Assembly (NCBI RefSeq): GCF_029318635.1
Contig: NZ_CP119676.1
Span: 124,001 to 188,000 of the forward strand
Length of the DNA stretch: 64,000 bases
Direction of reading: 5' to 3'
Origin: Varunaivibrio sulfuroxidans
GTDB lineage: Bacteria; Pseudomonadota; Alphaproteobacteria; Rhodospirillales; Magnetovibrionaceae
Part shown: one piece after another, positions 1 through 64,000 of the stretch
How the letters are laid out: every line of letters begins with the position of its first letter
Numbering within the stretch: position 1 is the first letter of the stretch
The notes under the pieces: model-generated
Seen by the model: the letters and a program-made list of their open reading frames with translations, nothing else
What the model was told of the DNA's origin: nothing
The model's database searches: none
Program-made: the position numbers and the translations under genes

Positions 1-287
1 GCTTTTTCGCGGACGATCAGGTCCATTTGATGAAGGATTTGCAGCTTTTGGGCGTAATCGAAGACCGCGAAAGGCGTGGTGAACCCCAAAGTCTCATGTC
101 CGCGAAGCAAGGCCTCGACGGCGTAACAGGCTCCGGTCAGGGTGTTGACGATAGGCTGGAAGGCGATATCGATATGGCGTTCGACCTGTCCGAGAAAAGG
201 CGGCGACGCGATTTGAGTAAACGGATTCTCCGTCCTTTCGAGAGGGGCGGGTACATCTCGGAAATGAACAGGGAAATGGATCGCCAT
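1..287 (-). CDS. EAL-domain cyclic-di-GMP phosphodiesterase, N-terminal part
   Basis: The first 95 codons of a minus-strand gene run off the left edge. The translation begins MAIHFPVHF and contains FQPIVNTL at residues 43-50 and the EALLRG signature at residues 58-63, the opening of an EAL domain that cleaves cyclic di-GMP. There is no sensory domain before the EAL, only about 40 residues of leader. The start ATG is at 287. The SDR gene lies 117 bases upstream on the same strand. Whether the later catalytic residues are intact cannot be seen, so enzymatic activity is assumed from the family, and the protein could be a degenerate c-di-GMP receptor. Confidence 0.85.
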   Translation of the reverse strand, partial: MAIHFPVHFRDVPAPLERTENPFTQIASPPFLGQVERHIDIAFQPIVNTLTGACYAVEALLRGHETLGFTTPFAVFDYAQKLQILHQMDLIVREK

Positions 288-404
288 GGGTGGGTTATCC
301 AAGCTGAGTTGTTTAAGGTCTCCGATTATCGCGAAACAAATGTTACAGTTTCTAGCTCGAAGGAAATATCGGGACGGGAAAAGGTGTTTTTTCGCACCGG
401 AGAT

Positions 405-1184
405 TTACCGGGGTGGTTTTTTCGGTGCGCGGTTGAATAGAGCGCCGCGAAACGGCGCGGGCAAAAGGCGTAGGACGCGGGTCAGCAGGGCCGTCTGCCA
501 GGGAAAGACGATATAAAGCGGGCGGCGAGCAAGGGCGCGCCGGATAATCCGGGCGGCTTTTTCGGCGGGCATCAGAAAGGGCATGGGGAAGGGGTTGGCG
601 TCGGTCATGGCGCTGGCGACGAAGCCGGGGCAGATGACGCTGACGCACACCCCGTCGGCTTTGAGCTGCCCGTTGAGGGCCTCGCCCCAGGTTATGACGG
701 CGGCCTTCGACGCCGAATACGCCGCCGCGCCGGGGATGGCGATGAAACCCGCCAGGGAGGCGACGATAGCGATTTGCCCGCCGCCACGAGGGCGCATCGC
801 GGCCACTGCGGGAAAGACGGTGTTTAGAACACCACCGAGGTTGGTGTCGAAAATGGCGCGGGCCTGTTCCGCGCTTTCGACCTTCCCCCCGGAGCCGCCC
901 GAGATGCCTGCGTTCGCGATCACCAAATCCAGGGGTTGATGGCGATCGGCCCCTTCGATCCAGGCGGTTACGGATTGCGCGGACTTGACATCAACAATGG
1001 CGGTGTTGACGTCGGCCCCTTTGGCGCGACACTGCGCGGCGATGTCGTCCAGGCGGGTTCGGTCGCGACCGCAAAGCGACAAACGAACACCAGGGGCCGC
1101 GTAACGTAACGCCAAGGCGCGTCCGATACCGCTGGACGCCCCGGTGATCAGAATATGGTTGGGCTCTTTCATGGCGTTCACCAT
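405..1184 (-). CDS. SDR family NAD(P)-dependent oxidoreductase
   Basis: A 259-residue classical short-chain dehydrogenase/reductase. The nucleotide-binding motif TGASSGIG is at residues 14-21, the structural NAG motif at 91-93, the catalytic serine in VASLAG near 143, and YSASK gives Tyr156 and Lys160. After residue 180 a short C-terminal tail (PLYIVFPWQTALL) resembles membrane-associated SDRs acting on lipid or fatty-acyl substrates, but the substrate is not evident. An in-frame ATG lies four codons downstream and neither start has a clear Shine-Dalgarno. The EAL gene follows on the same strand; yicC is divergent. Confidence 0.9.
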   Translation of the reverse strand: MVNAMKEPNHILITGASSGIGRALALRYAAPGVRLSLCGRDRTRLDDIAAQCRAKGADVNTAIVDVKSAQSVTAWIEGADRHQPLDLVIANAGISGGSGGKVESAEQARAIFDTNLGGVLNTVFPAVAAMRPRGGGQIAIVASLAGFIAIPGAAAYSASKAAVITWGEALNGQLKADGVCVSVICPGFVASAMTDANPFPMPFLMPAEKAARIIRRALARRPLYIVFPWQTALLTRVLRLLPAPFRGALFNRAPKKPPR

Positions 1185-1347
1185 ACACCGAAAAAGCGAT
1201 TTTTAATATTCGTCGCAACGCACCGAGGCGCGATGCAAGGCGCGATGTGTTGCGCGGGCGGGGGCGGGGCGGGTATAACTTGGTAGACCCTCACGGCTGG
1301 AGGGGGGTAAGGCCGGTAGGCTCGCACTCGGGATCATAGGGGGTTTT

Positions 1348-2238
1348 TTGACAGTTTCATCCATGACCGGTTTCGCCAGGAGCGCAGGACGCCTGGAGAC
1401 TTGCGCCTGGAGTTGGGAAGTAAAAAGTGTGAACGGCAAGGGGATCGATGTGCGCACCCGAATGGCCGGCGGTTTCGACGACCTCGAACCCCGCGTCAAG
1501 GCGCTTGTCACGAACCGGTTCAGGCGGGGAAACCTGTCGCTGTCCTTGGATTTCGAGTGGACGGCGTCACGCACCCGTCTGTCTTTCAATGAGACGGTTC
1601 TCGATGAAATTTTAGGATTGATTGATACATTGAAAACCCGTTTGGGCGATCTGCGCCCACCCAGCGCCGATGGCTTGCTGGCGGTCAAGGGACTGCTCGA
1701 AACCACCGAGGGCGAGATCGACGACGATACCCGTCAAAAGGCGGAGGCCGCCGTGTTGGCCGGACTGGATGAAGCTTTGTCGAGGTTGGCCGAAATGCGC
1801 GCCGGGGAGGGCGAAAAACTGGCCGCGGTGCTTCACGGTCAATTGGATCGAATCGCGCGGTTGCACCACGAGGCCCGTGCGTTGGAATCGGTACAACCCG
1901 AACGTATCGGCGCGCGTCTTTCCCGTCAGGTCGCGGCCTTGTGCGCGGACGCCACCGACATTCCTCCCGAACGGCTGGCGCAGGAAGCGGCGCTTTTAAT
2001 GACCAAGGCGGACGTGCGCGAAGAATTGGACCGCCTGGCGGCGCACCTGCAGGGAGCGAGAAGTCTTTTGGATGAAGACGGCGCGATCGGCAGGCGGCTT
2101 GATTTTCTATGTCAAGAATTCAATCGCGAGGCCAATACGCTGTGTTCGAAATCGTCGGACGTGGCGTTGACTAGGGTCGGTCTCGAACTTAAAGCGACGA
2201 TCGAACAATTTCGTGAGCAGGTGCAAAACATTGAATAA
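1348..2238 (+). CDS. yicC: YicC family endoribonuclease
   Basis: A 296-residue protein of the YicC/YloC family, which in E. coli and Bacillus acts as an endoribonuclease. The N-terminal hallmark SSMTGFARS and VKSVNGKGIDVR, and the C-terminal DUF1732 stretch RRLDFLCQEFNREANT followed by ELKATIEQFREQVQNIE, are all present. I favour the TTG at 1348 because a strong AGGGGG lies six bases before it and family members usually have a few residues before SMTGFA; an ATG at 1363 is the alternative. The gene overlaps gmk at its 3' end, a neighbour pair common in bacteria. Confidence 0.93.
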   Translation: MTVSSMTGFARSAGRLETCAWSWEVKSVNGKGIDVRTRMAGGFDDLEPRVKALVTNRFRRGNLSLSLDFEWTASRTRLSFNETVLDEILGLIDTLKTRLGDLRPPSADGLLAVKGLLETTEGEIDDDTRQKAEAAVLAGLDEALSRLAEMRAGEGEKLAAVLHGQLDRIARLHHEARALESVQPERIGARLSRQVAALCADATDIPPERLAQEAALLMTKADVREELDRLAAHLQGARSLLDEDGAIGRRLDFLCQEFNREANTLCSKSSDVALTRVGLELKATIEQFREQVQNIE

Positions 2239-2875
2239 TGATCCCCATATCGAACGACGCGGCTTGATGCTGGTGATGTCGTCGCCATCGGGCGCCGGAA
2301 AGACGACGATTTCCAGGGCGCTGCTGGCGGCCGACGACAATCTGTCGATGTCCGTTTCCGCGACCACCCGCCCGCCCCGCCCCGGCGAGGTCGATGGCGT
2401 CGATTACTATTTTATCGAAAAGAAAAAATTCGAGGATATGGTCGAAAAGGGGGAATTTCTCGAACACGCGCGGGTCTTCGACAATTATTACGGCACACCC
2501 CGCGCACCGGTCGAAGCCGCCTTGAAAGAAGGCCGCGACGTGTTGTTCGACGTTGACTGGCAAGGCACCCAGCAGTTGGGCGATAGCGCGGGTAAGGATT
2601 TGGTGCGGGTGTTTATCTTACCGCCGTCATATGAGGAACTTGAGCGGCGTTTATATAAGCGCGCCCAAGATAGCGTCGCGGTGGTTAAAAAGAGAATGGC
2701 CCAGGCGGCCAAGGAAATGAGTCACTATTATGAATACGATTACATCGTGGTTAATGTCGATGTGGCCGAAAGCGTCGCCAATGTCGCGGCGATTTTGCGC
2801 GCCGAACGCCTGCGCCGTGAACGTCAGCACGGATTGCACGATTTCGTCGCCGCGTTGAGCGCCGATCAGCCCTGA
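2231..2875 (+). CDS. gmk: Guanylate kinase
   Basis: Phosphorylates GMP to GDP using ATP. The P-loop SSPSGAGKTT sits at the N-terminus, followed by SVSATTRPPRPGEVDGVDYYF (GMP binding, split here by its known SxTTRxPRxGE pattern) and the lid segment. Length from this start is 214 residues, normal for the family. The TTG at 2231 overlaps the yicC stop and gives the usual alphaproteobacterial leader before RRGLMLV; a GAGCAGG lies upstream. A GTG at 2213 is an in-frame alternative. Translational coupling to yicC is likely from the overlap. The gene is convergent with rsmA only 13 bases away. Confidence 0.95.
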   Translation: MNNDPHIERRGLMLVMSSPSGAGKTTISRALLAADDNLSMSVSATTRPPRPGEVDGVDYYFIEKKKFEDMVEKGEFLEHARVFDNYYGTPRAPVEAALKEGRDVLFDVDWQGTQQLGDSAGKDLVRVFILPPSYEELERRLYKRAQDSVAVVKKRMAQAAKEMSHYYEYDYIVVNVDVAESVANVAAILRAERLRRERQHGLHDFVAALSADQP

Positions 2876-2888
2876 GTCCGGCGGCGGC

Positions 2889-3740
2889 CTATTTTTGGGA
2901 CGGTGGCGCGAGGGTTTCATAGACCCGGGCGAGGGCGCAAAAATCGATGACGTCCAATTCCTCGGCCCGCGCGGTTTCCTCGATCCCCAGGGCCTTCAAG
3001 TGCGGGGTGAGGCCAATCGCCTTGAGGCTGGCGCGGAGCATTTTTCGCCGCTGTCCGAACGCCGCGGCGGTGACTTTCTCCATCGCCGCCCATGAGGCCT
3101 CGCCCAAGGGCGCATCGCGGGGGACGAGATGGACGACGCTGGAGACCACCTTGGGCGGCGGCGTGAAGGCGCTGGGTGGAATGGTGAACGCGGGGCTTAT
3201 CGCACACAACCACTGGCACATCACCGAAAGCCGGCCATAGGCCTTGGTGCGCGGCCGGGCGAGCAGGCGGTCGGCGACTTCCTTTTGAAACATTAAGGTC
3301 ATCGAGCGGAATGCTCGGGCGTGCCTGAGCCAGCCGATCAGCAACACCGTGGCGACATTGTAGGGCAGGTTGGCGACGATACGCCGGGGTGCATCGCCCA
3401 GCGTCCAGACCTCGATTTCGGTGGCGTCGCCCGCGATCACCTCGAAGCGCCGGGGGTGGGCCTCCTTCAGATAGTCCAAGGCTTGGATGCAGCGCGGGTC
3501 GCGTTCGACGGCGATCAGACGGGCGGCGTCTCCGGCCAGGATGGCGCGGCTCAGGCCCCCCGGTCCGGGTCCGATTTCGATGACGCAGTCGCCCTCCACG
3601 ATGCCTGCGGTGCGGGCGATGCGTGCCGTCAGGTTAAGATCCAAAAGGAAATTCTGGCCAAGGGCCTTACGCGCCGAAAGCTCATGGCGGTGGATGATTT
3701 CTTTCAGGGGGGGCAGGCCGTCGAAAGAAACCCCGCTCAC
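2889..3740 (-). CDS. rsmA: 16S rRNA (adenine1518/1519-N6) dimethyltransferase
   Basis: A 283-residue KsgA/Dim1 family enzyme that dimethylates two adjacent adenines in the 3'-terminal hairpin of 16S rRNA during late small-subunit assembly. Visible motifs are [10 protein letters not shown] at the N-terminus, the SAM-binding [10 protein letters not shown], the acidic ribose contact VERD, and the catalytic NLPYNVAT. The C-terminal helical domain is present ([16 protein letters not shown]). The start overlaps the pdxA stop by four bases, the last step of the co-oriented run lptF-lptG-lptD-surA-pdxA-rsmA, so it is probably expressed from an upstream operon promoter. Confidence 0.96.
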
Positions 3741-4804
3741 GACGTCGGCCCCCCACCCTCGGTGGTGGCGCGGTTGGTGGCGATGGCGAAGGCGCGGTCG
3801 ATCGCGGCGATAAAGCTTGTGGGGTTGGCCTTGCCCTGCCCGGCGATGTCGAACGCGGTGCCGTGATCGGGCGACGTCCGCACGAAAGGAAGCCCCAGCG
3901 TGATGTTGACGCCGCCGTGAAAATCCAACGTCTTTAGGGGAATCAGAGCCTGGTCGTGGTACATGCAGATCGCCGCGTCATAGCCTTCTCGGGCTTCTTC
4001 GCCGAACATGGTGTCCGGGGGCAGGGGGCCGGATACGGCGATCCCGTCACCCTTAAGGATCTCTATGGCGGGGCGGATGATGGTGTTTTCTTCGTCTCCC
4101 ATGGCGCCGTCTTCGCCGGCGTGAGGGTTCAACGCGGCAATGGCGAGGCGGGGATTGGAAAGGCCGAAATCGCGGCGTAGCGCCCATTCCGTGATGCGCG
4201 ATAGGGTAACGATGGTTTCCGTTTTCAATGTGGCGATGGCGGTTCTCAGGGCGACGTGAACCGTAACCGGAACGACGCGCAATTGTGGGCAGGCCAGCAT
4301 CATCACCGGTGGGGTCTGGATGGCGGCGAGATCGGCGAGAAACTCGGTATGGCCGGGGAAGGTGAACCCCGCTTGATAAAGGACGCCCTTGTGGATCGGG
4401 TTGGTGACGATGGCACAGGCCGCGCCGCTCTGGGCGTAATCCACGGCGCGCCGGATCGATGCGATCACACTGGGCGCATTGCGCGCGTCGCCCCGCCCCG
4501 GTTGAACGTCGTGTTCGAGGGGGTTTTCAAGAACGGGAAGGGCGCGGGGAAAAACATCGGAAGCCTGGGCCGGGTCGGCAATCGTTTCAATGGGGACATC
4601 GATTCTTAGGCGTCGAGCCAAGGCGCTTAGGCGCGCCGTGTCGTCAATCGCAAAAAAAACCGGCCCCGATATTTTTCGCCGCGCCCAAGCCATCAAGGTC
4701 AACTCACCGCCGACGCCCGCGGGATCCCCCATGGTCAAGGCGATCGGGGCGATCGGGGCGATTGGAGCGATCGGAGGGACGGCGGCGCGCCGGGCGGCGC
4801 TCAT
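3737..4804 (-). CDS. pdxA: 4-hydroxythreonine-4-phosphate dehydrogenase
   Basis: Catalyses the NAD-dependent oxidation of 4-phosphohydroxy-L-threonine in the DXP-dependent pyridoxal phosphate pathway. The 355 residues contain [24 protein letters not shown] and [12 protein letters not shown], which carry the metal-binding histidines. Odd feature: the N-terminus before LTMGDPAG is a repeated PIA tripeptide encoded by a 9-base tandem repeat, an extension that is not part of the family fold. It overlaps surA upstream and rsmA downstream by four bases each, so the three are probably translationally coupled. The surA-pdxA-rsmA order is widely conserved. Confidence 0.96.
4739..4777 (+). repeat. 9-base tandem repeat inside pdxA 5' end
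   Basis: The unit cgatcgggg(c/g) recurs about four times with small changes and encodes Pro-Ile-Ala repeats at the PdxA N-terminus on the minus strand. The unit is a multiple of three, so copy-number change would keep frame. Confidence 0.8.
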
Positions 4805-6147
4805 AGGCGGACGTCCACGAACGCCCTGCGGCGCAGATCGCGAAGCAGGCGGCGCGCACCGTTGTCGGCGCGCTCGGCGAACAGGCGGCGACGTACCTCC
4901 GCGCGCATCGCCGCCATCGTATCTTGACCGGAGCGTTCACAGACCATTAAAACGACGACGCCCTCTTTGGTGCGCACGGGCGCGCTGGGGTGATTGATCG
5001 GCAGCGAGGAGACGACGCTTTGCAGCGCCACGGGTAAGCTTGACGGCTTGACGGCGCCCAAGTTGCCGGACAGGGATGATCCACTTTGCCGCCCCAGGGC
5101 GTCGAACTGGGTGCAGCTTTTAGCATTCTGTGTGAGAGCGCGCGCTTTTTGCGCGGTTTGCGATACCGCCACCGCCGAAGCCGACGCGGGCAGAGGCAGG
5201 TAGAATTGGGAGATTTTCAGCTTTGGTTCGGGAATTTTGATGCCCGAACCCAGGCGTTTTTTACGTAAAAGAATGATGTGGTAGCCGTCTTCCGCCCGAA
5301 TCGGTTCGGTGACCTGGCCGGGTTTCATTTTTTCAAGAGCCGCGCTGATTTTTGGGTCTACATTTCCCGCTTTCACCCAGCCCATATCACCGCCACGCGC
5401 GGCCGATGGACTTTGCGAAAAATTTTGCGCCAGCATCTGGAAATTGGCGCCGCGCTTTAGTTCTTGAACGATACGCACGGCGAGCTGGCGGGCGTCGCTG
5501 TCTTTCGTGCCTTGGGGGCCCGTGGGCAAGACGATTTCGGCGGTCAGGTATTCCGGACGGGTGGCGTTGGCGCGGATATCGCGCACCGCGGCGTCGATTT
5601 CCTCGGGGCCGATTTGGATCTGGGGCAGGACTCTGTCGCGGACGACCTTGCTCCAGGCGATTTCGGCCTTGGTGCGTTCGATCAGGGTTGATTTTGGGAC
5701 GCCTATGCGCTGTAAGAGCTGATCGAGGGCACCCGGTTTGAAGTTGTTCTGACGTTCAATCTGCGCCAGGGCGACATTGATTTCATCCTTGGTGACGTTT
5801 ATTTTCAGTCGCTTGGCCTCCTGAAGTTCAAGGTGCTCGTCAATCAAGCCGCGCAAGACTTGAGGTGCGAGGCGTCGGCGAACCTCTTGGGTATTGTCCA
5901 GGTTGGACGTCGCAATCAGCATCGTAATGCGTACGTTGAGGTCGTACACGGAGATGGCGTCTTCATTAACCACGGCGGCGATGGACAAGGTTTGTGCGTG
6001 AAGGGGAGCGGCGGACGCGAGAAAACCGAGCAGCGTCGCCACCACGACACGAAGCCCGGCCCGACGAACGCTACGGAAAAAGCCTGCCCGAACTCTCCGG
6101 GAAAAGCCGTGGAATAGATCTATGGTCATCGATTTTTCAGCCATCAT
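4801..6147 (-). CDS. surA: SurA-like periplasmic peptidylprolyl isomerase/chaperone
   Basis: A 448-residue exported chaperone for outer-membrane proteins. An N-terminal basic stretch and hydrophobic segment [19 protein letters not shown] form a signal peptide. A SurA N-domain follows ([15 protein letters not shown], then [21 protein letters not shown]), then one parvulin rotamase domain with [15 protein letters not shown] and GYHIILL. Only one parvulin domain is recognisable, against two in E. coli SurA. LptD, encoded 30 bases upstream, is a known SurA client, which fits the operon. Two adjacent ATG codons sit at the start. Confidence 0.93.
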
Positions 6148-6177
6148 GGTTACGATAAGTCGTATCTTTCGTGGGCG

Positions 6178-8436
6178 CTAGCGTGTCGTGTTCGCGCGAA
6201 CGCTCCCCAGGGTTTTGAAGACGATCTCAAAAACAAACGCATCTGAAGGTTGAATCTCGCGATCCTGATAATAGGTTCGTTGGACATCGGTTTTGAATAC
6301 GAAACATTCATCTTCATAGGCCAGGGACAACGACGTCGAGCGCATGCCACCGCCCGTTTGCAAGTCGCGAACGCCCGACACGGAGCCACGCCAATAACGA
6401 GACAGCTGCGATTTAATGTTCAAGGAAAGTTCCTTACGCCCGTTGTATTCGCTATCGGCCTGTTTGGGGAAATAAATGTAGTTCGACGAAATATTAAAAG
6501 CCGGCGTGCCGGCGCTTATCCGCACTTCATTGCGGCTGATGGCGTGTGTTTTCTTATCGATGCGGGTGCGGTACAAAAGGTCAACCAGATGTCCGGGTTG
6601 AATGTGCACCCGTCCGACGTAATCGGAAAAGCGGTCGTTGAGACCCGTGCCCGCCGCGAATGTGCTGTCGGCCTTGAGGCGATAGCTTTGCCCAAAAAGA
6701 ACCGATGTGCTGCCGCCGCTGCTGCCGTAAACACCCCATTTTATGCCGTAATTGACCCGCGGCCCGCCCTCGACCCGATCATAGCCTGCGAAGCGATCGT
6801 GACTGAATAGGTTGGTGGTGTCAAATTCCACATCCAGGCTGTCTTCATTTGGAATACTTGAGGGATTTCCGCCGTAAGGCGCGACGACAAAGGATGTGAT
6901 CGGCTCGATCAATTGATAGATATCCCGGTTTTCCTGGCGTACGAAAGGATAACGCCAATCAAACGCCAACTGCGGGTGGAGGCGCGCCTTGTATCCGGTG
7001 AACGTGCTGCCGTCGGTGCGTTTGAGGCCGTTGACGTGATAGAGGTCCCCCTGCACCGTCGCGGAAAGATCGTATATGTCGCCTTTGGGCGCGGTATAGG
7101 GAAGGTGCCATCCACTACGAAAAGAAAAACGTTGATCGTCCGTGCTCTTGGAACGGGTTAGCGCGACCATGCTCAAGTCCAGGGTGTTGTATGCGCCGTA
7201 ACGCGATGGTTCGCTGACGTGGCTGTAGTCGAGCATCGGCGCCACGAGGGGAATGGAGCCCGGCTTGTCATTTGCACGAAGGCTTTGAAAGAGATACGAT
7301 TTAGCGGAAAAATAATTGCGTCCACGAAACCCTTCGGCGAAAATTTTCGAGGTTAGCGTGTTTTGAGTCCCAAGCCCGTAGCGGCGCATATAGGTGTCCT
7401 GGGTCGTGCGTTGAAGATCGGCCCCCCAGCGCCAAGTATTGTCGATATCGAACCGGCCCATGCCGATGACATGACCGTGTGTGATTTTTTTGGAATCCTT
7501 GGTCAGGCTGGCGTCCAGGTTGATTTCGCCTTTGCGGAAACGCTGGCGGTAGTCTCCGGCCAAAACCGGACCTTCCTTCGAGGTGAAGATCGGACGCAAG
7601 GTAACGTCGCTGGACGGTGAAATGGCGTAAAAATAGGGCGTTTCAACCGTCGCGCCCAGATCCGTCGTCCCACCGAAGCGTGGGGGAAGAAGGCCGCTTC
7701 TGCGCTTGACGCTGGGATCGGGGTGGGAAAGATAGGGCGTGTAGGCGATGGGAACGCCGGCAAATTCGACCCAGGCGTCTTTGTATTCCACCGATTGCGC
7801 CTTCTTATCATGAAAGATTTCCATCGCTTTGACCTGCCATAACGGCGGGCGGCTGGGATCTTTTTTACATGCGTTGCATGCGGTGTACACCGCGCGACCG
7901 AGTTTGGTGAAGCGATTCTCGCGCAACGTCGCCGTCCGCGCGGCGAAACGAGATTTGTCTTTCATGACGATGCGCAGATTGTGCACGATGCCGTTCTTCA
8001 GATCGCCGGAGATTTTCATATCTTTGGCGAAAACCACCTCGCCGCTGGGCTCGCGCAAGATGATGTGGCCCTTGGCGCTGAGCAGGTCGTTTTTCTGGTC
8101 GTAAACGATCTTGTCGGCAAGCAGCGTGCGTTGGTCTTGGTTGACCTCGACATGGCCGCTGGCGGTGATGATTCCCTTAGCCTTATCTTGGGACATGGTG
8201 TCGGCGCTGAAGGTGGCGGGGGCGTTTTTATCAATCGGTTTTTGCCCCCATGCCGCCTGTGGAAGCGTCGCCACGGTAAGCGCCGAGGCCAGGAATAACG
8301 CCGGGGCCGATATCCGGAAAAAACGCCACCATCCCGTCGGATACCTTGATGCGGCCCCGCGCGCCGCGCCGCGCGACCAAAATTCGAGGGTGGACATGGA
8401 CCGGGCGGTTGTTTTTGCCTGTGGTGTCGCGGTCAT
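6178..8436 (-). CDS. lptD: LPS-assembly outer-membrane protein LptD
   Basis: A 752-residue outer-membrane beta-barrel that inserts lipopolysaccharide into the outer leaflet. A hydrophobic export segment near residues 44-64 ends in AAWGQ, followed by an OstA-like periplasmic jellyroll domain (SGHVEVNQDQRTLLADKIVYD) and a long strand-rich barrel finishing in FVFEIVFKTLGS. The CxxC pair in YTACNACKKD lies between the jellyroll and the barrel. The N-terminus before the signal segment is long (about 40 residues), so an internal start is possible. The gene is six bases from lptG and precedes surA. Confidence 0.94.
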   Translation of the reverse strand: MTATPQAKTTARSMSTLEFWSRGAARGAASRYPTGWWRFFRISAPALFLASALTVATLPQAAWGQKPIDKNAPATFSADTMSQDKAKGIITASGHVEVNQDQRTLLADKIVYDQKNDLLSAKGHIILREPSGEVVFAKDMKISGDLKNGIVHNLRIVMKDKSRFAARTATLRENRFTKLGRAVYTACNACKKDPSRPPLWQVKAMEIFHDKKAQSVEYKDAWVEFAGVPIAYTPYLSHPDPSVKRRSGLLPPRFGGTTDLGATVETPYFYAISPSSDVTLRPIFTSKEGPVLAGDYRQRFRKGEINLDASLTKDSKKITHGHVIGMGRFDIDNTWRWGADLQRTTQDTYMRRYGLGTQNTLTSKIFAEGFRGRNYFSAKSYLFQSLRANDKPGSIPLVAPMLDYSHVSEPSRYGAYNTLDLSMVALTRSKSTDDQRFSFRSGWHLPYTAPKGDIYDLSATVQGDLYHVNGLKRTDGSTFTGYKARLHPQLAFDWRYPFVRQENRDIYQLIEPITSFVVAPYGGNPSSIPNEDSLDVEFDTTNLFSHDRFAGYDRVEGGPRVNYGIKWGVYGSSGGSTSVLFGQSYRLKADSTFAAGTGLNDRFSDYVGRVHIQPGHLVDLLYRTRIDKKTHAISRNEVRISAGTPAFNISSNYIYFPKQADSEYNGRKELSLNIKSQLSRYWRGSVSGVRDLQTGGGMRSTSLSLAYEDECFVFKTDVQRTYYQDREIQPSDAFVFEIVFKTLGSVRANTTR

Positions 8437-8442
8437 CGTGAA

Positions 8443-9543
8443 TCAACCATCCTCAAGATGAAGCAACATGGCGAGCCCCAGTAACATGCTGACCCCGGAT
8501 GGCGTCCAAGCGGCGAGGACGACGGGAAGCGAATTTGAAATGCCGAGCGCGAGAACGACGTCGGAGAAAAAATAAAGCACAAATCCGGTCAAGACGCCAC
8601 TGGCGATAACAAATGTCGCTCCGCTTTTGCGACTATGGCGCAGCGTGAAGGTGGCGGCGATCAAGATCATGGCGCACATCAAAAACGGCGAAGCCAGTTG
8701 GGAATGCCAATGCAGACGGTGTCGCACCGCCGAAAATCCGGATTTTTCCAGCGTTTTGATGAAATCGGGCAGGGCCCAAAACGACATGGTTTCCGGTGGC
8801 GCGAAATTATCTTGGATGCGACTGACGCTGAGATCCGTGGCGAGGCGATAGGTCGGCTTAACCGTGGCGCCGCCTTCGGCGTTTTGAAGAATGGCGTTGG
8901 ACATCAGCCAGTAGCCTTTTTCAAGCAAGGCCCTGTCGGCGTCGATGCGTTGTTTGAAAATATCTTTCCCTTTGAACAGGAAGACGGTGACGCCGTCCAG
9001 TTCGATGGTTTTTTTCTTCTGGTGCATGTGCAGGGCATGGACGACGGCTTGCCCATCCGGACTGCTTTGGCGCAGCCACAGGCCCGTGGGCGATAGGGCG
9101 AGGAAACTTTTCTGTCCCTTAAGATAGCGTCCTTCGGCCAAATCGTACCGCGCCAGAAGACTGGACGCCAGGGGGTTCAATGCGGCTACCTTGAAAACCC
9201 CAAGGGCGAAAGTCAGCGCCAAAACCGGAAGCAGGAATTGCCATGCCGAAATTCCGGCGGCGCGCGTGACGGCCAATTCGTTCGAGCGGGTCAAACGCCA
9301 AAATGTGGACATGCCGCCGAACAGAGATGCGAAGGGAAATGTCTGTTGGGCCATATGGGGTAACTTTAACAGCCCCATTTGAAGTACGATCAAAAAAGTG
9401 ACGTCGGGTTTCGATCCCGCCCGGCGCAACAATTCGATGACGTCAAGCAGGTAGATCAGCGCCACGAAGCCGAAGAAAATGGCTAGGAAGCTGATCAAGA
9501 ATTGCTTGGCGATATAGATCGACAGTGTGGGCGACAGGCGCAT
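8443..9543 (-). CDS. lptG: LPS export ABC transporter permease LptG
   Basis: A 366-residue inner-membrane subunit of the LptB2FG transporter that extracts LPS and feeds it to the LptC-LptA-LptD bridge. Three N-terminal membrane spans (including LISFLAIFFGFVALIYLLDV), a periplasmic beta-jellyroll in the middle (GLWLRQSSPDGQAVVHAL), and three C-terminal spans are visible. It lies 21 bases after lptF and six before lptD, all co-oriented, so the genes for consecutive steps of LPS export share one operon. lptA, lptB and lptC are not in this window. Confidence 0.94.
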   Translation of the reverse strand: MRLSPTLSIYIAKQFLISFLAIFFGFVALIYLLDVIELLRRAGSKPDVTFLIVLQMGLLKLPHMAQQTFPFASLFGGMSTFWRLTRSNELAVTRAAGISAWQFLLPVLALTFALGVFKVAALNPLASSLLARYDLAEGRYLKGQKSFLALSPTGLWLRQSSPDGQAVVHALHMHQKKKTIELDGVTVFLFKGKDIFKQRIDADRALLEKGYWLMSNAILQNAEGGATVKPTYRLATDLSVSRIQDNFAPPETMSFWALPDFIKTLEKSGFSAVRHRLHWHSQLASPFLMCAMILIAATFTLRHSRKSGATFVIASGVLTGFVLYFFSDVVLALGISNSLPVVLAAWTPSGVSMLLGLAMLLHLEDG

Positions 9544-9564
9544 GATGACAGAACCTTTGGCGCT

Positions 9565-10695
9565 TTAAATATGCATCGAACGGGTGTGCCGGGACGACGG
9601 CGCATCGCGCCTTCTTCGGCGCGGCGTGACGCTTAACAGAATGAATCCGACGATGATGGGTAATATGGCGCTGGCGTAGATCAGGGGGACGAACATCAGA
9701 TTTTTTCCGGCGACGTTGTAAAGGCCCAGAACCCCGATCTGCAAAGCCAAGGTGACGCCGACCCCGATAATGACCCGCCGCGATTGCATGCGGCGGGTGA
9801 AATTTCCGGACAGGACGCTGATCAGGGCGATTAGGGTGAAACCGATGGCGTTCAGGGGGGCCGTGAGGCGTTTGTGCGCCTCGACCAGATATTTTCCGTA
9901 ATCGGAAATATGTGGATCTTTGCGGATGTTCAGCAATTCGGGAACCGTGCGTTCTCGCGCTTCTCGGTTGCGCTGCCCCGGCGCCTTTCCGGTCAGTCCT
10001 AGATCGAAAATATAACGGTCGAAATAGAGGATCGACAGACGTTTGGTCTTGCTGTCGATATCCTGGCGGTTGCCGTTATACATGACGACGCGCGCGCCCT
10101 CCTTGGAATTGACCATCGCCCCGCGTTCGGCCATTAGGGTGTAAACTTTGTCGGGGTTGCGTGAATCTTGGGCCAAGATGCCGAGCAGTTGGCCGTCCGC
10201 CGTGCGTTCGCGGACGTATACCGTAACGCCGTTGGAAATATTGTTGAATTGTCCCTCCTGGAGCAAAAGGTGGGAGAAACTGTAGCGGATGTCCCACTGT
10301 AGTTGGCGAAATTCTCCATAGGTTGCGGGGACGATCCATAAATTTAGGGCATATCCCGCAAGCGCCGTGAGTACGGCGAGCAAGAGCGCCGGCTTGGCGA
10401 GGGAAAGGCGGCTCAGCCCGGCGGCGCTCATCACGACCAGTTCGCGATCCATGACCATCCTGTTGTAGACGAACATCGTGACGGCAAACAGAGAAATGGG
10501 CAGAATTTCGGTCAGGAAATTGGGGGTCAACAACAGCGTTAAGTATAAAAATGTACTGCCGGAGAGCCCACGGTTGACGATCATGTCCACGAAACGCAAC
10601 GACTGGGTCAGCCAGATCACCGCGGTTAGTGAAAAGGAGACAAGCGCCATTCCCACCACCAGCTGCCCCAACATATACCAGGTCAGTCGTTTCAT
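9565..10695 (-). CDS. lptF: LPS export ABC transporter permease LptF
   Basis: Partner permease of LptG. The translation from the ATG at 10695 begins MKRLTWYMLGQL, the usual LptF opening, and gives 376 residues with three spans, a periplasmic domain (NGVTVYVRERTADGQ, then NRQDIDSKTKRLSILYFD) and three C-terminal spans. The open frame extends 41 codons further upstream without family similarity, so I used the internal ATG. It is the first gene of the LPS-export run. In E. coli pepA lies divergently next to lptF; here pepA is 14.7 kb away. Confidence 0.93.
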   Translation of the reverse strand: MKRLTWYMLGQLVVGMALVSFSLTAVIWLTQSLRFVDMIVNRGLSGSTFLYLTLLLTPNFLTEILPISLFAVTMFVYNRMVMDRELVVMSAAGLSRLSLAKPALLLAVLTALAGYALNLWIVPATYGEFRQLQWDIRYSFSHLLLQEGQFNNISNGVTVYVRERTADGQLLGILAQDSRNPDKVYTLMAERGAMVNSKEGARVVMYNGNRQDIDSKTKRLSILYFDRYIFDLGLTGKAPGQRNREARERTVPELLNIRKDPHISDYGKYLVEAHKRLTAPLNAIGFTLIALISVLSGNFTRRMQSRRVIIGVGVTLALQIGVLGLYNVAGKNLMFVPLIYASAILPIIVGFILLSVTPRRRRRDAPSSRHTRSMHI

Positions 10696-10861
10696 GGTCT
10701 GTTCTATCCAAAATCGAAGTCTATCACGGTTGCGCATCCAACGGATCGTCGGCGCGACGTGTCGGAGGTTTGGGCCGCGCACGAAGATGAAAGAATACAT
10801 CTCCTGACCCAAACGCAAGCGCTATTTACGATTGATCCGCATCACGGCGCAAAAAGAAACC

Positions 10862-12277
10862 TTACGGGCGAACGATCTTTCCCGGGTTCATGATGTTTTT
10901 CGGATCCAACGTGCGCTTGAGTGTTCGCATCATGTCCAGGGCGACATCCGAAACATAGCGCTCCATCTCGCCGACTTTCAGTTTTCCGATGCCGTGCTCG
11001 GCGCTGAAACTTCCCCCCATATCGACCACCAGGTCATGGACGAGACGATTGATTTCCCCCCAACGCGATAGAAATTCGTCCTTGTCGGCGCCTTCCGGCT
11101 GGCTGATGTTGAAATGAATATTACCGTCGCCGATATGCCCGAAGGCGCAGATGCGTGCGTCGGGGATGGCCTTTTTCACCAGGGCGCCGGCGCGGTCCAA
11201 AAATTCGGGGATGTGGGACACGGCGACGGAAATATCGTGTTTGATCGATCCACCTTCATGTTTTTGCGCCTCGGAAATGCTTTCGCGCAAACGCCATAAA
11301 TTCTGCGTCTGCGCTTCGCTGACGGCGACGACCGCATCGCCGACGAGCCCCTTTTCCAGGGCTGGGGCGAGGAGGTCTTGCAAGGCGTCTTGCAGGGACT
11401 CTCCGACGTGCGCGGCGGACAATTCAATTAAAATATAGGTCGGATAGGGGGCGATGAAGGGATCGCGGGCCCCCGGAATGTGGCGGCAGACAAACGTCAT
11501 GGCGAGGCGTGGGATCATTTCGAACGCGGTGACGCTGTCGCCAAGGCGCTCGCGCGCTCGAACGTATAACTCCAGGGCCTGCCGGGGGCTGTCCATGGCG
11601 ATCATGGCGCAAACCCGGTCTTTGGGGGCGGGGAAAAGTTTAAGTACGGCCCCGGTGATGATGCCCAGCGTCCCTTCGGCGCCGATAAACAGTTGTTTGA
11701 GGTCGTATCCGGTGTTGTCCTTGCGCAATGCCGTCATTCCGTTCCAGATCCGTCCATCGGCAAGCACGGCCTCGAGTCCGAGAACGAGATCGCGCGCATT
11801 GCCATAGCGTAAAACCTGAACGCCGCCGGCATTGGTCGATAAATTTCCCCCGATCCGACAGCTTCCTTCCGCCGCCAGGGATAGTGGAAAAAGTAGTCCG
11901 GCGCGTTGGGCGGCCGCTTGAATATCCGCTAAAATACATCCCGCCTGGACGCTGATGGTGGCGTTTTGTGCGTTAAGGTCGAGAATCGCGTCCATGCGCC
12001 GGGTCGAAAGCACGATCCCGTCCTCGGCGACGGCGCCGCCGACGAGGCCGGTATTTCCGCTTTGCGGGGTGATCGCGATGGCCTCTTCGGCGCAGATCGC
12101 GACGACGCGCGCGACTTCCTCTGTGGTGGCGGGCAGGACGATCAATTCCGGCGTGGATGTGTACAAGCCGCGCTCTTCGCGAACGAACGGCGCGGCGTCG
12201 TCGCCGGGGGCGACCCACCCCCTAGGTCCGACAATGGCCTTAATCGTGTCAAGCGCGGCTGTTTTCGTAGGCGCCAT
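10862..12277 (-). CDS. FAD-binding oxidoreductase (D-2-hydroxyacid dehydrogenase/GlcD type)
   Basis: A 471-residue flavoprotein with an N-terminal FAD-binding (PCMH) domain containing ITPQSGNTGLVGGAV and GGNLSTNAGGVQVLRYGN, and a C-terminal FAD-oxidase domain ending EHGIGKLKVGE and NIMNPGKIV. This architecture oxidises D-2-hydroxyacids such as D-lactate, glycolate or D-2-hydroxyglutarate and usually passes electrons to quinone or an electron-transfer flavoprotein. The exact substrate is not readable from the sequence. The ATG at 12277 opens MAPTKTAALD; it overlaps the 3' end of the FkbM gene by 29 bases, so the two may be co-transcribed. The open frame goes 50 codons further back without similarity. 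Confidence 0.9.
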   Translation of the reverse strand: MAPTKTAALDTIKAIVGPRGWVAPGDDAAPFVREERGLYTSTPELIVLPATTEEVARVVAICAEEAIAITPQSGNTGLVGGAVAEDGIVLSTRRMDAILDLNAQNATISVQAGCILADIQAAAQRAGLLFPLSLAAEGSCRIGGNLSTNAGGVQVLRYGNARDLVLGLEAVLADGRIWNGMTALRKDNTGYDLKQLFIGAEGTLGIITGAVLKLFPAPKDRVCAMIAMDSPRQALELYVRARERLGDSVTAFEMIPRLAMTFVCRHIPGARDPFIAPYPTYILIELSAAHVGESLQDALQDLLAPALEKGLVGDAVVAVSEAQTQNLWRLRESISEAQKHEGGSIKHDISVAVSHIPEFLDRAGALVKKAIPDARICAFGHIGDGNIHFNISQPEGADKDEFLSRWGEINRLVHDLVVDMGGSFSAEHGIGKLKVGEMERYVSDVALDMMRTLKRTLDPKNIMNPGKIVRP

Positions 12278-13067
12278 GGCGCGGGGTGTCCCTGGGAAGA
12301 AAAATGAAGTTGAACACATAATCGTTCGGATTTGTGGCGCGATCATGATGAATTTTCGGATCGAAACGGGTGAAATCCGTGAGGATGCCGTGCCAGAGGA
12401 AGAGGGCGTGGTAGTCCAGCGCGGCAACCCGCGCGACGGCGTCGTGGATGGGGATTTTGTTGTGCGCCTCCTCGATTTCGATCAGCATCACCGGACGTTC
12501 CCGCTCGATGGTTCTGATGGCGCCGTCGAGAACGGCGAATTCATGACCTTCGACATCGATTTTGATAAAGCCGATATTCTCGATGTTTTCGTCATCCAAC
12601 CTGCGGGTGGCGACGCAGGCTTCGCCGTAGCTGTCGCCGACTTTTTCGAAATTCAAGCTGGCGCCCTGATTGGAATAGCCTTTCGCGCCGCGAGGAACGC
12701 GCAGTACCGTATTTTCGCTGCGGTCGGACAGGGCGATCGGGGAAACCGTAACGTTCGTACTGAGGCGTGTGGCGGCCTTGAGAATTTTAAAAATTTTAGG
12801 ATTGGGCTCATAGGCGTAAACGTGGACGGAATACCGCTCCAGCCAATAGGTGAAGACCCCCTTGTTCGCCCCGACGTCGATGCTGACCTGATCGCGGTTG
12901 GCGAGGTGCGGAATAAGCGCCAATTCGCTTTCGCCTTTTCTCAATTCGCGCTGCGCGCGGTGACGGTAATACAGCGTCGGGGGAATCAGGAAATTTTTGA
13001 GTTTTTCCTCCAGGGTGGAGGTCGGTTCCCAAGGGGGGGCTTGCGTGGGGTCGGTGGGCATATTCAT
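12249..13067 (-). CDS. FkbM family SAM-dependent methyltransferase
   Basis: The SAM-binding motif SIDVGANKGVFTYWLE, YEPNPKIFKILK, and the FIKIDVEGHEFAVLDGA signature place this in the FkbM family, which O-methylates hydroxyls of glycans and secondary metabolites. No glycosyltransferase or surface-polysaccharide gene is adjacent, so the acceptor is unknown. Start choice is weak: ATG at 13067 (MNMPTDPTQ) has no clear Shine-Dalgarno, and the frame stays open to a TTG at 13208 that lies four bases after the tsaC stop with an AGG before it. The protein is 272 residues from the ATG and 319 from the TTG. Confidence 0.85.
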   Translation of the reverse strand: MNMPTDPTQAPPWEPTSTLEEKLKNFLIPPTLYYRHRAQRELRKGESELALIPHLANRDQVSIDVGANKGVFTYWLERYSVHVYAYEPNPKIFKILKAATRLSTNVTVSPIALSDRSENTVLRVPRGAKGYSNQGASLNFEKVGDSYGEACVATRRLDDENIENIGFIKIDVEGHEFAVLDGAIRTIERERPVMLIEIEEAHNKIPIHDAVARVAALDYHALFLWHGILTDFTRFDPKIHHDRATNPNDYVFNFIFLPRDTPRHGAYENSRA

Positions 13068-13211
13068 CGGGTGAGGAATCTCGGTGATTGCACTGGAAAA
13101 AAAAGAAGACAAGCCCGTGCGCATCGAGGCGCAGGGGGGATGGGCGACCGCCGAAGACCGAAATGCGTCCGGGAACCTGAGGGCAGGGACGGACTTAAGT
13201 CTGGCCAAGGC

Positions 13212-14231
13212 CTAAGCATTGACGTCGGGAATGCTTTTGGGGAGGGCGCGTTTTTCGAGGCTCAACGCGGCGCGTTCTAAACGATCGTTAATCGCGCGGC
13301 CCAGTCCGACATCGGGGATCGGTTGCACGGCAATCCCGCGAATGCCCGGCATGTCCAGGGCGCGCAACATGGCGAACAGGTTGCCCGCCGCCTCTTTCAG
13401 GTCGCCCTTACGACTAAGGTTGAGCGCGGCGCGCTTTGGGGCGTCGGGGCCGAACGTCAGGTAGGCCTCTCCGCGTTGACGGTTCTCCGGCGTGATATTG
13501 ATGCGGATCGGGATCGACGGAGCGTAATGGCGGCTCATCATGCCGGGGGCCTTTACCGCGCTGCCGTTGCCGGGTAGGGCGATGGGGCCGAGTAGCGCCG
13601 CGATATCTTCCATCGGGATGGCGCCGGGACGCAACAAGGTCGGCGTTTCTCCGCTCAAATCGACGATCGTCGATTCAATGCCGACGGCGCACGATCCACC
13701 GTCGAGGATGATGTCCACTTTATCGCGCAACGACAGTTCGACATGAAGCGCCGCCGTCGGGCTGAGCGTGCCCGACCGGTTCGCGCTGGGGGCGGCGATC
13801 GGACGCCCCGAAGTCTCGATCAGGGCGCGAGCGATAATATTGTCGGGCACGCGCACCGCCAAAGTGTCCAGACCGGCGCTGGCGACCAGAGAAATGGAGC
13901 TGTCCTTGCGCCGAGGCAGGACGAGGGTCAGCGATCCGGGCCAAAACGCCTGCGTCAGTTTTCGTGCGCGATCGTCGAAAACCACCTCGAGCGCCGCCTG
14001 TCCCGCGTCCGCGAAATGAACGATCAGGGGGTTGAATTGGGGCCTGTCCTTAGCGTCGAAAATCGAGGCGACGGCCCGATCAGAGGCGGCGTCGGCGCCC
14101 AATCCGTAGACCGTTTCGGTGGGAAAGGCGACCAGCTTTCCGTCACGAATCGCCTGGGCGGCCATGGCCAGGGTGTCTTCGTCGGTTTCGACGATACGCG
14201 AGTGCTGGGGCAGCGGAAAATCCTGAGTCAC
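13212..14231 (-). CDS. tsaC: L-threonylcarbamoyladenylate synthase (Sua5/TsaC type)
   Basis: Makes threonylcarbamoyl-AMP from threonine, bicarbonate and ATP, the precursor of the t6A modification at tRNA position 37. The YrdC core contains AFPTETVYGLGADA, KDRPQFNPLIVH and APSANRSGTLSPT. At 339 residues it is the long Sua5 form with a C-terminal Sua5 domain joined by the linker KAPGMMSRHYAPS. The enzyme partners with TsaB, TsaD and TsaE, which are not in this window. It is the first gene of a minus-strand run that continues into the FkbM and FAD-oxidase genes. Confidence 0.95.
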   Translation of the reverse strand: MTQDFPLPQHSRIVETDEDTLAMAAQAIRDGKLVAFPTETVYGLGADAASDRAVASIFDAKDRPQFNPLIVHFADAGQAALEVVFDDRARKLTQAFWPGSLTLVLPRRKDSSISLVASAGLDTLAVRVPDNIIARALIETSGRPIAAPSANRSGTLSPTAALHVELSLRDKVDIILDGGSCAVGIESTIVDLSGETPTLLRPGAIPMEDIAALLGPIALPGNGSAVKAPGMMSRHYAPSIPIRINITPENRQRGEAYLTFGPDAPKRAALNLSRKGDLKEAAGNLFAMLRALDMPGIRGIAVQPIPDVGLGRAINDRLERAALSLEKRALPKSIPDVNA

Positions 14232-14548
14232 AATACGCTTCCGTTAATTTGTAGCCTAAGGGGCCGTCGAACAAACGACGATCGGCCTCCCGCGCAGACA
14301 TGCCGCCTCGGGACCGAAACACCGCCGACCGCTTTTCGAACGTTGGCCGGGAATTTCACCATCCGATGGTTGAGATAGTGTCGGCAAGGCGCCCTCATCA
14401 AGAAGTGAAAGTCGCCTCGATCTCCCACCGAACTCCCCATCCCCTCCTGTTACATACCGGAAACGGTGATGAAAACAAAGGTTCGATTGAGCCTTCGAAG
14501 TTCTTTTTTTACGCTCGGCACGCCCGTGGGCGTTGGTCCGGGACAGGA
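14232..14548. other. Intergenic region, no gene recognised
   Basis: About 317 bases between tsaC and cysQ. It holds a short inverted repeat, cgcccgtgggcg, near 14520 and no convincing coding frame, RNA gene or promoter. Confidence 0.5.
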
Positions 14549-15325
14549 TCAAGAACGCCCGCGGGCGATGAAAAACGGGTTCTCGAACCCGGCCTTGCCA
14601 TACGTCAATACGCCGCCGTCTTGTTTGCGTACATCGCCGCCTGCGTGGCGAAGAACGCCGTGACCGGCGGCGGTGTCCCATTCCATGGTGCGCCCGAAGC
14701 GCGGGTACAGATCGGCCCGGCCTTCGGCGATCATGCAAAACTTGAGAGAACTGCCCGCGGTGACTTCCTCTTGGATTGAAAAATCGGCGAGATAATCTTC
14801 GGTTTCCTGATTTTTGTGGCTGCGGCTGACCACGGCGACAAGCCCCTGGGGCGGCGGGGTGCGGGCGCTGATCGGCTGTGGTCCTGCGGCATCCTTCTCG
14901 ACAAAGGCCCCATGTGGGCTTCCTAGATAAGTGCGCCCCGAAACGGGGACGTGGACGACGCCCAAAACGGGCAAACCGTTTTCAATGAGGGCGATGTTCA
15001 CGGTGAACTCTCCGTTGCGGTTGATGAATTCCTTGGTTCCGTCCAGGGGGTCGATGAGCCAGAAAGGCGAAGAGGAGAGGTCGCCGTGCGCACCGGTTTC
15101 GTCGTAAGATTCTTCGCTAATGATGGGGAAATGGTCGGTGACCTCGGTGCGGATGGTTTCGCAAATCAACGTGTCGGCTATTCTGTCGGCGGCGGTGACG
15201 GGAGATTTGTCGGCCTTGTTTTGGACGACGAAATCGGTGTCGTAGATTTTTAAGATTTCGTCTCCAGCGGCCTTGGCTAGCGTGTGGATTTGGTCGAGAA
15301 GGTGGATGGTGATGTTCAGCGACAT
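14549..15325 (-). CDS. cysQ: 3'(2'),5'-bisphosphate nucleotidase CysQ
   Basis: A 258-residue inositol-monophosphatase-fold enzyme that removes the 3' phosphate of adenosine 3',5'-bisphosphate, a by-product of sulfate assimilation and of acyl-carrier-protein maturation. Metal-binding motifs are ISEES (glutamates of site 1), DPLDGTKEFINR and EWDTAAGH. Length and motif order are normal. It is not in an operon with other sulfur genes here; tsaC follows 317 bases downstream and the lysozyme array lies immediately upstream on the same strand. Confidence 0.95.
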   Translation of the reverse strand: MSLNITIHLLDQIHTLAKAAGDEILKIYDTDFVVQNKADKSPVTAADRIADTLICETIRTEVTDHFPIISEESYDETGAHGDLSSSPFWLIDPLDGTKEFINRNGEFTVNIALIENGLPVLGVVHVPVSGRTYLGSPHGAFVEKDAAGPQPISARTPPPQGLVAVVSRSHKNQETEDYLADFSIQEEVTAGSSLKFCMIAEGRADLYPRFGRTMEWDTAAGHGVLRHAGGDVRKQDGGVLTYGKAGFENPFFIARGRS

Positions 15326-15438
15326 GGTGGGGGACTCGCTCTGTGAGGGGCGTCAAGAGTTGGGCACATTACGCCATTGCGCGCACGCGACCAAGCCTTC
15401 GTGATCAAGCCCTGGGGCGATAGGGAGGGGCGTCATTC

Positions 15439-17358
15439 TCACCGGGGCCATTTTCCGGTGGTTTTTCGGCGGGCGGCGATTTTGACCAGGCGGTCTGCGC
15501 GCGTGCCCGCGGGCGGGGTGGCGCGCTGGTGTTCGATCCATGCGATGGCCCGCGCGCGTCCCGGTTCTTGGGCGATGGTGGTGCGTTGCGGGGCGTTGGG
15601 GGTGTTGTCGGCGTAGGCGGCCTTGAAGAAATTGCGCACCGCGTTCGCCGCGAAGGCGTGCAGCGGATGGCTGGCGCTTGCGTAGGCCTTCGACGTCATC
15701 ACCCGTTCGGCCATTGCCTTGTCGAGCAACAGCCCGGCGATCTCGGCCGTTTTCGATGATGGAACGGCCGCGCGGGCGGACGTGGGTGATGACGATGAAG
15801 CCGACGATGAAGGCGACGATGGAACGGGCGAGGCCGACGGAAAAGGCGATCGCGTGGGGATCGGCGAAAATCCCCCTTTCGCGGCGGCTTTTCTGTTTCC
15901 CGGGGCCGTGTTTTTTGGGGCCGTGCTCATTGGCAAGGGGCTTTTCTTGGGGGCCAATATCTTGGGGGCCAAGATCGCCTTCAGGGCGGCGACGCCGTCG
16001 TTGGCGTGGGTGAAGAAGTCCTTGTTTCGGACTTGCTCGGGGATGGTTCCGCGCAGCACACGCGATGCCCGCGCGCGGTCGCCGTAAAGGTGGCTCAACC
16101 GGTCGATGGCGTTTTGCGAAAGATCGGGGCCGGGAGTTTTCGCCGGGGCGGGAACTTTCCCCGCCGTTCCCGGGGCCGCGTCCTTCTCCTTCGTCGCCCC
16201 GTTTCCCGCAGGCTTGTTTTGGGGGGCGGCTTTGTCTTTTGCCGTGACTTTGTTTTGGGCCGTGGGGGCATCTTGGGACGGCGCATTTTGGGCATGGGGC
16301 GCCGTTCCCGCCCCGTCGCCGCTTTGCCCGGGGACGGCTTGTTTGGGCGCGTTTCCCTGGTCCGTCGGTGCGCCTTTCCCCGAATTATGGACGGGGCGGT
16401 TATCGGGAGCGGGATTGCCCGACAGGCCGTCTTTGCCGGCATCTTTTGTCGCCCCGACTTGCGCCTTGGAGGCCGCGCCGGGCGCGTCGGAAGGGTTTTG
16501 TGCGGGACCTTGGGCGGATGGCGCCGCCGGGACGTCGGCCCAAAGATCGCCGGGTTTTTGCCGATACGCCGCGCGGGGCAGATAAATCAGGTCTCCGGCG
16601 CGAATTTTATCGGCGTTCGCAATGTCCGGGTTCGCCGCCATGACGGCGCGTAGGGGAACGTGATAACGCGCGGAAATGGCGCCGAGGGTATCCCCATTGT
16701 TCACCGTAACCGTGCCTTTCTCGTTGGTGTTCATGAAGTGCTTGGCGAAACTGAGGCCACGACTTTCGTCGTGTAGGTATCTGCCGATACGGATAAGGAT
16801 GCGCCCGACGTCCTTCATGTCCCCCGCCCGAAGGGCCTTTTGCAAGGCGTCCCGTTCGCGCCGGACGCTGGCCGGGGACTGATACGTGACCAGCGTCAAA
16901 ATCCCCTGACGTTTGGGACTGAGGGCGGCGAACAGGGGATCGCCGATGATGTTGCGGGTTTGGTCGTAAAAGCGGGCGTAGGACTGTGTGAACAAAGCCT
17001 TGGTCTGCTCCGGGGTCAATTCCGGGCCGCGCAGGGCGGTGATCATCCCATCGAGACGCTTGGTGTCGGCGTTCTCGCCTTTGTTCAATTCGTCGGCGAT
17101 GGCGCGCAGGGTCTTTTTTTGGGAATCGCCCAGCGGGATCTTCGCCGCGCGCATGTCCGCCTCCAAGGTCGGCTTGACCACCCACCGCCCGTCTCGCCCC
17201 AGAACCACGGCGGCGTAACCGATGCCGATGGTCGGAACGTGGCGTCCGTCGTTGTAGTAATTGTGTTTGTCGCGCTCCAAATGGCTGGCCAAGGGGTATA
17301 TTTTATCAAGGGATCGTTGGCCGTAATCATTAATTCGCCGCTTTTTGTGATCAGTCAT
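15439..17358 (-). CDS. T4-type (GH24-like) lysozyme with LysM domain and long low-complexity tail; putative antibacterial effector
   Basis: A 639-residue protein. Residues 20-60 contain Glu28, Asp37 and Thr43 before IGIG, with the same 9- and 6-residue spacing as the Glu11/Asp20/Thr26 triad of T4 lysozyme, so the first 210 residues are probably a muramidase domain. A LysM peptidoglycan-binding domain follows (about 216-261: NNGDTLGAISARYHVP to AGDLIYLP). Residues 270-410 are a Pro/Ala/Gln/Lys-rich linker. The C-terminal 220 residues contain another Ser/Pro-rich stretch and two helical segments I do not recognise. There is no Sec signal. It is the only full-length lysozyme of the four-unit array. 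A strong AAGGAGG precedes the ATG. The effector role is inferred; an endolysin-type cell-wall enzyme is the alternative. Confidence 0.8.
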   Translation of the reverse strand: MTDHKKRRINDYGQRSLDKIYPLASHLERDKHNYYNDGRHVPTIGIGYAAVVLGRDGRWVVKPTLEADMRAAKIPLGDSQKKTLRAIADELNKGENADTKRLDGMITALRGPELTPEQTKALFTQSYARFYDQTRNIIGDPLFAALSPKRQGILTLVTYQSPASVRRERDALQKALRAGDMKDVGRILIRIGRYLHDESRGLSFAKHFMNTNEKGTVTVNNGDTLGAISARYHVPLRAVMAANPDIANADKIRAGDLIYLPRAAYRQKPGDLWADVPAAPSAQGPAQNPSDAPGAASKAQVGATKDAGKDGLSGNPAPDNRPVHNSGKGAPTDQGNAPKQAVPGQSGDGAGTAPHAQNAPSQDAPTAQNKVTAKDKAAPQNKPAGNGATKEKDAAPGTAGKVPAPAKTPGPDLSQNAIDRLSHLYGDRARASRVLRGTIPEQVRNKDFFTHANDGVAALKAILAPKILAPKKSPLPMSTAPKNTAPGNRKAAAKGGFSPIPTRSPFPSASPVPSSPSSSASSSSPTSARAAVPSSKTAEIAGLLLDKAMAERVMTSKAYASASHPLHAFAANAVRNFFKAAYADNTPNAPQRTTIAQEPGRARAIAWIEHQRATPPAGTRADRLVKIAARRKTTGKWPR

Positions 17359-17387
17359 GGTGTATCCTCCTTAACATGTTGGGCATA

Positions 17388-17413
17388 AAAAAACAGCGCC
17401 GGGGCGCTGTTTT
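17388..17413 (-). terminator. Hairpin with T-run between partner gene 1 and the lysozyme gene
   Basis: An 11-base perfect stem (aaaacagcgcc/ggcgctgtttt) with a two-base loop and a run of seven T on the minus strand, 45 bases before the lysozyme start. It reads as an intrinsic terminator or attenuator and would limit read-through into the lysozyme. Confidence 0.75.
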
Positions 17414-17447
17414 CAAACTCTGATAATTCGTCAATTTTTATGCGCTT

Positions 17448-18089
17448 CTATTCGTCGCGCGGGTAGTTGAATAAGTACCGTTTCAACCTCTCCTTATCTC
17501 TATACGGGACGTAAGTATCGAAATTACAATAATAATTTTCTGGTGCTGATTTAGGGAGCCAGTCGTGTTCGATGCGTTTTTCAACATCACCTATGGTTGT
17601 GCATAGACTAACTTGAACCATGCAGGCATTGTCCAAAAACGGTGGAGAATCGTAGCCAATGAAAGCAAACCGTTGCAGCGGATACCCATACTTTTGGTGC
17701 TGCGGCAGGCCGAACAGTTCAAGGTAGGGAACATTATGAGGCCCCTTGCGGATTTTAAAGGGAAACTCTCCGTGTTTGCTGAAGTTAATGTAACCTTTCT
17801 TGATCTCCATAATGCCCAGGGTGGGCATTGTCGCGCGTCCGAAGGGATACCACTTGCCATAAAGTGTTTTGGGGCAGTAGGGCTTGTCGGGCAAGGCCAG
17901 TGGGTCGGGGTTGGCGGCTTGTTTTGATCCCGGGGCGGGGATGACGACCTCGCGCACGGCGAGGGTAATTTTTGCCTCGGCGTCGGCGTCGGCGTCGGCG
18001 GTGGCCAAGGTGGAAAAGAGGACGGCGCTTAGGGCGGCGATAAGGCCTCCGACGACGCGCCCGCGCCGTGACGATGCAAACCTAACCAT
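17448..18089 (-). CDS. Secreted cysteine-containing protein, putative lysozyme-immunity partner (copy 1)
   Basis: A 213-residue protein with basic start MVRFASSRRGR, a hydrophobic core GGLIAALSAVLFSTLATA, and a probable signal-peptidase site after ATA or ADA, so it should reach the periplasm. The mature part has cysteines in KPYCPKTL, LDNAC, VSLC and YYC that could form two disulfides, and a conserved GKWYPF. No family was recognised. This copy has an expanded ADADADAE stretch from extra 6-base repeats. It is directly upstream of the full lysozyme gene in transcription order, the expected place for a cognate inhibitor. Alternatives are an accessory factor for wall binding or a lipocalin-like protein of other function. 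Confidence 0.75.
   Translation of the reverse strand: MVRFASSRRGRVVGGLIAALSAVLFSTLATADADADAEAKITLAVREVVIPAPGSKQAANPDPLALPDKPYCPKTLYGKWYPFGRATMPTLGIMEIKKGYINFSKHGEFPFKIRKGPHNVPYLELFGLPQHQKYGYPLQRFAFIGYDSPPFLDNACMVQVSLCTTIGDVEKRIEHDWLPKSAPENYYCNFDTYVPYRDKERLKRYLFNYPRDE
17974..18003 (+). repeat. Hexanucleotide (gtcggc)n repeat in partner gene 1
   Basis: The copy-1 gene has two more gcgtcg units than the other copies, giving ADADADAE instead of ADAE just after the signal peptide. This is in frame and typical of slipped-strand replication. Confidence 0.75.
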
Positions 18090-18154
18090 GGCGCGGTTCC
18101 CTCATCCTCAATCTCCCTCCCATCACGTTCCCATCTCCCCGCCGTATCCCGGCA

Positions 18155-18183
18155 GGAAAACGGCGCACCTATGGCGCGCCGTT
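18155..18183 (-). terminator. Intrinsic terminator between lysozyme fragment 2 and partner gene 1
   Basis: An 11-bp stem (aacggcgcacc/ggcgcgccgtt, one G-T pair), a three-base loop and a short T-run followed by CC on the minus strand. It separates one tandem unit from the next. Confidence 0.7.
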
Positions 18184-18229
18184 GGGGTCATCTTATACAC
18201 CAAATCGTCGGATCAATAAAGGAAAAAAT

Positions 18230-18712
18230 TCACATAAATGCACATGTCGTCACCCCCCCCTGACGTTCGGGACTGAGGGCGGCGAACAGGGGATCGCCGA
18301 TGATGTTGCGGGTCTGGTCGTAAAAGCGGGCGTAGGACTGAGTGAACAAAGCCTTGGCCTGCTCCGGGGTCAATTCCGGGCCGCGCAGGGCGGTGATCAT
18401 CCCATCGAGACGCTTGGTGTCGGCGTTCTCGCCCTTGTTCAATTCGTCGGCGATGGCGCGCAGGGTCTTTTTTTGGGAATCGCCAAGCGGGATCTTCGCC
18501 GCGCGCATGTTCGCCTCCTAGGTCGGCTTGACCACCCACCGCCCGTCCCGCCCCAAAACCACGGCGGCGTAACCGATGCCGATGGTCGGAACGTGGCGTC
18601 CGTCGTTGTAGTAGGTTTTTTTCTCATACTCTATGGTTCGCGCCAGTGAATATATTTTATCTAGGGATTGTTTGTAGAGGTTAATGATTCTATGAGTTTT
18701 ATCCTCGGTCAT
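18230..18712 (-). pseudogene. Truncated lysozyme copy 2, split by an in-frame amber codon
   Basis: The ATG at 18712 opens MTEDKTHRI and the Glu28/Asp37/Thr43 triad is intact. A TAG at 18518-18520 replaces the leucine codon (TTG) found in the other copies, ending the product at 64 residues. The mutation leaves AGGAGG five bases before an in-frame ATG at 18508, so a second product of 92 residues could be made by re-initiation. The frame then ends at 18230 after the shared truncation point at LSPxRQG, with the short tail GVTTCAFM. Compared with copy 1 it lacks the second half of the lysozyme fold, LysM and the tail. Probably inactive as an enzyme. Confidence 0.8.
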
Positions 18713-18741
18713 TTTTTAGTCCTCCATGTTGTTAAGGGCAC

Positions 18742-18764
18742 AAAAAAACAGCGCCGAGGCGCTG
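18742..18764 (-). terminator. Hairpin with T-run upstream of lysozyme fragment 2
   Basis: A 7-bp stem (cagcgcc/ggcgctg) followed by seven T on the minus strand, equivalent to the hairpin at 17388 but with a shorter stem. Confidence 0.65.
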
Positions 18765-18850
18765 CTGAGTAGTTCATGAGATGCTTTTAATCGTCGAGTG
18801 GTTTTTTTAAGATGGACCGCACGTCCACCTGATAATGCTTGAAGGGTTAT

Positions 18851-19438
18851 TCAAAATTTATTCTTATTATGCGTATAAGTAGCCCCGTCACAATAATATA
18901 TTTTCTTCGTTCCTCCGGGAAGTACATCGTTCTCGATGCGGGCTTCGATGTCTCTTGAAGAGGTGCACAAGCTAACTCGGACGGCGCAGGAGTCCCATAG
19001 GACGGGTATATATGAGATATATACATATCCATCCAGTTCGGCATATCCGTTTTGCCGAGGTGGAGGGAGGTTGAATAGCTCAAGGTAGGGAACATTACGG
19101 GGACCCTTGCGGATTTTGAAGGGAAACTCTCCATGTTTGCTGAAGCGTATGCGGTCTTTCTTAATCTCCATGATTCCAAGGTTGTACATTGCCGCCCGGG
19201 TAAAGGGATACCACTTGCCATAGAGTGTTTTGGGGCAGTAGGGCTTGTCGGGCAAGGCCAGCGGGTCGGGGTTGGCGGCTTGTTTTGATCCCGGGGCGGG
19301 GATGACGACCTCGCGCGCGGCGAGGGTGATTTTTGCCTCGGCGTCGGCGATGGCCAAGGAGGAAAAGAGGACGGCGCTTAGGGCGGCGATAAGGCCTCCG
19401 ACGACGCGCCCGCGCCGTGACGATGCAAACCTAACCAT
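18851..19438 (-). CDS. Secreted cysteine-containing protein, putative immunity partner (copy 2)
   Basis: 195 residues. The signal peptide and the first ~80 residues are almost identical to the other copies, but the second half is the most divergent of the four (NLPPPRQNGYAELDGYVYISY, then GGTKKIYYC) and the C-terminus is shorter, ending HNKNKF instead of YPRDE. The four cysteines are kept. The intact frame despite strong divergence argues for selection on a changed binding surface rather than decay. It stands upstream of the amber-interrupted lysozyme fragment 2. Confidence 0.72.
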   Translation of the reverse strand: MVRFASSRRGRVVGGLIAALSAVLFSSLAIADAEAKITLAAREVVIPAPGSKQAANPDPLALPDKPYCPKTLYGKWYPFTRAAMYNLGIMEIKKDRIRFSKHGEFPFKIRKGPRNVPYLELFNLPPPRQNGYAELDGYVYISYIPVLWDSCAVRVSLCTSSRDIEARIENDVLPGGTKKIYYCDGATYTHNKNKF

Positions 19439-19510
19439 GGCGCGGTTCCCTCATCCTCAATCTCCCTCCCATCACGTTCCCATCTCCCATCTCCCCGCCG
19501 TATCCCGGCA

Positions 19511-19539
19511 GGAAAACGGCGCACCTATGGCGCGCCGTT
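19511..19539 (-). terminator. Intrinsic terminator between lysozyme fragment 3 and partner gene 2
   Basis: The same 11-bp aacggcgcacc/ggcgcgccgtt hairpin with T-run as at 18155, at the unit boundary. Confidence 0.7.
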
Positions 19540-19585
19540 GGGGTCATCTTATACACCAAATCGTCGGATCAATAAAGGAAAAAAT

Positions 19586-20065
19586 TCACATAAATGCATA
19601 TGTCGTCACCCCCCCCTGACGTTTGGGACTGAGGGCGGCGAACAGGGGGTCGCCGATGATGTTGCGGGTTTGGTCGTAAAAGCGGGCGTAGGACTGCGCG
19701 AACAAAGCCTTGGTCTGCTCCGGGGTCAATTCCGGGCCGCGCAGGGCGGAGATCATCCCATCGAGACGCTTGGTGTCGGCGTTCTCGCCTTTGTTCAATT
19801 CGTCGGCGATGGCGCGCAGGGTCTTTTTTTGGGAATCGCCCAGCGGGATCTTCGCCGCGCGCATGTCCGCCTCCAAGGTCGGCTTGACCACCCACCGCCC
19901 GTCTCGCCCCAGAACCACGGCGGCGTAACCGATGCCAATGGTCGGAACGTGGCGTCCGTCGTTGTAGTAGGTTTTTTTCGTACGTGCTCCTTCTATGTTG
20001 TGGGCAATGGCGTAGATATTATCCAAGGATTGTTTGTACGTATCGCTGATTTTGTTGGCGGTCAT
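19586..20065 (-). CDS. Truncated T4-type lysozyme domain (copy 3)
   Basis: 159 residues, ATG at 20065 with a strong GGAGGATACACC leader. The N-terminus (MTANKISDTYKQSLDN) differs from the other copies and has a two-residue insertion between the putative catalytic glutamate (Glu25) and aspartate (Asp36), breaking the GH24 spacing. From YYNDGRHVPTIGIGY onward it is nearly identical to copy 1 until LSPKRQG, where it ends with GVTTYAFM. It lacks the second lobe of the lysozyme fold, so it is unlikely to cleave peptidoglycan. The frame is uninterrupted, so a product is plausible; it may equally be a cassette kept by recombination. Confidence 0.7.
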   Translation of the reverse strand: MTANKISDTYKQSLDNIYAIAHNIEGARTKKTYYNDGRHVPTIGIGYAAVVLGRDGRWVVKPTLEADMRAAKIPLGDSQKKTLRAIADELNKGENADTKRLDGMISALRGPELTPEQTKALFAQSYARFYDQTRNIIGDPLFAALSPKRQGGVTTYAFM

Positions 20066-20092
20066 GGTGTATCCTCCTTGTTGTTAAAGGCA

Positions 20093-20120
20093 TAAAAAAA
20101 CAGCGCCGAAGCGCTGTTTT
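20093..20120 (-). terminator. Hairpin with T-run upstream of lysozyme fragment 3
   Basis: The stem aaaacagcgc/gcgctgtttt with loop cgaa, and a T-run on the minus strand, as in the other units. Confidence 0.7.
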
Positions 20121-20154
20121 CAAACTCTGATAATTCGTCAATTTTTATGCGCTT

Positions 20155-20784
20155 CTATTCGTCGCGCGGGTAGTCGAACAAGTATCTCTTTAGCCTCTCC
20201 TTATCTCTGTAGGGGATATAGCTATCTAGATCGCAGTAGTAATCTTCCGGTACGGATTTAGGGAGCCAGTCGTGTTTGATGCGTTTTTCAACATCACCTA
20301 TGGTTGTACATAGACTAACTTGAACCATGCAGGCATTATCCAAAACCTGGAATGTGCTATATTCGATAAAGGCGAAGCGTCCCAAAGGATACCCATACTT
20401 TTGGTGCTGCGGCAGGCCGAACAGTTCAAGGTAGGGAACATTATGAGGCCCCTTGCGGATTTTAAAGGGAAACTCTCCGTGTTTGCTGAAGTTAATGTAA
20501 CCTTTCTTGATCTCCATAATGCCCAGGGTGGGCATTGTCGCGCGTCCGAAGGGATACCACTTGCCATAAAGTGTTTTGGGGCAGTAGGGCTTGTCGGGCA
20601 AGGCCAGCGGGTCGGGGTTGGCGGCTTGTTTTGATCCCGGGGCGGGGATGACGACCTCGCGCGCGGCGAGGGTGATTTTTGCCTCGGCGTCGGCGGTGGC
20701 CAAGGTGGAAAAGAGGACGGCGCTTAGGGCGGCGATAAGGCCTCCGACGACACGCCCGCGCCGTGACGATGCAAACCTAACCAT
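20155..20784 (-). CDS. Secreted cysteine-containing protein, putative immunity partner (copy 3)
   Basis: 209 residues, with the same signal peptide and cysteine pattern as copy 1. It is almost identical to copy 1 through ELFGLPQHQKYGYP, then switches to the sequence YSTFQVLDNAC shared with copy 4, and ends KRYLFDYPRDE. This patchwork indicates exchange between array members. It precedes truncated lysozyme copy 3 in transcription order. Confidence 0.73.
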   Translation of the reverse strand: MVRFASSRRGRVVGGLIAALSAVLFSTLATADAEAKITLAAREVVIPAPGSKQAANPDPLALPDKPYCPKTLYGKWYPFGRATMPTLGIMEIKKGYINFSKHGEFPFKIRKGPHNVPYLELFGLPQHQKYGYPLGRFAFIEYSTFQVLDNACMVQVSLCTTIGDVEKRIKHDWLPKSVPEDYYCDLDSYIPYRDKERLKRYLFDYPRDE

Positions 20785-20856
20785 GGCGCGGTTCCCTCAT
20801 CCTCAATCTCCCTCCCATCACGTTCCCATCTCCCATCTCCCCGCCGTATCCCGGCA

Positions 20857-20885
20857 GGAAAACGGCGCACCTATGGCGCGCCGTT
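20857..20885 (-). terminator. Intrinsic terminator between lysozyme fragment 4 and partner gene 3
   Basis: The same hairpin as at 18155 at the next unit boundary. Confidence 0.7.
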
Positions 20886-20930
20886 GGGGCATTGTATACA
20901 CCAAATAACCGGATCAATAAAGGAAAAAAT

Positions 20931-21413
20931 TCACATAAATGCACATGTCGTCAACCTCCCCTGACGTTTGGGACTGAGGGCGGCGAGCAGGGGGTCGCCG
21001 ATGATGTTGCGGGTCTGGTCGTAAAAGCGGGCGTAGGACTGAGTGAACAAAGCCTTGGTCTGTTCTGGATTAAGTTCCGGGCCGCGCAGGGCGGTGATCA
21101 TCCCATCGAGACGCTTGGTGTCGGCGTTCTCGCCTTTGTTCAATTCGTCGGCGATGGCGCGCAGGGTCTTTTTTTGGGAATCGCCCAGCGGGATCTTCGC
21201 CGCGCGCATGTCCGCCTCCAAGGTCGGCTTGACCACCCAACGCCCGTCCCGCTCCAAAACCACGGCGGCGTAACCGATGCCGATGGTCGGAACGTGGCGT
21301 CCGTTGTTGTAATAATTGTGTTTGTCGCGCTCCAAATGGCTGGCCAAGGGGTATATTTTATCAAGGGATCGTTGGCCGTAATCATCAATTTGCCGCTTTT
21401 TGTGATCAGTCAT
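20931..21413 (-). CDS. Truncated T4-type lysozyme domain (copy 4), catalytic Asp replaced
   Basis: 160 residues, ATG at 21413. Its N-terminus (MTDHKKRQIDDYGQRSLD) is close to that of the full-length copy 1, including Glu28, but residue 37 is Asn instead of the putative catalytic Asp (YYNNGRH against YYNDGRH), and G54 is Glu. The frame ends after LSPKRQG with a short tail. With the second lobe missing and Asp37 replaced, this copy should be inactive. Confidence 0.7.
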   Translation of the reverse strand: MTDHKKRQIDDYGQRSLDKIYPLASHLERDKHNYYNNGRHVPTIGIGYAAVVLERDGRWVVKPTLEADMRAAKIPLGDSQKKTLRAIADELNKGENADTKRLDGMITALRGPELNPEQTKALFTQSYARFYDQTRNIIGDPLLAALSPKRQGRLTTCAFM

Positions 21414-21441
21414 CGTGTATCCTCCTTAACATGTTGGGCAT

Positions 21442-21468
21442 AAAAAAACAGCGCCGGGGCGCTGTTTT
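21442..21468 (-). terminator. Hairpin with T-run upstream of lysozyme fragment 4
   Basis: Identical in sequence to the 17388 hairpin (aaaacagcgcc/ggcgctgtttt), with a T-run on the minus strand. Confidence 0.72.
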
Positions 21469-21502
21469 CAAACTCTGATAATTCGTCAATTTTTATGCGC
21501 TT

Positions 21503-22132
21503 CTATTCGTCGCGCGGGTAGTCGAATAAGTATCTCTTTAGCCTCTCTTTGTCCCTGTAGGGGGCATAGATATCTAAATCGCAGTGGTAATTCTCCGGTG
21601 CGGATGTAGGGAGCCAGTCGTGCTCGATGCGTTTTTCCACATCATCTTTGGAAACACATAGACTGAGTTGGATCGTGCAGGCATTATCCAAAACCTGGAA
21701 TGTGCTATATCCGACGAAAGCGAAGCGCTTCAAAAGGTATCCGCCTCTTTTGTGTTGCTGCAGTTTGAATAGTTCAAAATAGGGTGTTTTGTGTGGTCCC
21801 TTTCGGATTTTAAAGGGAAACTCTCCGAGCTTGCCGAAGCGGATGCGGTTTTTCTTGATCTCCATGATGCCGATAGCGCGCATAGTGCCTCGGGTAAAGG
21901 GATACCACTTGCCATAAAGTGTTTTGGGGCAGTAGGGCTTGTCGGGCAAGGCCAGCGGGTCGGGGTTGGCGGCTTGTTTTGATCCCGGGGCGGGGATGAC
22001 GACCTCGCGCGCGGCGAGGGTGGTTTTTGCCTCGGCGTCGGCGATGGCCAAGGTGGAAAAGAGGACGGCGCTTAGGGCGGCGATAAGGCCTCCGACGACG
22101 CGCCCGCGCCGTGACGATGCAAACCTAACCAT
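21503..22132 (-). CDS. Secreted cysteine-containing protein, putative immunity partner (copy 4)
   Basis: 209 residues; the first gene of the array in transcription order. The signal peptide and N-terminal ~75 residues match the other copies. The middle (FTRGTMRAIGIMEIKKNRIRF, then LFKLQQHKRGGYLL) is distinctive and the end (DKERLKRYLFDYPRDE) is shared with copies 1 and 3. Cysteines are conserved. Any promoter should lie between 22133 and the amrA 3' end, but I see no clear -35/-10 pair. Confidence 0.73.
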   Translation of the reverse strand: MVRFASSRRGRVVGGLIAALSAVLFSTLAIADAEAKTTLAAREVVIPAPGSKQAANPDPLALPDKPYCPKTLYGKWYPFTRGTMRAIGIMEIKKNRIRFGKLGEFPFKIRKGPHKTPYFELFKLQQHKRGGYLLKRFAFVGYSTFQVLDNACTIQLSLCVSKDDVEKRIEHDWLPTSAPENYHCDLDIYAPYRDKERLKRYLFDYPRDE

Positions 22133-22204
22133 GGCGCGGTTCCCTCATCCTCAATCTCCCTCCCATCACGTTCCCATCTCCCATCTCCCCGCCGTATCCC
22201 GGCA

Positions 22205-22233
22205 GGAAAACGGCGCACCTATGGCGCGCCGTT
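22205..22233 (-). terminator. Hairpin at the upstream edge of the array
   Basis: The same aacggcgcacc/ggcgcgccgtt hairpin, here between the AMMECR1-type gene and partner gene 4, so the array appears insulated from upstream transcription. Confidence 0.65.
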
Positions 22234-22331
22234 GGGGCATTGTATACACCAAATAACCGGCCGATGAAGGAAAAAATTCATACAAACGTGCGCTGCTATC
22301 TTGCCGGTCTATCCCGGGCGCGTGGTGTGGG

Positions 22332-22955
22332 TTATTCCCGGTCGGCAATGGACGTATTTCCGGAAATGCCATGGGCGCTGAACCGCCACGCCCGAGTATC
22401 GGGGGGCAAGTCATCCTCGGACATCCCGGCTTTCGCCTTGAGATGGGATAAAAACAGATTGGGCGTCGGCAATTGTTCCCAGACCTGAGGAAGGAACAAA
22501 GCGCGATGGACGCCATCGTCGATGATCAGACCGTCGATTTGCGGGCGCAGCTGCGTCAGTAAGTCGCGTTCGCCATGAAAAGTCATCTCCCGAGAGGGGC
22601 TGAGCAGCGACAGGGAAATTTCCATGTCCGCCATTTCGGCGCGCGTCATGGGGAGGAAACGCGTATCGCGAAAGGCGGCGGAGAAGGCGTTGTCGGCGAT
22701 GTCTTGCACGAGAGGCCTGAAGGCCGTGCTGCTACCGATGCATCCGCGCAATTGGCCTTTCTTTTTCAGGGTGACGAACACCGCACCCGGCTCGGCGAGC
22801 AGGGGGGGATAGGCCGTAGGATCGACCGCCATCGCCACGCCATGGTCCAGACCATAGGCTATGGCGCGTGCAGCCAAGGCGATCAGTGTATCGCCATATT
22901 CCTGTGCGATACGCGCCATATCCCGGTCCTGCTCCGTATCCGTCGTGGTTGTCAT
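22332..22955 (-). CDS. amrA: AmmeMemoRadiSam system protein A (AMMECR1 domain)
   Basis: A 207-residue AMMECR1-domain protein with the signatures GAVFVTLKKKGQLRGCIG and RDTRFLPMTRAEM, and WEQLPTPNLFLSHLKAKAGM near the end. The biochemical role of bacterial AMMECR1 proteins is not settled; they co-occur with MEMO and a radical-SAM enzyme, as here. I chose ATG 22955 (MTTTTDTEQD) because the frame upstream overlaps the MEMO gene without similarity. The MEMO gene ends 29 bases before it, so the two are probably one transcript. Confidence 0.9.
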   Translation of the reverse strand: MTTTTDTEQDRDMARIAQEYGDTLIALAARAIAYGLDHGVAMAVDPTAYPPLLAEPGAVFVTLKKKGQLRGCIGSSTAFRPLVQDIADNAFSAAFRDTRFLPMTRAEMADMEISLSLLSPSREMTFHGERDLLTQLRPQIDGLIIDDGVHRALFLPQVWEQLPTPNLFLSHLKAKAGMSEDDLPPDTRAWRFSAHGISGNTSIADRE

Positions 22956-22983
22956 TTTTACCCGACCTGACGGTTGTCCGCCG

Positions 22984-23850
22984 TCAGGTTTTTGCGCCGT
23001 TGGTGTCTTCTTCATAAAAATGCCATGCGCCATAGCCGACGACGGCATCTTTGTCGCCGGAGGTATCGCCGGAATTGCAAAGATCCACGGTTTCGATCCG
23101 CATTCGCCGCACCCGGGCGAGACCGAGAAGGCCGCGCATAGCGACGCGCCCGCATGCACGTTCGCGTCCGATCAAGGCCGGGTCCATGGCCTCGATGATG
23201 CGTTGTGTCTGGGTATCCATGTTCTTGGCTTCGGTGTAGGGGAGGTGATGGCTGAGATCGGAGCTGATCACGATCAAGGTTTCCCGTCCGCCCCAAAGCG
23301 CGGCGAGAACCTCGGAGATGTCATCGGTGGTGGCGTCGCCGACGGCCAGCGCCACCAGGGTGAATTTATCAAGCACTTTTTGTAGAAAGGGCAGTTGAAC
23401 CTCGATGCTGTGTTCAAGGCTATGGGCGGCGTCGAGCTCCTGGACTTGGGGCAGCTTGGAGAGAATCTCCGTGCTTTTCGCATCGCAAGGGATTTGACCA
23501 AAAGGGGTGACGAAGGCTGCGGCGGAACTCAGCGCCAGCCCCTTTAAGGGATAGTGGTGGGCAGGACCTAAAATCACCACCCGCTTAATTCGATCGCGGG
23601 CGGCGGCGAGGGATGCGTAGGCCCTCGCGGCGACGATGCCGCTGTAGGCGTATCCCGCGTGAGGTGCGATGATCGCCTTGGGAACGGCGGCGTTGGGCGT
23701 GATGTCGGGAGACGTGACGTCGGGAGGTGAGGGTAGGGATGAGCGCTCCGCCCGGGCGACACCCAGCAACGTCTCGACCATACTGCTTAGCGCAGCGGGA
23801 TCGGCCGGATAAAACGTGCCCGCGACGGCGGATTGGCGTAAACTGTTCAT
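22984..23850 (-). CDS. amrB: AmmeMemoRadiSam system protein B (MEMO-like)
   Basis: A 288-residue MEMO1-family protein, a fold related to class III extradiol dioxygenases. It begins RQSAVAGTFYPADPAAL, carries IIAPHAGYAYSGIVAARAY and VVILGPAHHYPLKG with candidate metal-ligand histidines, and ends GDKDAVVGYGAWHFYE. The human homologue has been reported as a copper-binding redox protein; the bacterial role is unknown. It is divergent from the radical-SAM gene across a palindromic repeat and is followed by the AMMECR1 gene. Confidence 0.92.
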   Translation of the reverse strand: MNSLRQSAVAGTFYPADPAALSSMVETLLGVARAERSSLPSPPDVTSPDITPNAAVPKAIIAPHAGYAYSGIVAARAYASLAAARDRIKRVVILGPAHHYPLKGLALSSAAAFVTPFGQIPCDAKSTEILSKLPQVQELDAAHSLEHSIEVQLPFLQKVLDKFTLVALAVGDATTDDISEVLAALWGGRETLIVISSDLSHHLPYTEAKNMDTQTQRIIEAMDPALIGRERACGRVAMRGLLGLARVRRMRIETVDLCNSGDTSGDKDAVVGYGAWHFYEEDTNGAKT

Positions 23851-23914
23851 CGCCGGAGTGTATGCCGATTTTGAACTGTTCGCAATTTTAACGTGCGAAA
23901 TATCAATGCCGGTT

Positions 23915-23972
23915 TAGGGTTAGGACCTATTCATCTGATGCGTCTGGCGGAGGTGAATAGGTCCTAACCCTA
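23915..23972. repeat. REP-like palindrome between amrB and amrS
   Basis: A 58-bp near-perfect inverted repeat with a 19-base arm starting tagggttaggacctattca and loop containing gatgcgtctggcgg. The same loop and closely related arms occur at 57588 and 41647, so it belongs to a dispersed family. Confidence 0.85.
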
Positions 23973-24072
23973 GCTCGGTTGCGGTCATTGTTTTTTGTCG
24001 ATCTTCCTATCGGGGTCCCCGGTGTCGAATGGTCCCGTTGAAGACCTTCAACGTCGAAGGGAGGCTGCCGCC

Positions 24073-25185
24073 ATGGCGCTTCATTCCACGCAAATCTCGC
24101 CGGAAAATTTTCCTACCCATTTCTACCACGTCTTGGACGACGGTCGGGTGCAGTGCGACGTCTGTCCCCGCGAATGCAAGCTTCACGAAGGCCAGCGCGG
24201 GCTATGTTTCGTACGCGCATGCAAAGACGGCGCCGTGGTATTGACCAGCTATGGGCGAGCGAGCGGCTTTTGCATCGATCCAATCGAAAAAAAACCGCTC
24301 CATCACTTTCTGCCGGGCGCCCCGGTGTTGTCGTTCGGCACCGCCGGATGCAATTTGGCCTGTAAATTCTGTCAGAACTGGGACATCAGCAAATCGCGTC
24401 AATTCGATACCCTGAGCGATATCGCCCAGCCCGAGGATATCGCCCTGGCGGCGCAAAAACACGATTGCCGCGCCGTCGCCTATACCTACAACGATCCAAT
24501 CATTTTTTTGGAGTACGCGATCGATGTCGCGGCCGCGTGCGCCAAACTTGAGATCAAGAACGTCGCGGTCAGCGCGGGGTATGTCAACGCCGGGGCGCGC
24601 GCCGTGTTTTTCGGTGCGATGGATGCGGTGAATATCGATCTGAAAAGTTTCAACGACGATTTTTATCATCGTTTGTGTGGAGGAACGCTGGCCCCGGTTT
24701 TGGATACCCTGATTTATCTAAAACATGAAACAGACGCTTGGCTTGAGCTGACGACTCTGCTGATCCCCGGCGAAAACGACAGCCCTGAGGAAATCGACGC
24801 CATGACCCGGTGGGTCGTACGCGAGTTGGGGCCGGATGTCCCGATGCACTTTTCGGCTTTCCATCCGGCCTGGAAAATGGCCGACCTTCCCGCCACCGAT
24901 CCGTCCGTGGTGCGCCGGGCGCGCGATATTGCGATTAAAAACGGTGTGCGTTACGCCTATTGCGGAAACGTGCATGACGATCGGGGGGAAAACACCTATT
25001 GTCATCGGTGCGACCATCTTTTGATCGCCCGCTGGGGGTATGAGTTGAGCCGGTGGGGACTCGATACCCAGGGGCGCTGCGCCGCGTGCGGGACGCCGTG
25101 CGCCGGGGTGTTCGAGAAAGAGCCGGGGCGCTGGGGGAATCGCCGATTGCCCGTGCGTATCGCGGTGCGGGGCCGAACCGCGTGA
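24073..25185 (+). CDS. amrS: AmmeMemoRadiSam system radical SAM enzyme
   Basis: A 370-residue radical-SAM protein. The cluster motif is C93-x3-C97-x2-C100 in AGCNLACKFCQNW. An N-terminal Cys-rich segment (CDVCPRECKLHEGQRGLC) and C-terminal cysteines (CGNVH, YCHRCD, RCAACGTPC) could hold further metal. The relation to pyruvate-formate-lyase activases suggests glycyl-radical-type chemistry, but the substrate is unknown. The ATG at 24073 has GGGAGG upstream; a TTG at 23995 in the same frame would start inside the intergenic region. It is divergent from the MEMO and AMMECR1 genes, completing the three-gene set. Confidence 0.93.
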   Translation: MALHSTQISPENFPTHFYHVLDDGRVQCDVCPRECKLHEGQRGLCFVRACKDGAVVLTSYGRASGFCIDPIEKKPLHHFLPGAPVLSFGTAGCNLACKFCQNWDISKSRQFDTLSDIAQPEDIALAAQKHDCRAVAYTYNDPIIFLEYAIDVAAACAKLEIKNVAVSAGYVNAGARAVFFGAMDAVNIDLKSFNDDFYHRLCGGTLAPVLDTLIYLKHETDAWLELTTLLIPGENDSPEEIDAMTRWVVRELGPDVPMHFSAFHPAWKMADLPATDPSVVRRARDIAIKNGVRYAYCGNVHDDRGENTYCHRCDHLLIARWGYELSRWGLDTQGRCAACGTPCAGVFEKEPGRWGNRRLPVRIAVRGRTA

Positions 25186-25424
25186 AACACCCACGCCGTA
25201 AATGTCTTCCCCCTAAATCCGTCCTCCCCCATGACAAAAAATAACGCTATGGCGCGTCATGGGCGTGGAGCGCCCGCGCCGGTGCGTTTCGGTCAGGGCG
25301 GGATTATCGCGGTTTGGCGTAAGTTCTTCTTTTCATCGCCGCCGTCATTGTTACAGTGGTGTTCACTTTGCGCTGTTTGAGCGATCACCTTACCCGTGAA
25401 GAATGTCCTTGAAAGGGTTTGTCT

Positions 25425-26936
25425 ATGAAAATCACATTTGCCGCCCCCGCCGCGCCCGCCACCGGCAGCGTCGTCGCCACTGTTTACGAAGGGGGTGTGT
25501 TATCGGCTTCGGCGAAAACGCTGGACGACGCCACCAAGGGCGCCCTCAGTCGGGCGATCAAAGCCGCCCATTTTAAGGGCTCGGCGAAGCATTCCCTGAC
25601 GGTTTTGACGCCGGGCGGATCGAAGCTCGACCGTGTGGTGTTGATGGGGCTGGGCAAGGCCGCCAAAGCCGACGCCCTGGCGCTTCAGGCGCTGGGCGGA
25701 CGGGCGTTTAAGGCGCTGAACACCCACGCTCGCGGAGGGGCGACGATCATGGTTGACGCCATTGACGGCTGCACTCTGAACGCGCCCGAAATCGCCGCTG
25801 AAATCGGCTATGGCGCGCTTTTGGCCGCGTATACGTTTGATAAATATCGCACCAAGAAAAAATCTCATGGGGCGCCGCCGCTCAAATCTCTATCCGTTCA
25901 AAGTATGGAACCCGCCAAGGCGCGCAAGGCTTTTTCACAATTGTCGAAAATTGCCGATGGGGTGTTCTTGACCCGCGATCTGGTCTCGGAACCGGCCAAT
26001 GTCCTTTACCCGGAAACCCTGGCCGAGCACGCCAAGGATCTGAGCAAATTAGGCGTCACGGTCGAGGTCTTAGATAAGAAAAAGATTAAAAGCCTGGGCA
26101 TGGGGGCGCTGTTGGGCGTCGCCCAGGGTAGTGCCCACGACCCGCGCGTGGTGGTGATGCAATGGGTCGGCGCGCCCGCCGACAAGGGCAAAAATCCCGA
26201 AGCGCCGATCGCCTTTATCGGCAAGGGGGTAACGTTCGATTCGGGCGGCATTTCGATCAAGCCGTCGGCCGGCATGGAAGACATGAAGTGGGACATGGGC
26301 GGGGCCGGTGTGGTGATCGGCTTGATGAAGGCTCTGGCCGGACGCAAGGCCAAGGTCAATGTTGTGGGCATCGTCGGGTTGGTTGAAAACATGCCTTCGG
26401 GCACGGCGCAGCGTCCCGGCGACATCGTCACCTCGATGTCCGGCCAGACGATCGAGGTGTTGAATACCGACGCCGAGGGCCGCCTCGTGTTGGCGGACGC
26501 GCTGTGGTACTGCAAGGAACGCTTCAAGCCCAAGGCGATGATCGATCTGGCGACGTTGACCGGGGCGATCATCGTCGCCCTGGGAAGCGAACACGCGGGG
26601 CTGTTTTCCAATAACGACGCCTTGAGCGAACAAATTACCGCGGCCGGTAAGGCGGTGGGCGAGCACGTCTGGCGTCTGCCGATGGGGACGGCCTACGACA
26701 AGATGCTGGATTCGCAGGTCGCCGACGTGCAAAACATCAGCTCCGGCGGTCGGGGCGCGGGGTCGATCACGGCGGCGCAGTTCCTCAAGCGTTTCGTCGG
26801 CGATGTGCCGTGGGCGCATATCGATATCGCCGGGGTGACCTGGTCGAAGACCGACGCCCCGACCAGGGCCAAGGGCGCCACTGGGTTCGGAGTTCGGCTC
26901 TTGGATCGGTTCGTCGCCGAATATGGTGAAAAATAA
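25425..26936 (+). CDS. pepA: Leucyl (cytosol) aminopeptidase
   Basis: A 503-residue M17 metallopeptidase that removes N-terminal residues from peptides with two metal ions. The metal- and substrate-binding core is present: GKGVTFDSGGISIKP, MKWDMGGAG and the family signature NTDAEGRLVL. PepA in E. coli also binds DNA; nothing here tests that. The ATG at 25425 follows AAAGGG; a TTG two codons earlier is also open. holC follows 108 bases later, the same order as in E. coli. Confidence 0.96.
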   Translation: MKITFAAPAAPATGSVVATVYEGGVLSASAKTLDDATKGALSRAIKAAHFKGSAKHSLTVLTPGGSKLDRVVLMGLGKAAKADALALQALGGRAFKALNTHARGGATIMVDAIDGCTLNAPEIAAEIGYGALLAAYTFDKYRTKKKSHGAPPLKSLSVQSMEPAKARKAFSQLSKIADGVFLTRDLVSEPANVLYPETLAEHAKDLSKLGVTVEVLDKKKIKSLGMGALLGVAQGSAHDPRVVVMQWVGAPADKGKNPEAPIAFIGKGVTFDSGGISIKPSAGMEDMKWDMGGAGVVIGLMKALAGRKAKVNVVGIVGLVENMPSGTAQRPGDIVTSMSGQTIEVLNTDAEGRLVLADALWYCKERFKPKAMIDLATLTGAIIVALGSEHAGLFSNNDALSEQITAAGKAVGEHVWRLPMGTAYDKMLDSQVADVQNISSGGRGAGSITAAQFLKRFVGDVPWAHIDIAGVTWSKTDAPTRAKGATGFGVRLLDRFVAEYGEK

Positions 26937-26981
26937 CCATTTCGAGGGGGCGGCCTCTTCGAAGACGGTCCACCCAACGGG

Positions 26982-27014
26982 CCGCGCCCCGCGCCGTTAC
27001 CGCGCGGGGCGCGG
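26982..27014. other. GC-rich hairpin between pepA and holC
   Basis: A 13-base perfect inverted repeat (ccgcgccccgcgc/gcgcggggcgcgg) around a seven-base spacer. There is no T-run, so it may be an mRNA stability or processing element rather than an intrinsic terminator. Confidence 0.6.
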
Positions 27015-27044
27015 GTTGATGCCCGGCGAAGGCGGCGGCGTTTT

Positions 27045-27494
27045 ATGACCGATATCGCGTTTTATCATCTACAGCATACCCCACTGGAGACGGTCTTACC
27101 TAAACTTCTGGAAAAGACCCTCCAGGCGGGTGAACGCGCCCTCGTCCTGGCGGCTTCGGGGGAACGGGTCGAACATTTGTGCGCCGCGCTGTGGACGTAC
27201 GATCCGGCGTCCTGGTTGCCTCACGGCACGGACAAGGATGGTCACGGGGCGCGTCAGCCGGTGTGGCTGTCGTGCGCGGACGAAAACGTCAATAGCGCAT
27301 CGTTTCTGTTTCTTACCGATGGAGCGACTTCACAGCGGTCCGGCGAATTCGAGCGTTGTTTCTATATTTTCGACGGTCATGATCCCGAGCAACTCGCCCG
27401 GGCCCGCACGCAGTGGAAACGCTATCTTGAGGACGGCCATGTGCTGACCTACTGGCAGCAGGACGTCGGCGGCGGGTGGGCGAAAAAGGGCTAG
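27045..27494 (+). CDS. holC: DNA polymerase III subunit chi
   Basis: A 149-residue HolC-family protein, the clamp-loader accessory that in E. coli contacts SSB through the psi-chi pair. The family pattern is visible in FYHLQHTPLETVLPKLLEKTL, DPASWLPHG and the segment ending EDGHVLTYWQQD. Unusually, its stop codon TAG lies inside the left end (ctagtgg) of a 135-bp repeat element, so the present C-terminus KKG was set by that junction. Confidence 0.92.
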   Translation: MTDIAFYHLQHTPLETVLPKLLEKTLQAGERALVLAASGERVEHLCAALWTYDPASWLPHGTDKDGHGARQPVWLSCADENVNSASFLFLTDGATSQRSGEFERCFYIFDGHDPEQLARARTQWKRYLEDGHVLTYWQQDVGGGWAKKG

Positions 27495-27625
27495 TGGATC
27501 GACTCCGACGTTTCGCTCCCGCGAACCATCGGGCCGACCACTATCTATCTTTTTGTTGCAGTTTGATTTCTTCACACATTTGTGTCCAATTGCATCGGAC
27601 TCAAATGTTAAATTCAAACCACTAG
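27491..27625. repeat. 135-bp dispersed element, copy 1 (MITE-like)
   Basis: Begins ctagtgg and ends ccactag. It matches 41859-41993 in inverted orientation at 133 of 135 positions by eye. It has no transposase. The right edge adjoins gtcctgacccc, which resembles an arm of the REP-like palindromes. Confidence 0.88.
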
Positions 27626-27634
27626 GTCCTGACC

Positions 27635-27802
27635 CCAGGGAAGGCCAGAGAAAGAAAAGGGAAGGTTAGGGAAAAACAAAGACGCCCCCATCCGTAAGGC
27701 GGGACGGTCGTTTCGTGCGCTTGGCCCGATCGTTGGCCCGATCGTTGGGACGGCGTCCGGTGGCGCGCAACGACATGGATTGGAACTCTATGGATTGGAA
27801 CT
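27635..27802. other. Intergenic stretch with short tandem duplications
   Basis: Contains a tandem 12-base repeat (cccgatcgttgg, near 27726-27750) and a tandem 15-base repeat (atggattggaactct, 27776-27805), which runs into the 3' end of the next gene. No coding frame is convincing. Confidence 0.6.
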
Positions 27803-28297
27803 CTAGCGCGGCGTGCGCTTTCCACGAAGGAAATCCTTCGCCGGGTTTTTGAAATCCTCGGGAGGCGAGTTCTTGGCTTCGGCGGCGGGGGTCGCGCGCG
27901 ATGTGGACCGGCGTTTTTTTCCGGTCTGTATGTTCTTGTTGATTTGTTTCGACAAAAGCAAATACATCGCCTGTGAGCCAATGATCGCCAACAAGGGGGC
28001 GATGATCATCGCCGAAATCCAAAAAAGGATATGCCCCGGATAGACATACCCGATCAATGCGCCGTGGTAATACACGATGAAGACGACAAGAAACAACTCG
28101 GACAAAAGAAATAGCCGGAAAGAAATTCTCTCGGACAGCTTGCGCGGTGTGATCGCCCCAAGATAAGCGCGCGATATGCTGTAAAGCATGCCGCCCAGAA
28201 AATTACCCAAAAAGACCAGCAGGCAAACCAAAACGATCCAGCTTTGCATTTGCGTGAAGCCGAAGGCGTCCAGAGCGTTGAAAAAGGGGTGCCCCAA
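27803..28297 (-). CDS. Small integral membrane protein of unknown function
   Basis: 164 residues with three predicted membrane spans: near residues 18-38 (WIVLVCLLVFLGNFLGGMLY), 64-88 (LLSELFLVVFIVYYHGAL) and 92-116 (ILFWISAMIIAPLLAIIG). A basic, polar C-terminal tail follows (KKRRSTSRATPAAEAK). No family is recognised. I kept the TTG start at 28297 because GGGGA lies seven bases upstream; ATG 28249 would remove the first 16 residues. The 3' end overlaps a 15-base tandem repeat that encodes part of the tail or stop region. Confidence 0.6.
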   Translation of the reverse strand: MGHPFFNALDAFGFTQMQSWIVLVCLLVFLGNFLGGMLYSISRAYLGAITPRKLSERISFRLFLLSELFLVVFIVYYHGALIGYVYPGHILFWISAMIIAPLLAIIGSQAMYLLLSKQINKNIQTGKKRRSTSRATPAAEAKNSPPEDFKNPAKDFLRGKRTPR

Positions 28298-28641
28298 AAG
28301 ATTGTCCCCGCTTTTACCGTTGAGATTACGTTTTTATAAACACGCTCATACATCACCGTCCGCGCGCCGCGCAAACCCGTAAAAACCGAGATACCTTCCC
28401 CTCCCCGGTGACCTCTTTGTTTGCGGACGCGCCGCACTCTCGTCCGTGGACGCGCGATGCATTCCAAATGTGGTGGGACACGAAGTGCATGTCAAGTGTA
28501 GTGCGCGATAGCGGCCCTCCATGGAAATGAGGCGCATCGATGGAAAAGCGTGATTTTTCAATCCGTTGATTGTGCCCCACTCGATGTTATAGGCGCGCAA
28601 TAAAAGTAAAGCGGGCATTCGTTTTTTGAACGAAATGAATT
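28298..28641. other. Intergenic region, no gene recognised
   Basis: About 344 bases between the membrane protein and the oxidoreductase gene. A weak inverted repeat (ttcgtttttt gaacgaa) lies just after the oxidoreductase stop. No RNA gene or coding frame is supported. Confidence 0.45.
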
Positions 28642-29688
28642 TTAAATCTCACGATATCCGTTGATATCGTCACCGACAATCCATTCGGCGCGGACGTTAG
28701 CTTGCACAAGGCCGTCACGGACGGTTTTCAGCCAGGTTGACGGCCCGGACAGATACAGGCGGTATTGATCAAAGGCGCGCGCACGGCGACTTGCCGCGTC
28801 GATCATCGCCGTGGTGTCGTCATTGAGCGTGTCGTATTCGAAGCCGTCCCACACGTCCTTCCAGGACCGGCATAAATTATCCAGGTATGGGGGAGCGCTA
28901 TCGTTTCCGAATCCAAATTCGGGCGCGGGACCCGCGCGAAGGTTTGCCGGATCGGGGGATCGCAACAGATGGATGGGCGTGGTTTCGTCCAGCGCCATCG
29001 CCTGTTCGATTAGGCTGCCGACGGGGGCGAAGCCGGCGCCGCAGGCGACAAAGATAAGCGGAGTCTTGACGTCGTCATCGAGAATGAAATTCCCGAACGG
29101 TCCCTCGATGGTGACGGTTTGCGTGGGTTTCAGGGTATTGAAGATAAATTCCGAAAAGGCGTCGTCGCGTCGATACGGCAGATGAAAATGCAGGTTCATG
29201 TCATCGCACGGACAGCTGGCGACCGCACATAGGGCGGCGACGTCGTCGCCGAAATCCAAACGAACGTGTTGGCCGGCGAGAAAGCGGAGGCGCTGTGTGC
29301 GCGGCGTCTTGATGTGCACCATGGCCACGGCGCGAATGTCTTCGGGAGTCGGCAAGGTGATCTTACGCACTTTGGCGATAATTTTTTGGTGAGGAATTTC
29401 GTGACTTCCCTCGGCCTCGGGTGTTTCGATCACCACATCGCCCTCGCCGCTATGACAGCATAGCAAGATCGTGTTTTGGCTTTTTTCCTGGGCCGTGAGG
29501 GCAAAGTCGTGATGGCGTGTTTTAATCACGTCGCCGGAAACGACGCGGGCCTTGCAGCCACCGCAATTGCCGTCGGAGCAGCCGTAGTTCATCGCTCGTC
29601 CGGCGCGTAGCCCCGCTTCTAGAATGGTTTCCTGGGCGAGAATTTCGAAAGTATGGCCGCTGGGCAGCATCGTTATACGTGCGGGCAT
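28642..29688 (-). CDS. 2Fe-2S ferredoxin/FAD-NAD(P)H oxidoreductase
   Basis: 348 residues. An N-terminal plant-type ferredoxin domain has the cluster ligands C37-x4-C42-x2-C45 and C77 or C78 (CSDGNCGGC, then LLCCHSGEG). A ferredoxin-NADP reductase-like flavin/nicotinamide module follows, with PFGNFILDDD and FVACGAGFAPVGSLIEQ. The layout resembles the reductase subunits of oxygenases and CDP-6-deoxy-glucoseen reductase. No oxygenase partner is adjacent, and the C-terminal part around NDSAPPYLDNLC is unusual for the family, so the electron acceptor is unknown. Confidence 0.88.
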   Translation of the reverse strand: MPARITMLPSGHTFEILAQETILEAGLRAGRAMNYGCSDGNCGGCKARVVSGDVIKTRHHDFALTAQEKSQNTILLCCHSGEGDVVIETPEAEGSHEIPHQKIIAKVRKITLPTPEDIRAVAMVHIKTPRTQRLRFLAGQHVRLDFGDDVAALCAVASCPCDDMNLHFHLPYRRDDAFSEFIFNTLKPTQTVTIEGPFGNFILDDDVKTPLIFVACGAGFAPVGSLIEQAMALDETTPIHLLRSPDPANLRAGPAPEFGFGNDSAPPYLDNLCRSWKDVWDGFEYDTLNDDTTAMIDAASRRARAFDQYRLYLSGPSTWLKTVRDGLVQANVRAEWIVGDDINGYREI

Positions 29689-29747
29689 TCGTTCATCGTC
29701 TCCCTATCGTTTTTCGGTGGGTTGGAGCGATGAAAACGATATGCGTT

Positions 29748-31638
29748 TTAGGCCTCGGTGGTCAATTGGGCGCGTTCCAGGGCGTCGCTGGCGTCGAGCC
29801 AGGCATTTTCCGCCTTGCTGAGGGCGGTTTCGATGCGCCCTAGTTCCTTTTGCAGGGCGGCGATGTCCTCGCCGGTTCCTTCGTAGATTGTGGGATCGGC
29901 GAGGCGCTTTTCGGTTTTGTCTTTCTCCCGCTCCAGGCGCGCCATGACGTTTTCGGCGTCGCGAACGGCCTTGCGCAAGGGGGCGCTTTGCGAGCGCGCT
30001 TGGGCGCGCTTGCGCCGTTCGGCTTTTTTGTCGGGACGGCCGGTCGGTTCGCCATCGGCGTTTTGTTTGGGTTGGCGCCGCCGTTCGAGAAGCAGGCGAC
30101 GGTAATCCTCCATGTCGCCGTCATAGGCCCGGCAGGTCCCCTGATCGACGATCCATAGCCGTTCGCACACCAATTCGATCAAATGGGGATCGTGACTGAC
30201 CAAAATGACCGCGCCGTCGTAATCGTTGAGAGCGGTGACCAAGGCCTCGCGGGCATCGACGTCGAGGTGGTTGGTCGGTTCGTCGAGGAACATGATGTGC
30301 GGCGCGCCGAAGCTCATGGTGGCGAACAACAGGCGCGCTTTCTCCCCACCCGACAGGCTGGCGATTTGGGTATCCGCCTTGTCGCCGCTGAAACCGAATC
30401 GACCAAGATGGGCGCGCACCTTGGTTTCGGTGGCCATCTCCATCAGGCGCTGCATGTGCCGGTACGGCGTATCGCTTAATGGAAGCTCCTCGCTTTGGTG
30501 TTGGGCGAAATACCCGACTTCGAGCTTGGACGATTTAATGACTTTTCCCGTTTGCGCCTTCAAACGCCCGGCGAGGAGGCGGATCAGGGTCGATTTGCCG
30601 TTGCCGTTGGCTCCGAGAAGGGCGATCCGGTCGTCCATGTCGATGCGCATGTCCAGCCCCTTGAGAATGGGCCGGCCCTCCTGATAGCCGACGGAGGCGT
30701 CCTCCAGCGCCAATAGGGGTGGCGGCAGGGGCTGGGGTCGGGGAAACGGAAGGTCGTGGTTTTCGCCCGGCGACGCTGGCGATCGGCTGCATGCGTTCCA
30801 GCATTTTAAGGCGGCTTTGCGCTTGGCGCGCTTTGCTGGCGGTATAGCGGAAGCGTTCGACGAATTGTTCGATATGGCGGCGTTGTTCCATCTGGCGCGA
30901 TTGCATTTTCGATTGGATCGCCATTTGTTCGCGCCGGGTGTTTTCGAAGCGATCATAGCCGCCGGTATAGCGGTTCAGTTTGCCGTTTTCCAAGTGCACG
31001 ATATGATTGACCGCGGCGTTGAGCAAGGTGCGATCGTGGCTGATTACCAGCAGGGTCCCGGGCCAGTTGGCGAGATAGTTTTCCAGCCAAAGGGTCGCCT
31101 CCAGGTCGAGATGGTTGGTCGGCTCGTCCAAGAGAAGCAAGTCGGGTTGAGAAAACAACACCGCCGCCAGCGCCACGCGCATCCGCCATCCGCCGGAAAA
31201 ATCGCTGCATGGGCGATCCTGATCGGCGCTGTCGAAGCCCAGACCGGACAGGATGGACGCCGCCCGGGCGGGGGCGGAATGGGCGCCGATATCGGCGAGG
31301 CGGGTGTGAATTTCGGCGATGCGATGGGGGGCGGTCGCCGTTTCTGCCTCATGGAGAAGGGCGCTGCGTTCGGTGTCGGCCTTTAGCACGGTGTCGAGCA
31401 GGCTGTCGGCTCCGGCGGGGACTTCCTGGGCGACCTGGCCGACACGGGCGCGTTTGCGCACGGTGATAGACCCGCCGTCGGGGGTCAATTGGCCGTTGAT
31501 GAGGCGAAACAGGGTCGATTTTCCGGCGCCGTTGCGCCCGACGAGGCCAATTTTATGCCCCGGAGAAACGGCCAGGGTCGCCTGATCGAATAAGATGCGC
31601 CCGGAAATTCGGTAGGTGATGTCGTTAATATGCAGCAT
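29748..31638 (-). pseudogene. ABC-F family ATPase gene with a one-base frameshift
   Basis: Together the two reading frames make a complete ABC-F protein of about 629 residues: first ABC module with GRNGAGKST, SDFSGGWRMRVALA and LLLLDEPTNHLD; linker; second module with GANGNGKST, SLSGGEKARLLFA and MFLDEPTNHLD; and a coiled-coil C-terminus. The frame breaks at about 30765-30767 in a run of three C (GGG on the coding strand). Removing one G restores IASVAGENHDLPF. The length 1891 equals 3n+1. ABC-F proteins bind ribosomes or act in antibiotic resistance. The break may be real or a homopolymer sequencing error. Confidence 0.85.
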
Positions 31639-31818
31639 GGTATGGGTCTTAGCATAAGGGATCGTGGTAGGGAATGCGTCATCATCGTCTATTTGCCCTT
31701 TGTCAAACGGGCCTTGCAAGCCGGGCGCGTTACGTCTATAACGCGCCGACCCCATCGTGACGCCCGTTGTGACGTTGGGCATGAACCCTTTCCCCGCAAC
31801 AGAAGAAGGTTCGAGAGC

Positions 31819-32241
31819 ATGGCTGTCGAACGGACACTGTCCATCATTAAGCCGGATGCCACGGCGCGTAATCTGACTGGCAAAATTAATGCGTACCTGG
31901 AAGACGCGGATTTGCGCTTCGTGGCGCAAAAGCGTGTGCGTCTCACCCGTGAGCAGGCCGAAACCTTTTACGGTGTGCACAAGGAACGTTCGTTCTTCAA
32001 CGAGTTGGTTGAGTACATGACTTCCGGTCCCGTCGTGGTCCAGGTTCTTGAAGGTGAAAACGCCGTCGCCAAGAATCGCGAAGTTATGGGGGCGACCAAC
32101 CCGGCCAACGCCGACGAGGGCACCATCCGCAAGGATTTTGCGCTGAACGTTCAGGAAAATTCGGTGCACGGCTCCGATAGTGCGGAAAATGCGGCGATCG
32201 AAATCGCCTACTTCTTCGCCGGTACCGAGATCGTCGGCTAA
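31819..32241 (+). CDS. ndk: Nucleoside diphosphate kinase
   Basis: 140 residues. It transfers the terminal phosphate between nucleoside tri- and diphosphates through a phosphohistidine. The start [17 protein letters not shown]-contact residues in [14 protein letters not shown], and the catalytic His117 in [12 protein letters not shown] are all in place. The length is standard. The divergent neighbour is the ABC-F gene. A strong terminator follows at 32263. Confidence 0.97.
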
Positions 32242-32262
32242 TCTCATTTTTTTGATACTTAC

Positions 32263-32296
32263 GAAAGGCCGCTTCCCTTGATGGAAGCGGCCTTTC
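32263..32296. terminator. Strong bidirectional hairpin between ndk and purN
   Basis: A 14-bp perfect stem (gaaaggccgcttcc/ggaagcggcctttc) with a six-base loop, located between the convergent ndk and purN genes. Confidence 0.85.
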
Positions 32297-32319
32297 GCGT
32301 TGGGCGGCGGTGATGGAAA

Positions 32320-32973
32320 TTATCGGGTGGTTTTTTCGCAGGGGTTGATCATCGCCTCGGCTTTCGGTTCCGGGGCGTCCACGATCGCCCGTTCGGCGCC
32401 GATACGCAGCCGCCCTTCGGCGATTAGGCGTACCGCCATCGGGTAAATGCGGTGTTCCTGGATAAGAATTCGCGCGGCGAGATCGTCCGCGGTGTCATTT
32501 TGAAGCACCGGCACCACGGCCTGGGCGATGATCGGGCCTTCATCCATGGCCGGGCGTACGACATGCACGGTGCACCCGGAAAAACGCACCCCGGCTTCGA
32601 CCGCCCGTTCATGGACGTGTAGTCCCTTGAACGCGGGCAGGAGCGAGGGATGGATATTGATCACTTTGTCGCGCCAGCGTTTGACAAAGCCATCGGACAG
32701 CAAACGCATAAACCCCGCCAGACAGATCAAATCCACGCCGGCTTCTTCGAGGCGTTCGCTCATCGCCCGATCGAATGCCTCGCGGTTGGCGTAATCCGTG
32801 TGTTTGAGGACCGCGGTCGCGATACCGCCCTGGGCCGCCCGGTGCAAGCCTTGGGCGTCGGCCTTGTTGGATAGGACCAGGGCGATCTCGGCGGGGAATT
32901 CATCCTTGGCGCAAGCGTCGATCAAGGCCTGAAGATTGCTCCCCCGCCCGGAGATAAGAACTGCGAGTTTCAT
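32320..32973 (-). CDS. purN: Phosphoribosylglycinamide formyltransferase
   Basis: 217 residues. Transfers a formyl group from 10-formyltetrahydrofolate to GAR in purine synthesis. Motifs are [13 protein letters not shown], the catalytic-loop [10 protein letters not shown] and GCTVHVV, and DEGPIIAQ. The ATG at 32973 overlaps the purM stop as ATGA, so the pair is probably translationally coupled. The open frame extends only three codons upstream. Confidence 0.96.
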
Positions 32974-34145
32974 AGCCGCCAATGGTCCTGAACGCCGGGC
33001 AGGAGAACCTCCGGGGCGCCGTCGGTGGGGGCGACGCGGCCGATCCGGTAAACGGTTTCGCCGTGTTCTTCAAGGACGGCGGCGATGGCGTCTGCGGCGT
33101 GCGGACGCACGACGCAGACCATGCCGATCCCACAATTGAAGGTGCGCGCCATCTCGTTGGGGACGATCCGCCCGGCTTTTTGAAGCCAGCGAAAGACACC
33201 GGGCAAGCGCCACGAGGTGACGTCGATCTCGGCGCCGAGGCCCTCGGGCAGGACTCGGGGAATGTTTTCCAGGAGTCCGCCGCCGGTAATGTGCGCGAGG
33301 GCGCTGATCGCGCCGCCCGCCTCTGGGGCTTGCGCCCGCCCGGCCTTGAGTGCGGCGAGACAGCTTTTGACGTAAATCCGCGTCGGTTCGAGCAAGGCGT
33401 CGCCTAAGGTGCGTTCGGGGTCGAACGGGGCGGGCGTTTCATAGCCCAGGCGGGCCTTGTCGGCGAGGTGATCACGCAGGGCGATTTCCATGGCGCTGCT
33501 GAGGTCGGCGCCGAGGATCGAATCCTTGACCACCTTGCGCACCAGGGAAAATCCGTTGGAATGCAGACCGCTGGAAGCCAACCCCAAGATCACGTCGCCG
33601 TCGCGCACGGCGTCTCCGGTCAAAATTTCGTCGCGTTCGACCGCACCGACGCAAAATCCCGCCAGATCGTATTCGCCGCCGCCGTACATGCCGGGCATTT
33701 CCGCGGTTTCTCCGCCGATCAGGGCGCACCCGGCCTGTCGGCAGCCTTCGGCGACGCCTGAAATGATATCCCGCCCGGCATCGACGTTCAGTTTTCCCGT
33801 GGCGAAATAATCCAGGAAGAAAAGAGGTTCCGCCCCTTGAACGACCAGATCGTTGACGCACATGGCGACCAAATCGATTCCGATTGTTGTGTGGTTGGCG
33901 GCGTAAAGGGCGATTTTCAGTTTCGTTCCCACGCCGTCGGTGCCCGATACCAAAATCGGGTCCTTGAATCCGGCGGCCTTGAGGTCGAACATGGCGCCGA
34001 AACCACCAAGGCCGGAGGCGACGCCGCGCCTTTTGGTCGAGGCGGCCATCGGTTTGATGGCCTCGACCAAGGCGTTACCAGCGTCGATATCGACGCCGGC
34101 ATCTTTATAATTGGAACCAGTAATGGGCTTTCTCCATCGAGCCAT
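32970..34145 (-). CDS. purM: Phosphoribosylformylglycinamidine cyclo-ligase
   Basis: 391 residues. ATP-dependent closure of the imidazole ring to give AIR in purine synthesis. Family signatures include [42 protein letters not shown] and [18 protein letters not shown]-terminal stretch ([19 protein letters not shown]) is ordinary for alphaproteobacteria apart from a short Ala/Gly insertion. The start ATG lies in a sequence (acacgatggcncgn) that is repeated twice upstream, each time followed by a stop codon. Confidence 0.95.
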
Positions 34146-34200
34146 CGTGTTAAATTAGCGCGCCATCGTGTTAAAAATTAGCGCGCCATCGTGTTAAATT
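34131..34200 (-). repeat. Triplicated start region of purM (M-A-R leader)
   Basis: On the minus strand the unit aacacgATGGCGCGCTAA occurs twice before the real aacacgATGGCTCGA start. Each upstream copy therefore encodes a three-codon ORF, Met-Ala-Arg-stop. The copies are about 20-22 bases apart. Confidence 0.8.
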
Positions 34201-34366
34201 GTATCGCCCGATCCGCGGGCGTCCTTGAAGGATACGTCCATTTTGCGAACATAACGCATCCAGGCCGGTTTGCAATCCACTACGCAATAGGCTCGACACA
34301 TAAACCGCCATGGGACACCATGATCCGCGAAATGTCGTGGCCCCGTGGGCTCCGTCGAGCGAAGCG

Positions 34367-35590
34367 ATGGTGAAGATGAAACGGAAACGAATGAATATTT
34401 TTACGCATGGCGCGATACCCCTCTCGTTTGTGTCGGTATTGTTTCGCCCGGGATGGTTCGCCCGAACGGTGACGTCGGCAATGCCGTTGGTTCTTGCCAC
34501 GGCCCTTGTCTTGGGACTGGGGCTGGTGGTCGAACCCGTCGGGGCCAAGGCGCAGGCGGCGGCAAACGACGTCTTTGAAGTTAAAGGCGTGAAGGTGGAC
34601 GTTAGCGCCGATTCGGTGGCCGTGGCGCGCGACCGGGCCTTGGAGGAGGGAGAGGCGCGCGCCCTTCAAATTTTGTTGAAGCGGTTGACCCTGCAAGCGT
34701 ACCACGATCGCCTCCCCAAACCTTCGGCTGCGCAGCGCGCGGCGTTGGTGTTGGATTTTTCCGTGGCCGAGGAAAAAGCGTCGTCGGTGCGCTATTTAGC
34801 GACACTGAATTATCGCTTTAAGGCCGGCGCGGTGCGCGCGCTGTTGCGCGATGCGCAAATACCGTTCGCCGAAACGCGAAGCAAACCGGTTTTGCTCCTG
34901 CCCGTTTACCGGGCGGCGGGCGCGCTTCTGTTGTGGGACGATCCCAACCCTTGGAGTAAGGCGTGGGCGGCGGTCGCCGGTCAGGGCGGTTTGGTGCCCG
35001 TCGTTCTGGCGCAAGGAGACCTGAAGGATATCGCAACGATCGGCGCACAGCAGGCCCTTGACGGAGATGGCCAGCGTCTGGACGCCATCGCTAGGCGCTA
35101 CGACGCCGGCGACAGCCTGGTCGCCGAGGGCGTGCTGGGCGTCGATCCTCAGACCGGGCTACCCGACCTCGATGTCTACGTGACCCGTTACGGCACGGCG
35201 TCGCAGGAACAAACCATCGTGCGGACGTTTTCCTCTCAGGTGGGGGAGAGCGTGGACGGTCTCCTAGAACGTTCGGCCCGCCAAATCATGCTTCAGGTCG
35301 AGGATAACTGGAAACAGGACAATTTGCTGCAATTCACCAAGCCGGCGGTGATTTCCGCCATCGTGCCGATTTCCGGCTTGACGTCGTGGGTCGATATCCA
35401 ACGCCGCCTGCGTGAAGTGGCGGTCGTGCGCCGGGTCGATATCGCCTTGCTTTCACCCAAGGAAGCCTGGATCAAGCTGAACTTTATCGGCGACACCGAT
35501 CAACTGGCGTTATCGTTGAAACAAGCCGATCTGATCTTGTGGCGGGAGGCCGATACCTGGTATCTATCGGCGAGAAAGGCCGAGCAGTGA
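34367..35590 (+). CDS. DUF2066 domain-containing protein
   Basis: About 407 residues from ATG 34367. A basic N-terminus and hydrophobic segment LVLATALVLGLGLVVEPVGAKAQA act as a signal sequence or anchor. The body (FEVKGVKVDVSADSVAVARDRALEEGEARALQILLKRLT, cited here only by its parts VKGVKVDV and GEARALQILLKR) is the DUF2066 family, of unknown function and typically encoded beside purM and the CDP-alcohol transferase in alphaproteobacteria. The next gene starts inside its stop codon (GTGA), so the two are coupled. Other ATG codons at 34376 and 34391 are possible starts. Confidence 0.85.
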   Translation: MVKMKRKRMNIFTHGAIPLSFVSVLFRPGWFARTVTSAMPLVLATALVLGLGLVVEPVGAKAQAAANDVFEVKGVKVDVSADSVAVARDRALEEGEARALQILLKRLTLQAYHDRLPKPSAAQRAALVLDFSVAEEKASSVRYLATLNYRFKAGAVRALLRDAQIPFAETRSKPVLLLPVYRAAGALLLWDDPNPWSKAWAAVAGQGGLVPVVLAQGDLKDIATIGAQQALDGDGQRLDAIARRYDAGDSLVAEGVLGVDPQTGLPDLDVYVTRYGTASQEQTIVRTFSSQVGESVDGLLERSARQIMLQVEDNWKQDNLLQFTKPAVISAIVPISGLTSWVDIQRRLREVAVVRRVDIALLSPKEAWIKLNFIGDTDQLALSLKQADLILWREADTWYLSARKAEQ

Positions 35591-36126
35591 ATCTCCCCAA
35601 TACGATTTCCTTGTTGCGTCTGGCGTTGGTGCCTCTCGTGGTTTGGTTGATCCTGGAAAATATGATCTGGGAATCGTTTGGCGTTTTCGTTCTGGCCGGC
35701 GTTAGCGACGCCTTGGATGGCTTTATCGCCAAACAGTTCAATATGGAAACCGAATTGGGGAAGTATCTCGATCCCTTGGCCGACAAGGCGCTTTTGGTTT
35801 CGGTGTACGTCACGTTGGGACAGCAAGGTTATCTTGCGAGCTGGCTCGTTATCCTGGTGGTTTTTCGTGACGCCATGATTGTCGGTGGCGTGATTTTGTT
35901 CCAGACTCTGGAACAGGCCATGGCGATGCGCCCCTTGCTGATTAGCAAGGTCAACACCACGGCGCAAATCGTTCTGGCCGGCGTCGTGCTCGGTGGATAC
36001 GGGCTGAGTTGGGATCTGCACGGTTTTGTCGATATCCTGGCCTATATTGTCGGCGCGACGACGGCGGTTTCTGGGGTGGTCTATGTGATCAGGGCCTTTC
36101 GTCACGCCTCCGGTTTGGACGCGTAG
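35587..36126 (+). CDS. CDP-alcohol phosphatidyltransferase family protein
   Basis: 179 residues, start GTG overlapping the preceding stop. An integral membrane enzyme family that swaps CMP on CDP-activated lipids or alcohols for another alcohol. The signature D-G-x2-A-R-x8-G-x3-D-x3-D is present as DGFIAK...GKYLDPLAD but with lysine replacing the arginine. The start NLPNTISLLRLALVP is typical of PgsA-like members. The family member could be a phosphatidylglycerophosphate synthase or a cardiolipin synthase-like enzyme; the window does not decide. Confidence 0.88.
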   Translation: MNLPNTISLLRLALVPLVVWLILENMIWESFGVFVLAGVSDALDGFIAKQFNMETELGKYLDPLADKALLVSVYVTLGQQGYLASWLVILVVFRDAMIVGGVILFQTLEQAMAMRPLLISKVNTTAQIVLAGVVLGGYGLSWDLHGFVDILAYIVGATTAVSGVVYVIRAFRHASGLDA

Positions 36127-36154
36127 GGTGTATCGATCAAGGGTAAAGAGCGCC

Positions 36155-37267
36155 ATGAGGAAAGAAAAACAAATCGCCTTTTGGGTCGTCGGTCTCGCCG
36201 TCGCCATGGCTATTCTTTACATTCTCAGCAGCGTTCTCCTGCCGTTCGTCGCGGGACTCGCCATCGCCTATTTCTTCGACCCGCTAGCCGACCGCCTGGA
36301 ACGGTTGGGGATTTCGCGCGCCTTGTCCACCAGTGTGATATTGCTGTCCTTTTTCGTCATTGTCGGGGCGATCGGGATGGTCCTTTTTCCGCTTTTACAG
36401 GCGCAGGTCGTCGGTCTGATCGGGCGTTTGCCCGACATGATCAACACTTTCCATGCCTCGTTGCAGCAGTATATCTCCAGGCTTGAGCACGTCCTGCCGG
36501 TTGGGCAGATGGCGCGGATACAGACGTTCTTGCAAGGCTATACCGGCGATGCGATGAACTGGCTAAGCGGTCTTTTGCCGCAGGTCTGGGCCGGGGGTAA
36601 AGCGATCGTTAATCTGTTGTCGTTGATGGTGGTGATGCCCATGGTGGCTTTTTTCCTGCTGCGCGATTGGGATCATATCATCGCCATGCTCGACAGTCTG
36701 TTGCCCCGCGCCTCGGCGGACACCATTCGCCAGCAGATTCGCGAAATCGACAAGACCATCGCCGGGTTCGTTCGAGGACAGGCGATGGTCTGCGCCTCGT
36801 TAGGCGTGATCTATGGGATCGGCCTTAGCCTTGTCGGTCTCGAGTTCGGCCTGCTGATCGGTCTGGGCACCGGAGTTCTGACCTTCGTGCCCTACGTCGG
36901 CATGATGACCGGGGCCGTTATCGCCCTGAGCGTGGCGTTGGTGCAATTTTCCAATCCTGTTGATTTCTTGTTGGTGATCGGTGTGTTCGCCTTCGGGCAA
37001 ACGATCGACATCATGTTTTTGACGCCGAATTTTGTCGCCGGGCGGGTCAACCTCCACCCGGTTTGGGTCATTTTTTCCCTGATGGCGGGAGGGGCGATAT
37101 TTGGTTTTACCGGGGTTTTGTTGGGGGTTCCCGTGGCCGGCGCGATCGGGGTTTTGGTGCGCTTCGCTATCTCCAAGTACCGCACGAGTGCGCTTTATCT
37201 GCAAGGAGACGCCGCCGCGCTCACCGACGCCCACTCCGTCAAATCGACGCCGACGGAAAAAAACTGA
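36155..37267 (+). CDS. AI-2E family transporter (PerM-like permease)
   Basis: 370 residues with paired N-terminal spans, a central soluble loop (about 95-175) and a C-terminal block of spans. The family pattern is seen in LPFVAGLAIAYFFDPLADRLER, DKTIAGFVRGQAMVCASLGV and HPVWVIFSLMAGGAIFGFTGVLLGVPVAG, quoted here as separate short marks. Proposed substrates in the family range from autoinducer-2 to sodium/proton exchange, so none is assigned. The ATG at 36155 has an AAGGG upstream. hda begins four bases downstream of the stop. Confidence 0.9.
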   Translation: MRKEKQIAFWVVGLAVAMAILYILSSVLLPFVAGLAIAYFFDPLADRLERLGISRALSTSVILLSFFVIVGAIGMVLFPLLQAQVVGLIGRLPDMINTFHASLQQYISRLEHVLPVGQMARIQTFLQGYTGDAMNWLSGLLPQVWAGGKAIVNLLSLMVVMPMVAFFLLRDWDHIIAMLDSLLPRASADTIRQQIREIDKTIAGFVRGQAMVCASLGVIYGIGLSLVGLEFGLLIGLGTGVLTFVPYVGMMTGAVIALSVALVQFSNPVDFLLVIGVFAFGQTIDIMFLTPNFVAGRVNLHPVWVIFSLMAGGAIFGFTGVLLGVPVAGAIGVLVRFAISKYRTSALYLQGDAAALTDAHSVKSTPTEKN

Positions 37268-37270
37268 ACG

Positions 37271-37984
37271 ATGCCTCAACACACCCAACTCACCTTGGAT
37301 TTCGAACACCGCCCCTCCTTGAGCGGAGATGATTTTTTCGTCGCGCCGTGTAATCGCGAGGCCCTGGGCTGGGTCGAAAAATGGCCCGACTGGCCGGTCC
37401 CGGCGGTCATCATTCACGGTCCCCAGGGGTCGGGAAAGACCCATCTCGCCCAAGTGTTTCTCGGTCTTTACGGCGGCGCGTCGATCACCGCGTGCAAAAT
37501 GGCGCTAAGTGAACCGGACGTCTTGATTGACGCCCACCCCGCCCTGGTGCTGGAAAACGCGGATCGTTTCATCGTTCCCGAACTGGAGGCCGAAGTTTTT
37601 CATCTCTATAACTTGGCCAAGGAGTACGCCCGCCCGCTGTTGCTGACATCGCGCAAGCCGCCGTCGCAATGGGGGATCGGTCTGGCCGATTTGCGTTCCC
37701 GTTTGTTGGCGTCACCGGCGCCCAAGATCGGCGCGCCCGACGATATGTTGATGTCGGCTCTGGTAATGAAGCAATTCTCCGATCGTCAGATCCGTATCGA
37801 TGGCGACGTTCTGGCTTATTTGTTGACGCGAATGGAACGTTCCTTCGAGGGCGCGACGCGCCTGGTCGCGGCGATCGACCGCCACGCACTGCAACACCGG
37901 CGACGCATCACCGTGCCTCTGGTGCGCGAAGTCATCGAGGGATTGGAAGATGACGCCGGCGCGCATCGGGTTCTTGGGCGCTAG
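37271..37984 (+). CDS. hda: DnaA-related ATPase (HdaA/Hda family)
   Basis: 237 residues, a AAA+ protein homologous to the ATPase part of DnaA without its DNA-binding domain. The start HTQLTLDFEHRPSLSGDDFF, the P-loop HGPQGSGKTHLAQ, and a Walker B-like ALVLENADRF are visible. In Caulobacter HdaA works with the sliding clamp to stimulate DnaA-ATP hydrolysis after initiation; QLTLDF near the N-terminus resembles the clamp-binding motif QLxLxF. It is the last gene of the DUF2066 operon. Confidence 0.92.
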   Translation: MPQHTQLTLDFEHRPSLSGDDFFVAPCNREALGWVEKWPDWPVPAVIIHGPQGSGKTHLAQVFLGLYGGASITACKMALSEPDVLIDAHPALVLENADRFIVPELEAEVFHLYNLAKEYARPLLLTSRKPPSQWGIGLADLRSRLLASPAPKIGAPDDMLMSALVMKQFSDRQIRIDGDVLAYLLTRMERSFEGATRLVAAIDRHALQHRRRITVPLVREVIEGLEDDAGAHRVLGR

Positions 37985-38027
37985 GTTCCATAAATAGAAA
38001 CTCATAAATATGGACTAAGGAGGGGCG

Positions 38028-38807
38028 ATGGACCTCGATATTGCAGGCAAGGTGGCGCTGGTGTGCGGCGCATCGAAAGGATTGGGCAGGGCGGTGGCGC
38101 TGGCGTTGACCGAGGAGGGCGCGGAGGTCGTGATCAACGCGCGCACCGAGGCGACTTTGGCGCAAGCGGCGCGCGACATCGCGGAAAAAACCGGCAAGAC
38201 GCCACGGATTGTCGCCGCCGACGTCGCTACCGAGGAAGGTCGCTCCCGCATCCTGGCGGCCTGCCCCGAACCGGATATCTTGATCAACAACGCCGGCGGT
38301 CCGCCGCCGGGGGATTTTCGCGATTGGGATCGCGACGATTGGATCAAGGCCCTGGACACCAACATGCTCAGCGCGATTTTCCTGATCAAGGCGACGGTCG
38401 ATGGGATGATGGCGCGCGGTTTTGGGCGCATCGTCAATATTACCTCGGCCTCGGCCAAGGCGCCGATTGACATCTTGGGGTTGTCCAACGGCGCGCGTGG
38501 GGGACTGACCGGATTTATCGCCGGGTTGTCGCGCAAAACCGTGGGACGCGGGGTGACGATCAACAATCTGCTTCCCGGCGCCTTCGATACCGAGCGCCTG
38601 AACGCCAATCTGGCCAGCGCGGCCAAGACGCACGGCAAGACGCTCGAAGAGACGCATGGCGCGCGCATCGCCTCGATACCCGCCGGCCGGTTTGGCGATC
38701 CTTACGAATACGGGCAACTTTGCGCCTATCTTTGCAGTGCCCAGGCGGGGTATATCACGGGTCAGAATATACTAATCGACGGCGGGGCTTACCCCGGGAC
38801 TTTTTAA
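38028..38807 (+). CDS. SDR family oxidoreductase with atypical active site
   Basis: 259 residues. NAD(P)-binding GASKGLG and NNAG (residues 88-90 region) are normal and a serine is at about 140 (VNITSAS). Where classical SDRs have YxxxK the sequence is S153-N-G-A-R157 in GLSNGARGGL, so the catalytic tyrosine and lysine are both absent. A subgroup of SDRs annotated as 3-oxoacyl reductases carries a similar LSNxxR stretch. Activity may use another residue or be lost. It stands alone after hda, with GGAGGGG just before the ATG. Confidence 0.88.
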   Translation: MDLDIAGKVALVCGASKGLGRAVALALTEEGAEVVINARTEATLAQAARDIAEKTGKTPRIVAADVATEEGRSRILAACPEPDILINNAGGPPPGDFRDWDRDDWIKALDTNMLSAIFLIKATVDGMMARGFGRIVNITSASAKAPIDILGLSNGARGGLTGFIAGLSRKTVGRGVTINNLLPGAFDTERLNANLASAAKTHGKTLEETHGARIASIPAGRFGDPYEYGQLCAYLCSAQAGYITGQNILIDGGAYPGTF

Positions 38808-38889
38808 TCGCGGCTCGGAACGCCCGGGTGATGTTTTCAGACTTGGCCTTTCCGGATATGACTCCTTGGGCCGGGAGAAAGGAATTTTT

Positions 38890-39243
38890 ATGCGTAAAGT
38901 TACTTATTTTAGCGCCGGGACCGTAGCCGACTTCACGATTCCCGACGATCGATTTCAGGAATTTCTCAAGAGCGAGGGACAGTTCGAACGCTATGGCGAG
39001 GATGATTTGACCAAGGCGCGCGACGTTCTCGACGCCTTCATGGCCCGCGCGCGCGCGACCGCCGACGCCCACCACGGCGGCGCGGAAATTCTCGCCGCCT
39101 GCTTTATTTGGAATTTTTTCAATACCAATCCCGAGGAAGAACGCCTGATCACCGACGATATCGTGATTATCGATCTGGATGGGGACCTAAACACCGTCGA
39201 GTACGCCGCGGCGCGCGATATTCAGATCGAACCGGGGCATTGA
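38890..39243 (+). CDS. Conserved-looking hypothetical acidic protein
   Basis: 117 residues, ATG at 38890 with GAAAGGA upstream. No family recognised. The sequence is soluble and acidic (FTIPDDRFQEFLKSEGQFERYGEDD at the front, IDLDGDLNTVEYAA at the end), with two helices likely in the middle. No signal peptide. It stands alone between the SDR gene and the chemoreceptor, convergent with the latter. Confidence 0.7.
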   Translation: MRKVTYFSAGTVADFTIPDDRFQEFLKSEGQFERYGEDDLTKARDVLDAFMARARATADAHHGGAEILAACFIWNFFNTNPEEERLITDDIVIIDLDGDLNTVEYAAARDIQIEPGH

Positions 39244-39326
39244 GGCCTTCCAAGGAACCGCGCAATGTCCTGGGCGCGTCCTGGGTCTGATTACGTCTGT
39301 GCGCCCCGGGGATTGTAGTCCTTCGG

Positions 39327-41414
39327 TCAGCTTTGGGCGTATTTCATGGTTGACGCCAGGGTGTCGTAGACCGTCTCCCAGGAATCGCGCGCTTCGGGCG
39401 TAAACTGCGCGCCGAGAAAAGTCTCCAAAGTCCACATCAAGGATTCTTTGAAACTTTCATAATCGGCGGCGGAGATGTCGCCTTGGCCGTGTTTGCGACC
39501 TAATTCTTCGATGTCCGGCAACAACGTATCGACCCGGTCGAGATTGGCGACAATACTTTTTAACAACGACAACAGGCGCTGCGCTTGTTGCTGTGGGCCG
39601 AATTTGAACAGGTTCTCCAAATTTGGGTCGATTTCGAACAGGCGCCGGTAAAAACCATCGGCGACCGCATCGAAGTGCTCTTCTAGGAGGGCGAAGCTGG
39701 ATCGCACGGCGTTGATTTGCTCGATGCTGAAGGGACCTCGATTGAGGCTATCGTCTCGCGGAGCTTCGCTCATATCTCCGTCGGCGTCCGGCTGTGCTTT
39801 TCCCGCGACGCCCGGGTGGGCGTCGCGGGAAGGATGTGTGACGTCGGGTGGAGCTTGCGGCGATTCGGGTTGGCCGTCGGAAGGTGAGGGGTGAGGAAAG
39901 ACCCCGGAAGGCGCTTCGCGTTTCTTGCCGTCGTCATTGCGGCGCAGTTCGAACAAAAAAGCATCGACTTCACTTTTCAGACGCACGGATTGCTCCGACA
40001 GCGCGCTGGCCCGTTCGAGAACCTGATCCGCGGCGTTGCCGGACTCCTCGGACGTGGCGCCGACCGCGGCGATATGATCAGTGACGCTTTGGCTTGTTTT
40101 TCTTTGCTCATCAATGGCCTCGGCGAGAGTGGCTCCGATTTCATTGAGTTCGCGAATGGTTCCTCCAATCCCCTCGATGGCTTCGACCGCCTCATGGGTG
40201 GCGCTTTGAATGCCTCCAATTTGGGCGCTGATTTCCTCGGTCGCCTTGGCGGTTTGGGTCGCGAGATTCTTGACCTCCGAAGCGACGACCGCGAACCCTT
40301 TCCCGGCTTCTCCGGCGCGCGCCGCCTCGATGGTGGCGTTCAGGGCCAAGAGATTGGTTTGCGATGCGATGTCGTTGATTAAATTAACGACGTCACCGAT
40401 TTTTTTTGCCGCTTCGGCCAAGCCTTGAATCATCGTGTTGGAATGGTTGGCGTTTTCAACGGCTTGCGCCGTCAATTCCGTCGATCGCGTGACGTGTCGG
40501 GAAATTTCCTGAACCGAGGCGCTCAAATGCTGCGCCGCCTCTTCGACGCTTGAGGCTTGGCCTTGGGCCTCTTCGACCGTGTCGGCCATCGATATCGCGG
40601 TCGCCTGCAACGTTTCCGACGCATCGCCGACCTCGTTGACGACCGTGCCGATGTTTTGTTCGAAGGAATGCGCTTGCTCGACCCGCTTCGTAATCACGCT
40701 CCACGTCAGCATGGCCCCGGTGTAGACGCCGGCGTCGTCAAAGAAAGCGGAGACGCGGAGATCCAATGTCTCTTCGCCGAGCGTGATCGTCGCATGATGT
40801 GGTAGGTTCGCGGGATCGCTTAGGATGGCGCGCTGGTGGGATGGGTTTTTATGGAAAATATCAATGCATTGGCCGACAATATTCTCGGCCTTGCAAGGGA
40901 GTAGGTGTTCCAAGTCGCGCAGCGTCTCGATGCTGGTGGCGTTGGCGTAGGTGATGGCGAAGGTTGCGATGTCGATCGCCATGACGTTGATCGGCATCTG
41001 TTCGAGCATCCGCTGCAAGGGAGGGGGGGCGACATCCTCTGCGCCCGGCGTGTCGGTGTGCGCCCACGTCATCATGGGGGCGATATAGCGCCCGGCGTCG
41101 TCGCGCAGTGCGCTGAAAACGAGGTTCAGGCATTTTTCGCCGAGGGTGACGCGGACCTGTTGGGGAAGTTGCGCTTCTCCGCCCCCGCGGATGCGTCGAA
41201 TTTCCTGAATATCGCCGAGAAAATCGATGGACCGTCCGATCATTTTATCGGGTTTTTCGGGAAAGAGGTGTTGCAACCCCTCGAACGTGCGCCGACCGGC
41301 TTCGTTCATGTAACGGATGCACAAATCACGGGGATCGAGAACCATGACGCCGACCGGCATGTGTCCGATCATGGACTCGAAGTGCTTCGTCTTTAAAAGG
41401 CGGGAGCGCAGCAT
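39327..41414 (-). CDS. Cytoplasmic PAS-PAS chemoreceptor with C-terminal globin domain
   Basis: 695 residues with no membrane span. Two PAS-like domains (about 15-125 and 135-255; [20 protein letters not shown] and [20 protein letters not shown]), a methyl-accepting signalling domain with hairpin tip [18 protein letters not shown] (near 360-380), a Pro/Asp-rich linker (about 505-560), then a globin of 133 residues. The globin has FYRRLFE (Tyr at B10), ENLFKFG, and His642 in GRKHGQ as proximal ligand, as in Vitreoscilla haemoglobin. Known globin-coupled sensors put the globin first. The ATG at 41414 has AAGGAAGG upstream. Likely senses oxygen, NO or redox state; role in taxis is inferred. Confidence 0.9.
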
Positions 41415-41646
41415 TGGTACCTTCCTTGCCCGGTTGTAGCCCATCATCGCATAGGGCCGGAGCCGATTTGAGTGTCGTCATGTGCGATTTCCCCCTGTGC
41501 CGCGGCGGTCCAAAACGACCCTCCGGAAATCGTTCATTCCCTTCCCTAATTCAGCCTGTATCGGCACGAAAAGGCGCGAACGGCGTAAGGATTGCATCCT
41601 TTTATGTTGAGCGCATAGCCCGGAATACAATATTTTTCATGGTAAT

Positions 41647-42048
41647 CTAGGGTCAGGACCTCTTAATCTGATGCGTCTGGCGGAGATGAATTTAAGTGTG
41701 GGTTAGGCGGAGAACCCGCCGCAATGGTCCTCATTGCAAGGGTTTTCCAACGACATCCGCGCTTAAATTCATCCCGTCCCGTAGGGATTTGTGAAAAATG
41801 CCCCAAGAACGTCGTCGAAGACTTTTGAAAGTGAACGGTACTTCCGGCAAGTCTTCTCCTAGTGGTTTGAGTTTAACATTTGAGTCCGATGCAATTGGAC
41901 ACAAATGTGTGAAGAAATCAAACTGCAACAAAAAGATAGATAGTGGTCGGCCCGATGGTTCGCGAGAGCGAAACGTCGGAGTCGATCCACTAGGTCTGTG
42001 ACATTTTTGACAAACCAGATACATCAGATTAAGAGGTCCTGACCCTAG
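41647..42048. repeat. Nested-palindrome element with 27-bp terminal inverted repeats
   Basis: The ends ctagggtcaggacctcttaa... at 41647-41673 and 42022-42048 are perfect inverted copies of 27 bases. Inside is a second 12-bp inverted repeat, gatgaatttaag at 41685-41696 against 41762-41773, and the second copy of the 135-bp element at 41859-41993. The left end shares gatgcgtctggcgg with the palindromes at 23915 and 57588. No transposase frame fits. It may be a non-autonomous mobile element or an IS remnant. Confidence 0.85.
41859..41993. repeat. 135-bp dispersed element, copy 2
   Basis: Same length and 133 of 135 positions equal to the copy at 27491-27625, in the opposite orientation. Both copies begin and end with ctag. 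Here it sits inside the 402-bp element at 41647-42048. Confidence 0.88.
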
Positions 42049-42282
42049 CGACTGTACCGTAGGTGTCGGTCTTCTTTCATGACACGGGGGGCGTGAAAGC
42101 TTAATATCTCATGGCGGAAAAGAGACTTTTGGTGGAAATGGAACTTTCGCCCCAAAAAAGAAGCGACCCCCTCGTGGCCTGGGGCCGCCGCGGGGACGGG
42201 AAAGTATTCGACGGTGAGGACGGCGGCCTTTTTGAGGCGTCTACAGGGCCTATTGGAAGCGTGGAACGTATGGGATTTTGAT

Positions 42283-44439
42283 GTGAATGTCTTGACGAAG
42301 GATGAAACTCAGACGCCGGATTTGACCTCCATCGCGCGTTTTTTTAATCGGGAACTGTCGTGGTTGGCCTTCAATACCCGCGTTTTGGAAGAGGCTGATA
42401 ATAAAAAACATCCCCTTTTGGAGCGGGTCCGGTTTTTGTCGATTTCATCGGCCAACCTCGATGAATTTTACATGGTGCGCGTCGCCGGCTTGAAAGGACA
42501 GGTCCGCGCCGGGATCGCCTCGGTCAGTCAGGATGGATTGAACGCGGCCCAGCAGCTTGAGGCGATCCACGAAGAAGTCCGCCGCCTGATGCAGGCGCAA
42601 CACGACACTTGGGGAAATTTGCGTCGGGAGCTTCTCGGGGAGGGGATACACGTCCTGAAAGAGCGTGACCTCAGCGCGCGCGAACATGAATGGCTCGATA
42701 AATATTTCATGGATCACCTATTCCCGGTGCTTACGCCTCTGGCGATCGACCCGGCCCACCCGTTTCCGTTCATTCCCAATCTGGGGTTTTCCTTGGTGAT
42801 GTTGCTACAGGAAGAGAAATCGAGCGAGATGTTGCGGGCGCTCATTCCCGTGCCCCATCTGGTCGAACGCTTCGTGCGCCTGCCCAGTCGGCAAATCCGT
42901 TTTATCCCCATCGAACGGGTTATCGGTTTATTTCTGGATCGCTTGTTTCCCGGCTTTAAAGTCGTCGAATTGGCTAATTTCAGGGTGATACGCGACAGCG
43001 AAATGGAAATTGACGAGGAGGCCGAAGATCTGGTGCGCACCTTCGAATCCGCACTCAAGCGCCGTCGCCGCGGATCGGTCATCCGTCTTGGGTTCAACGA
43101 CGATATTTCCGCAGAACTGCGCGACATGGTGATGAGTGAATTCGGGGTTGATGATAACGCGACATTCCCTGTCGAAGGCATCTTGGGGTTGGTCGATATC
43201 AAGCAGTTGATCGTTTCCGAGCGTCCCGACCTTTTGTTTGAGTCGTTCAATCCTCGGTTTCCCGAACGGGTGCGGGATTTTGGCGGCGACGTCTTCGCCG
43301 CGATCCGCAAAAAGGATCTAATAGTCCACCATCCCTATGAAAGTTTCGATGTCGTGGTGCAGTTCGTGCGCCAGGCAATGAACGATCCGCAGGTGGTTGC
43401 GATCAAGCAGACCCTTTACCGCACAAGTAACGATTCACCGATCGTCGCCGCGCTGATCGAGGCGGCCGAGGCGGGGAAAACGGTAACCGCGATGGTCGAA
43501 TTGAAGGCGCGCTTCGATGAAGAAGCGAATATTCGTTGGGCGCGCGACTTGGAGCGGGCGGGAGTCCAGGTGGTTTACGGTTTCATGGATAAAAAAATTC
43601 ACGCCAAGGTGAACTTGATCGTTCGCCGAGAGGGGAAAATGCTTCGTTCGTACGTGCATTATGGTACGGGGAACTATCACCCGATCACGGCCAAGATTTA
43701 CACCGATCTGTCTTTTTTCACGTGCGATCCGCAATTGTGTCAAGATGCGTCGCGCTTGTTCAATTATATGACGGGATATGCGCAACCCATGGCGATGCAA
43801 AAGCTCGTGTTTTCGCCGTTGACGCTGCGCAGTACGTTGCTGGAGCTTATCGACGTTGAAATCGCTAACGCCAAGGCGGGCAAACCCGCGGCGATTTGGG
43901 TCAAGGTTAATTCTCTCGTCGATCAATTATTGATCGATGCCCTATACCGCGCGTCCTGCGCCGGAGTCCAGATCGACATGATCATTCGGGGAATATGCTG
44001 TCTTCGCCCGGGGATTAAGGATTTATCGGAAAATATTCGGGTGAAAAGTATCGTCGGGCGTTTTTTGGAGCATTCCCGCATCATGTGCTTCGCCAACGGT
44101 CACGAGATGCCGTCACGTAACGCCAAGGTTTATATTTCCTCCGCCGATTGGATGCAGCGAAATTTGGATCGCCGCATCGAATCCCTGGTGCCGATCGAAA
44201 ATCCCACTGTCCATCGCCAGGTGATGGACGAAATCATGGAGGTCAGTTTTCGCGATGAGGGGCAGTCCTGGGTGTTGGACGGCGATGGTCGGTACGTCCG
44301 CGTGGACGATAGCGGTGACGGCTTCAACGCGCACACCTATTTCATGACCAACGCCAGTTTATCGGGTATGGGACACACCGCCAAGAAGGGACGTAGGCCC
44401 CGCAAGTCATCCGCCGCCAAATCAGCCATGAAACCGTGA
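42283..44439 (+). CDS. ppk: Polyphosphate kinase 1
   Basis: Synthesises polyphosphate from ATP through a phosphohistidine. The N-domain start [19 protein letters not shown], the [16 protein letters not shown] stretch, the phosphorylated-His segment VHYGTGNYH (histidine codon at 43657), and the second HKD-like region [20 protein letters not shown] are present. The start is uncertain: I used GTG 42283, preceded by GGGA; a GTG at 42214 would add 23 residues lacking family similarity. ppx follows seven bases after the stop, so the synthetic and degrading enzymes share an operon. Confidence 0.93.
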
Positions 44440-44446
44440 TGACCGA

Positions 44447-45973
44447 ATGATGACACCGTCCTTGCGCATTTTAAAAGACGTTACCGTAGCCGACCCGGAG
44501 GGTCGCGGACTGGGGAAGATCGCCGTTATCGATATTGGCTCGAACACGGTCCGTCTGGTGGTTTACGACGCGCCGACCCGGTTGCCGATTCCGATGTTCA
44601 ACGAAAAAGTTCAGTGCGCCTTGGGTCTTGGCCTCGCCGACACCGGAAAACTTAATCCCGAAGGCGTGGAGATGGCGGTCAACGCCCTGGTTCGGTTTGT
44701 TAATTTAAGCCGGGCCATGGGGGTGGACCACCTTGAGATAGTGGCGACGGCGGCGGTACGAGAAGCCGAGGACGGCCCCGATTTCGTGCGCCGCATTCAC
44801 GCTCTTCTCAACCATGAAATCACTGTTCTCAGCGGCGAGGAAGAGGCCAAGCTTGCGGCGTACGGCTTGTTGAGCGGGACGCCCGACGCCGATGGCGTGA
44901 TTGGCGATTTGGGAGGGGGAAGCCTCGATCTCGTGGTTTTGAACCACGGGACGTTCGGCGAGCACGCAACGTTTCCCCTAGGGCATTTGCGCCTGCGCGA
45001 CGCCGCCGGAGGCAAACCGGAAAACGCCGGGAAGGTCATTGAAGGTCATCTGGAGGGAACCTCCTGGATGAAGAAGATCAAAGGACGCACGTTGTATGCG
45101 GTCGGGGGGTCGTGGCGCGCAATCGCACGGATCATGATCGACCAGACCCATTACCCTTTGCACGTCATCGACAATTACACCATCGAACGCGAAGAGGCGT
45201 TGCGCCTGTTGCAGTTGATCGGCAAAATGAGCAGCGGGTCCATCGCTAAAATACCCGGCGTTCCGAAGAAAAGGGTGGAGACGCTGCCTTACGCGGCAAT
45301 CGCCCTCGGCGTTTTGTTGGAACAATCCGGGGCCGCGCAGGTGACGTTTTCGGGATACGGCATGCGCGAGGGGCAGTTGCTGCAATGCCTGCCCGAAAGA
45401 TTGCGCCGTCAGGATCCGCTGATCAGCGCGTCGAAAACCCGTAATGAGCGCACCGGTCGGTTCCGTATCAAGGGGCGGGAAATTCGTGATTGGATGGAGC
45501 CGCTCTTTCCGGACATCACATATGAAGAAACGCGTATTCTCTATGCAGCGTGCCTGCTCGGCGATTTGGGGTGGAACGAACATCCGGATTATCGCGCGGA
45601 ACACGCGTTTTATCGGATTTTGCGGATTCCTTTCGCGGGTCTGACGCACCCTGAGCGGGCGTTGTTGGCGATTTCCATTTATGTCCGTTATAACGGAAAC
45701 TCGGGCGACTCTCTCGTGCGATCCGTAGGTGCATTGCTAAGTGAGGATCAAATACGCTGGTGCGATACCGTGGGGCTGGCCCTGCGTTTGGCCCACACCC
45801 TATCGGGCAGCGCGCCGGGCATTTTGGCGCAAACGCATCTTCGAAATGAAGATAACACCCTGATTTTGGGCTTGCCGCAATCGCGTGAGGCGTTTGTCAG
45901 CGAGATGGTGGAAAGGCGTCTGAAAACGCTGGCCAAAAGTCTTGGAGAAGGAAAGGCCTCGGCGATCGATTAA
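44447..45973 (+). CDS. ppx: Exopolyphosphatase (Ppx/GppA family)
   Basis: 508 residues of the actin-like Ppx/GppA superfamily, which removes terminal phosphates from polyphosphate or pppGpp. The phosphate-binding signatures VIDIGSNTVRLVVYD, VATAAVREAEDG and GDLGGGSLDLVVL are intact, and a C-terminal HD-like helical part follows (ISIYVRYNG). It is directly downstream of ppk. Polyphosphate is the probable substrate given the neighbour, but pppGpp activity cannot be excluded. Confidence 0.93.
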   Translation: MMTPSLRILKDVTVADPEGRGLGKIAVIDIGSNTVRLVVYDAPTRLPIPMFNEKVQCALGLGLADTGKLNPEGVEMAVNALVRFVNLSRAMGVDHLEIVATAAVREAEDGPDFVRRIHALLNHEITVLSGEEEAKLAAYGLLSGTPDADGVIGDLGGGSLDLVVLNHGTFGEHATFPLGHLRLRDAAGGKPENAGKVIEGHLEGTSWMKKIKGRTLYAVGGSWRAIARIMIDQTHYPLHVIDNYTIEREEALRLLQLIGKMSSGSIAKIPGVPKKRVETLPYAAIALGVLLEQSGAAQVTFSGYGMREGQLLQCLPERLRRQDPLISASKTRNERTGRFRIKGREIRDWMEPLFPDITYEETRILYAACLLGDLGWNEHPDYRAEHAFYRILRIPFAGLTHPERALLAISIYVRYNGNSGDSLVRSVGALLSEDQIRWCDTVGLALRLAHTLSGSAPGILAQTHLRNEDNTLILGLPQSREAFVSEMVERRLKTLAKSLGEGKASAID

Positions 45974-46035
45974 GGTGGCGCGTTTCCCGAAAGCCGACTC
46001 CCCTTGAGGGGGGGGCATTGAAAATAAGTCCGCCT

Positions 46036-47193
46036 TTACTGTCCGATTTCCGTAATCTGAATCTCGCCGTCTTTAATGGCTAGGGCGATTTCTCCGCGGC
46101 GCAGTTTCAGGGCGTCATCGCCGAAAACCTCGGCGCGCCAGCCGGTTAGGGCGGGCACGTCGGCCTTCTCGCCAAACCCGGCGATCAGGTCGATGTCGGC
46201 GCTGGAGGCGATCAATTTTTGAGCGACGCCGCTATGCTCGCATTTGGTTTTTAAAAGCACTTTCAGCAATTCCGCCGTGGGCTTGATTCCTTGGGGAAGA
46301 TCAACCTTTTCATGGGCGCGCGGGAGTGCGCTGTCAGGCAGGGCCAGTCCTTTTTGTACCGCATCCAAAATACCCTTGCCGAATTCGCCATGGGCTTGCT
46401 TGGCCGTCAGTCCCCGAGTACGGGCAAGGTCTTCGGAATTTTTTGGCGTATGGTGGGCGATCTCCACCAAGGGGTCGTCGCGTAGGACGCGGTTGCGCGT
46501 CAGATCGCGCTTGCGCGCCTCAAGCTCGCGCCAGGCGGCCAGTTCGCGCAAGACTCCGAGGAATCGTGGACGCGGGTTGCGCACCTTAATTCGGCGAAAA
46601 ACGGTATAGGGGTCCGCCTCGTACGTCGTGGGCGTGGTGAGGATGTTCATCTCCGCGTCCAGCCAACTTCCCCGCCCACTGTTTTCCAATTGCGCCTTTA
46701 GTTTGCCGTAAGCCTCGCGCAGATGCGTGACGTCCGCCAGGGCGTAACTCAATTGCCGTTCGCTTAAGGGGCGGAGCGACCAGTCGGTAAACCGTGACGA
46801 TTTATCTATGCGCGCGTTGGTCAGGCGGGAAATAAGATTTTCATATCCCACACTATCGCCAAAACCACAAACCATCGCGGCGATTTGGGTGTCGAAAATC
46901 GGGTGAGGCAAGGAGCCCATAAGGCGGTAAAAAATTTCCATATCCTGGCGCGCGGCATGAAAAACCTTGATGATGTTCGGCGCCAAGAGAAGATCGAATA
47001 GCGGCGACAGGTCCATACCCGGCGCCAGAGGGTCGATGATGACGGCCTCATCGGGGGCGGCGACCTGGATGAGACACAAAATCGGCCAGTACGTCGTCTC
47101 GCGCATGAATTCGGTATCGACGGTGATAAACGGCGTTGCGCCATGGCGGGCGCAAAATGCGGAAAGATCGTTCGTATCCTTAATGATAATCAT
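46036..47193 (-). CDS. rnd: Ribonuclease D
   Basis: 385 residues. A 3'-5' exoribonuclease that trims tRNA precursors and other structured RNAs. The DEDD exonuclease motifs are visible as FITVDTEFMRE (Asp and Glu), an aspartate in FHAARQDMEIFYR and DVTHLREAYGKL, followed by an HRDC-type domain (LAAWRELEARKRDLTRNRVLRDD as its recognisable part). The ATG at 47193 starts MIIIKDTND; the open frame reaches 47226 without similarity. It is convergent with ppx and upstream of a histidine kinase gene on the other strand. Confidence 0.94.
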   Translation of the reverse strand: MIIIKDTNDLSAFCARHGATPFITVDTEFMRETTYWPILCLIQVAAPDEAVIIDPLAPGMDLSPLFDLLLAPNIIKVFHAARQDMEIFYRLMGSLPHPIFDTQIAAMVCGFGDSVGYENLISRLTNARIDKSSRFTDWSLRPLSERQLSYALADVTHLREAYGKLKAQLENSGRGSWLDAEMNILTTPTTYEADPYTVFRRIKVRNPRPRFLGVLRELAAWRELEARKRDLTRNRVLRDDPLVEIAHHTPKNSEDLARTRGLTAKQAHGEFGKGILDAVQKGLALPDSALPRAHEKVDLPQGIKPTAELLKVLLKTKCEHSGVAQKLIASSADIDLIAGFGEKADVPALTGWRAEVFGDDALKLRRGEIALAIKDGEIQITEIGQ

Positions 47194-47226
47194 GGGTATG
47201 CTATACACAATAAAATGTGGAGGCAC

Positions 47227-47518
47227 AAATAAGACGATGCAAAAAATAGGCGTAGGTATTCCTCCGGGTGTATCTTTTTTGAGATATGCTCGTAAAAGTG
47301 GTTATTTTATTCTTCTTTTTCAAACGAAGTTGTAGGGTTCCGTCTTGTACTCACGCCGCAATATTAGTTATCTCGATTCCTGAGCATATCGAGTTGAAGG
47401 CGGCGCATTTGATGCATTCACATTAGCGCGATTGAGTAGTTCAACGTAAATCCGTATCATTGCATAAATGTCGTTCTGCACATCCGATAAATTGTGTGGG
47501 TTGGTGTTGGCCGGAGAA
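47227..47518. other. Intergenic region between divergent rnd and kinase genes
   Basis: About 290 AT-richer bases that must contain both promoters. I cannot pick out a convincing -35/-10 pair or operator. Confidence 0.4.
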
Positions 47519-49345
47519 ATGATGGATACGTCGAATTTATCCCTAAGCGCCCTCGTCGGGCGCAAGCTGTTCGCCGGAGAAGACGATGCCTTGGCGCGTT
47601 TAATGTTGGGGGCTTATGTGTTGGTCGCCGACGCGCGCCCCTTTATCGGCGTATTGGGGAAGGATGGCGACTCTCTTTTATGGACGGCGGGCGGGGCCGA
47701 ATTTTGCGACCTTCTGCACGCCCACGCGCCGCGGGAAATCGATACGGCGCAGGTGCAACCTCGCTCCGTGGCGCCGTTGCGTTTGAGCGACGTGTTAAAC
47801 CGGCTTGGCGTGGCGCCCGAGGAAATTGACGACATTGCAGATGTGATCGGGCTTCTCGATCCGGGAAGTGCGGTTTCCTATCGTCATCTTTTGCGGGGGC
47901 GGGAGCAACGTTCGTTTCGTCTTGTCTTGTTTCGCCGACGGGATATTGCCGGGGGGCATGTTCAATTTTCCATACACGAGATGACCGGTTTCGAGCGGGG
48001 AAACGCGAAAATGCGGGAGATTTCCCGCCAAATTCTAGCGGCCATGGAATCGCCTTTTTCGAAGAACGATCCCAGAAATTTAATCGCGCTCCTCAATAAG
48101 GTCGAAAATGATTTGAACGACCTTTTTTCCGCCACGGACGATCGACAAATCGCTATTCGGGCAAACCATATCGCAACGGGCGTATCCGCCGCCGCGAATC
48201 GCCTGGTGGATATTCTCAACGCGATCGACACGGACGGCAGTGATGGGGGGCATACCGGAAAGGATCGTGTGAACGAATCTTGTCCTCCAAGCGGCATTCA
48301 CTGCGTCCTCGGCAACGATTGGCAAGGGACGCAGGACCTTATTTTAGCCCGCGTCGGCGGCGAATTGGCCCTGAAGGGCGAATATGCGCATGCGGTGCGT
48401 TCGGCGCATGAATTCGTGTCCAACTCCACCCTGATTTTTATTATCGCACCGTGTGAGGGGGAATATTATGTCTTGAGCGGTCCTCAGCGTGGTGAAATTT
48501 ATTCCAGCATTCCAGATCTGGTGCGAGGGATCGAGGTGGGGGTGAATTCACGCCATGGCGCCGAGACTTTTTTTTCATCCCTGGGACAACATGAAAATCA
48601 AACCCGCTTCGCCGTGGCCGGGGAAAATATGGAAGTTTGGGGACGTCCGGGTTTGGGAATGGGGTGGCAGGCGATGATTGCCGACGCTTACACTCAAGGC
48701 GTGGACGTTCGCGCCATGTTTCACGGCCTAAAAAATTTGTGGTTGCATATGCAGGTCCTTCACGTGGTTAAGACCAGGGCGGACGTTCAAGAGGTGCGCG
48801 ACGCCCTCTTGGGCGTTATCCAAAAAATACATCGGCGGATTGCCGAACTTAAGGTGATGGCGCAACCCAACGCCGGCTTTCCCAGAAAAATTCGCGAGCG
48901 TGTCGCCGGATGGTTTCAGGGGGCGCGTCGGATATCGGATGAAACGGGGATGGTCTTGGACGTGCGTGCGCCCGAGGATGTCTTGAACATGAATATTGTC
49001 TGCTATGGCGGGCAAATGGAAGACACCCTCAGCGAGCTGGTTCGCAATGCGCACCACAGCGGAGCGCGTCACATCTTTGTGAATGCCGGTGTCAAAGGGC
49101 GGTACCTGGAAATCGAGGTGGTTGACGACGGGCGGGGAATGTCTCCGGAAAAACTGGCTCAGGCCCACAAGGTGATTGAGGAAGGGCGCTTTGATCCGGT
49201 GTTGTCGGCGCGTCCCGGAGGGTCGGGGTATGGTCTTTTGGGCGCGGCGCAGTCGGTCGGCCGTTTCGTCGATGGACAGTTGCGTCTGGAGCCCGCAGCG
49301 GGTAGGCGGGGCTTGAAAGTCGCGCTTTCCTTCCGCGTCACTTAG
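47519..49345 (+). CDS. Sensor histidine kinase-like protein
   Basis: About 608 residues. The C-terminal ATP-binding domain has an N box in LSELVRNAHHSGA, the G1 box DDGRGMS and the G2 box GGSGYGLLGA. A putative dimerisation/phosphoacceptor helix carries FHGLKNLWLHMQVL. The first 380 residues contain no membrane span and no recognised sensor domain; a PAS-like fold is possible around LRLSDVLNRLG. No response-regulator gene is adjacent. Two ATG codons in tandem begin the frame after GGAG; the second has better spacing. The substrate response regulator is unknown. Confidence 0.82.
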   Translation: MMDTSNLSLSALVGRKLFAGEDDALARLMLGAYVLVADARPFIGVLGKDGDSLLWTAGGAEFCDLLHAHAPREIDTAQVQPRSVAPLRLSDVLNRLGVAPEEIDDIADVIGLLDPGSAVSYRHLLRGREQRSFRLVLFRRRDIAGGHVQFSIHEMTGFERGNAKMREISRQILAAMESPFSKNDPRNLIALLNKVENDLNDLFSATDDRQIAIRANHIATGVSAAANRLVDILNAIDTDGSDGGHTGKDRVNESCPPSGIHCVLGNDWQGTQDLILARVGGELALKGEYAHAVRSAHEFVSNSTLIFIIAPCEGEYYVLSGPQRGEIYSSIPDLVRGIEVGVNSRHGAETFFSSLGQHENQTRFAVAGENMEVWGRPGLGMGWQAMIADAYTQGVDVRAMFHGLKNLWLHMQVLHVVKTRADVQEVRDALLGVIQKIHRRIAELKVMAQPNAGFPRKIRERVAGWFQGARRISDETGMVLDVRAPEDVLNMNIVCYGGQMEDTLSELVRNAHHSGARHIFVNAGVKGRYLEIEVVDDGRGMSPEKLAQAHKVIEEGRFDPVLSARPGGSGYGLLGAAQSVGRFVDGQLRLEPAAGRRGLKVALSFRVT

Positions 49346-49550
49346 GCTCAGGGGCTACCCATACTACTGTGTTTGGCGTTTACCGTGTTTGGCGTTGATA
49401 AGGGGCATGACTTAAAGACGCGTAATGCGCCGTGAAAGCGACACATGACTTGACAAAGCGGTGTGAACAGTGTGCTTTTGCCGCGCTTTATACGAGATCG
49501 TCAGCGCGGCGCGCCCAGCCGTCTAACCGTTGGACAAGAGTGTTTTATTC

Positions 49551-51374
49551 ATGCATCCCTTCCGTACCCATACTTGCGGCGAAATCAGGCTCAATCATGT
49601 CGGCGAGGTCGTCCGTCTTTCTGGATGGGTTCATCGCAAGCGCGATCACGGCAATCTGCTGTTCATCGACGTGCGGGACCATTATGGGATAACCCAGGGG
49701 GTGATCGATGTCTCCAGTCCGCTGTTCGCGCGCGCCGAAGGCGTGCGCCCCGAGAGCGTGGTGACGGTGACGGGCAAGGTGGTGGCGCGCACCGAAGATA
49801 CCGTGAACGCGGATCTTCCGACCGGTCAGGTCGAGGTTCAGATCGAGGACATGAATGTCGAATCTCCGGCGGACGTGTTGCCGATGCAGGTCGCCGGCGA
49901 CGGCGAATATTCCGATGAAATGCGCATGAAGCATCGTTACTTGGATTTGCGCCGCCCTTCCGTGCACGCCAACATCGTATTGCGCAGTCGGGTGATCGCC
50001 TCGATCCGTCGGCGGATGACGGACCAGGGCTTTTTGGAGATGCAGACGCCGATCCTGACCGCCAGTTCGCCCGAAGGTGCGCGCGACTATCTGGTGCCGT
50101 CGCGCCACCACCCGGGGATGTTCTATGCCCTGCCGCAGGCGCCCCAGCAGTTCAAGCAGTTGCTGATGGTCTCCGGATTCGACAAGTATTTTCAGATCGC
50201 GCCGTGTTTTCGCGATGAGGACGCCCGCGCCGATCGTTCTCCCGGCGAATTCTATCAGCTTGATTTCGAAATGGCCTTCGCCACCCAGGAAGACGTCTTT
50301 GCCGCCATCGAGCCGGTCATGCACGACGTTTTCGAGGAATTTTCCTCGGAACGCACCGTCACCAAGCCGCCGTTTCCGCGTATCCCCTACGCCGAGGCGA
50401 TGTTGCGCTATGGCTCCGACAAACCGGATCTGCGCAATCCGCTGAACATCAGCGACGTCACCGAGGCGTTTCGGGGATCGGGCTTTGGTCTGTTCGCCAA
50501 GAACGTTGAAAAAGGGGCGCTGGTGCGCGCCATTCCCGCTCCCGGCGCGGCGGAGCGCCCGCGCAGCTTTTTCGACAAGTTGAACGATTGGGCGCGTGGC
50601 GAAGGCATGGGTGGACTGGGCTACATCGTCTTCACCGCAGACGGCGGGGTCAAGGGGCCGATCGGCAAGAATCTTGAGGATGATCGCATTGCGGCGATCA
50701 GGGCCGCCGCCGGGGTCGGCGCGGGCGACGCGGTATTCTTTACCTCGGCGCAGAAAAAGGACGTCGAAAAGTTCGCCGGTCAGGCGCGCGAGCGTATCTG
50801 CGACGAACTGACCTTGCGCGAAGGCGGGACCTTCAAGTTTTGCTGGATCGTCGATTATCCGATGTACGAATTGGACGAGGAAACCGGCGAGGTCGCCTTC
50901 AGCCACAATCCGTTTTCGATGCCCCAGGGTGGATTGGAGGCGCTGGAAAGCAAGGACCCGTTGGATATTTTGGCCTATCAGTACGATATCGTGTGCAATG
51001 GCGTGGAACTGTCGTCCGGGGCGATCCGCAACCATCGCCCGGACATCATGTACAAGGCCTTCGCCATCGCGGGATACGGCAAGGAGGTCGTGGAAAAAGA
51101 GTTCGGCGGCCTGCTCAACGCCTTCAAGTTCGGCGCGCCGCCCCACGGCGGCTCCGCGCCGGGGATCGACCGCATGGTCATGCTGCTGGCGGACGAACCG
51201 AACATCCGCGAAATTATCGCCTTCCCGATGAACCAGCAGGCCCAGGATCTTCTGATGGGCGCGCCCGCCGTGGTCGATGATCGCCGTTTGCGCGAACTGC
51301 ACATCAAATTGAACCTGCCCAAGGTGAAAAAGGACGCCAGCCTTAAAGGCGTGGGCGGCGACCAGGAGGGTTAG
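49551..51374 (+). CDS. aspS: Aspartyl-tRNA synthetase
   Basis: 607 residues, class II synthetase. An N-terminal OB-fold anticodon-binding domain ([22 protein letters not shown]) leads to the catalytic core with motif 2 ([12 protein letters not shown], then [10 protein letters not shown]) and motif 3 ([19 protein letters not shown]), plus a GAD insertion. In many alphaproteobacteria this enzyme is non-discriminating and also charges tRNA-Asn; the sequence does not settle that. Start ATG 49551 ([11 protein letters not shown]) is the family norm. Confidence 0.96.
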
Positions 51375-51886
51375 AGGCCTCCCGGCGCGGTAGGATATGC
51401 GGGCCGCGATAACCGAAACGACACACCGCAAAGTTCGCAGATCCGTTCCCACAGGCCGCTTGCGGCTACTTGGTGGATGCGTGTCGCCAGGACGTGTGTC
51501 GCCAGGTCGAGAGATCGTGAGATCGGTCGTGGTGCGGGAACAAGCCGAACCCGCCTTCCGCTTGACGGTCGGCTCGACCACTCTCGCGAAACGATGTTCC
51601 CCCATGCGGCGTCGTCCGGCATCGTCTCGGATCGGCCTATGGCGTCTTCATCTTCGCGTTTCCGACCTCAAGCTCGCGCGATTGTTTGGCGTCGGAAAAC
51701 GATAGCTCCGGGGAGGCGGAATTGGTTGGGAGGCTCGGTCGCTCAAGGCGTTTCTTTAAGAGGGGCAGGCGGTATGAAAACGAAGCCTCAGGGCGGAAGA
51801 TCCAACCGTTCGAGGGCTTCGGCGTAACCGGCGAAAGGGGAGGCCTCGCGGCCATGGCTTTAAATCGACGATTATCGTACCGACGA
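51375..51886. other. Intergenic region, no gene recognised
   Basis: About 510 bases between convergent aspS and the diguanylate cyclase gene. It contains short near-tandem repeats (cgtgtcgccagga followed by cgtgtgtcgccagg, near 51478-51506; gagatcgtgagatcg). Open frames on the plus strand here have no protein-like composition. Confidence 0.5.
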
Positions 51887-52765
51887 TTACCGTACTAAGG
51901 TGGTCACAAATCCGGTGGTCGCGTTATCGCATCCGGCTCGCGAACGTTTGCATCGATACATCTCCGTGTCGGCGCGGTGCAGGAGCTCCGCGCCGTCGTC
52001 ATGAGGGCCATAGACCTGATACCCCAGGCTGGCCCTCAGGGGGATTTCCTGACCCTGCCATGTGATGTGCGCGGTGTTGAGAAGGGTGTCCAATCCCTTG
52101 GCGCAGCGAATGCCGTTTTGATGATCGGTACGGGTTAAGACCACCGCGAATTCATCGCCGCCGACGCGACCGATACTGTCGGTTTCGCGGACATTTTTTC
52201 GGAGGATAGCGCCGACCCGGCGTAAAACTTCATCGCCCGCGGCGTGGCCGTAGGTGTCGTTTACCGGTTTGAAGGCGTCCAGATCGATGTAAACCAGAAC
52301 CCCTTCTTCATCGAAGCGCCGAGCCGAGGATAATATACGCGAAAGCTCCGCCTCGAAACCGCGTCGGTTCAAAAGCCCGGTAAGTATGTCGGTATCGACG
52401 GCTTTTTCGAGTTCGCCGATCCGCGCCGTTTGCTGGGCGAGAATGCGTTCTTGTTGCAAGGCGGCCTTAAGAACGTTTTGCGCCGCCTTGATGCAGTGCA
52501 TGGTCGCCTCTTCGCCAAGCATCCAACTGGCGCTGCGGACCTCGTCTTCAAGCAAAACCGCCGCCAGGGACAAGTTCCCCAGGGCGAGGCCGTCGATCGG
52601 TTCCTCGCATGCGGACGGATTGGATAAATCGGATAGAGCATCACGTGAATTGCCGTCTTTCCGGGCGAACGCCACGCCAGGCGTCACGGCGCGACGCGGC
52701 ACGCCTTGATCGGCGGTTTTGAAGGCGGTGTAATCTTTCTTCAGCGATTGCACGGGCGTCCCCAT
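51887..52765 (-). CDS. Diguanylate cyclase (GGDEF domain)
   Basis: About 292 residues from ATG 52765 (299 from GTG 52786). The C-terminal GGDEF domain makes cyclic di-GMP. Using the longer numbering, the active-site RVGGDEF spans residues 207-213 and an inhibitory-site RxxD (RETD, 200-203) lies five residues before GGDEF, so product inhibition is likely. DxLTGLxNRRGF opens the domain as DILTGLLNRRGF. The first 125 residues have helical character with no known sensor and no membrane span. Single-gene unit with a long upstream region. Confidence 0.92.
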   Translation of the reverse strand: MGTPVQSLKKDYTAFKTADQGVPRRAVTPGVAFARKDGNSRDALSDLSNPSACEEPIDGLALGNLSLAAVLLEDEVRSASWMLGEEATMHCIKAAQNVLKAALQQERILAQQTARIGELEKAVDTDILTGLLNRRGFEAELSRILSSARRFDEEGVLVYIDLDAFKPVNDTYGHAAGDEVLRRVGAILRKNVRETDSIGRVGGDEFAVVLTRTDHQNGIRCAKGLDTLLNTAHITWQGQEIPLRASLGYQVYGPHDDGAELLHRADTEMYRCKRSRAGCDNATTGFVTTLVR

Positions 52766-52786
52766 CCTTTGTGGCGGTGGCAGCAC

Positions 52787-53225
52787 AAAAACAGACTTCC
52801 CAATAAGCTAGGCAAACACCATGCCACCCACATATTCTTACATTGCAAACGGTTAAAGAATAGTTTAGGGCGGCAGTTTTTGCCGGTTGGGTAAAAAATA
52901 CCCACCTTGGAAAAAGAAAATTGTCAAGCCTTCACACGTAAAGGTAAGTGGGCGCGGATTATATGGGATTGAAATAAAAATGTAAGGTCATCTTTTGATA
53001 AATTCTAATTTCGCCTTATTCACAATGACTTCCCCTGTGGATACGGTTACTGCGCGGCGAGAGCGAGGACCTTTTTGTATACGTGTTTCCGTTTTACCGA
53101 TTCGGCGGAGACGTATAAAATCGGCCCCCGCGCACCCTAGGCGAAACCGAGGGGGCCGGCGAGGTCACGCAGGGGGAGCGAGAAATCCAGGCGTGCGGCG
53201 CGGGGGATTTTATCGGGCGTGAGCC
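52787..53225. other. Long intergenic region, possible promoter region
   Basis: About 440 bases upstream of the cyclase gene and downstream of the HlyD gene. It is AT-richer than average near 52850-53000 and contains a small palindrome gggtaaaaaataccc. A short plus-strand frame of 75 codons at 52995 is not protein-like. No RNA gene seen. Confidence 0.45.
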
Positions 53226-54431
53226 TCAACGTGCGACGATATCGGTTCCGTTCGTGATTCGATCGCTGGGATAGCTGACAACCTGTACGCCGTCGGCGAG
53301 ACCGCCGAGAATTTCGGCGGCGCGCCCGTTGGTGTGCCCGATGTTGACCTTCGTCAGTTTCGCCGTGCCGTTGACGTCAACGAAAACCGCCCAGTCTTTT
53401 CCATCGCGAAATAGCGCCCCTATGGGAATCTGCAAAACGTCCTCCCCCCGCCATTCACGGATGTGGGCCTCGACGCGGAAGCCATGGCCGAGGGGAGCCC
53501 ATGTTTTTTTGGGTCCGGTAAAGTCGATGATGACGTTGACGCGTTGCTCTTCGATGCCGAGCGCCGACACTTTTGTGAAGCCATAGGGTTCGACCCGGCG
53601 CACGACACCCTCAAGAGGGTGTTGTCCACCCCAGCCGTCGAGGAGAACCGACGCTCCCTTACGTACCTTGACGGCGTCCGACGAGAGTAAATCCACCACG
53701 ACCTCCATTCGCGTGGGATCGCCGATCTCGAACAAGGGGCTGGCGCGTTCGACGAAGCCTTCGCTTTGGCGCAACAGGCGCAGCACCTTACCATCGACCG
53801 GGGCGCGCACCTCGACGCAGCAGGTCGTTTGCCCTTCGGGATCGTCGGTCGGGGCGATCAGGGCGGCGCGTGCTGTTTTCAGTTCGAAGGTGCGCACATT
53901 GAGCGCTGCCCGCGCGCTGTCCTCGGCGGCGCCCTGGATCGTGACGTCCAATTTCGCCTGGTCGAATTGGCGTTCGGAAATGACGTGTTTGGCGAACAGA
54001 TCGCGGGCGCGTCGCAGGTTGGTCTTGGCGAAAGTCAGTTTGGCCCGGACGCGCTCGAGTTCCGCCCGGGCCAGGGCTTGGGCCGCCTCGGCGGCCTTCG
54101 CGGCGGCCTGCGCCCGGGCCAGCGCACGAGCGTCGAGAAACTGCGGGCTGGCCGGTTCGATCGTGGCGAGCACGGTTCGGTTGGCGCGTACCGCATCGCC
54201 GACACGGATCTTTACGCGTCGAAGACGCCCCGATATCGGGGCGGAGACGGCATAGACATCGCGGACCCGGGTGTGTCCTTCGCCATCAATGGTGACATCC
54301 ATCGGCGCGCGTTTGACAGCGATCAGATCGACGGGGACCGGGGTCGGGGTGATCCCCCAGACCAGAAGAGCGATGGCGATGGCGCATGCGACGATGAAAA
54401 GGGAAATTTTTTTAAGAGGTAATGTCGCCAT
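53226..54431 (-). CDS. HlyD-family periplasmic adaptor of an ABC exporter
   Basis: 401 residues. An N-terminal membrane anchor (LFIVACAIAIALLVWG), lipoyl-like half-motifs (APISGRLRRVKIRVGD and VRAPVDGKVLRLLRQSEG), a coiled-coil Ala-rich hairpin between them (ARAQAAAKAAEAAQALARAE in part), then beta-barrel and membrane-proximal domains. Encoded as the third gene after an ATPase and an FtsX-type permease, it forms a MacA-like tripartite exporter. The substrate is unknown. No outer-membrane TolC-like gene is in the window. Confidence 0.92.
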   Translation of the reverse strand: MATLPLKKISLFIVACAIAIALLVWGITPTPVPVDLIAVKRAPMDVTIDGEGHTRVRDVYAVSAPISGRLRRVKIRVGDAVRANRTVLATIEPASPQFLDARALARAQAAAKAAEAAQALARAELERVRAKLTFAKTNLRRARDLFAKHVISERQFDQAKLDVTIQGAAEDSARAALNVRTFELKTARAALIAPTDDPEGQTTCCVEVRAPVDGKVLRLLRQSEGFVERASPLFEIGDPTRMEVVVDLLSSDAVKVRKGASVLLDGWGGQHPLEGVVRRVEPYGFTKVSALGIEEQRVNVIIDFTGPKKTWAPLGHGFRVEAHIREWRGEDVLQIPIGALFRDGKDWAVFVDVNGTAKLTKVNIGHTNGRAAEILGGLADGVQVVSYPSDRITNGTDIVAR

Positions 54432-54441
54432 TGCGGTTCCC

Positions 54442-56805
54442 TCATTCTCTGGTTTTCAGGGCTTGGACGAGATTCATGGCGTCGAGCCTCCGGCGCACGA
54501 GGAGGGCGGAGACGGCGGCGGCCCCGAGCACGATGACGATGGACCAGGTATAGGTATCGCGGGAGACGACCAGAGGCATACGGAACAATTCGGTGTCCAT
54601 CAGCGCCGTCCAGAGCGCCGCCTGACCGTAGCCGAGCAGACATCCGAGCGGAAGCGCGGGGACGATGAGCAGGGCGAGTTCTCCCAGTAGAATATACGCG
54701 GCCTCGCGCCGGGTGAACCCGAGAATGCGCAGGCTGGCCAGTTCACGTGACCGCTCCGACAAGGAAATGCGCGCCGAATTGTAGACCACGCCAAGGGCGA
54801 TAATCACGGCGAACATGATATTGAAGGTGATCATCACCCCCATGTTTTCCTCGATCGTCCGGCGAAAATTTTGCACCACCGACCGATGTATGGAGATCGA
54901 TGCGACCGAGGGCATGCCCTTGAGCCGACGGTAAAGGCGTTCCGCCTGGGATGAGTCGATCCGTAGGCTCGCGCCTGAAGCGCTCGGCGCTTGTCCAAGC
55001 AGACGATTGAGTGCGGCCATGTTCATGTAGACGGGAGTCGCGATATATTCATCGACCAGGGCTGTAACCGGCAATGTGACGACCGGACGCCGACCTTCCT
55101 TAACTTCGACGGTGATCCTGTCGCCCAGGCCGACATGGAGAATCTCGGCCAGTTTGGTGGAAAGCGCGAGGCCGTGTTTGGGGAGTCTCAATGGCGTGTC
55201 GGTCGTGCTCAGGGGGCGGAACATATGGGCGTCGGAAGCGATGGCGATGATATTTTCGTAGCGTTTACGGTGGCCGACGATCAGGCGCACCGGCACCGAG
55301 CGGAACGGTTCGGCGGCCAGCACGCCGGGCAGATGCGCAATTTCGGCCATCGCCGTTTGGGGGTGCGTGTCGGTGAAGGTCACCGTGACGTCCTGGCGTT
55401 GGACTCTGAAAAATTGAAAATCCACCAAGCGATCCATGGAATCGAGGAAAAATATGGCGCTGACGAGAATCGACACGGCCAGCGCCGCGCCCAGCACATT
55501 GAGCCCCGAGCGCAAAGGCCAGCGCAGAGCGTGGCGAAGGATCATGCGGTTGGGCTCGCTCAATGTTCGCAGACGCAATAGGCGTTCGATCCAGGCCGTC
55601 CGGTACGCGGTCGGCGGCGGCGGCGTCATGGCGACGGCGGGCGTCAGGCGCGCCGCGCGCCAAACGGAAAACACCGCGCCCGCCAGGCCGACGACAATGC
55701 CGATCAAGGCCGCCGTCAGATAGATCGAACCGTCAACGATGTAATACAGGAAAGGAAAGCGGAAATATTCGGTGTAGACCTCCGTCATTCCGCGGCCAAG
55801 CCAAGTGCCGAAGGCGCAGCCGATGGCGAGGCCGGCCATGACGATGACCAGCACCAATTTGATGTACAGCCAGGCGATTTGCTCGTTGGCGTAGCCGAAG
55901 GCCTTGAGCAGGCCGATTTGCTCGCGCTCGGTCTGAATCAGGCGCGAAACCACAATGTGCAGCAGGAACGCCGCGATCCCAAGAAAAAGCGGCGGCGCAA
56001 AATTCCCCATGGCGCGCAATTGGCTGATTTCGTTGGTGACGAACCAATTGGATATCTGATCTTTGCGGCCATAGGCGCGAATGCCGCCATAAGGCGCGGT
56101 GATCCGGTCCAGCGCGGCGATGACGCCGTTTTCGCTGGCGCCGCGCTCAAGCGTCATCGAGGCTTCGGTGAAAGCGCCGTTAAGGTCGAAAGCGGCCTCC
56201 ATCGCTTTTTGTCCCATCCAGATCACCGCGAAGCGTTCATCGTCGGGCATCAACGCCCCGGGGCCGAGCGCATAGACATATTCGGGCGACAGCACGATGC
56301 CGACGATATTCAGCGTACGCTTATGTCCGTTGATGATGGCCGTGAAGGTGCTGCCGGGGGTGAAATTATGGGCGCGGGCGAAGGCCTCGTTGATCAGCAC
56401 GTCGTCGGGGTGGCCCGGTGTCAACAGGCGGCCCTGGCGCAGGTGGAGCTTGTTGAGCCGCTGTTCGTCGGTTTCGGGAAACGAGATCAGCCGCCCGGTG
56501 GCGGGCTCGGCGAGATCGGGAACGTCCAGCGTCGCGGTCTTGATGATGCGGGTGGTGACGGTTTTCACCCCGGGAATGGCGGCGATAGCGGATTCAAGGC
56601 GTTTCGGCGCGCGTTTCATCGGGGCGAAAACTTGAGCGAAGCGATAACGTTCGTAATAGGCGTCGCGCGTTTCCTCAAGTGAATACAAGGTGCCCAGGCT
56701 CATGATATAGACGGCGACGCCCGAGCCGATCACCAATGCAATGGCCAGTGCCTGAGCCTTGATACCCCATAGATCGCGGAGAATTTTTCTGTTTAGCGGG
56801 GTCAT
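54442..56805 (-). CDS. ABC transporter permease (FtsX/MacB type, two FtsX domains)
   Basis: 787 residues. An N-terminal span (ALAIALVIGSGVAVYIM), a large periplasmic domain, then three spans, a second periplasmic domain, and three C-terminal spans ending RRRLDAMNLVQALK. The repeated FtsX domains (about 265-395 and 670-780) point to a fused permease of the DevC/YknZ class. Between the ATPase and HlyD genes, with gaps of 6 and 10 bases, so it is one operon. Exports a hydrophobic or lipid-like substrate by family analogy; not tested here. Confidence 0.9.
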   Translation of the reverse strand: MTPLNRKILRDLWGIKAQALAIALVIGSGVAVYIMSLGTLYSLEETRDAYYERYRFAQVFAPMKRAPKRLESAIAAIPGVKTVTTRIIKTATLDVPDLAEPATGRLISFPETDEQRLNKLHLRQGRLLTPGHPDDVLINEAFARAHNFTPGSTFTAIINGHKRTLNIVGIVLSPEYVYALGPGALMPDDERFAVIWMGQKAMEAAFDLNGAFTEASMTLERGASENGVIAALDRITAPYGGIRAYGRKDQISNWFVTNEISQLRAMGNFAPPLFLGIAAFLLHIVVSRLIQTEREQIGLLKAFGYANEQIAWLYIKLVLVIVMAGLAIGCAFGTWLGRGMTEVYTEYFRFPFLYYIVDGSIYLTAALIGIVVGLAGAVFSVWRAARLTPAVAMTPPPPTAYRTAWIERLLRLRTLSEPNRMILRHALRWPLRSGLNVLGAALAVSILVSAIFFLDSMDRLVDFQFFRVQRQDVTVTFTDTHPQTAMAEIAHLPGVLAAEPFRSVPVRLIVGHRKRYENIIAIASDAHMFRPLSTTDTPLRLPKHGLALSTKLAEILHVGLGDRITVEVKEGRRPVVTLPVTALVDEYIATPVYMNMAALNRLLGQAPSASGASLRIDSSQAERLYRRLKGMPSVASISIHRSVVQNFRRTIEENMGVMITFNIMFAVIIALGVVYNSARISLSERSRELASLRILGFTRREAAYILLGELALLIVPALPLGCLLGYGQAALWTALMDTELFRMPLVVSRDTYTWSIVIVLGAAAVSALLVRRRLDAMNLVQALKTRE

Positions 56806-56811
56806 GGCGCT

Positions 56812-57534
56812 TTACCACCTTAAATTCTTGACTGGGCGCCGGGAAGTGTTAACGCGGACGTCGGCGATACGACCGTCGTTAAATGTGATTACACGGTCGG
56901 CCATGTCGGCGATGATCGCGTTATGGGTGATCAGTGTCGTGGTTGTGCCCAAGGTTCGATTGGTGTGTTCGATCGCCTCCAGCACCAGGATACCGGTTTT
57001 GCTGTCGAGGGCGCCGGTCGGTTCATCGCAGAGCAGGATGTTGGGACGCTTGGCGATGGCGCGGGCGATCGCCACCCGTTGCTGTTCGCCGCCGGATAAC
57101 TGGGCGGGGAAATGGGCCATCCGTTCGGCCAGACCGACCATGCGCAAGGCGTCTTCGGCGGGCAATGGATCGGGGGCGATGTTGGTGACGATGGTGACAT
57201 TCTCGCGGGCGGTGAGGCTGGGGATCAAGTTATAGAATTGGAAAACGAAACCGACATGATCCCGACGATAGGCGGTCAGGCCCCGGTCGCTCAGGGCGGT
57301 GAGTTCGCTATCTTGAAAAAACACCCGCCCCGAAGTCGGATTGTCGAGGCCGCCCAAGATGTTGAGAAGAGTAGATTTTCCGCTGCCCGACGGCCCCAGC
57401 AAGACCACCAATTCTCCCTCGTAAAGATCCAGATCGACGCCGCGCAAGGCGTGAATATCGACCTCGCCGGTGCGATAGACCTTCGTGATCCCGAGGGCCG
57501 AGAGCGTTGTTCGCCTGTCATCCTTCTGGGCCAT
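56812..57534 (-). CDS. ABC transporter ATP-binding protein (LolD/MacB-type)
   Basis: 240 residues from the ATG at 57534. Walker [19 protein letters not shown], signature [14 protein letters not shown], Walker [13 protein letters not shown], and the switch histidine in LITHN are intact. It resembles LolD and MacB ATPases that power FtsX-type permeases. First gene of the HlyD/FtsX operon. A TTG at 57549 is in frame. A REP-like palindrome lies 50 bases upstream. Confidence 0.94.
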
Positions 57535-57587
57535 ATCGGTCACCCGCAATGCGCCTGGAAGATTCAGTGTACCCCTATTGCTCTCTT

Positions 57588-57641
57588 GGGTCAGGACCTA
57601 TTCATCTGATACGTCTGGCGGAGATGAATAGGCCCTGACCC
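57588..57641. repeat. REP-like palindrome upstream of the exporter operon
   Basis: A 54-bp inverted repeat with 20-base arms (gggtcaggacctattcatct) around gatacgtctggcgg, one base different in the loop from the copy at 23915. It is in the convergent space between the ROK gene's 3' end and the ATPase gene's 5' end. Confidence 0.85.
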
Positions 57642-57676
57642 TTATGAAAGGCATAGTCTTACAAGGTTTGAAGATG

Positions 57677-58630
57677 TCAGGTTTGGGAAGGCCGATCGGC
57701 GTCGGGCCAGAGCCAGGCGGCTCCGCGCACGCCGCTGCTGTCGCCGTGCGTGTTGCGCACGAGCCGGGTCGCGCAAGTTCCGCCGAATATCCAGTCGGTC
57801 CAATGCCGGGGGACGTTTCGATACAATCGGTCCATGTTCGAAAGGCCGCCGCCCAGAACGATGACGTCGGGGTCGAGGATATTGATAACGCCGGCGAGGG
57901 CGCGTGCGAGACGGCTCTCGTAGCGTTGGAGGCTCGCTTCCGCCGTCGCGTCGCCTTCGCGGGCGCGGGCGACAATTTCCTCGGGCGATAGCTCGCCCCC
58001 CCGATGGCGCGCATGATCGGCGCCGAGACCGGGCCCGGATAAAAATGTTTCGATGCATCCCGTTTTTCCGCAGTAGCAGAGCGGGCCTGGGTATTCGTCT
58101 TCGTCCTTCCGTTCTTGGGACCGGGATATTTGAGGCCAAGGCAGGGGATTGTGCCCCCATTCGCCGCTCAGCCCCGCCGCCCCGTGCAACACGCGGCCCT
58201 CGACGGCGATGGCTCCGCCGACGCCGGTTCCCAATATAACGCCGAAGGCCACGGCATATCCGGTCGCCGCACCGTCCTTCGCTTCGGACGCGGTGAAGCA
58301 GTTGGCGTCATTTTCCAGCCGTATGGGGCGCCCCAGGAGGGTGCGCAGGTCGTCGCCTAGGGGGCGCCCGATTAGGCAGGTTGAATTGGCGTTTTTCACC
58401 AACCCCGTGGTTGCGTCGAGCGCCCCGGGGATGGCGAAGCCGACGGGCAGGGCGCGGCCCTTGATTTTGGCGACATTCTCCAGGTTGGACAAAAGTTGCG
58501 CGACGGCCTGCAAGGTCCCTGCGTAATCGCCCGCAGGTGTCGCCGTGCGGATGCGGGCGGCGATGGCGCCGTCGGCGTGTAGGGCGATTCCCTCTATTTT
58601 GGTCCCCCCAAGGTCGATACCCAGGCGCAT
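57677..58630 (-). CDS. ROK family sugar kinase
   Basis: 317 residues. ATP-binding DLGGTKIEG at the N-terminus, LENDANCF, GTGVGGAIAVEGRV, and the zinc-binding ROK signature CYCGKTGCIE, with a second GLSGEWGH. Related to fructokinases and N-acetyl-D-glucosamine kinases; GCIE and GEWGH fit GlcNAc or fructose kinases, not a ROK repressor, as there is no DNA-binding domain. ATG 58630 has GGAGGGA upstream; the frame goes 30 codons further without similarity. Confidence 0.93.
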   Translation of the reverse strand: MRLGIDLGGTKIEGIALHADGAIAARIRTATPAGDYAGTLQAVAQLLSNLENVAKIKGRALPVGFAIPGALDATTGLVKNANSTCLIGRPLGDDLRTLLGRPIRLENDANCFTASEAKDGAATGYAVAFGVILGTGVGGAIAVEGRVLHGAAGLSGEWGHNPLPWPQISRSQERKDEDEYPGPLCYCGKTGCIETFLSGPGLGADHARHRGGELSPEEIVARAREGDATAEASLQRYESRLARALAGVINILDPDVIVLGGGLSNMDRLYRNVPRHWTDWIFGGTCATRLVRNTHGDSSGVRGAAWLWPDADRPSQT

Positions 58631-58782
58631 GAATTGTTCCCTCCGCTTGCCGCGCCATGGTCGCCTATCTTGCCGCCGGGCGTCAAAATATTCCCGTCGA
58701 GGACGGTGAATACTTTGCAATAAAATAAAGAATAAGGAGCGAAGGCGCGGAGGGCGGCCCCGTGGCGACGAAAAAGGAAGCC

Positions 58783-59208
58783 TTATTCGGCGTGACTGAG
58801 GTCAAATAGGGTGACCTCGTCGGTGCAATCAAAGGCCTTGAACTCGCCACCGATAAAGCGGGCGATGGGCTGGCGCGCCAAGGCCGCCCGCGTTGCGGTT
58901 TTCGAAGCGGCGGCGGGCGCGGCGACGGGTTTGATTTGAAGAATATGGGCGCGGGCGAAAATATGGCGCGCGCGGACCAAGGCGCAAGCCTCGTCGGGTG
59001 CGGCGATCGTCTCGCGGCGCACCTCTCCGGGGTAGGCTTCGTCGATTAGAGACAGAACGAAGGTTCGAGTGGGCACCCGTGAGGCGGGCAAGCGGGAAAA
59101 CGAGAGGTGCGAGAGGCCGGGCGATTCCGTCGTTGCGTCCCGATCCGCCGCGCTCCGGCTTGTTCGGAAGGCTATCGTTTTCCCCTGAGAAAAATAACGT
59201 TGCGCCAT
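58783..59208 (-). CDS. Hypothetical protein
   Basis: 141 residues from ATG 59208, which has CAGGGGG ten bases upstream; the frame opens 26 codons earlier. No family recognised. The N-terminal half is basic and polar, the middle (FVLSLIDEAYPGEVRRE) looks folded, and an Ala-rich helix and a DCTDEVTLFDLSH tail end it. No signal peptide. Alone between the ROK gene and an AT-rich region. Confidence 0.6.
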   Translation of the reverse strand: MAQRYFSQGKTIAFRTSRSAADRDATTESPGLSHLSFSRLPASRVPTRTFVLSLIDEAYPGEVRRETIAAPDEACALVRARHIFARAHILQIKPVAAPAAASKTATRAALARQPIARFIGGEFKAFDCTDEVTLFDLSHAE

Positions 59209-60164
59209 GAATCCCCCTGGTTTCTGAGTCTCTATCTTCGCCGGTTCGCCGCGGCCAACATCTTTGCCGACAACCGACCCCTTCATTTACGGATGGGTTC
59301 CCAATCGCCCCAGAGCGCTCGGTTCCTCCGGCGTGGGCGCCTTATATGCCACGCAATAAAGTACAGACAAAAATATCATCCGATGACTTTTTGCTATATC
59401 CACCTAAGACTTCATTTCCATCGCGATTACTTACGCAAAAACGCCGTAGGTTTATATTTTTGCGATTTTTTGTTTTGTGTTCCGTCATCGCAAACATCGT
59501 AAACACTTCGTTAACTATAGCAGATGAGGTGCCATGTCAACGTTGAAATACATGATTTCGTGTACCATTCGATATGTTGATGTAAAAATAGACATAGTCC
59601 AAATTCATTAAACCTGGAATATTGCATCTAAAAAATACGATTTATTTTAAATTTTGTTTTAATTTTTTTGACGGCATGTTTTTTCGTGAGGGAGAGATAT
59701 CCCACGAAGGGATGGGGCAGAACGTTAATTTTATAAATTGTTATAAGGCATTATGCCGAGACGCCGGGGGCGTCGCCACCGTTGTAAGGCTGTACCGTAT
59801 GGTTTTGTGGAAGAGGGCGTCGTCGCCGTTTTTGTCCGGCGTCGCTTTGTTGCATCTTAACAAGATGTTTAGACCTGACCTGTCATATTTACAAGGATAG
59901 CGTACATCTACATCCAGTTTTCCGCCCATATATGGTATATCGCGTTGGTTTTTCGTCTAAATATTGCTTTAAGAATAAAAAACGCTGTAGTACATGATCT
60001 GTGTCCGAGAGGATGGACGATGCGTCGTCGTGAGAACGGCATCCTTGCCGAAGGAATGAAGAGAGGCGTTTGGAGATGAGCTTTTTGGATGGGCCTGTTC
60101 GTGTCCGTGCGGTCGGCGTCGGTTTTCGTTTCGCCGCAATGGCGTCATCGAGCGCCGCGATGGG
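59209..60164. other. Long AT-rich region without a recognised gene
   Basis: About 950 bases. Roughly 59340-60000 is visibly richer in A and T than the surrounding genes. The small frames here (for example 59622-59900) lack protein-like composition. No tRNA, hairpin terminator or repeat from the other families is evident. Confidence 0.5.
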
Positions 60165-60176
60165 GTGGGCGTGACG

Positions 60177-61133
60177 ATGGCGAGCTTTGAAACGCGTCCT
60201 CGGCAAATGCGCTCCCGGCGTTCGGGAGAACGCGATCGCTCCGGGGCCGCACGTCTGGATGGAGAGGGCGTTCAAGCGAGGTTTGATGCTCCACGGCAGA
60301 CGTTGGGGATTACGCAGGAGGGGCTGGCGACGGCGTTGACGGTTCGCGAAAATTATCGCCGCAAGTCCGTGTTGTGCGTGCCCGGCGAGGATAATCGTAT
60401 TTTGTTGCCGGAATACCTTCTTAACCATCATATCGATTTGGGGGGGTATGAGGACCCGTTGCCTTTGGCGATGATGGCGACGCGCGATCCCGAATCGCCG
60501 ATGGCGATGGCCGCCGCGACCCGCCTGTCCCCGTTGGGAAGTCGCAATAAACTGGTCAACGGCGTTTTTCGTGTCGTCGGCGAGGCGACTAAGCATCCCC
60601 TGGTCAAGCATTGCGTCGATTTGATTACCGAAAGCGCCTTTTCGCCCGACGCGATAAGCAAGGTGCGCTTTCATACCAGCCGATTCATCAATCACTCGCG
60701 CAAGGAATATTCCCGGCTTTTGAAGTACAATCTGCAGGCGCTTCTCGACGGTCAGATCGCGCCGCGTAAATTCGTCGGCGAGTTTTTTGAGCTGACCGAG
60801 GCGGGCAACCTGCATATGGATATCCGCCGTAAGTTGATTTCCAGCCTCTTACTTTCCGAAAATGTTCGTCCCGGAATCAAATTCTTGATGCTCGAACATT
60901 TAAGTTGTCTTCCCGATCCGACGCGCAGGGCGATTATTTCCGCGGTTCTGCAGGGGCCGCCCAACCATCATACGGACATCATCAAGGAAGAATTGCGCTG
61001 GATTATTTCCCAGGAGCGTAAGGCCGGCGCGCCGCGTCCCCCGGCGTCGTCGCGAAATCATGTCGGGTCCTTGCCAAGGGGCGGGCATTCCTTGGGACGC
61101 GCCGGCGTTCGGCCCACACAAACGCGCGGCTAA
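60177..61133 (+). CDS. Hypothetical protein, soluble, helical C-terminal half
   Basis: 318 residues from ATG 60177 (GTG 60165 is possible). No family recognised. The first 50 residues are Arg/Gly-rich and may be disordered. Residues 50-130 contain LLPEYLLNHHIDLGGYEDPLPLAMM. Residues 140-260 are rich in amphipathic helices (KHPLVKHCVDLITESAF, RLLKYNLQALLDGQIAPRKF, RPGIKFLMLEHLSCLPD). A low-complexity tail follows. No transmembrane segment or signal. The opposite strand also has a long frame here, but codon use favours this one. Confidence 0.65.
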   Translation: MASFETRPRQMRSRRSGERDRSGAARLDGEGVQARFDAPRQTLGITQEGLATALTVRENYRRKSVLCVPGEDNRILLPEYLLNHHIDLGGYEDPLPLAMMATRDPESPMAMAAATRLSPLGSRNKLVNGVFRVVGEATKHPLVKHCVDLITESAFSPDAISKVRFHTSRFINHSRKEYSRLLKYNLQALLDGQIAPRKFVGEFFELTEAGNLHMDIRRKLISSLLLSENVRPGIKFLMLEHLSCLPDPTRRAIISAVLQGPPNHHTDIIKEELRWIISQERKAGAPRPPASSRNHVGSLPRGGHSLGRAGVRPTQTRG

Positions 61134-61255
61134 CCCGCACGCTGGGCCGTTCAGGGCTATCAGGGCCGTTTAGGTCTATGGCGACCTACAGGGGAGGATG
61201 TTCGTCTATCTCACGCTGGGACGCCGGCGGAGAGGCGGCGGCGGACCGAAATGTT

Positions 61256-61606
61256 TTATCCGACCGCGACCGTCTTAACTTCACCGCCGGAATCGTACGT
61301 CAAGGTGGCCTCGGAGCCACAATAAATGCTGTACAGCGTCTCGATCACGGAACTGGCTTCTTCTCCGTTCAGGGAATAATAAATGGTTTGCGCCTCGCGC
61401 CGGGTTTTGACCAAGCCATCCCTGCGCAGACGCGCCAAATGCTGAGATAGGGCGGACTGGCTGAGACCTATGATGTCCTCCAACTCGCCGACGCATTTTT
61501 CGCCGGGGACCAATTGACAGAGAATCATAAGGCGGTGCTGGTTGCTCATCGCCTTAAGGAGTGTGCTTGCGCGGCGCGCGTTTTCCTGAATGGTTTCCAA
61601 TCTCAT
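61256..61606 (-). CDS. ArsR-family regulator, BigR/SqrR-like thiol sensor
   Basis: 116 residues. Winged-helix DNA-binding core LSQSALSQHLARLRRDGLVKTRREAQTIYY. Cys30 (ILCQLVPGE) and Cys96 (LYSIYCGSE) are 66 residues apart, the same spacing as Cys41 and Cys107 of SqrR, which form a tetrasulfide bridge in response to persulfide. A third Cys38 is present. tusA is divergent 635 bases away. Function as a sulfide/persulfide-responsive repressor is inferred by analogy. Metal-binding ArsR/SmtB sensing would need different cysteine or histidine arrangements, which I do not see. Confidence 0.85.
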   Translation of the reverse strand: MRLETIQENARRASTLLKAMSNQHRLMILCQLVPGEKCVGELEDIIGLSQSALSQHLARLRRDGLVKTRREAQTIYYSLNGEEASSVIETLYSIYCGSEATLTYDSGGEVKTVAVG

Positions 61607-62241
61607 GATCTTACGACAACCCCTCTCCTGGCACTTATTTCAAATGCTTCGTTTTCGGTATAGGCCACGTCGCCGAGGCTGATGGACCTCCCCCTTGGCC
61701 GACGCGGGCTCAAGCGCGTTTCAAGCCCGAGATCGATTTTTTCGGTTCGTTGACCCACCTCAGTTCATCGGTTCCTTATCGGTTGTAGCCGGATGTGTAT
61801 TACTAATATTAAATTTAACGGAGATTAAGGCATTCGGCTAGTTGATTTTTTGCATTTTTATGTGCACTGCAGCATGTATATATGCTGTATTTCTTTTGTT
61901 ATTCCGTTTATTAATTTTCCGCCAACGATGAGTAATATCACCATAAAATTAAAAAACGGCTCTAACCTTGAACGCGCATATTCCCGATGCGATAGGCGTA
62001 TCGGAGGGAGGTGGGAAAAGTGAGGGGAAGATATTGATGCTGCGCCGCGAAAAATAAATATCGCAACGCAAAAAAACGCATGTATATTTGCCTCGCGAGT
62101 TCCCCCCATCCCGCCCAAGACGCTTCAACCCCCTTGTCAGTCTCGGATTTTACAGACATGCTAAGTGTCCGCGTGCCGGGAGGCTGGATCTCTCGATCAA
62201 GTAACTCGATCAAGTAAAATATATGTAAGGGAATATGGGAT
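61607..62241. other. Intergenic region between the ArsR gene and tusA
   Basis: About 635 bases with AT-rich tracts (attactaatattaaattt near 61798; tgtatatatgctgtattt near 61872) and a tandem 12-base repeat (tcgatcaagtaa, 62193-62216). It must hold both divergent promoters. I cannot identify an operator; overlapping frames on the minus strand look non-coding. Confidence 0.5.
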
Positions 62242-62481
62242 ATGATGACTTTCACGCTTGACGTAAAAGATTTGAGTTGCCCCTTACCCGTTTTGAAGGC
62301 CAACAGGCAGGTGAAGGAAATGATGGCGGGCGACACGTTGGAAATTCTTGCGACGGACCCCGGCGCTCCGCTTGATTTCAAGGCTTTTTGCGAAACCACG
62401 GGGCACAAGCTGCTTGAGTGTACGGAAGAGAGCGGGGTCTACACTATTCGTATCGAAATTCTTGAAAAGCAAATGTCGTAG
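62242..62481 (+). CDS. tusA: TusA-family sulfurtransferase
   Basis: 79 residues. The persulfide-carrying cysteine is in LSCPLPVLKANRQV (CPxP motif, Cys13), and ATDPGAPLDFKAFC gives the second conserved segment. TusA proteins carry sulfur for tRNA thiolation or in dissimilatory sulfur metabolism. AAGGGA lies upstream of the tandem ATG pair. Its divergence from an SqrR-like gene supports a sulfur-related role; no tus operon is nearby. Confidence 0.9.
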   Translation: MMTFTLDVKDLSCPLPVLKANRQVKEMMAGDTLEILATDPGAPLDFKAFCETTGHKLLECTEESGVYTIRIEILEKQMS

Positions 62482-62516
62482 CCGCCGCGCCCGGGAAACG
62501 GGGCGAGGGGGCGCGT

Positions 62517-64000
62517 TTACGAGGCGGCGCGCTCCGTGGGGCGTGCCTTTTTTTTGTTTCCTTCCCCCTTATCTTCTTCGGCGAAGCGGGCGAGCAGCGT
62601 CATCATCGGCGGAATGATCAAAAGCGTCAGGACGGCGGAAAGGGTCAGGCCGCCGACGACCACCGAACCCAAGCCCCGGTACAGCTCGGATCCGGCGCCG
62701 GGGAAAATCACCAAGGGCAGCATCCCCACGACACTGGTCAGGGTGGACATGAAGATCGGTCTGATCCGGTTGCGTGTCGAGGCGATGATGGCGTCTTCCA
62801 GTTCCATGGCGTCCCGGCGCAGATGATAGAGCGTCTGGTGGACGAGCAAAATGGCGTTGTTGACGACGATGCCGATGAGAATGATAAAGCCGAGCAGGGT
62901 TAGCATGTCGAGCGGCTGGGGAACGAACAGGTTGAGCAGCGCCAGGCCGCCGACCCCCCCCGCGGTGGCCAGCGGCACCGAAAGAACGATGACGAAGGGA
63001 TAAATGAAACTCTCGAACAACACCGCCATGACCAGATAAACGATGACGATGGCGATCAGAAGGTTGAGCGCCATGGCGTCCCAGGCCTGGGAAAGTTTAT
63101 TGGCGGTGCCGGCCAGGTTGACGTGCACGCCCTGGGGCAGGCCGTCCGCGTAAAGCTTCTGCACGACGTCTTTGCGAATCAGGGCGATCGCGCTTTCCAG
63201 CGCCATTTTTTTCGATGGACGGACCTGGATGGTGACGGTGCGCTCGCGTTCGATATGGCGAATTTCGGTGGGGCCGGCGGTGACGACGACCTTGGCGAGC
63301 GAACTCAGCGGCACGATGGCCCCGCTTGCGGTGACGATCGGCATGGTGGAGACGCCCTGGGTGCGGGTGATGTGTCTTTGCGGTCCCATCAAGGTCAGAT
63401 CCAGACGCTGCCCATCGACGGTGATCTCGGCGACCCTGAGGCCGTCGTTGAAGGCGTCCACGGTTTGGGTGAACTCCCGTGTGGTGATGGCGTTGTTCGC
63501 CAAGCGGGTGGGGTCGGGAATGATCCGCACTTCCGGCGCGCCCAGTTCGAGCCCCGGCCTGGGGCGCAGTTGATTGCCTTCGTCCCGGGGCAGGATTTTC
63601 TCGATCAAATCGGTGGCGGTGATGGCGACGGCGAGGATCTTGTTCAGGTCGGGCCCCGAAATGTTGACGTCGATCGACCGCCCGCTGCCCACGGCGCGCC
63701 CGAAAAGGGACGGTTGCGACATAAAGCCGAAAGTTCCCGGTTCCTTGAACAAAGGCTTGCGCAAGATCGGGATCAGTTCGCCGGCCCGGGCGGGATCGAC
63801 GGCGCTGGCGCCGACGAAGGTCGTGGTCGATCGGGCGATGAAGAAAAAATTGGCGATCCGGGGTGGTCCCTTGGCGTCGCTTGCGCCGTCTTTTCGCGGC
63901 TGCCACAGTGGGCGCACGGCGTCCTCGATGCGCTGGGCGATCCGGGTCGTGGTGGCGAGGTTGTAGCCGGGCGGCGGGATTACCGCGCCGAAAACCAGAT
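62517..64000 (-). CDS. RND efflux permease (AcrB/MexB-like), 3' part
   Basis: The final ~494 residues of an inner-membrane RND pump gene that continues past the right edge. The start of the visible part has VIPPPGYN, usual in the RND porter domain. Six C-terminal spans follow, with LVMAVLFESFIYPFVIVLSVPLA and GFIILIGIVVNNAILLVH as markers, then a NRIRPIFMSTLTSVVGMLPL loop and a charged cytoplasmic tail. Substrate (hydrophobic drugs or metals) cannot be told, as the transmembrane segment carrying the Asp-Asp or metal residues is beyond the edge. Confidence 0.9.
   Translation of the reverse strand, partial: LVFGAVIPPPGYNLATTTRIAQRIEDAVRPLWQPRKDGASDAKGPPRIANFFFIARSTTTFVGASAVDPARAGELIPILRKPLFKEPGTFGFMSQPSLFGRAVGSGRSIDVNISGPDLNKILAVAITATDLIEKILPRDEGNQLRPRPGLELGAPEVRIIPDPTRLANNAITTREFTQTVDAFNDGLRVAEITVDGQRLDLTLMGPQRHITRTQGVSTMPIVTASGAIVPLSSLAKVVVTAGPTEIRHIERERTVTIQVRPSKKMALESAIALIRKDVVQKLYADGLPQGVHVNLAGTANKLSQAWDAMALNLLIAIVIVYLVMAVLFESFIYPFVIVLSVPLATAGGVGGLALLNLFVPQPLDMLTLLGFIILIGIVVNNAILLVHQTLYHLRRDAMELEDAIIASTRNRIRPIFMSTLTSVVGMLPLVIFPGAGSELYRGLGSVVVGGLTLSAVLTLLIIPPMMTLLARFAEEDKGEGNKKKARPTERAAS

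What the first reader, a model, noticed from the sequence alone, without database searches (positions are those of the whole stretch)
18230..21413. All three truncated lysozymes end at the same breakpoint
In copies 2, 3 and 4 homology to the full gene stops at the same DNA position (cccctgacg; after LSPxRQG), and the sequence beyond it resembles the array's upstream flank near 22260-22290. One explanation is a first duplication between that flank and the inside of the lysozyme gene, then spread by unequal crossing-over. The broken units would then be by-products or stored cassettes that can recombine with the complete gene through the shared ~110-codon region.
Basis: seen in the sequence. Interest (0 to 1): 0.8.

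Follow-up and report, generated by a model that had tools for sequence, protein, structure and literature searches.

The report
Inhibitor array with truncated lysozyme remnants
A bacterium carries two distant clusters of repeated gene pairs, each pair an intact secreted protein (probably a lysozyme blocker) next to a lysozyme gene, and in all but one pair per cluster the lysozyme is cut off at exactly the same base, which looks like a mirror-image version of the known 'orphan toxin-immunity' arrays bacteria use in warfare with their kin.

Summary
A second array 765 kb away holds two more truncated copies with the same break and 65-base continuation, plus its own full-length gene: five truncated, two complete. 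The sequence past the break is the next unit's leader. Each unit is leader, intact secreted four-cysteine protein (putative immunity), terminator-like hairpin, T4-type (GH24) lysozyme. The full gene adds LysM and a C-terminal region shared with other large proteins. Each unit has two near-identical arms (first ~60 immunity codons; lysozyme codons 38-152) around a divergent core (rest of the immunity gene, hairpin, first ~37 lysozyme codons with the catalytic Glu). Synonymous divergence jumps from 0-0.15 to 0.35-saturated at the arms, so cores were exchanged by homologous recombination; one unit is an inter-array chimera. In relatives every intact lysozyme with readable upstream sequence has an immunity gene before it, while immunity genes persist beside deleted, frameshifted or missing lysozymes. 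Best reading: orphan toxin-immunity array, geometrically mirrored from Rhs/CDI. One founding break then spread is supported; duplication versus deletion is unresolved. Delivery, immunity and switching are untested.

The parts
22133..22286 (-). leader of unit A4, array start (contains GC hairpin 22207-22233); about 45 bp after the AMMECR1-type gene stop
   Evidence: homologous leaders precede all seven units
21503..22132 (-). unit A4: secreted four-Cys protein, putative immunity/lysozyme inhibitor (209 aa)
   Evidence: ORF; invariant Cys and Trp in relatives
21445..21468 (-). unit A4: terminator-like hairpin between inhibitor and lysozyme genes
   Evidence: z -4.2; present in all seven units and several relatives
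20931..21413 (-). unit A4: truncated lysozyme (160 aa; catalytic Asp37 replaced by Asn)
20884..20949 (-). A4/A3 junction: break after TGACG (20949) then leader of unit A3
20155..20784 (-). unit A3: putative immunity protein (209 aa)
20097..20120 (-). unit A3: terminator-like hairpin
   Evidence: z -4.3
19586..20065 (-). unit A3: truncated lysozyme (159 aa)
19538..19604 (-). A3/A2 junction, same break (19604) and next leader
18851..19438 (-). unit A2: putative immunity protein (195 aa), intact
18745..18766 (-). unit A2: terminator-like hairpin
18230..18712 (-). unit A2: truncated lysozyme, also interrupted by TAG at 18518-18520
18182..18248 (-). A2/A1 junction, same break (18248) and leader of unit A1
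17448..18089 (-). unit A1: putative immunity protein (213 aa)
17390..17413 (-). unit A1: terminator-like hairpin
15439..17358 (-). unit A1: complete lysozyme (639 aa): T4-lysozyme domain ~10-210, LysM 218-261, low-complexity linker, C-terminal region ~487-639 shared with other large proteins
16894..16911 (-). position in the complete gene that corresponds to the shared break (CGTCAGGGGATTTTGACG)

Best explanation
This is an orphan toxin-immunity array. Each unit once encoded a pair: a secreted, probably disulfide-bonded immunity protein and, after a terminator-like hairpin that would keep its expression lower, a T4-type lysozyme toxin with LysM and a C-terminal trafficking or anchoring region. 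One rearrangement joined the inside of the lysozyme gene to the leader of the next unit, leaving an immunity gene with a toxin stub. Unequal crossing-over multiplied that stub unit, and homologous recombination through the two conserved arms replaced the cores with divergent alleles, also between two unlinked arrays. Immunity genes are kept (protection against sibling lineages with the matching lysozyme) while the stubs decay. Only the last unit of each array has a complete lysozyme. Because the toxin's variable part is N-terminal and its immunity gene lies upstream, the orphans sit upstream of the complete gene, the mirror image of Rhs/CDI. Shown: architecture, shared break, recombination arms and mosaic structure, T4-lysozyme family, conserved pairing, intact immunity frames. 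Inferred: lysozyme activity and killing, immunity function, specificity of pairs, selection for retention.
For: One break in five copies in two arrays 765 kb apart. Synonymous divergence: first ~60 immunity codons 0-0.06, lysozyme core 0.04-0.15, immunity remainder 0.35 to saturated; lysozyme N-terminus mostly about 1.9 or saturated but 0 among A1, A4 and B3; Fisher p 1e-18 to 1e-88 for arms versus core in all 21 unit pairs. B3 is a chimera: B-type immunity gene, A3-identical hairpin/spacer (0/39), then A4-identical lysozyme 5' end (0 mismatches over ~150 nt). All seven immunity frames intact; five lysozymes truncated, one of them with a stop codon, two with catalytic Asp37 to Asn, one split from its partner by an IS630-like insertion. 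T4-lysozyme family: profile hits T4 lysozyme at about 1e-9, model pLDDT 88.9, best Z 12.9 over 159 residues, and E28/D37/T43 fall on T4 E11/D20/T26 with an offset of 17. In relatives an immunity homologue precedes every intact lysozyme whose upstream is readable, while immunity genes persist beside an internally deleted lysozyme and a stub (Rhodospirillaceae LM-1, L043, L044), a frameshifted one (L046), or as a tandem pair (L050). dN/dS below 1 in the immunity core.
Against: No killing, inhibition or binding data exist. The immunity gene matches no known inhibitor family, and its model (pLDDT 70.8) shows only a weak lipocalin/ZinT-like match (Z about 6). No T6SS or VirB4-type T4SS found in the genome or the relatives tested, so delivery is unknown. 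The immunity-lysozyme allele match is not strict: A1 and A3 have similar immunity genes but different lysozyme N-termini. Low dN/dS may predate the loss of the toxins. No second strain was available to compare unit number.
Confidence: 0.66

Rival explanations
1. By-product: tandem duplication and gene conversion amplified a defective unit; the stubs and extra immunity genes do nothing.
For: Homogenised arms and unequal unit numbers (4 and 3) are what neutral concerted evolution gives; stubs are decaying.
Against: Cores differ up to synonymous saturation, so they were imported or kept as distinct alleles, not simply copied; seven of seven immunity frames intact with dN/dS below 1; repeated loss of lysozyme but not of immunity gene in relatives.
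Confidence: 0.15
2. House-keeping autolysin with its own inhibitor: the pair remodels or lyses the producer's wall and extra inhibitor genes tune dosage.
For: LysM plus muramidase with a secreted inhibitor fits wall remodelling; the hairpin would keep inhibitor above enzyme; array A and several relative loci lie among house-keeping genes.
Against: Patchy distribution (9 of 60 relatives with any match) and a hypervariable core spanning both genes are unlike a house-keeping enzyme; dosage would not need divergent inhibitor alleles.
Confidence: 0.13
3. Prophage endolysin with an antilysin-like partner, left by an old phage.
For: T4-lysozyme fold; T4 itself has a lysozyme-binding periplasmic protein (spackle, structure 6xc0 in the hit lists); a sheath-like fragment borders array B.
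Against: No relative in viral contigs or phage records apart from LysM or plasmids; no phage genes at array A; long C-terminal region unlike an endolysin.
Confidence: 0.06

Closest known systems
Orphan toxin-immunity modules of Rhs and CDI loci (PMC3967940, PMC4927057)
   Same: One complete toxin gene plus fragments that keep a stretch of constant sequence and an intact linked immunity gene; the constant stretch (522 bp at 95% in Salmonella rhs; about 342 nt at 95-99% here) allows fusion to the complete gene.
   Different: Here toxin variability is N-terminal, the immunity gene is upstream, orphans lie upstream, stubs keep start codon and ribosome site and lack the 3' end, all orphans share one break, and two unlinked arrays exchange sequence. 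No Rhs or CdiA protein.
Vibrio cholerae T6SS immunity gene arrays (Kirchberger 2017, PMC5361080)
   Same: Rows of retained immunity genes with effector remnants, attributed to displacement of effectors and protection against kin.
   Different: There orphans are 3' of the effector, without specific sites, by addition of non-homologous modules; here there is a single common junction and homologous arms, and no T6SS was found.
Pesticin and its periplasmic immunity protein
   Same: A T4-lysozyme-fold bacteriocin (pesticin structures in the hit list) neutralised in the producer's periplasm (the latter from general knowledge).
   Different: Pesticin has the lysozyme domain at the C-terminus with receptor-binding parts in front; single pair, no array.

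Membership tests
T4-type lysozyme (GH24) | T4-lysozyme fold and homologous sequence | tested here: met
   Profile hits T4 lysozyme at about 1e-9; model Z 12.9, rmsd 3.0, 159 aligned; Pfam PF00959 is not reported for the window protein
T4-type lysozyme (GH24) | catalytic Glu/Asp/Thr (T4 E11, D20, T26) | tested here: met
   E28, D37, T43 in both complete genes and nearly all relatives; D37 is Asn in stubs A4 and B3
T4-type lysozyme (GH24) | muramidase activity | not testable with these tools
   needs purified protein
Rhs/CDI orphan toxin-immunity modules | orphan fragments keep constant-region homology and an intact linked immunity gene | tested here: met
   that the partner is an immunity gene is inferred
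Rhs/CDI orphan toxin-immunity modules | toxin part at the C-terminus, immunity gene and orphans downstream | tested here: not met
   order is the reverse in both arrays and in the relatives the partner gene is upstream
T6SS immunity gene arrays | type VI secretion machinery in the genome | tested here: not met
   VipB/TssC absent from own genome and eight relatives; a control genome rang
T4SS-delivered bacterial killing effectors | VirB4-type ATPase in the genome | tested here: not met
   PF03135 absent in nine genomes; a control rang
eCIS or contractile-tail cargo | contractile sheath in producers | tested here: inconclusive
   one sheath gene in own genome at 3.02 Mb but none in six relatives tested, four of which carry the pair with a lysozyme reaching LysM; tube family search uninformative
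Known lysozyme inhibitors (Ivy, MliC, PliI) | sequence or fold match of the immunity protein | tested here: inconclusive
   no Pfam match; weak fold matches only
Polymorphic toxins | constant trafficking region joined to varying toxin domains | tested here: inconclusive
   C-terminal region recurs at 43% and 33% identity in proteins with different N-terminal parts; its role is unknown

The most novel reading that the evidence does not exclude
A switchable lysozyme-immunity cassette system: two unlinked arrays store divergent immunity/lysozyme-head cassettes between standard recombination arms (immunity 5' end, hairpin/ribosome site, lysozyme core), and crossing-over with the single complete gene changes which lysozyme specificity is deployed, while orphan immunity genes guard against lineages that have not switched; an N-terminal-variable, upstream-lying counterpart of Rhs switching.
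Probability: 0.27. Interest if true: 0.76.

Novelty: new variant of a known kind. Interest (0 to 1): 0.56.

Why it matters
Orphan arrays are known from Rhs, CDI and T6SS loci, where toxin variation is C-terminal and remnants trail downstream. Here the same outcome appears with reversed polarity, a cell-wall hydrolase as toxin, one founding junction traceable in two unlinked arrays, and no T6SS or VirB4-type T4SS detected. That suggests orphan arrays follow from the logic of linked toxin-immunity alleles with conserved arms rather than from a particular secretion system, and it gives a compact natural system to test whether retained immunity genes protect against kin. It also brings to notice an uncharacterised secreted protein family that probably inhibits T4-type lysozymes.

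Tried and rejected
Duplication versus deletion as founding event: tested spacer against flank (not significant); left open. Lysozyme remnant in the flank of array A: none; in the flank of array B a 13-mer with one mismatch to the lysozyme end (3 of 2000 shuffles), hinting at a lost fourth unit. Phage origin: no hits except LysM. Related loci with the single full-length protein: none confirmed in genome contigs; the alignment query worked. A class-wide search with the LysM-containing profile returned mostly LysM-only hits and says little about the pair. Promoter scan found no excess. PF06841 search was uninformative because no control rang. Foldseek for the immunity model: nothing significant. 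A literature search for an upstream-immunity, N-terminal-toxin array found nothing, a narrow search only.

Full report
Observation. The window holds, on the minus strand, four head-to-tail units of about 1.35 kb. Upstream to downstream they are A4, A3, A2 and A1. Each has a leader, a secreted protein of 195-213 aa, a hairpin followed by T's, and a lysozyme gene. In A4, A3 and A2 the lysozyme stops being homologous to the complete gene of A1 at one position. What follows is the next unit's leader, which also explains the likeness to 22260-22290. A2 is in addition cut by a TAG at 18518-18520.

A second array. The genome (3.07 Mb, one contig) has another array at 905-912 kb with three units. B3 carries an IS630-like insertion between its two genes; B2 has a truncated lysozyme; B1 has a complete lysozyme of 637 aa. 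B3 and B2 end at the same break with the same continuation. Homology between the two loci covers the module from the leader to a few bases after the stop codon of the complete gene, whose 3' 1.83 kb is 98.7% identical. So five truncated copies in two places descend from one junction.

Anatomy of a unit. Aligning all seven units shows near-identical arms and a divergent core. The first ~60 immunity codons differ at 0-6% of synonymous sites between any two units, and lysozyme codons 38-152 have dS 0.04-0.15. The rest of the immunity gene has dS 0.35 to saturation; the first ~37 lysozyme codons mostly differ at dS about 1.9 or saturation, except that A1, A4 and B3 share one head type. Such jumps cannot come from selection on protein sequence alone, since synonymous sites are involved; they mark recombination. 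B3 shows an exchange between arrays: its immunity gene is of B type, its hairpin and spacer match A3 without a mismatch, and its lysozyme head matches A4 without a mismatch. The longest exact runs in the arms are 82-182 nt (immunity) and 50-186 nt (lysozyme core), which by general knowledge is ample for RecA-dependent recombination. The hairpin between the two genes folds well in all units (z -2.4 to -5.6) and has counterparts in several relatives.

The proteins. The complete protein has LysM at 218-261. Its N-terminal domain is a T4-type lysozyme by profile (about 1e-9) and by model (pLDDT 88.9; Z 12.9). The match to T4 lysozyme starts at model residue 18, so E28, D37 and T43 lie on T4 E11, D20 and T26, the known catalytic residues. 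The truncated copies end within the helix that begins at 148 and lack the last third of the domain, so they are very probably inactive; A4 and B3 also carry Asn at the Asp37 position. The C-terminal region recurs in large proteins of two relatives with different N-terminal parts (43% and 33% identity), as expected of a trafficking or anchoring region, though this is not shown. The partner protein has a signal-like N-terminus and four invariant cysteines, matches no Pfam family, and its model suggests a beta-barrel with only weak matches.

Relatives. Homologous pairs exist in Rhodospirillales and neighbours. In every locus with an intact lysozyme and readable upstream sequence the partner gene lies directly before it. 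The reverse does not hold: in Rhodospirillaceae LM-1 one pair has an internally deleted lysozyme (L043 against L042) and one only a stub of about a dozen codons (L044); L046 has a frameshifted lysozyme (a draft assembly, so an error is possible); L050 has two partner genes in a row. This asymmetry, lysozyme never without partner and partner often without lysozyme, is what an immunity gene would show. No close phage or plasmid relatives were found.

Interpretation. The pattern is best read as an orphan toxin-immunity array. Published parallels are the Rhs and CDI orphans, where a fragment with 522 bp of 95% identity recombined with the main rhs gene in evolved Salmonella (PMC3967940; see also PMC4927057), and the T6SS immunity arrays of Vibrio cholerae (PMC5361080). 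The present case differs in polarity, in the enzyme, in its single shared junction, in having two arrays that exchange sequence, and in the absence of T6SS and of a VirB4-type T4SS. The founding event may have been a duplication into the flank or a deletion between two TGACG words (inside the gene and after its stop); the present data do not decide, and the spacer's likeness to the flank is not significant. The 'stored cassette' idea is feasible from the arms but undemonstrated.

Limits. Nothing here shows activity, inhibition, delivery or switching. No second strain of the organism was available. Allele pairing between immunity and lysozyme is imperfect (A1 and A3 have similar immunity genes but different lysozyme heads), as mosaic recombination at the hairpin would produce.

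Noticed in passing
L007:10350-11405 (genome about 906.3-907.4 kb): IS630-like element (two reading frames, at a CTAG target) inserted between the immunity gene and the truncated lysozyme of unit B3.
   Followed up: partly
L007:7687-9212: Next to array B, a gene whose start reads like a contractile-tail sheath protein, with an internal direct duplication of roughly 130 bp; it does not reach the Pfam sheath model. A real sheath gene lies at genome 3.024 Mb.
   Followed up: partly
L007:9515-9555: Flank of array B holds CCGCCCTCACTCC, one mismatch from the lysozyme end, just before the leader: possible trace of a lost fourth unit (3 of 2000 shuffles).
   Followed up: partly
window 22332-25185: AMMECR1-like, Memo-like and AmmeMemoRadiSam-like radical-SAM genes adjoin array A; a 22-bp, 95% inverted repeat lies at 23915-23972 between the Memo-like and radical-SAM genes.
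   Followed up: no
L040:6836-8209: In relative G002 a TolC-like outer-membrane gene lies about 1 kb from the immunity homologue, a possible hint at type I secretion.
   Followed up: no

Follow-up and report, generated by a model that had tools for sequence, protein, structure and literature searches.

The window, the 64,000 nucleotides of the Varunaivibrio sulfuroxidans genome analysed here, encodes a chemoreceptor of 695 amino acids that carries a globin of the flavohaemoglobin/HGb lineage at its C-terminus, behind two PAS domains and the MCP signalling hairpin. We infer haem binding, localisation at the chemosensory array and buffering, and read the globin as a gas-binding module tethered at the array, at a probability, set by judgement, of about 45%. 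The features of the window are as follows.

39327..41414, minus strand: gene of the PAS-PAS-MCP-globin receptor, 695 aa (open frame and Pfam domains)
41040..41393, minus strand: PAS1, residues ~8-125, FHK haem-histidine motif lost (PAS_8 match; relatives keep the motif)
40680..41027, minus strand: PAS2, residues ~130-245, putative Aer2-type haem PAS with His188 and Trp238 (matches to 6ceq, 4hi4 and 3vol)
39915..40679, minus strand: MCP signalling hairpin, residues ~246-500 (PF00015, E 6e-32)
39918..39929, minus strand: counterpart of the relatives' A9 joint, GGC AAG AAA CGC, in frame and with no long A run (sequence comparison)
39735..39914, minus strand: Pro-rich linker, residues ~501-560 (composition; low-confidence model with no helix there)
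39330..39734, minus strand: C-terminal globin, residues ~561-695, flavohaemoglobin/HGb lineage (PF00042, PDB matches, pocket residues)

The open frame can also be read from 41447 instead of 41414, which gives 11 residues more. The Pfam order is PAS (PAS_8, residues 11-45, E 2.6e-7), MCP signalling domain (residues 327-470, E 6e-32) and globin (PF00042, residues 588-690 of 695, E 8e-16, scoring 59 bits with the cut-off at 22); PAS2 is missed by Pfam and matches the solved Aer2 haem-PAS structures, with the motif IDxFHKNPxHQR. The order of two PAS domains, hairpin, linker and C-terminal globin on a chemoreceptor, proposed in an earlier note on this DNA, is thus borne out, as is its acidic and Pro-rich linker, which holds 12 prolines in 60 residues and is mildly acidic (10 D/E against 4 K/R). 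The linker has no helix in a low-confidence AlphaFold2 model; run without an alignment, the program gave poor models, with pLDDT of 57 and 45. No HAMP domain was detected in the receptor by the Pfam scan, and PAS1 had no match among solved structures. The FHK haem motif is lost in PAS1 of the window and kept in both PAS domains of the related genomes G049, G017, G029 and G009. The motif histidine of PAS2 we take to be the residue equivalent to Aer2 H234. That residue is given as the haem ligand of Pseudomonas aeruginosa Aer2 in a 2026 aerotaxis review (PMC13401364). The fusion of receptor and globin is no artefact of assembly: the genome of V. sulfuroxidans is a single contig of 3.07 Mb, and the same domain order, across a frame change, stands in the corresponding neighbourhood of G049 and G017. 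The V. sulfuroxidans genome also encodes CheW-domain genes and several further MCPs. By its signalling hairpin and the CheW-type genes of its host the protein qualifies as a chemoreceptor; it is probably a soluble receptor of the aerotaxis type, predicted to sense O2. A free globin made from either of the two internal ATGs scanned (codons 582 and 586) was considered and rejected: both sit inside the globin and show weak SD pairing. A further methionine, Met548, lies in the linker.

The closest PDB entries to the globin are HGbRL (3wfw, E 2e-19), the Hell's Gate globins 3s1i and 3ubc, and Vitreoscilla haemoglobin; in NCBIfam the model that fits it best describes the globin portion of the NO-inducible flavohaemoprotein. 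The protoglobin/sensor-globin profile PF11563 found no match in the receptor (Pfam). The view of the earlier note that this domain looks more like a bacterial haemoglobin than a sensor globin therefore holds, and the alignment confirms the proximal His642 as the F8 histidine and identifies the B10-like tyrosine as Tyr589. The alignment also places PheCD1 at 603, GlnE7 at 610, LeuE11 at 614 and TyrG5 at 652, all kept, and PF00042 together with TyrB10, PheCD1, GlnE7 and HisF8 assigns the domain to the flavohaemoglobin lineage; it is predicted to bind haem. Foldseek with the globin model also ranked HGbRL first, but at TM 0.25 and rmsd 16, so that this rank is driven by sequence and is no test of the fold. 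The protein stops after the globin and has no FAD/NAD reductase domain, so it is not a flavohaemoglobin. Glu(H23) is a residue with a role in flavohaemoglobins, and the receptor chain seems to end before it. In the tree the globin has an end branch of 1.26 against a median of 0.2, which indicates fast evolution. A second globin of the same genome (L102 6272-6820; C1:1430391-1430795) stands alone, is 40% identical to the receptor globin, and has no array genes seen close by.

In the globin-coupled sensor (GCS) family the sensor globin is N-terminal, according to the review (PMC13401364). The window receptor shares a signalling output with this family, but its globin lies at the other end and belongs to the flavohaemoglobin/HGb lineage instead of that of PF11563, so the receptor is not a GCS. 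Like the HemAT/GCS aerotaxis receptors it unites a globin and an MCP signalling domain within a single soluble chain; unlike them it carries the globin C-terminally, after two PAS domains. It resembles Aer2 in the haem histidine motif of PAS2 and in the MCP output, and differs in having a globin, no detected HAMP and a PAS1 with its motif lost. DcrH of Desulfovibrio vulgaris is a precedent for an MCP that ends in an O2-binding domain (PMC9388753), although that domain is a hemerythrin (non-haem diiron) and DcrH is a membrane receptor with a periplasmic domain and HAMP. The nearest solved globins, HGbRL and HGbI of Methylacidiphilum, belong to the same group and have TyrB10 and GlnE7, but in HGbRL the globin lies N-terminal to a Roadblock/LC7 domain and HGbI is a single-domain protein, with a very high O2 affinity (PMC4476040). 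By domain content the window protein is a variant of the haem-based aerotaxis receptors, outside the GCS family. The passages of the review that were searched deal with sensors whose globin is N-terminal, with Aer2 and with DcrH, where the C-terminal domain is the hemerythrin; no C-terminal globin was seen in them (PMC13401364). Neither a C-terminal globin on a chemoreceptor nor a recoded chemoreceptor was found in the open-access literature. A search of genome contigs returned only PAS-PAS-MCPs of Ancylobacter and Prosthecomicrobium, whose match stops at residue 487-499, short of the globin, and a plasmid search returned globins alone, none labelled as a chemoreceptor.

The neighbours of the receptor gene (permease, hda, SDR, a gene of 125 aa, ppk and ppx) are partly common to G009, G017, G049 and G065. 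At this shared neighbourhood the window has an in-frame fusion of receptor and globin, G009 a PAS-PAS-MCP with no globin and G065 a globin-PAS-MCP with the globin N-terminal; in G017 and G049 the globin comes after the PAS-PAS-MCP and lies in the -1 frame. G029, on a short contig, joins its PAS-PAS-MCP in frame to a globin of the truncated type (PF01152, E 2e-21). By path in the tree the receptors closest to that of the window are those of G029, G049 and G060, and that of G009 is further. The C-terminal extension may have arisen once and then been lost or swapped in places; the trees did not demonstrate one origin. None of the 26 further PAS-PAS-MCP ends read in the class sample (L204-L232) carries a C-terminal globin, so the full-length form is rare.

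The joints of three relatives hold a run of nine As. In G049 the joint reads GAC TCC TCA AAA AAA AAG TAG and in G017 GAC TCA AAA AAA AAG TAA, and in both the -1 frame leads on, by way of a Pro/Ala linker, to the globin. In G029 the joint is in frame (AAT TCT AAA AAA AAA GTA ACT) and the loss of one A yields the same SKKK-stop, the mirror of the other two layouts. The dnaX sites are A_AAA_AAG in Escherichia coli and slippage at nine As or Ts in Thermus; both layouts have been reviewed, and a single base change can exchange their roles (PMC5009743). Frameshifting of ~40% was measured for a cassette of nine As (PMC3711429). As in dnaX, the runs of G049 and G017 end in A_AAA_AAG with the stop directly after and the C-terminal domain in the other frame; unlike dnaX, the joint would add a globin to a chemoreceptor, and the site is absent from the window gene. 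Up to position 7280, which is itself inside the globin, the -1 frame of G049 lacks ATG, GTG and TTG codons. That of G017 has a TTG (1635) and an ATG (1656) near the globin start, with no good SD ahead as judged by eye. The two globins are 68% identical and their codon differences number 35, 29 and 68 at positions 1, 2 and 3, which shows coding constraint: the -1 frame must have been translated, under selection. In G017 GAGGAGGTG precedes the run, with a duplex of -13.0 kcal/mol, the strongest among 74 receptor ends; its GGAGG ends 9 nt before A_AAA_AAG, and no start codon stands at a spacing that it could serve. In G049 a strong hairpin (60-nt fold, z -2.7) begins ~26 nt past the run, further than usual. 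Of the two stimulators expected at a dnaX-type site, an upstream SD and a downstream stem-loop, a strong SD-like stretch is thus seen only in G017 and a strong hairpin only in G049. No A or T run of at least eight was found near the stop at the other receptor ends read, 46 in the order set (6 of them MCPs of the window genome) and 26 in the class set. In the 654 kb of compared sequence there are seven A or T runs of nine and none longer, and 3 of the 7 lie at a receptor-globin joint. G049 accordingly has the core dnaX-type signs (slippery run, stop next to it, conserved coding downstream with no start of its own), and G017 has them qualified by an internal TAG in its globin and by the in-frame TTG and ATG near the domain start. 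It is strongly suggested that the A9 site of G049 and G017 gives two products, a receptor with and one without globin, by dnaX-type recoding; in the window the fusion is fixed. An alternative that is unlikely but substantial is that errors of sequencing or assembly, phase variation of the tracts or a recent break of the frame account for the joints. All three genomes are drafts of 180-660 contigs, homopolymers are prone to indels, and the TAG in the G017 globin fits such a reading, but equal run length and frame in two genera, the coding constraint on the -1 frame, the stop immediately after the run, the SD-like stretch and hairpin, and the mirror-image joint of G029 all speak against it.

A search with the window globin gave matches at E 1e-3 in 53 out of 317 genomes of the order. 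About 37 places in the order set scored better than 1e-15, at least 20 of them fused to chemosensory proteins. The arrangements seen are as follows.

N-terminal globin on PAS-MCP receptors: L072, L075, L078-L081, L083, L088, L093
C-terminal globin on the receptor: window, G049, G017
One or two globins on an MCP-tip fragment, order set: L085, L092, L096, L105
MCP-tip fragments with globin(s), class sample: L175, L177, L178, L180, L181, L191, L196, L200
CheA with globin between Hpt and dimerisation domain (P1-P3 linker): L074, L076, L077
CheA with globin inside the CheW/P5 domain: L070 5481-9224; L086 383-3457, minus strand

The joints of the globin in these array proteins are mostly Pro/Ala-rich. 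In G065 the globins of the receptor and of CheA are 81% identical, the next best being 66%. The carriers appear to share presence at the array and not geometry. The tip-globin proteins are small, consist only of an MCP tip of ~70-100 residues and one or two globins, and are widespread in the class sample. Three further proteins were noted in passing. At L098 5760-5960 (G043) a PAS-MCP has its N-terminal truncated globin interrupted where the frame changes at an A8 run; at L083 (~6446, minus strand) the frames of globin and PAS-MCP are split by one in-frame TAA with an ATG immediately after it, where L078 has Q; and the protein of L073 5762-7480 unites two globins, one of PF00042 and a truncated one of PF01152, with a beta-lactamase fold domain of ODP type.

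In the mechanism proposed, PAS2 would bind haem as in Aer2 and, by analogy with the family, drive the MCP hairpin, while the globin would hang on a flexible tether of ~60 residues. The globin would then be a gas-binding module held at the array and not a rigid sensor pushing on the hairpin, and it may alter the O2 (or NO) seen by the array or set the range of its response. The tethered module is favoured over a rigidly coupled sensor since the carriers share the array and not geometry, and most joints look flexible. It is further supported by the full globin pocket and the Aer2-type PAS2, by the spread of globins over receptor N- and C-termini, MCP tips, the CheA P1-P3 linker and CheW/P5, by the close likeness of the G065 receptor and CheA globins, and by the A9 joints of three genomes with their mirror layout. 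Counting against it, every copy of the window receptor has the globin, which fits a sensor equally; the globin could have taken over sensing from PAS1, whose haem motif is lost; the globin is fast evolving, and some relatives (G009) have none. An unlikely but substantial alternative makes the globin a second, direct sensor of gas, replacing the lost PAS1 haem site through ligand-driven docking on, or release from, the hairpin, PAS or CheA. The loss of the PAS1 motif, confined to the window within the close set examined, the complete haem pocket and the DcrH precedent (PMC9388753) fit it, but the linker is long and looks disordered, and carriers and positions are too varied for one common allosteric route. 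Quite improbable is the suggestion of the earlier note that the globin acts as an NO dioxygenase or NO scavenger protecting the haem-PAS receptor: the lineage and the TyrB10/GlnE7/LeuE11 pocket are of flavohaemoglobin type, and the globin domain by itself could react with NO, but the reductase is absent and the chain seems to stop before Glu(H23). A decaying passenger with no function, to which the long branch, the nonsense codon of the G017 globin and the globin-free G009 would point, is very improbable, as the frame is intact and the tested pocket residues are all kept at ~47% identity. NO turnover and decay are both less likely than a tethered module or a sensor.

The tethered module may extend beyond the window. 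Across this alphaproteobacterial order, a globin of the flavohaemoglobin lineage would be a general array accessory, moved among receptor termini, MCP tips and two CheA sites, and some species would set its dose on the receptor by programmed A9 recoding, giving a fixed mix with and without haemoglobin; we hold this at slightly less than even odds. Known globin chemoreceptors carry N-terminal sensor globins, and the globin of the window is of another lineage and sits at the other end. If the proposal is true, the A9 joints would give chemoreceptors their first case of dnaX-type recoding within the open-access literature searched. Haemoglobins of another lineage would have been recruited repeatedly to chemosensory arrays, and, since the globin positions do not suggest one common allosteric route, what the globin does at the array would become the question.
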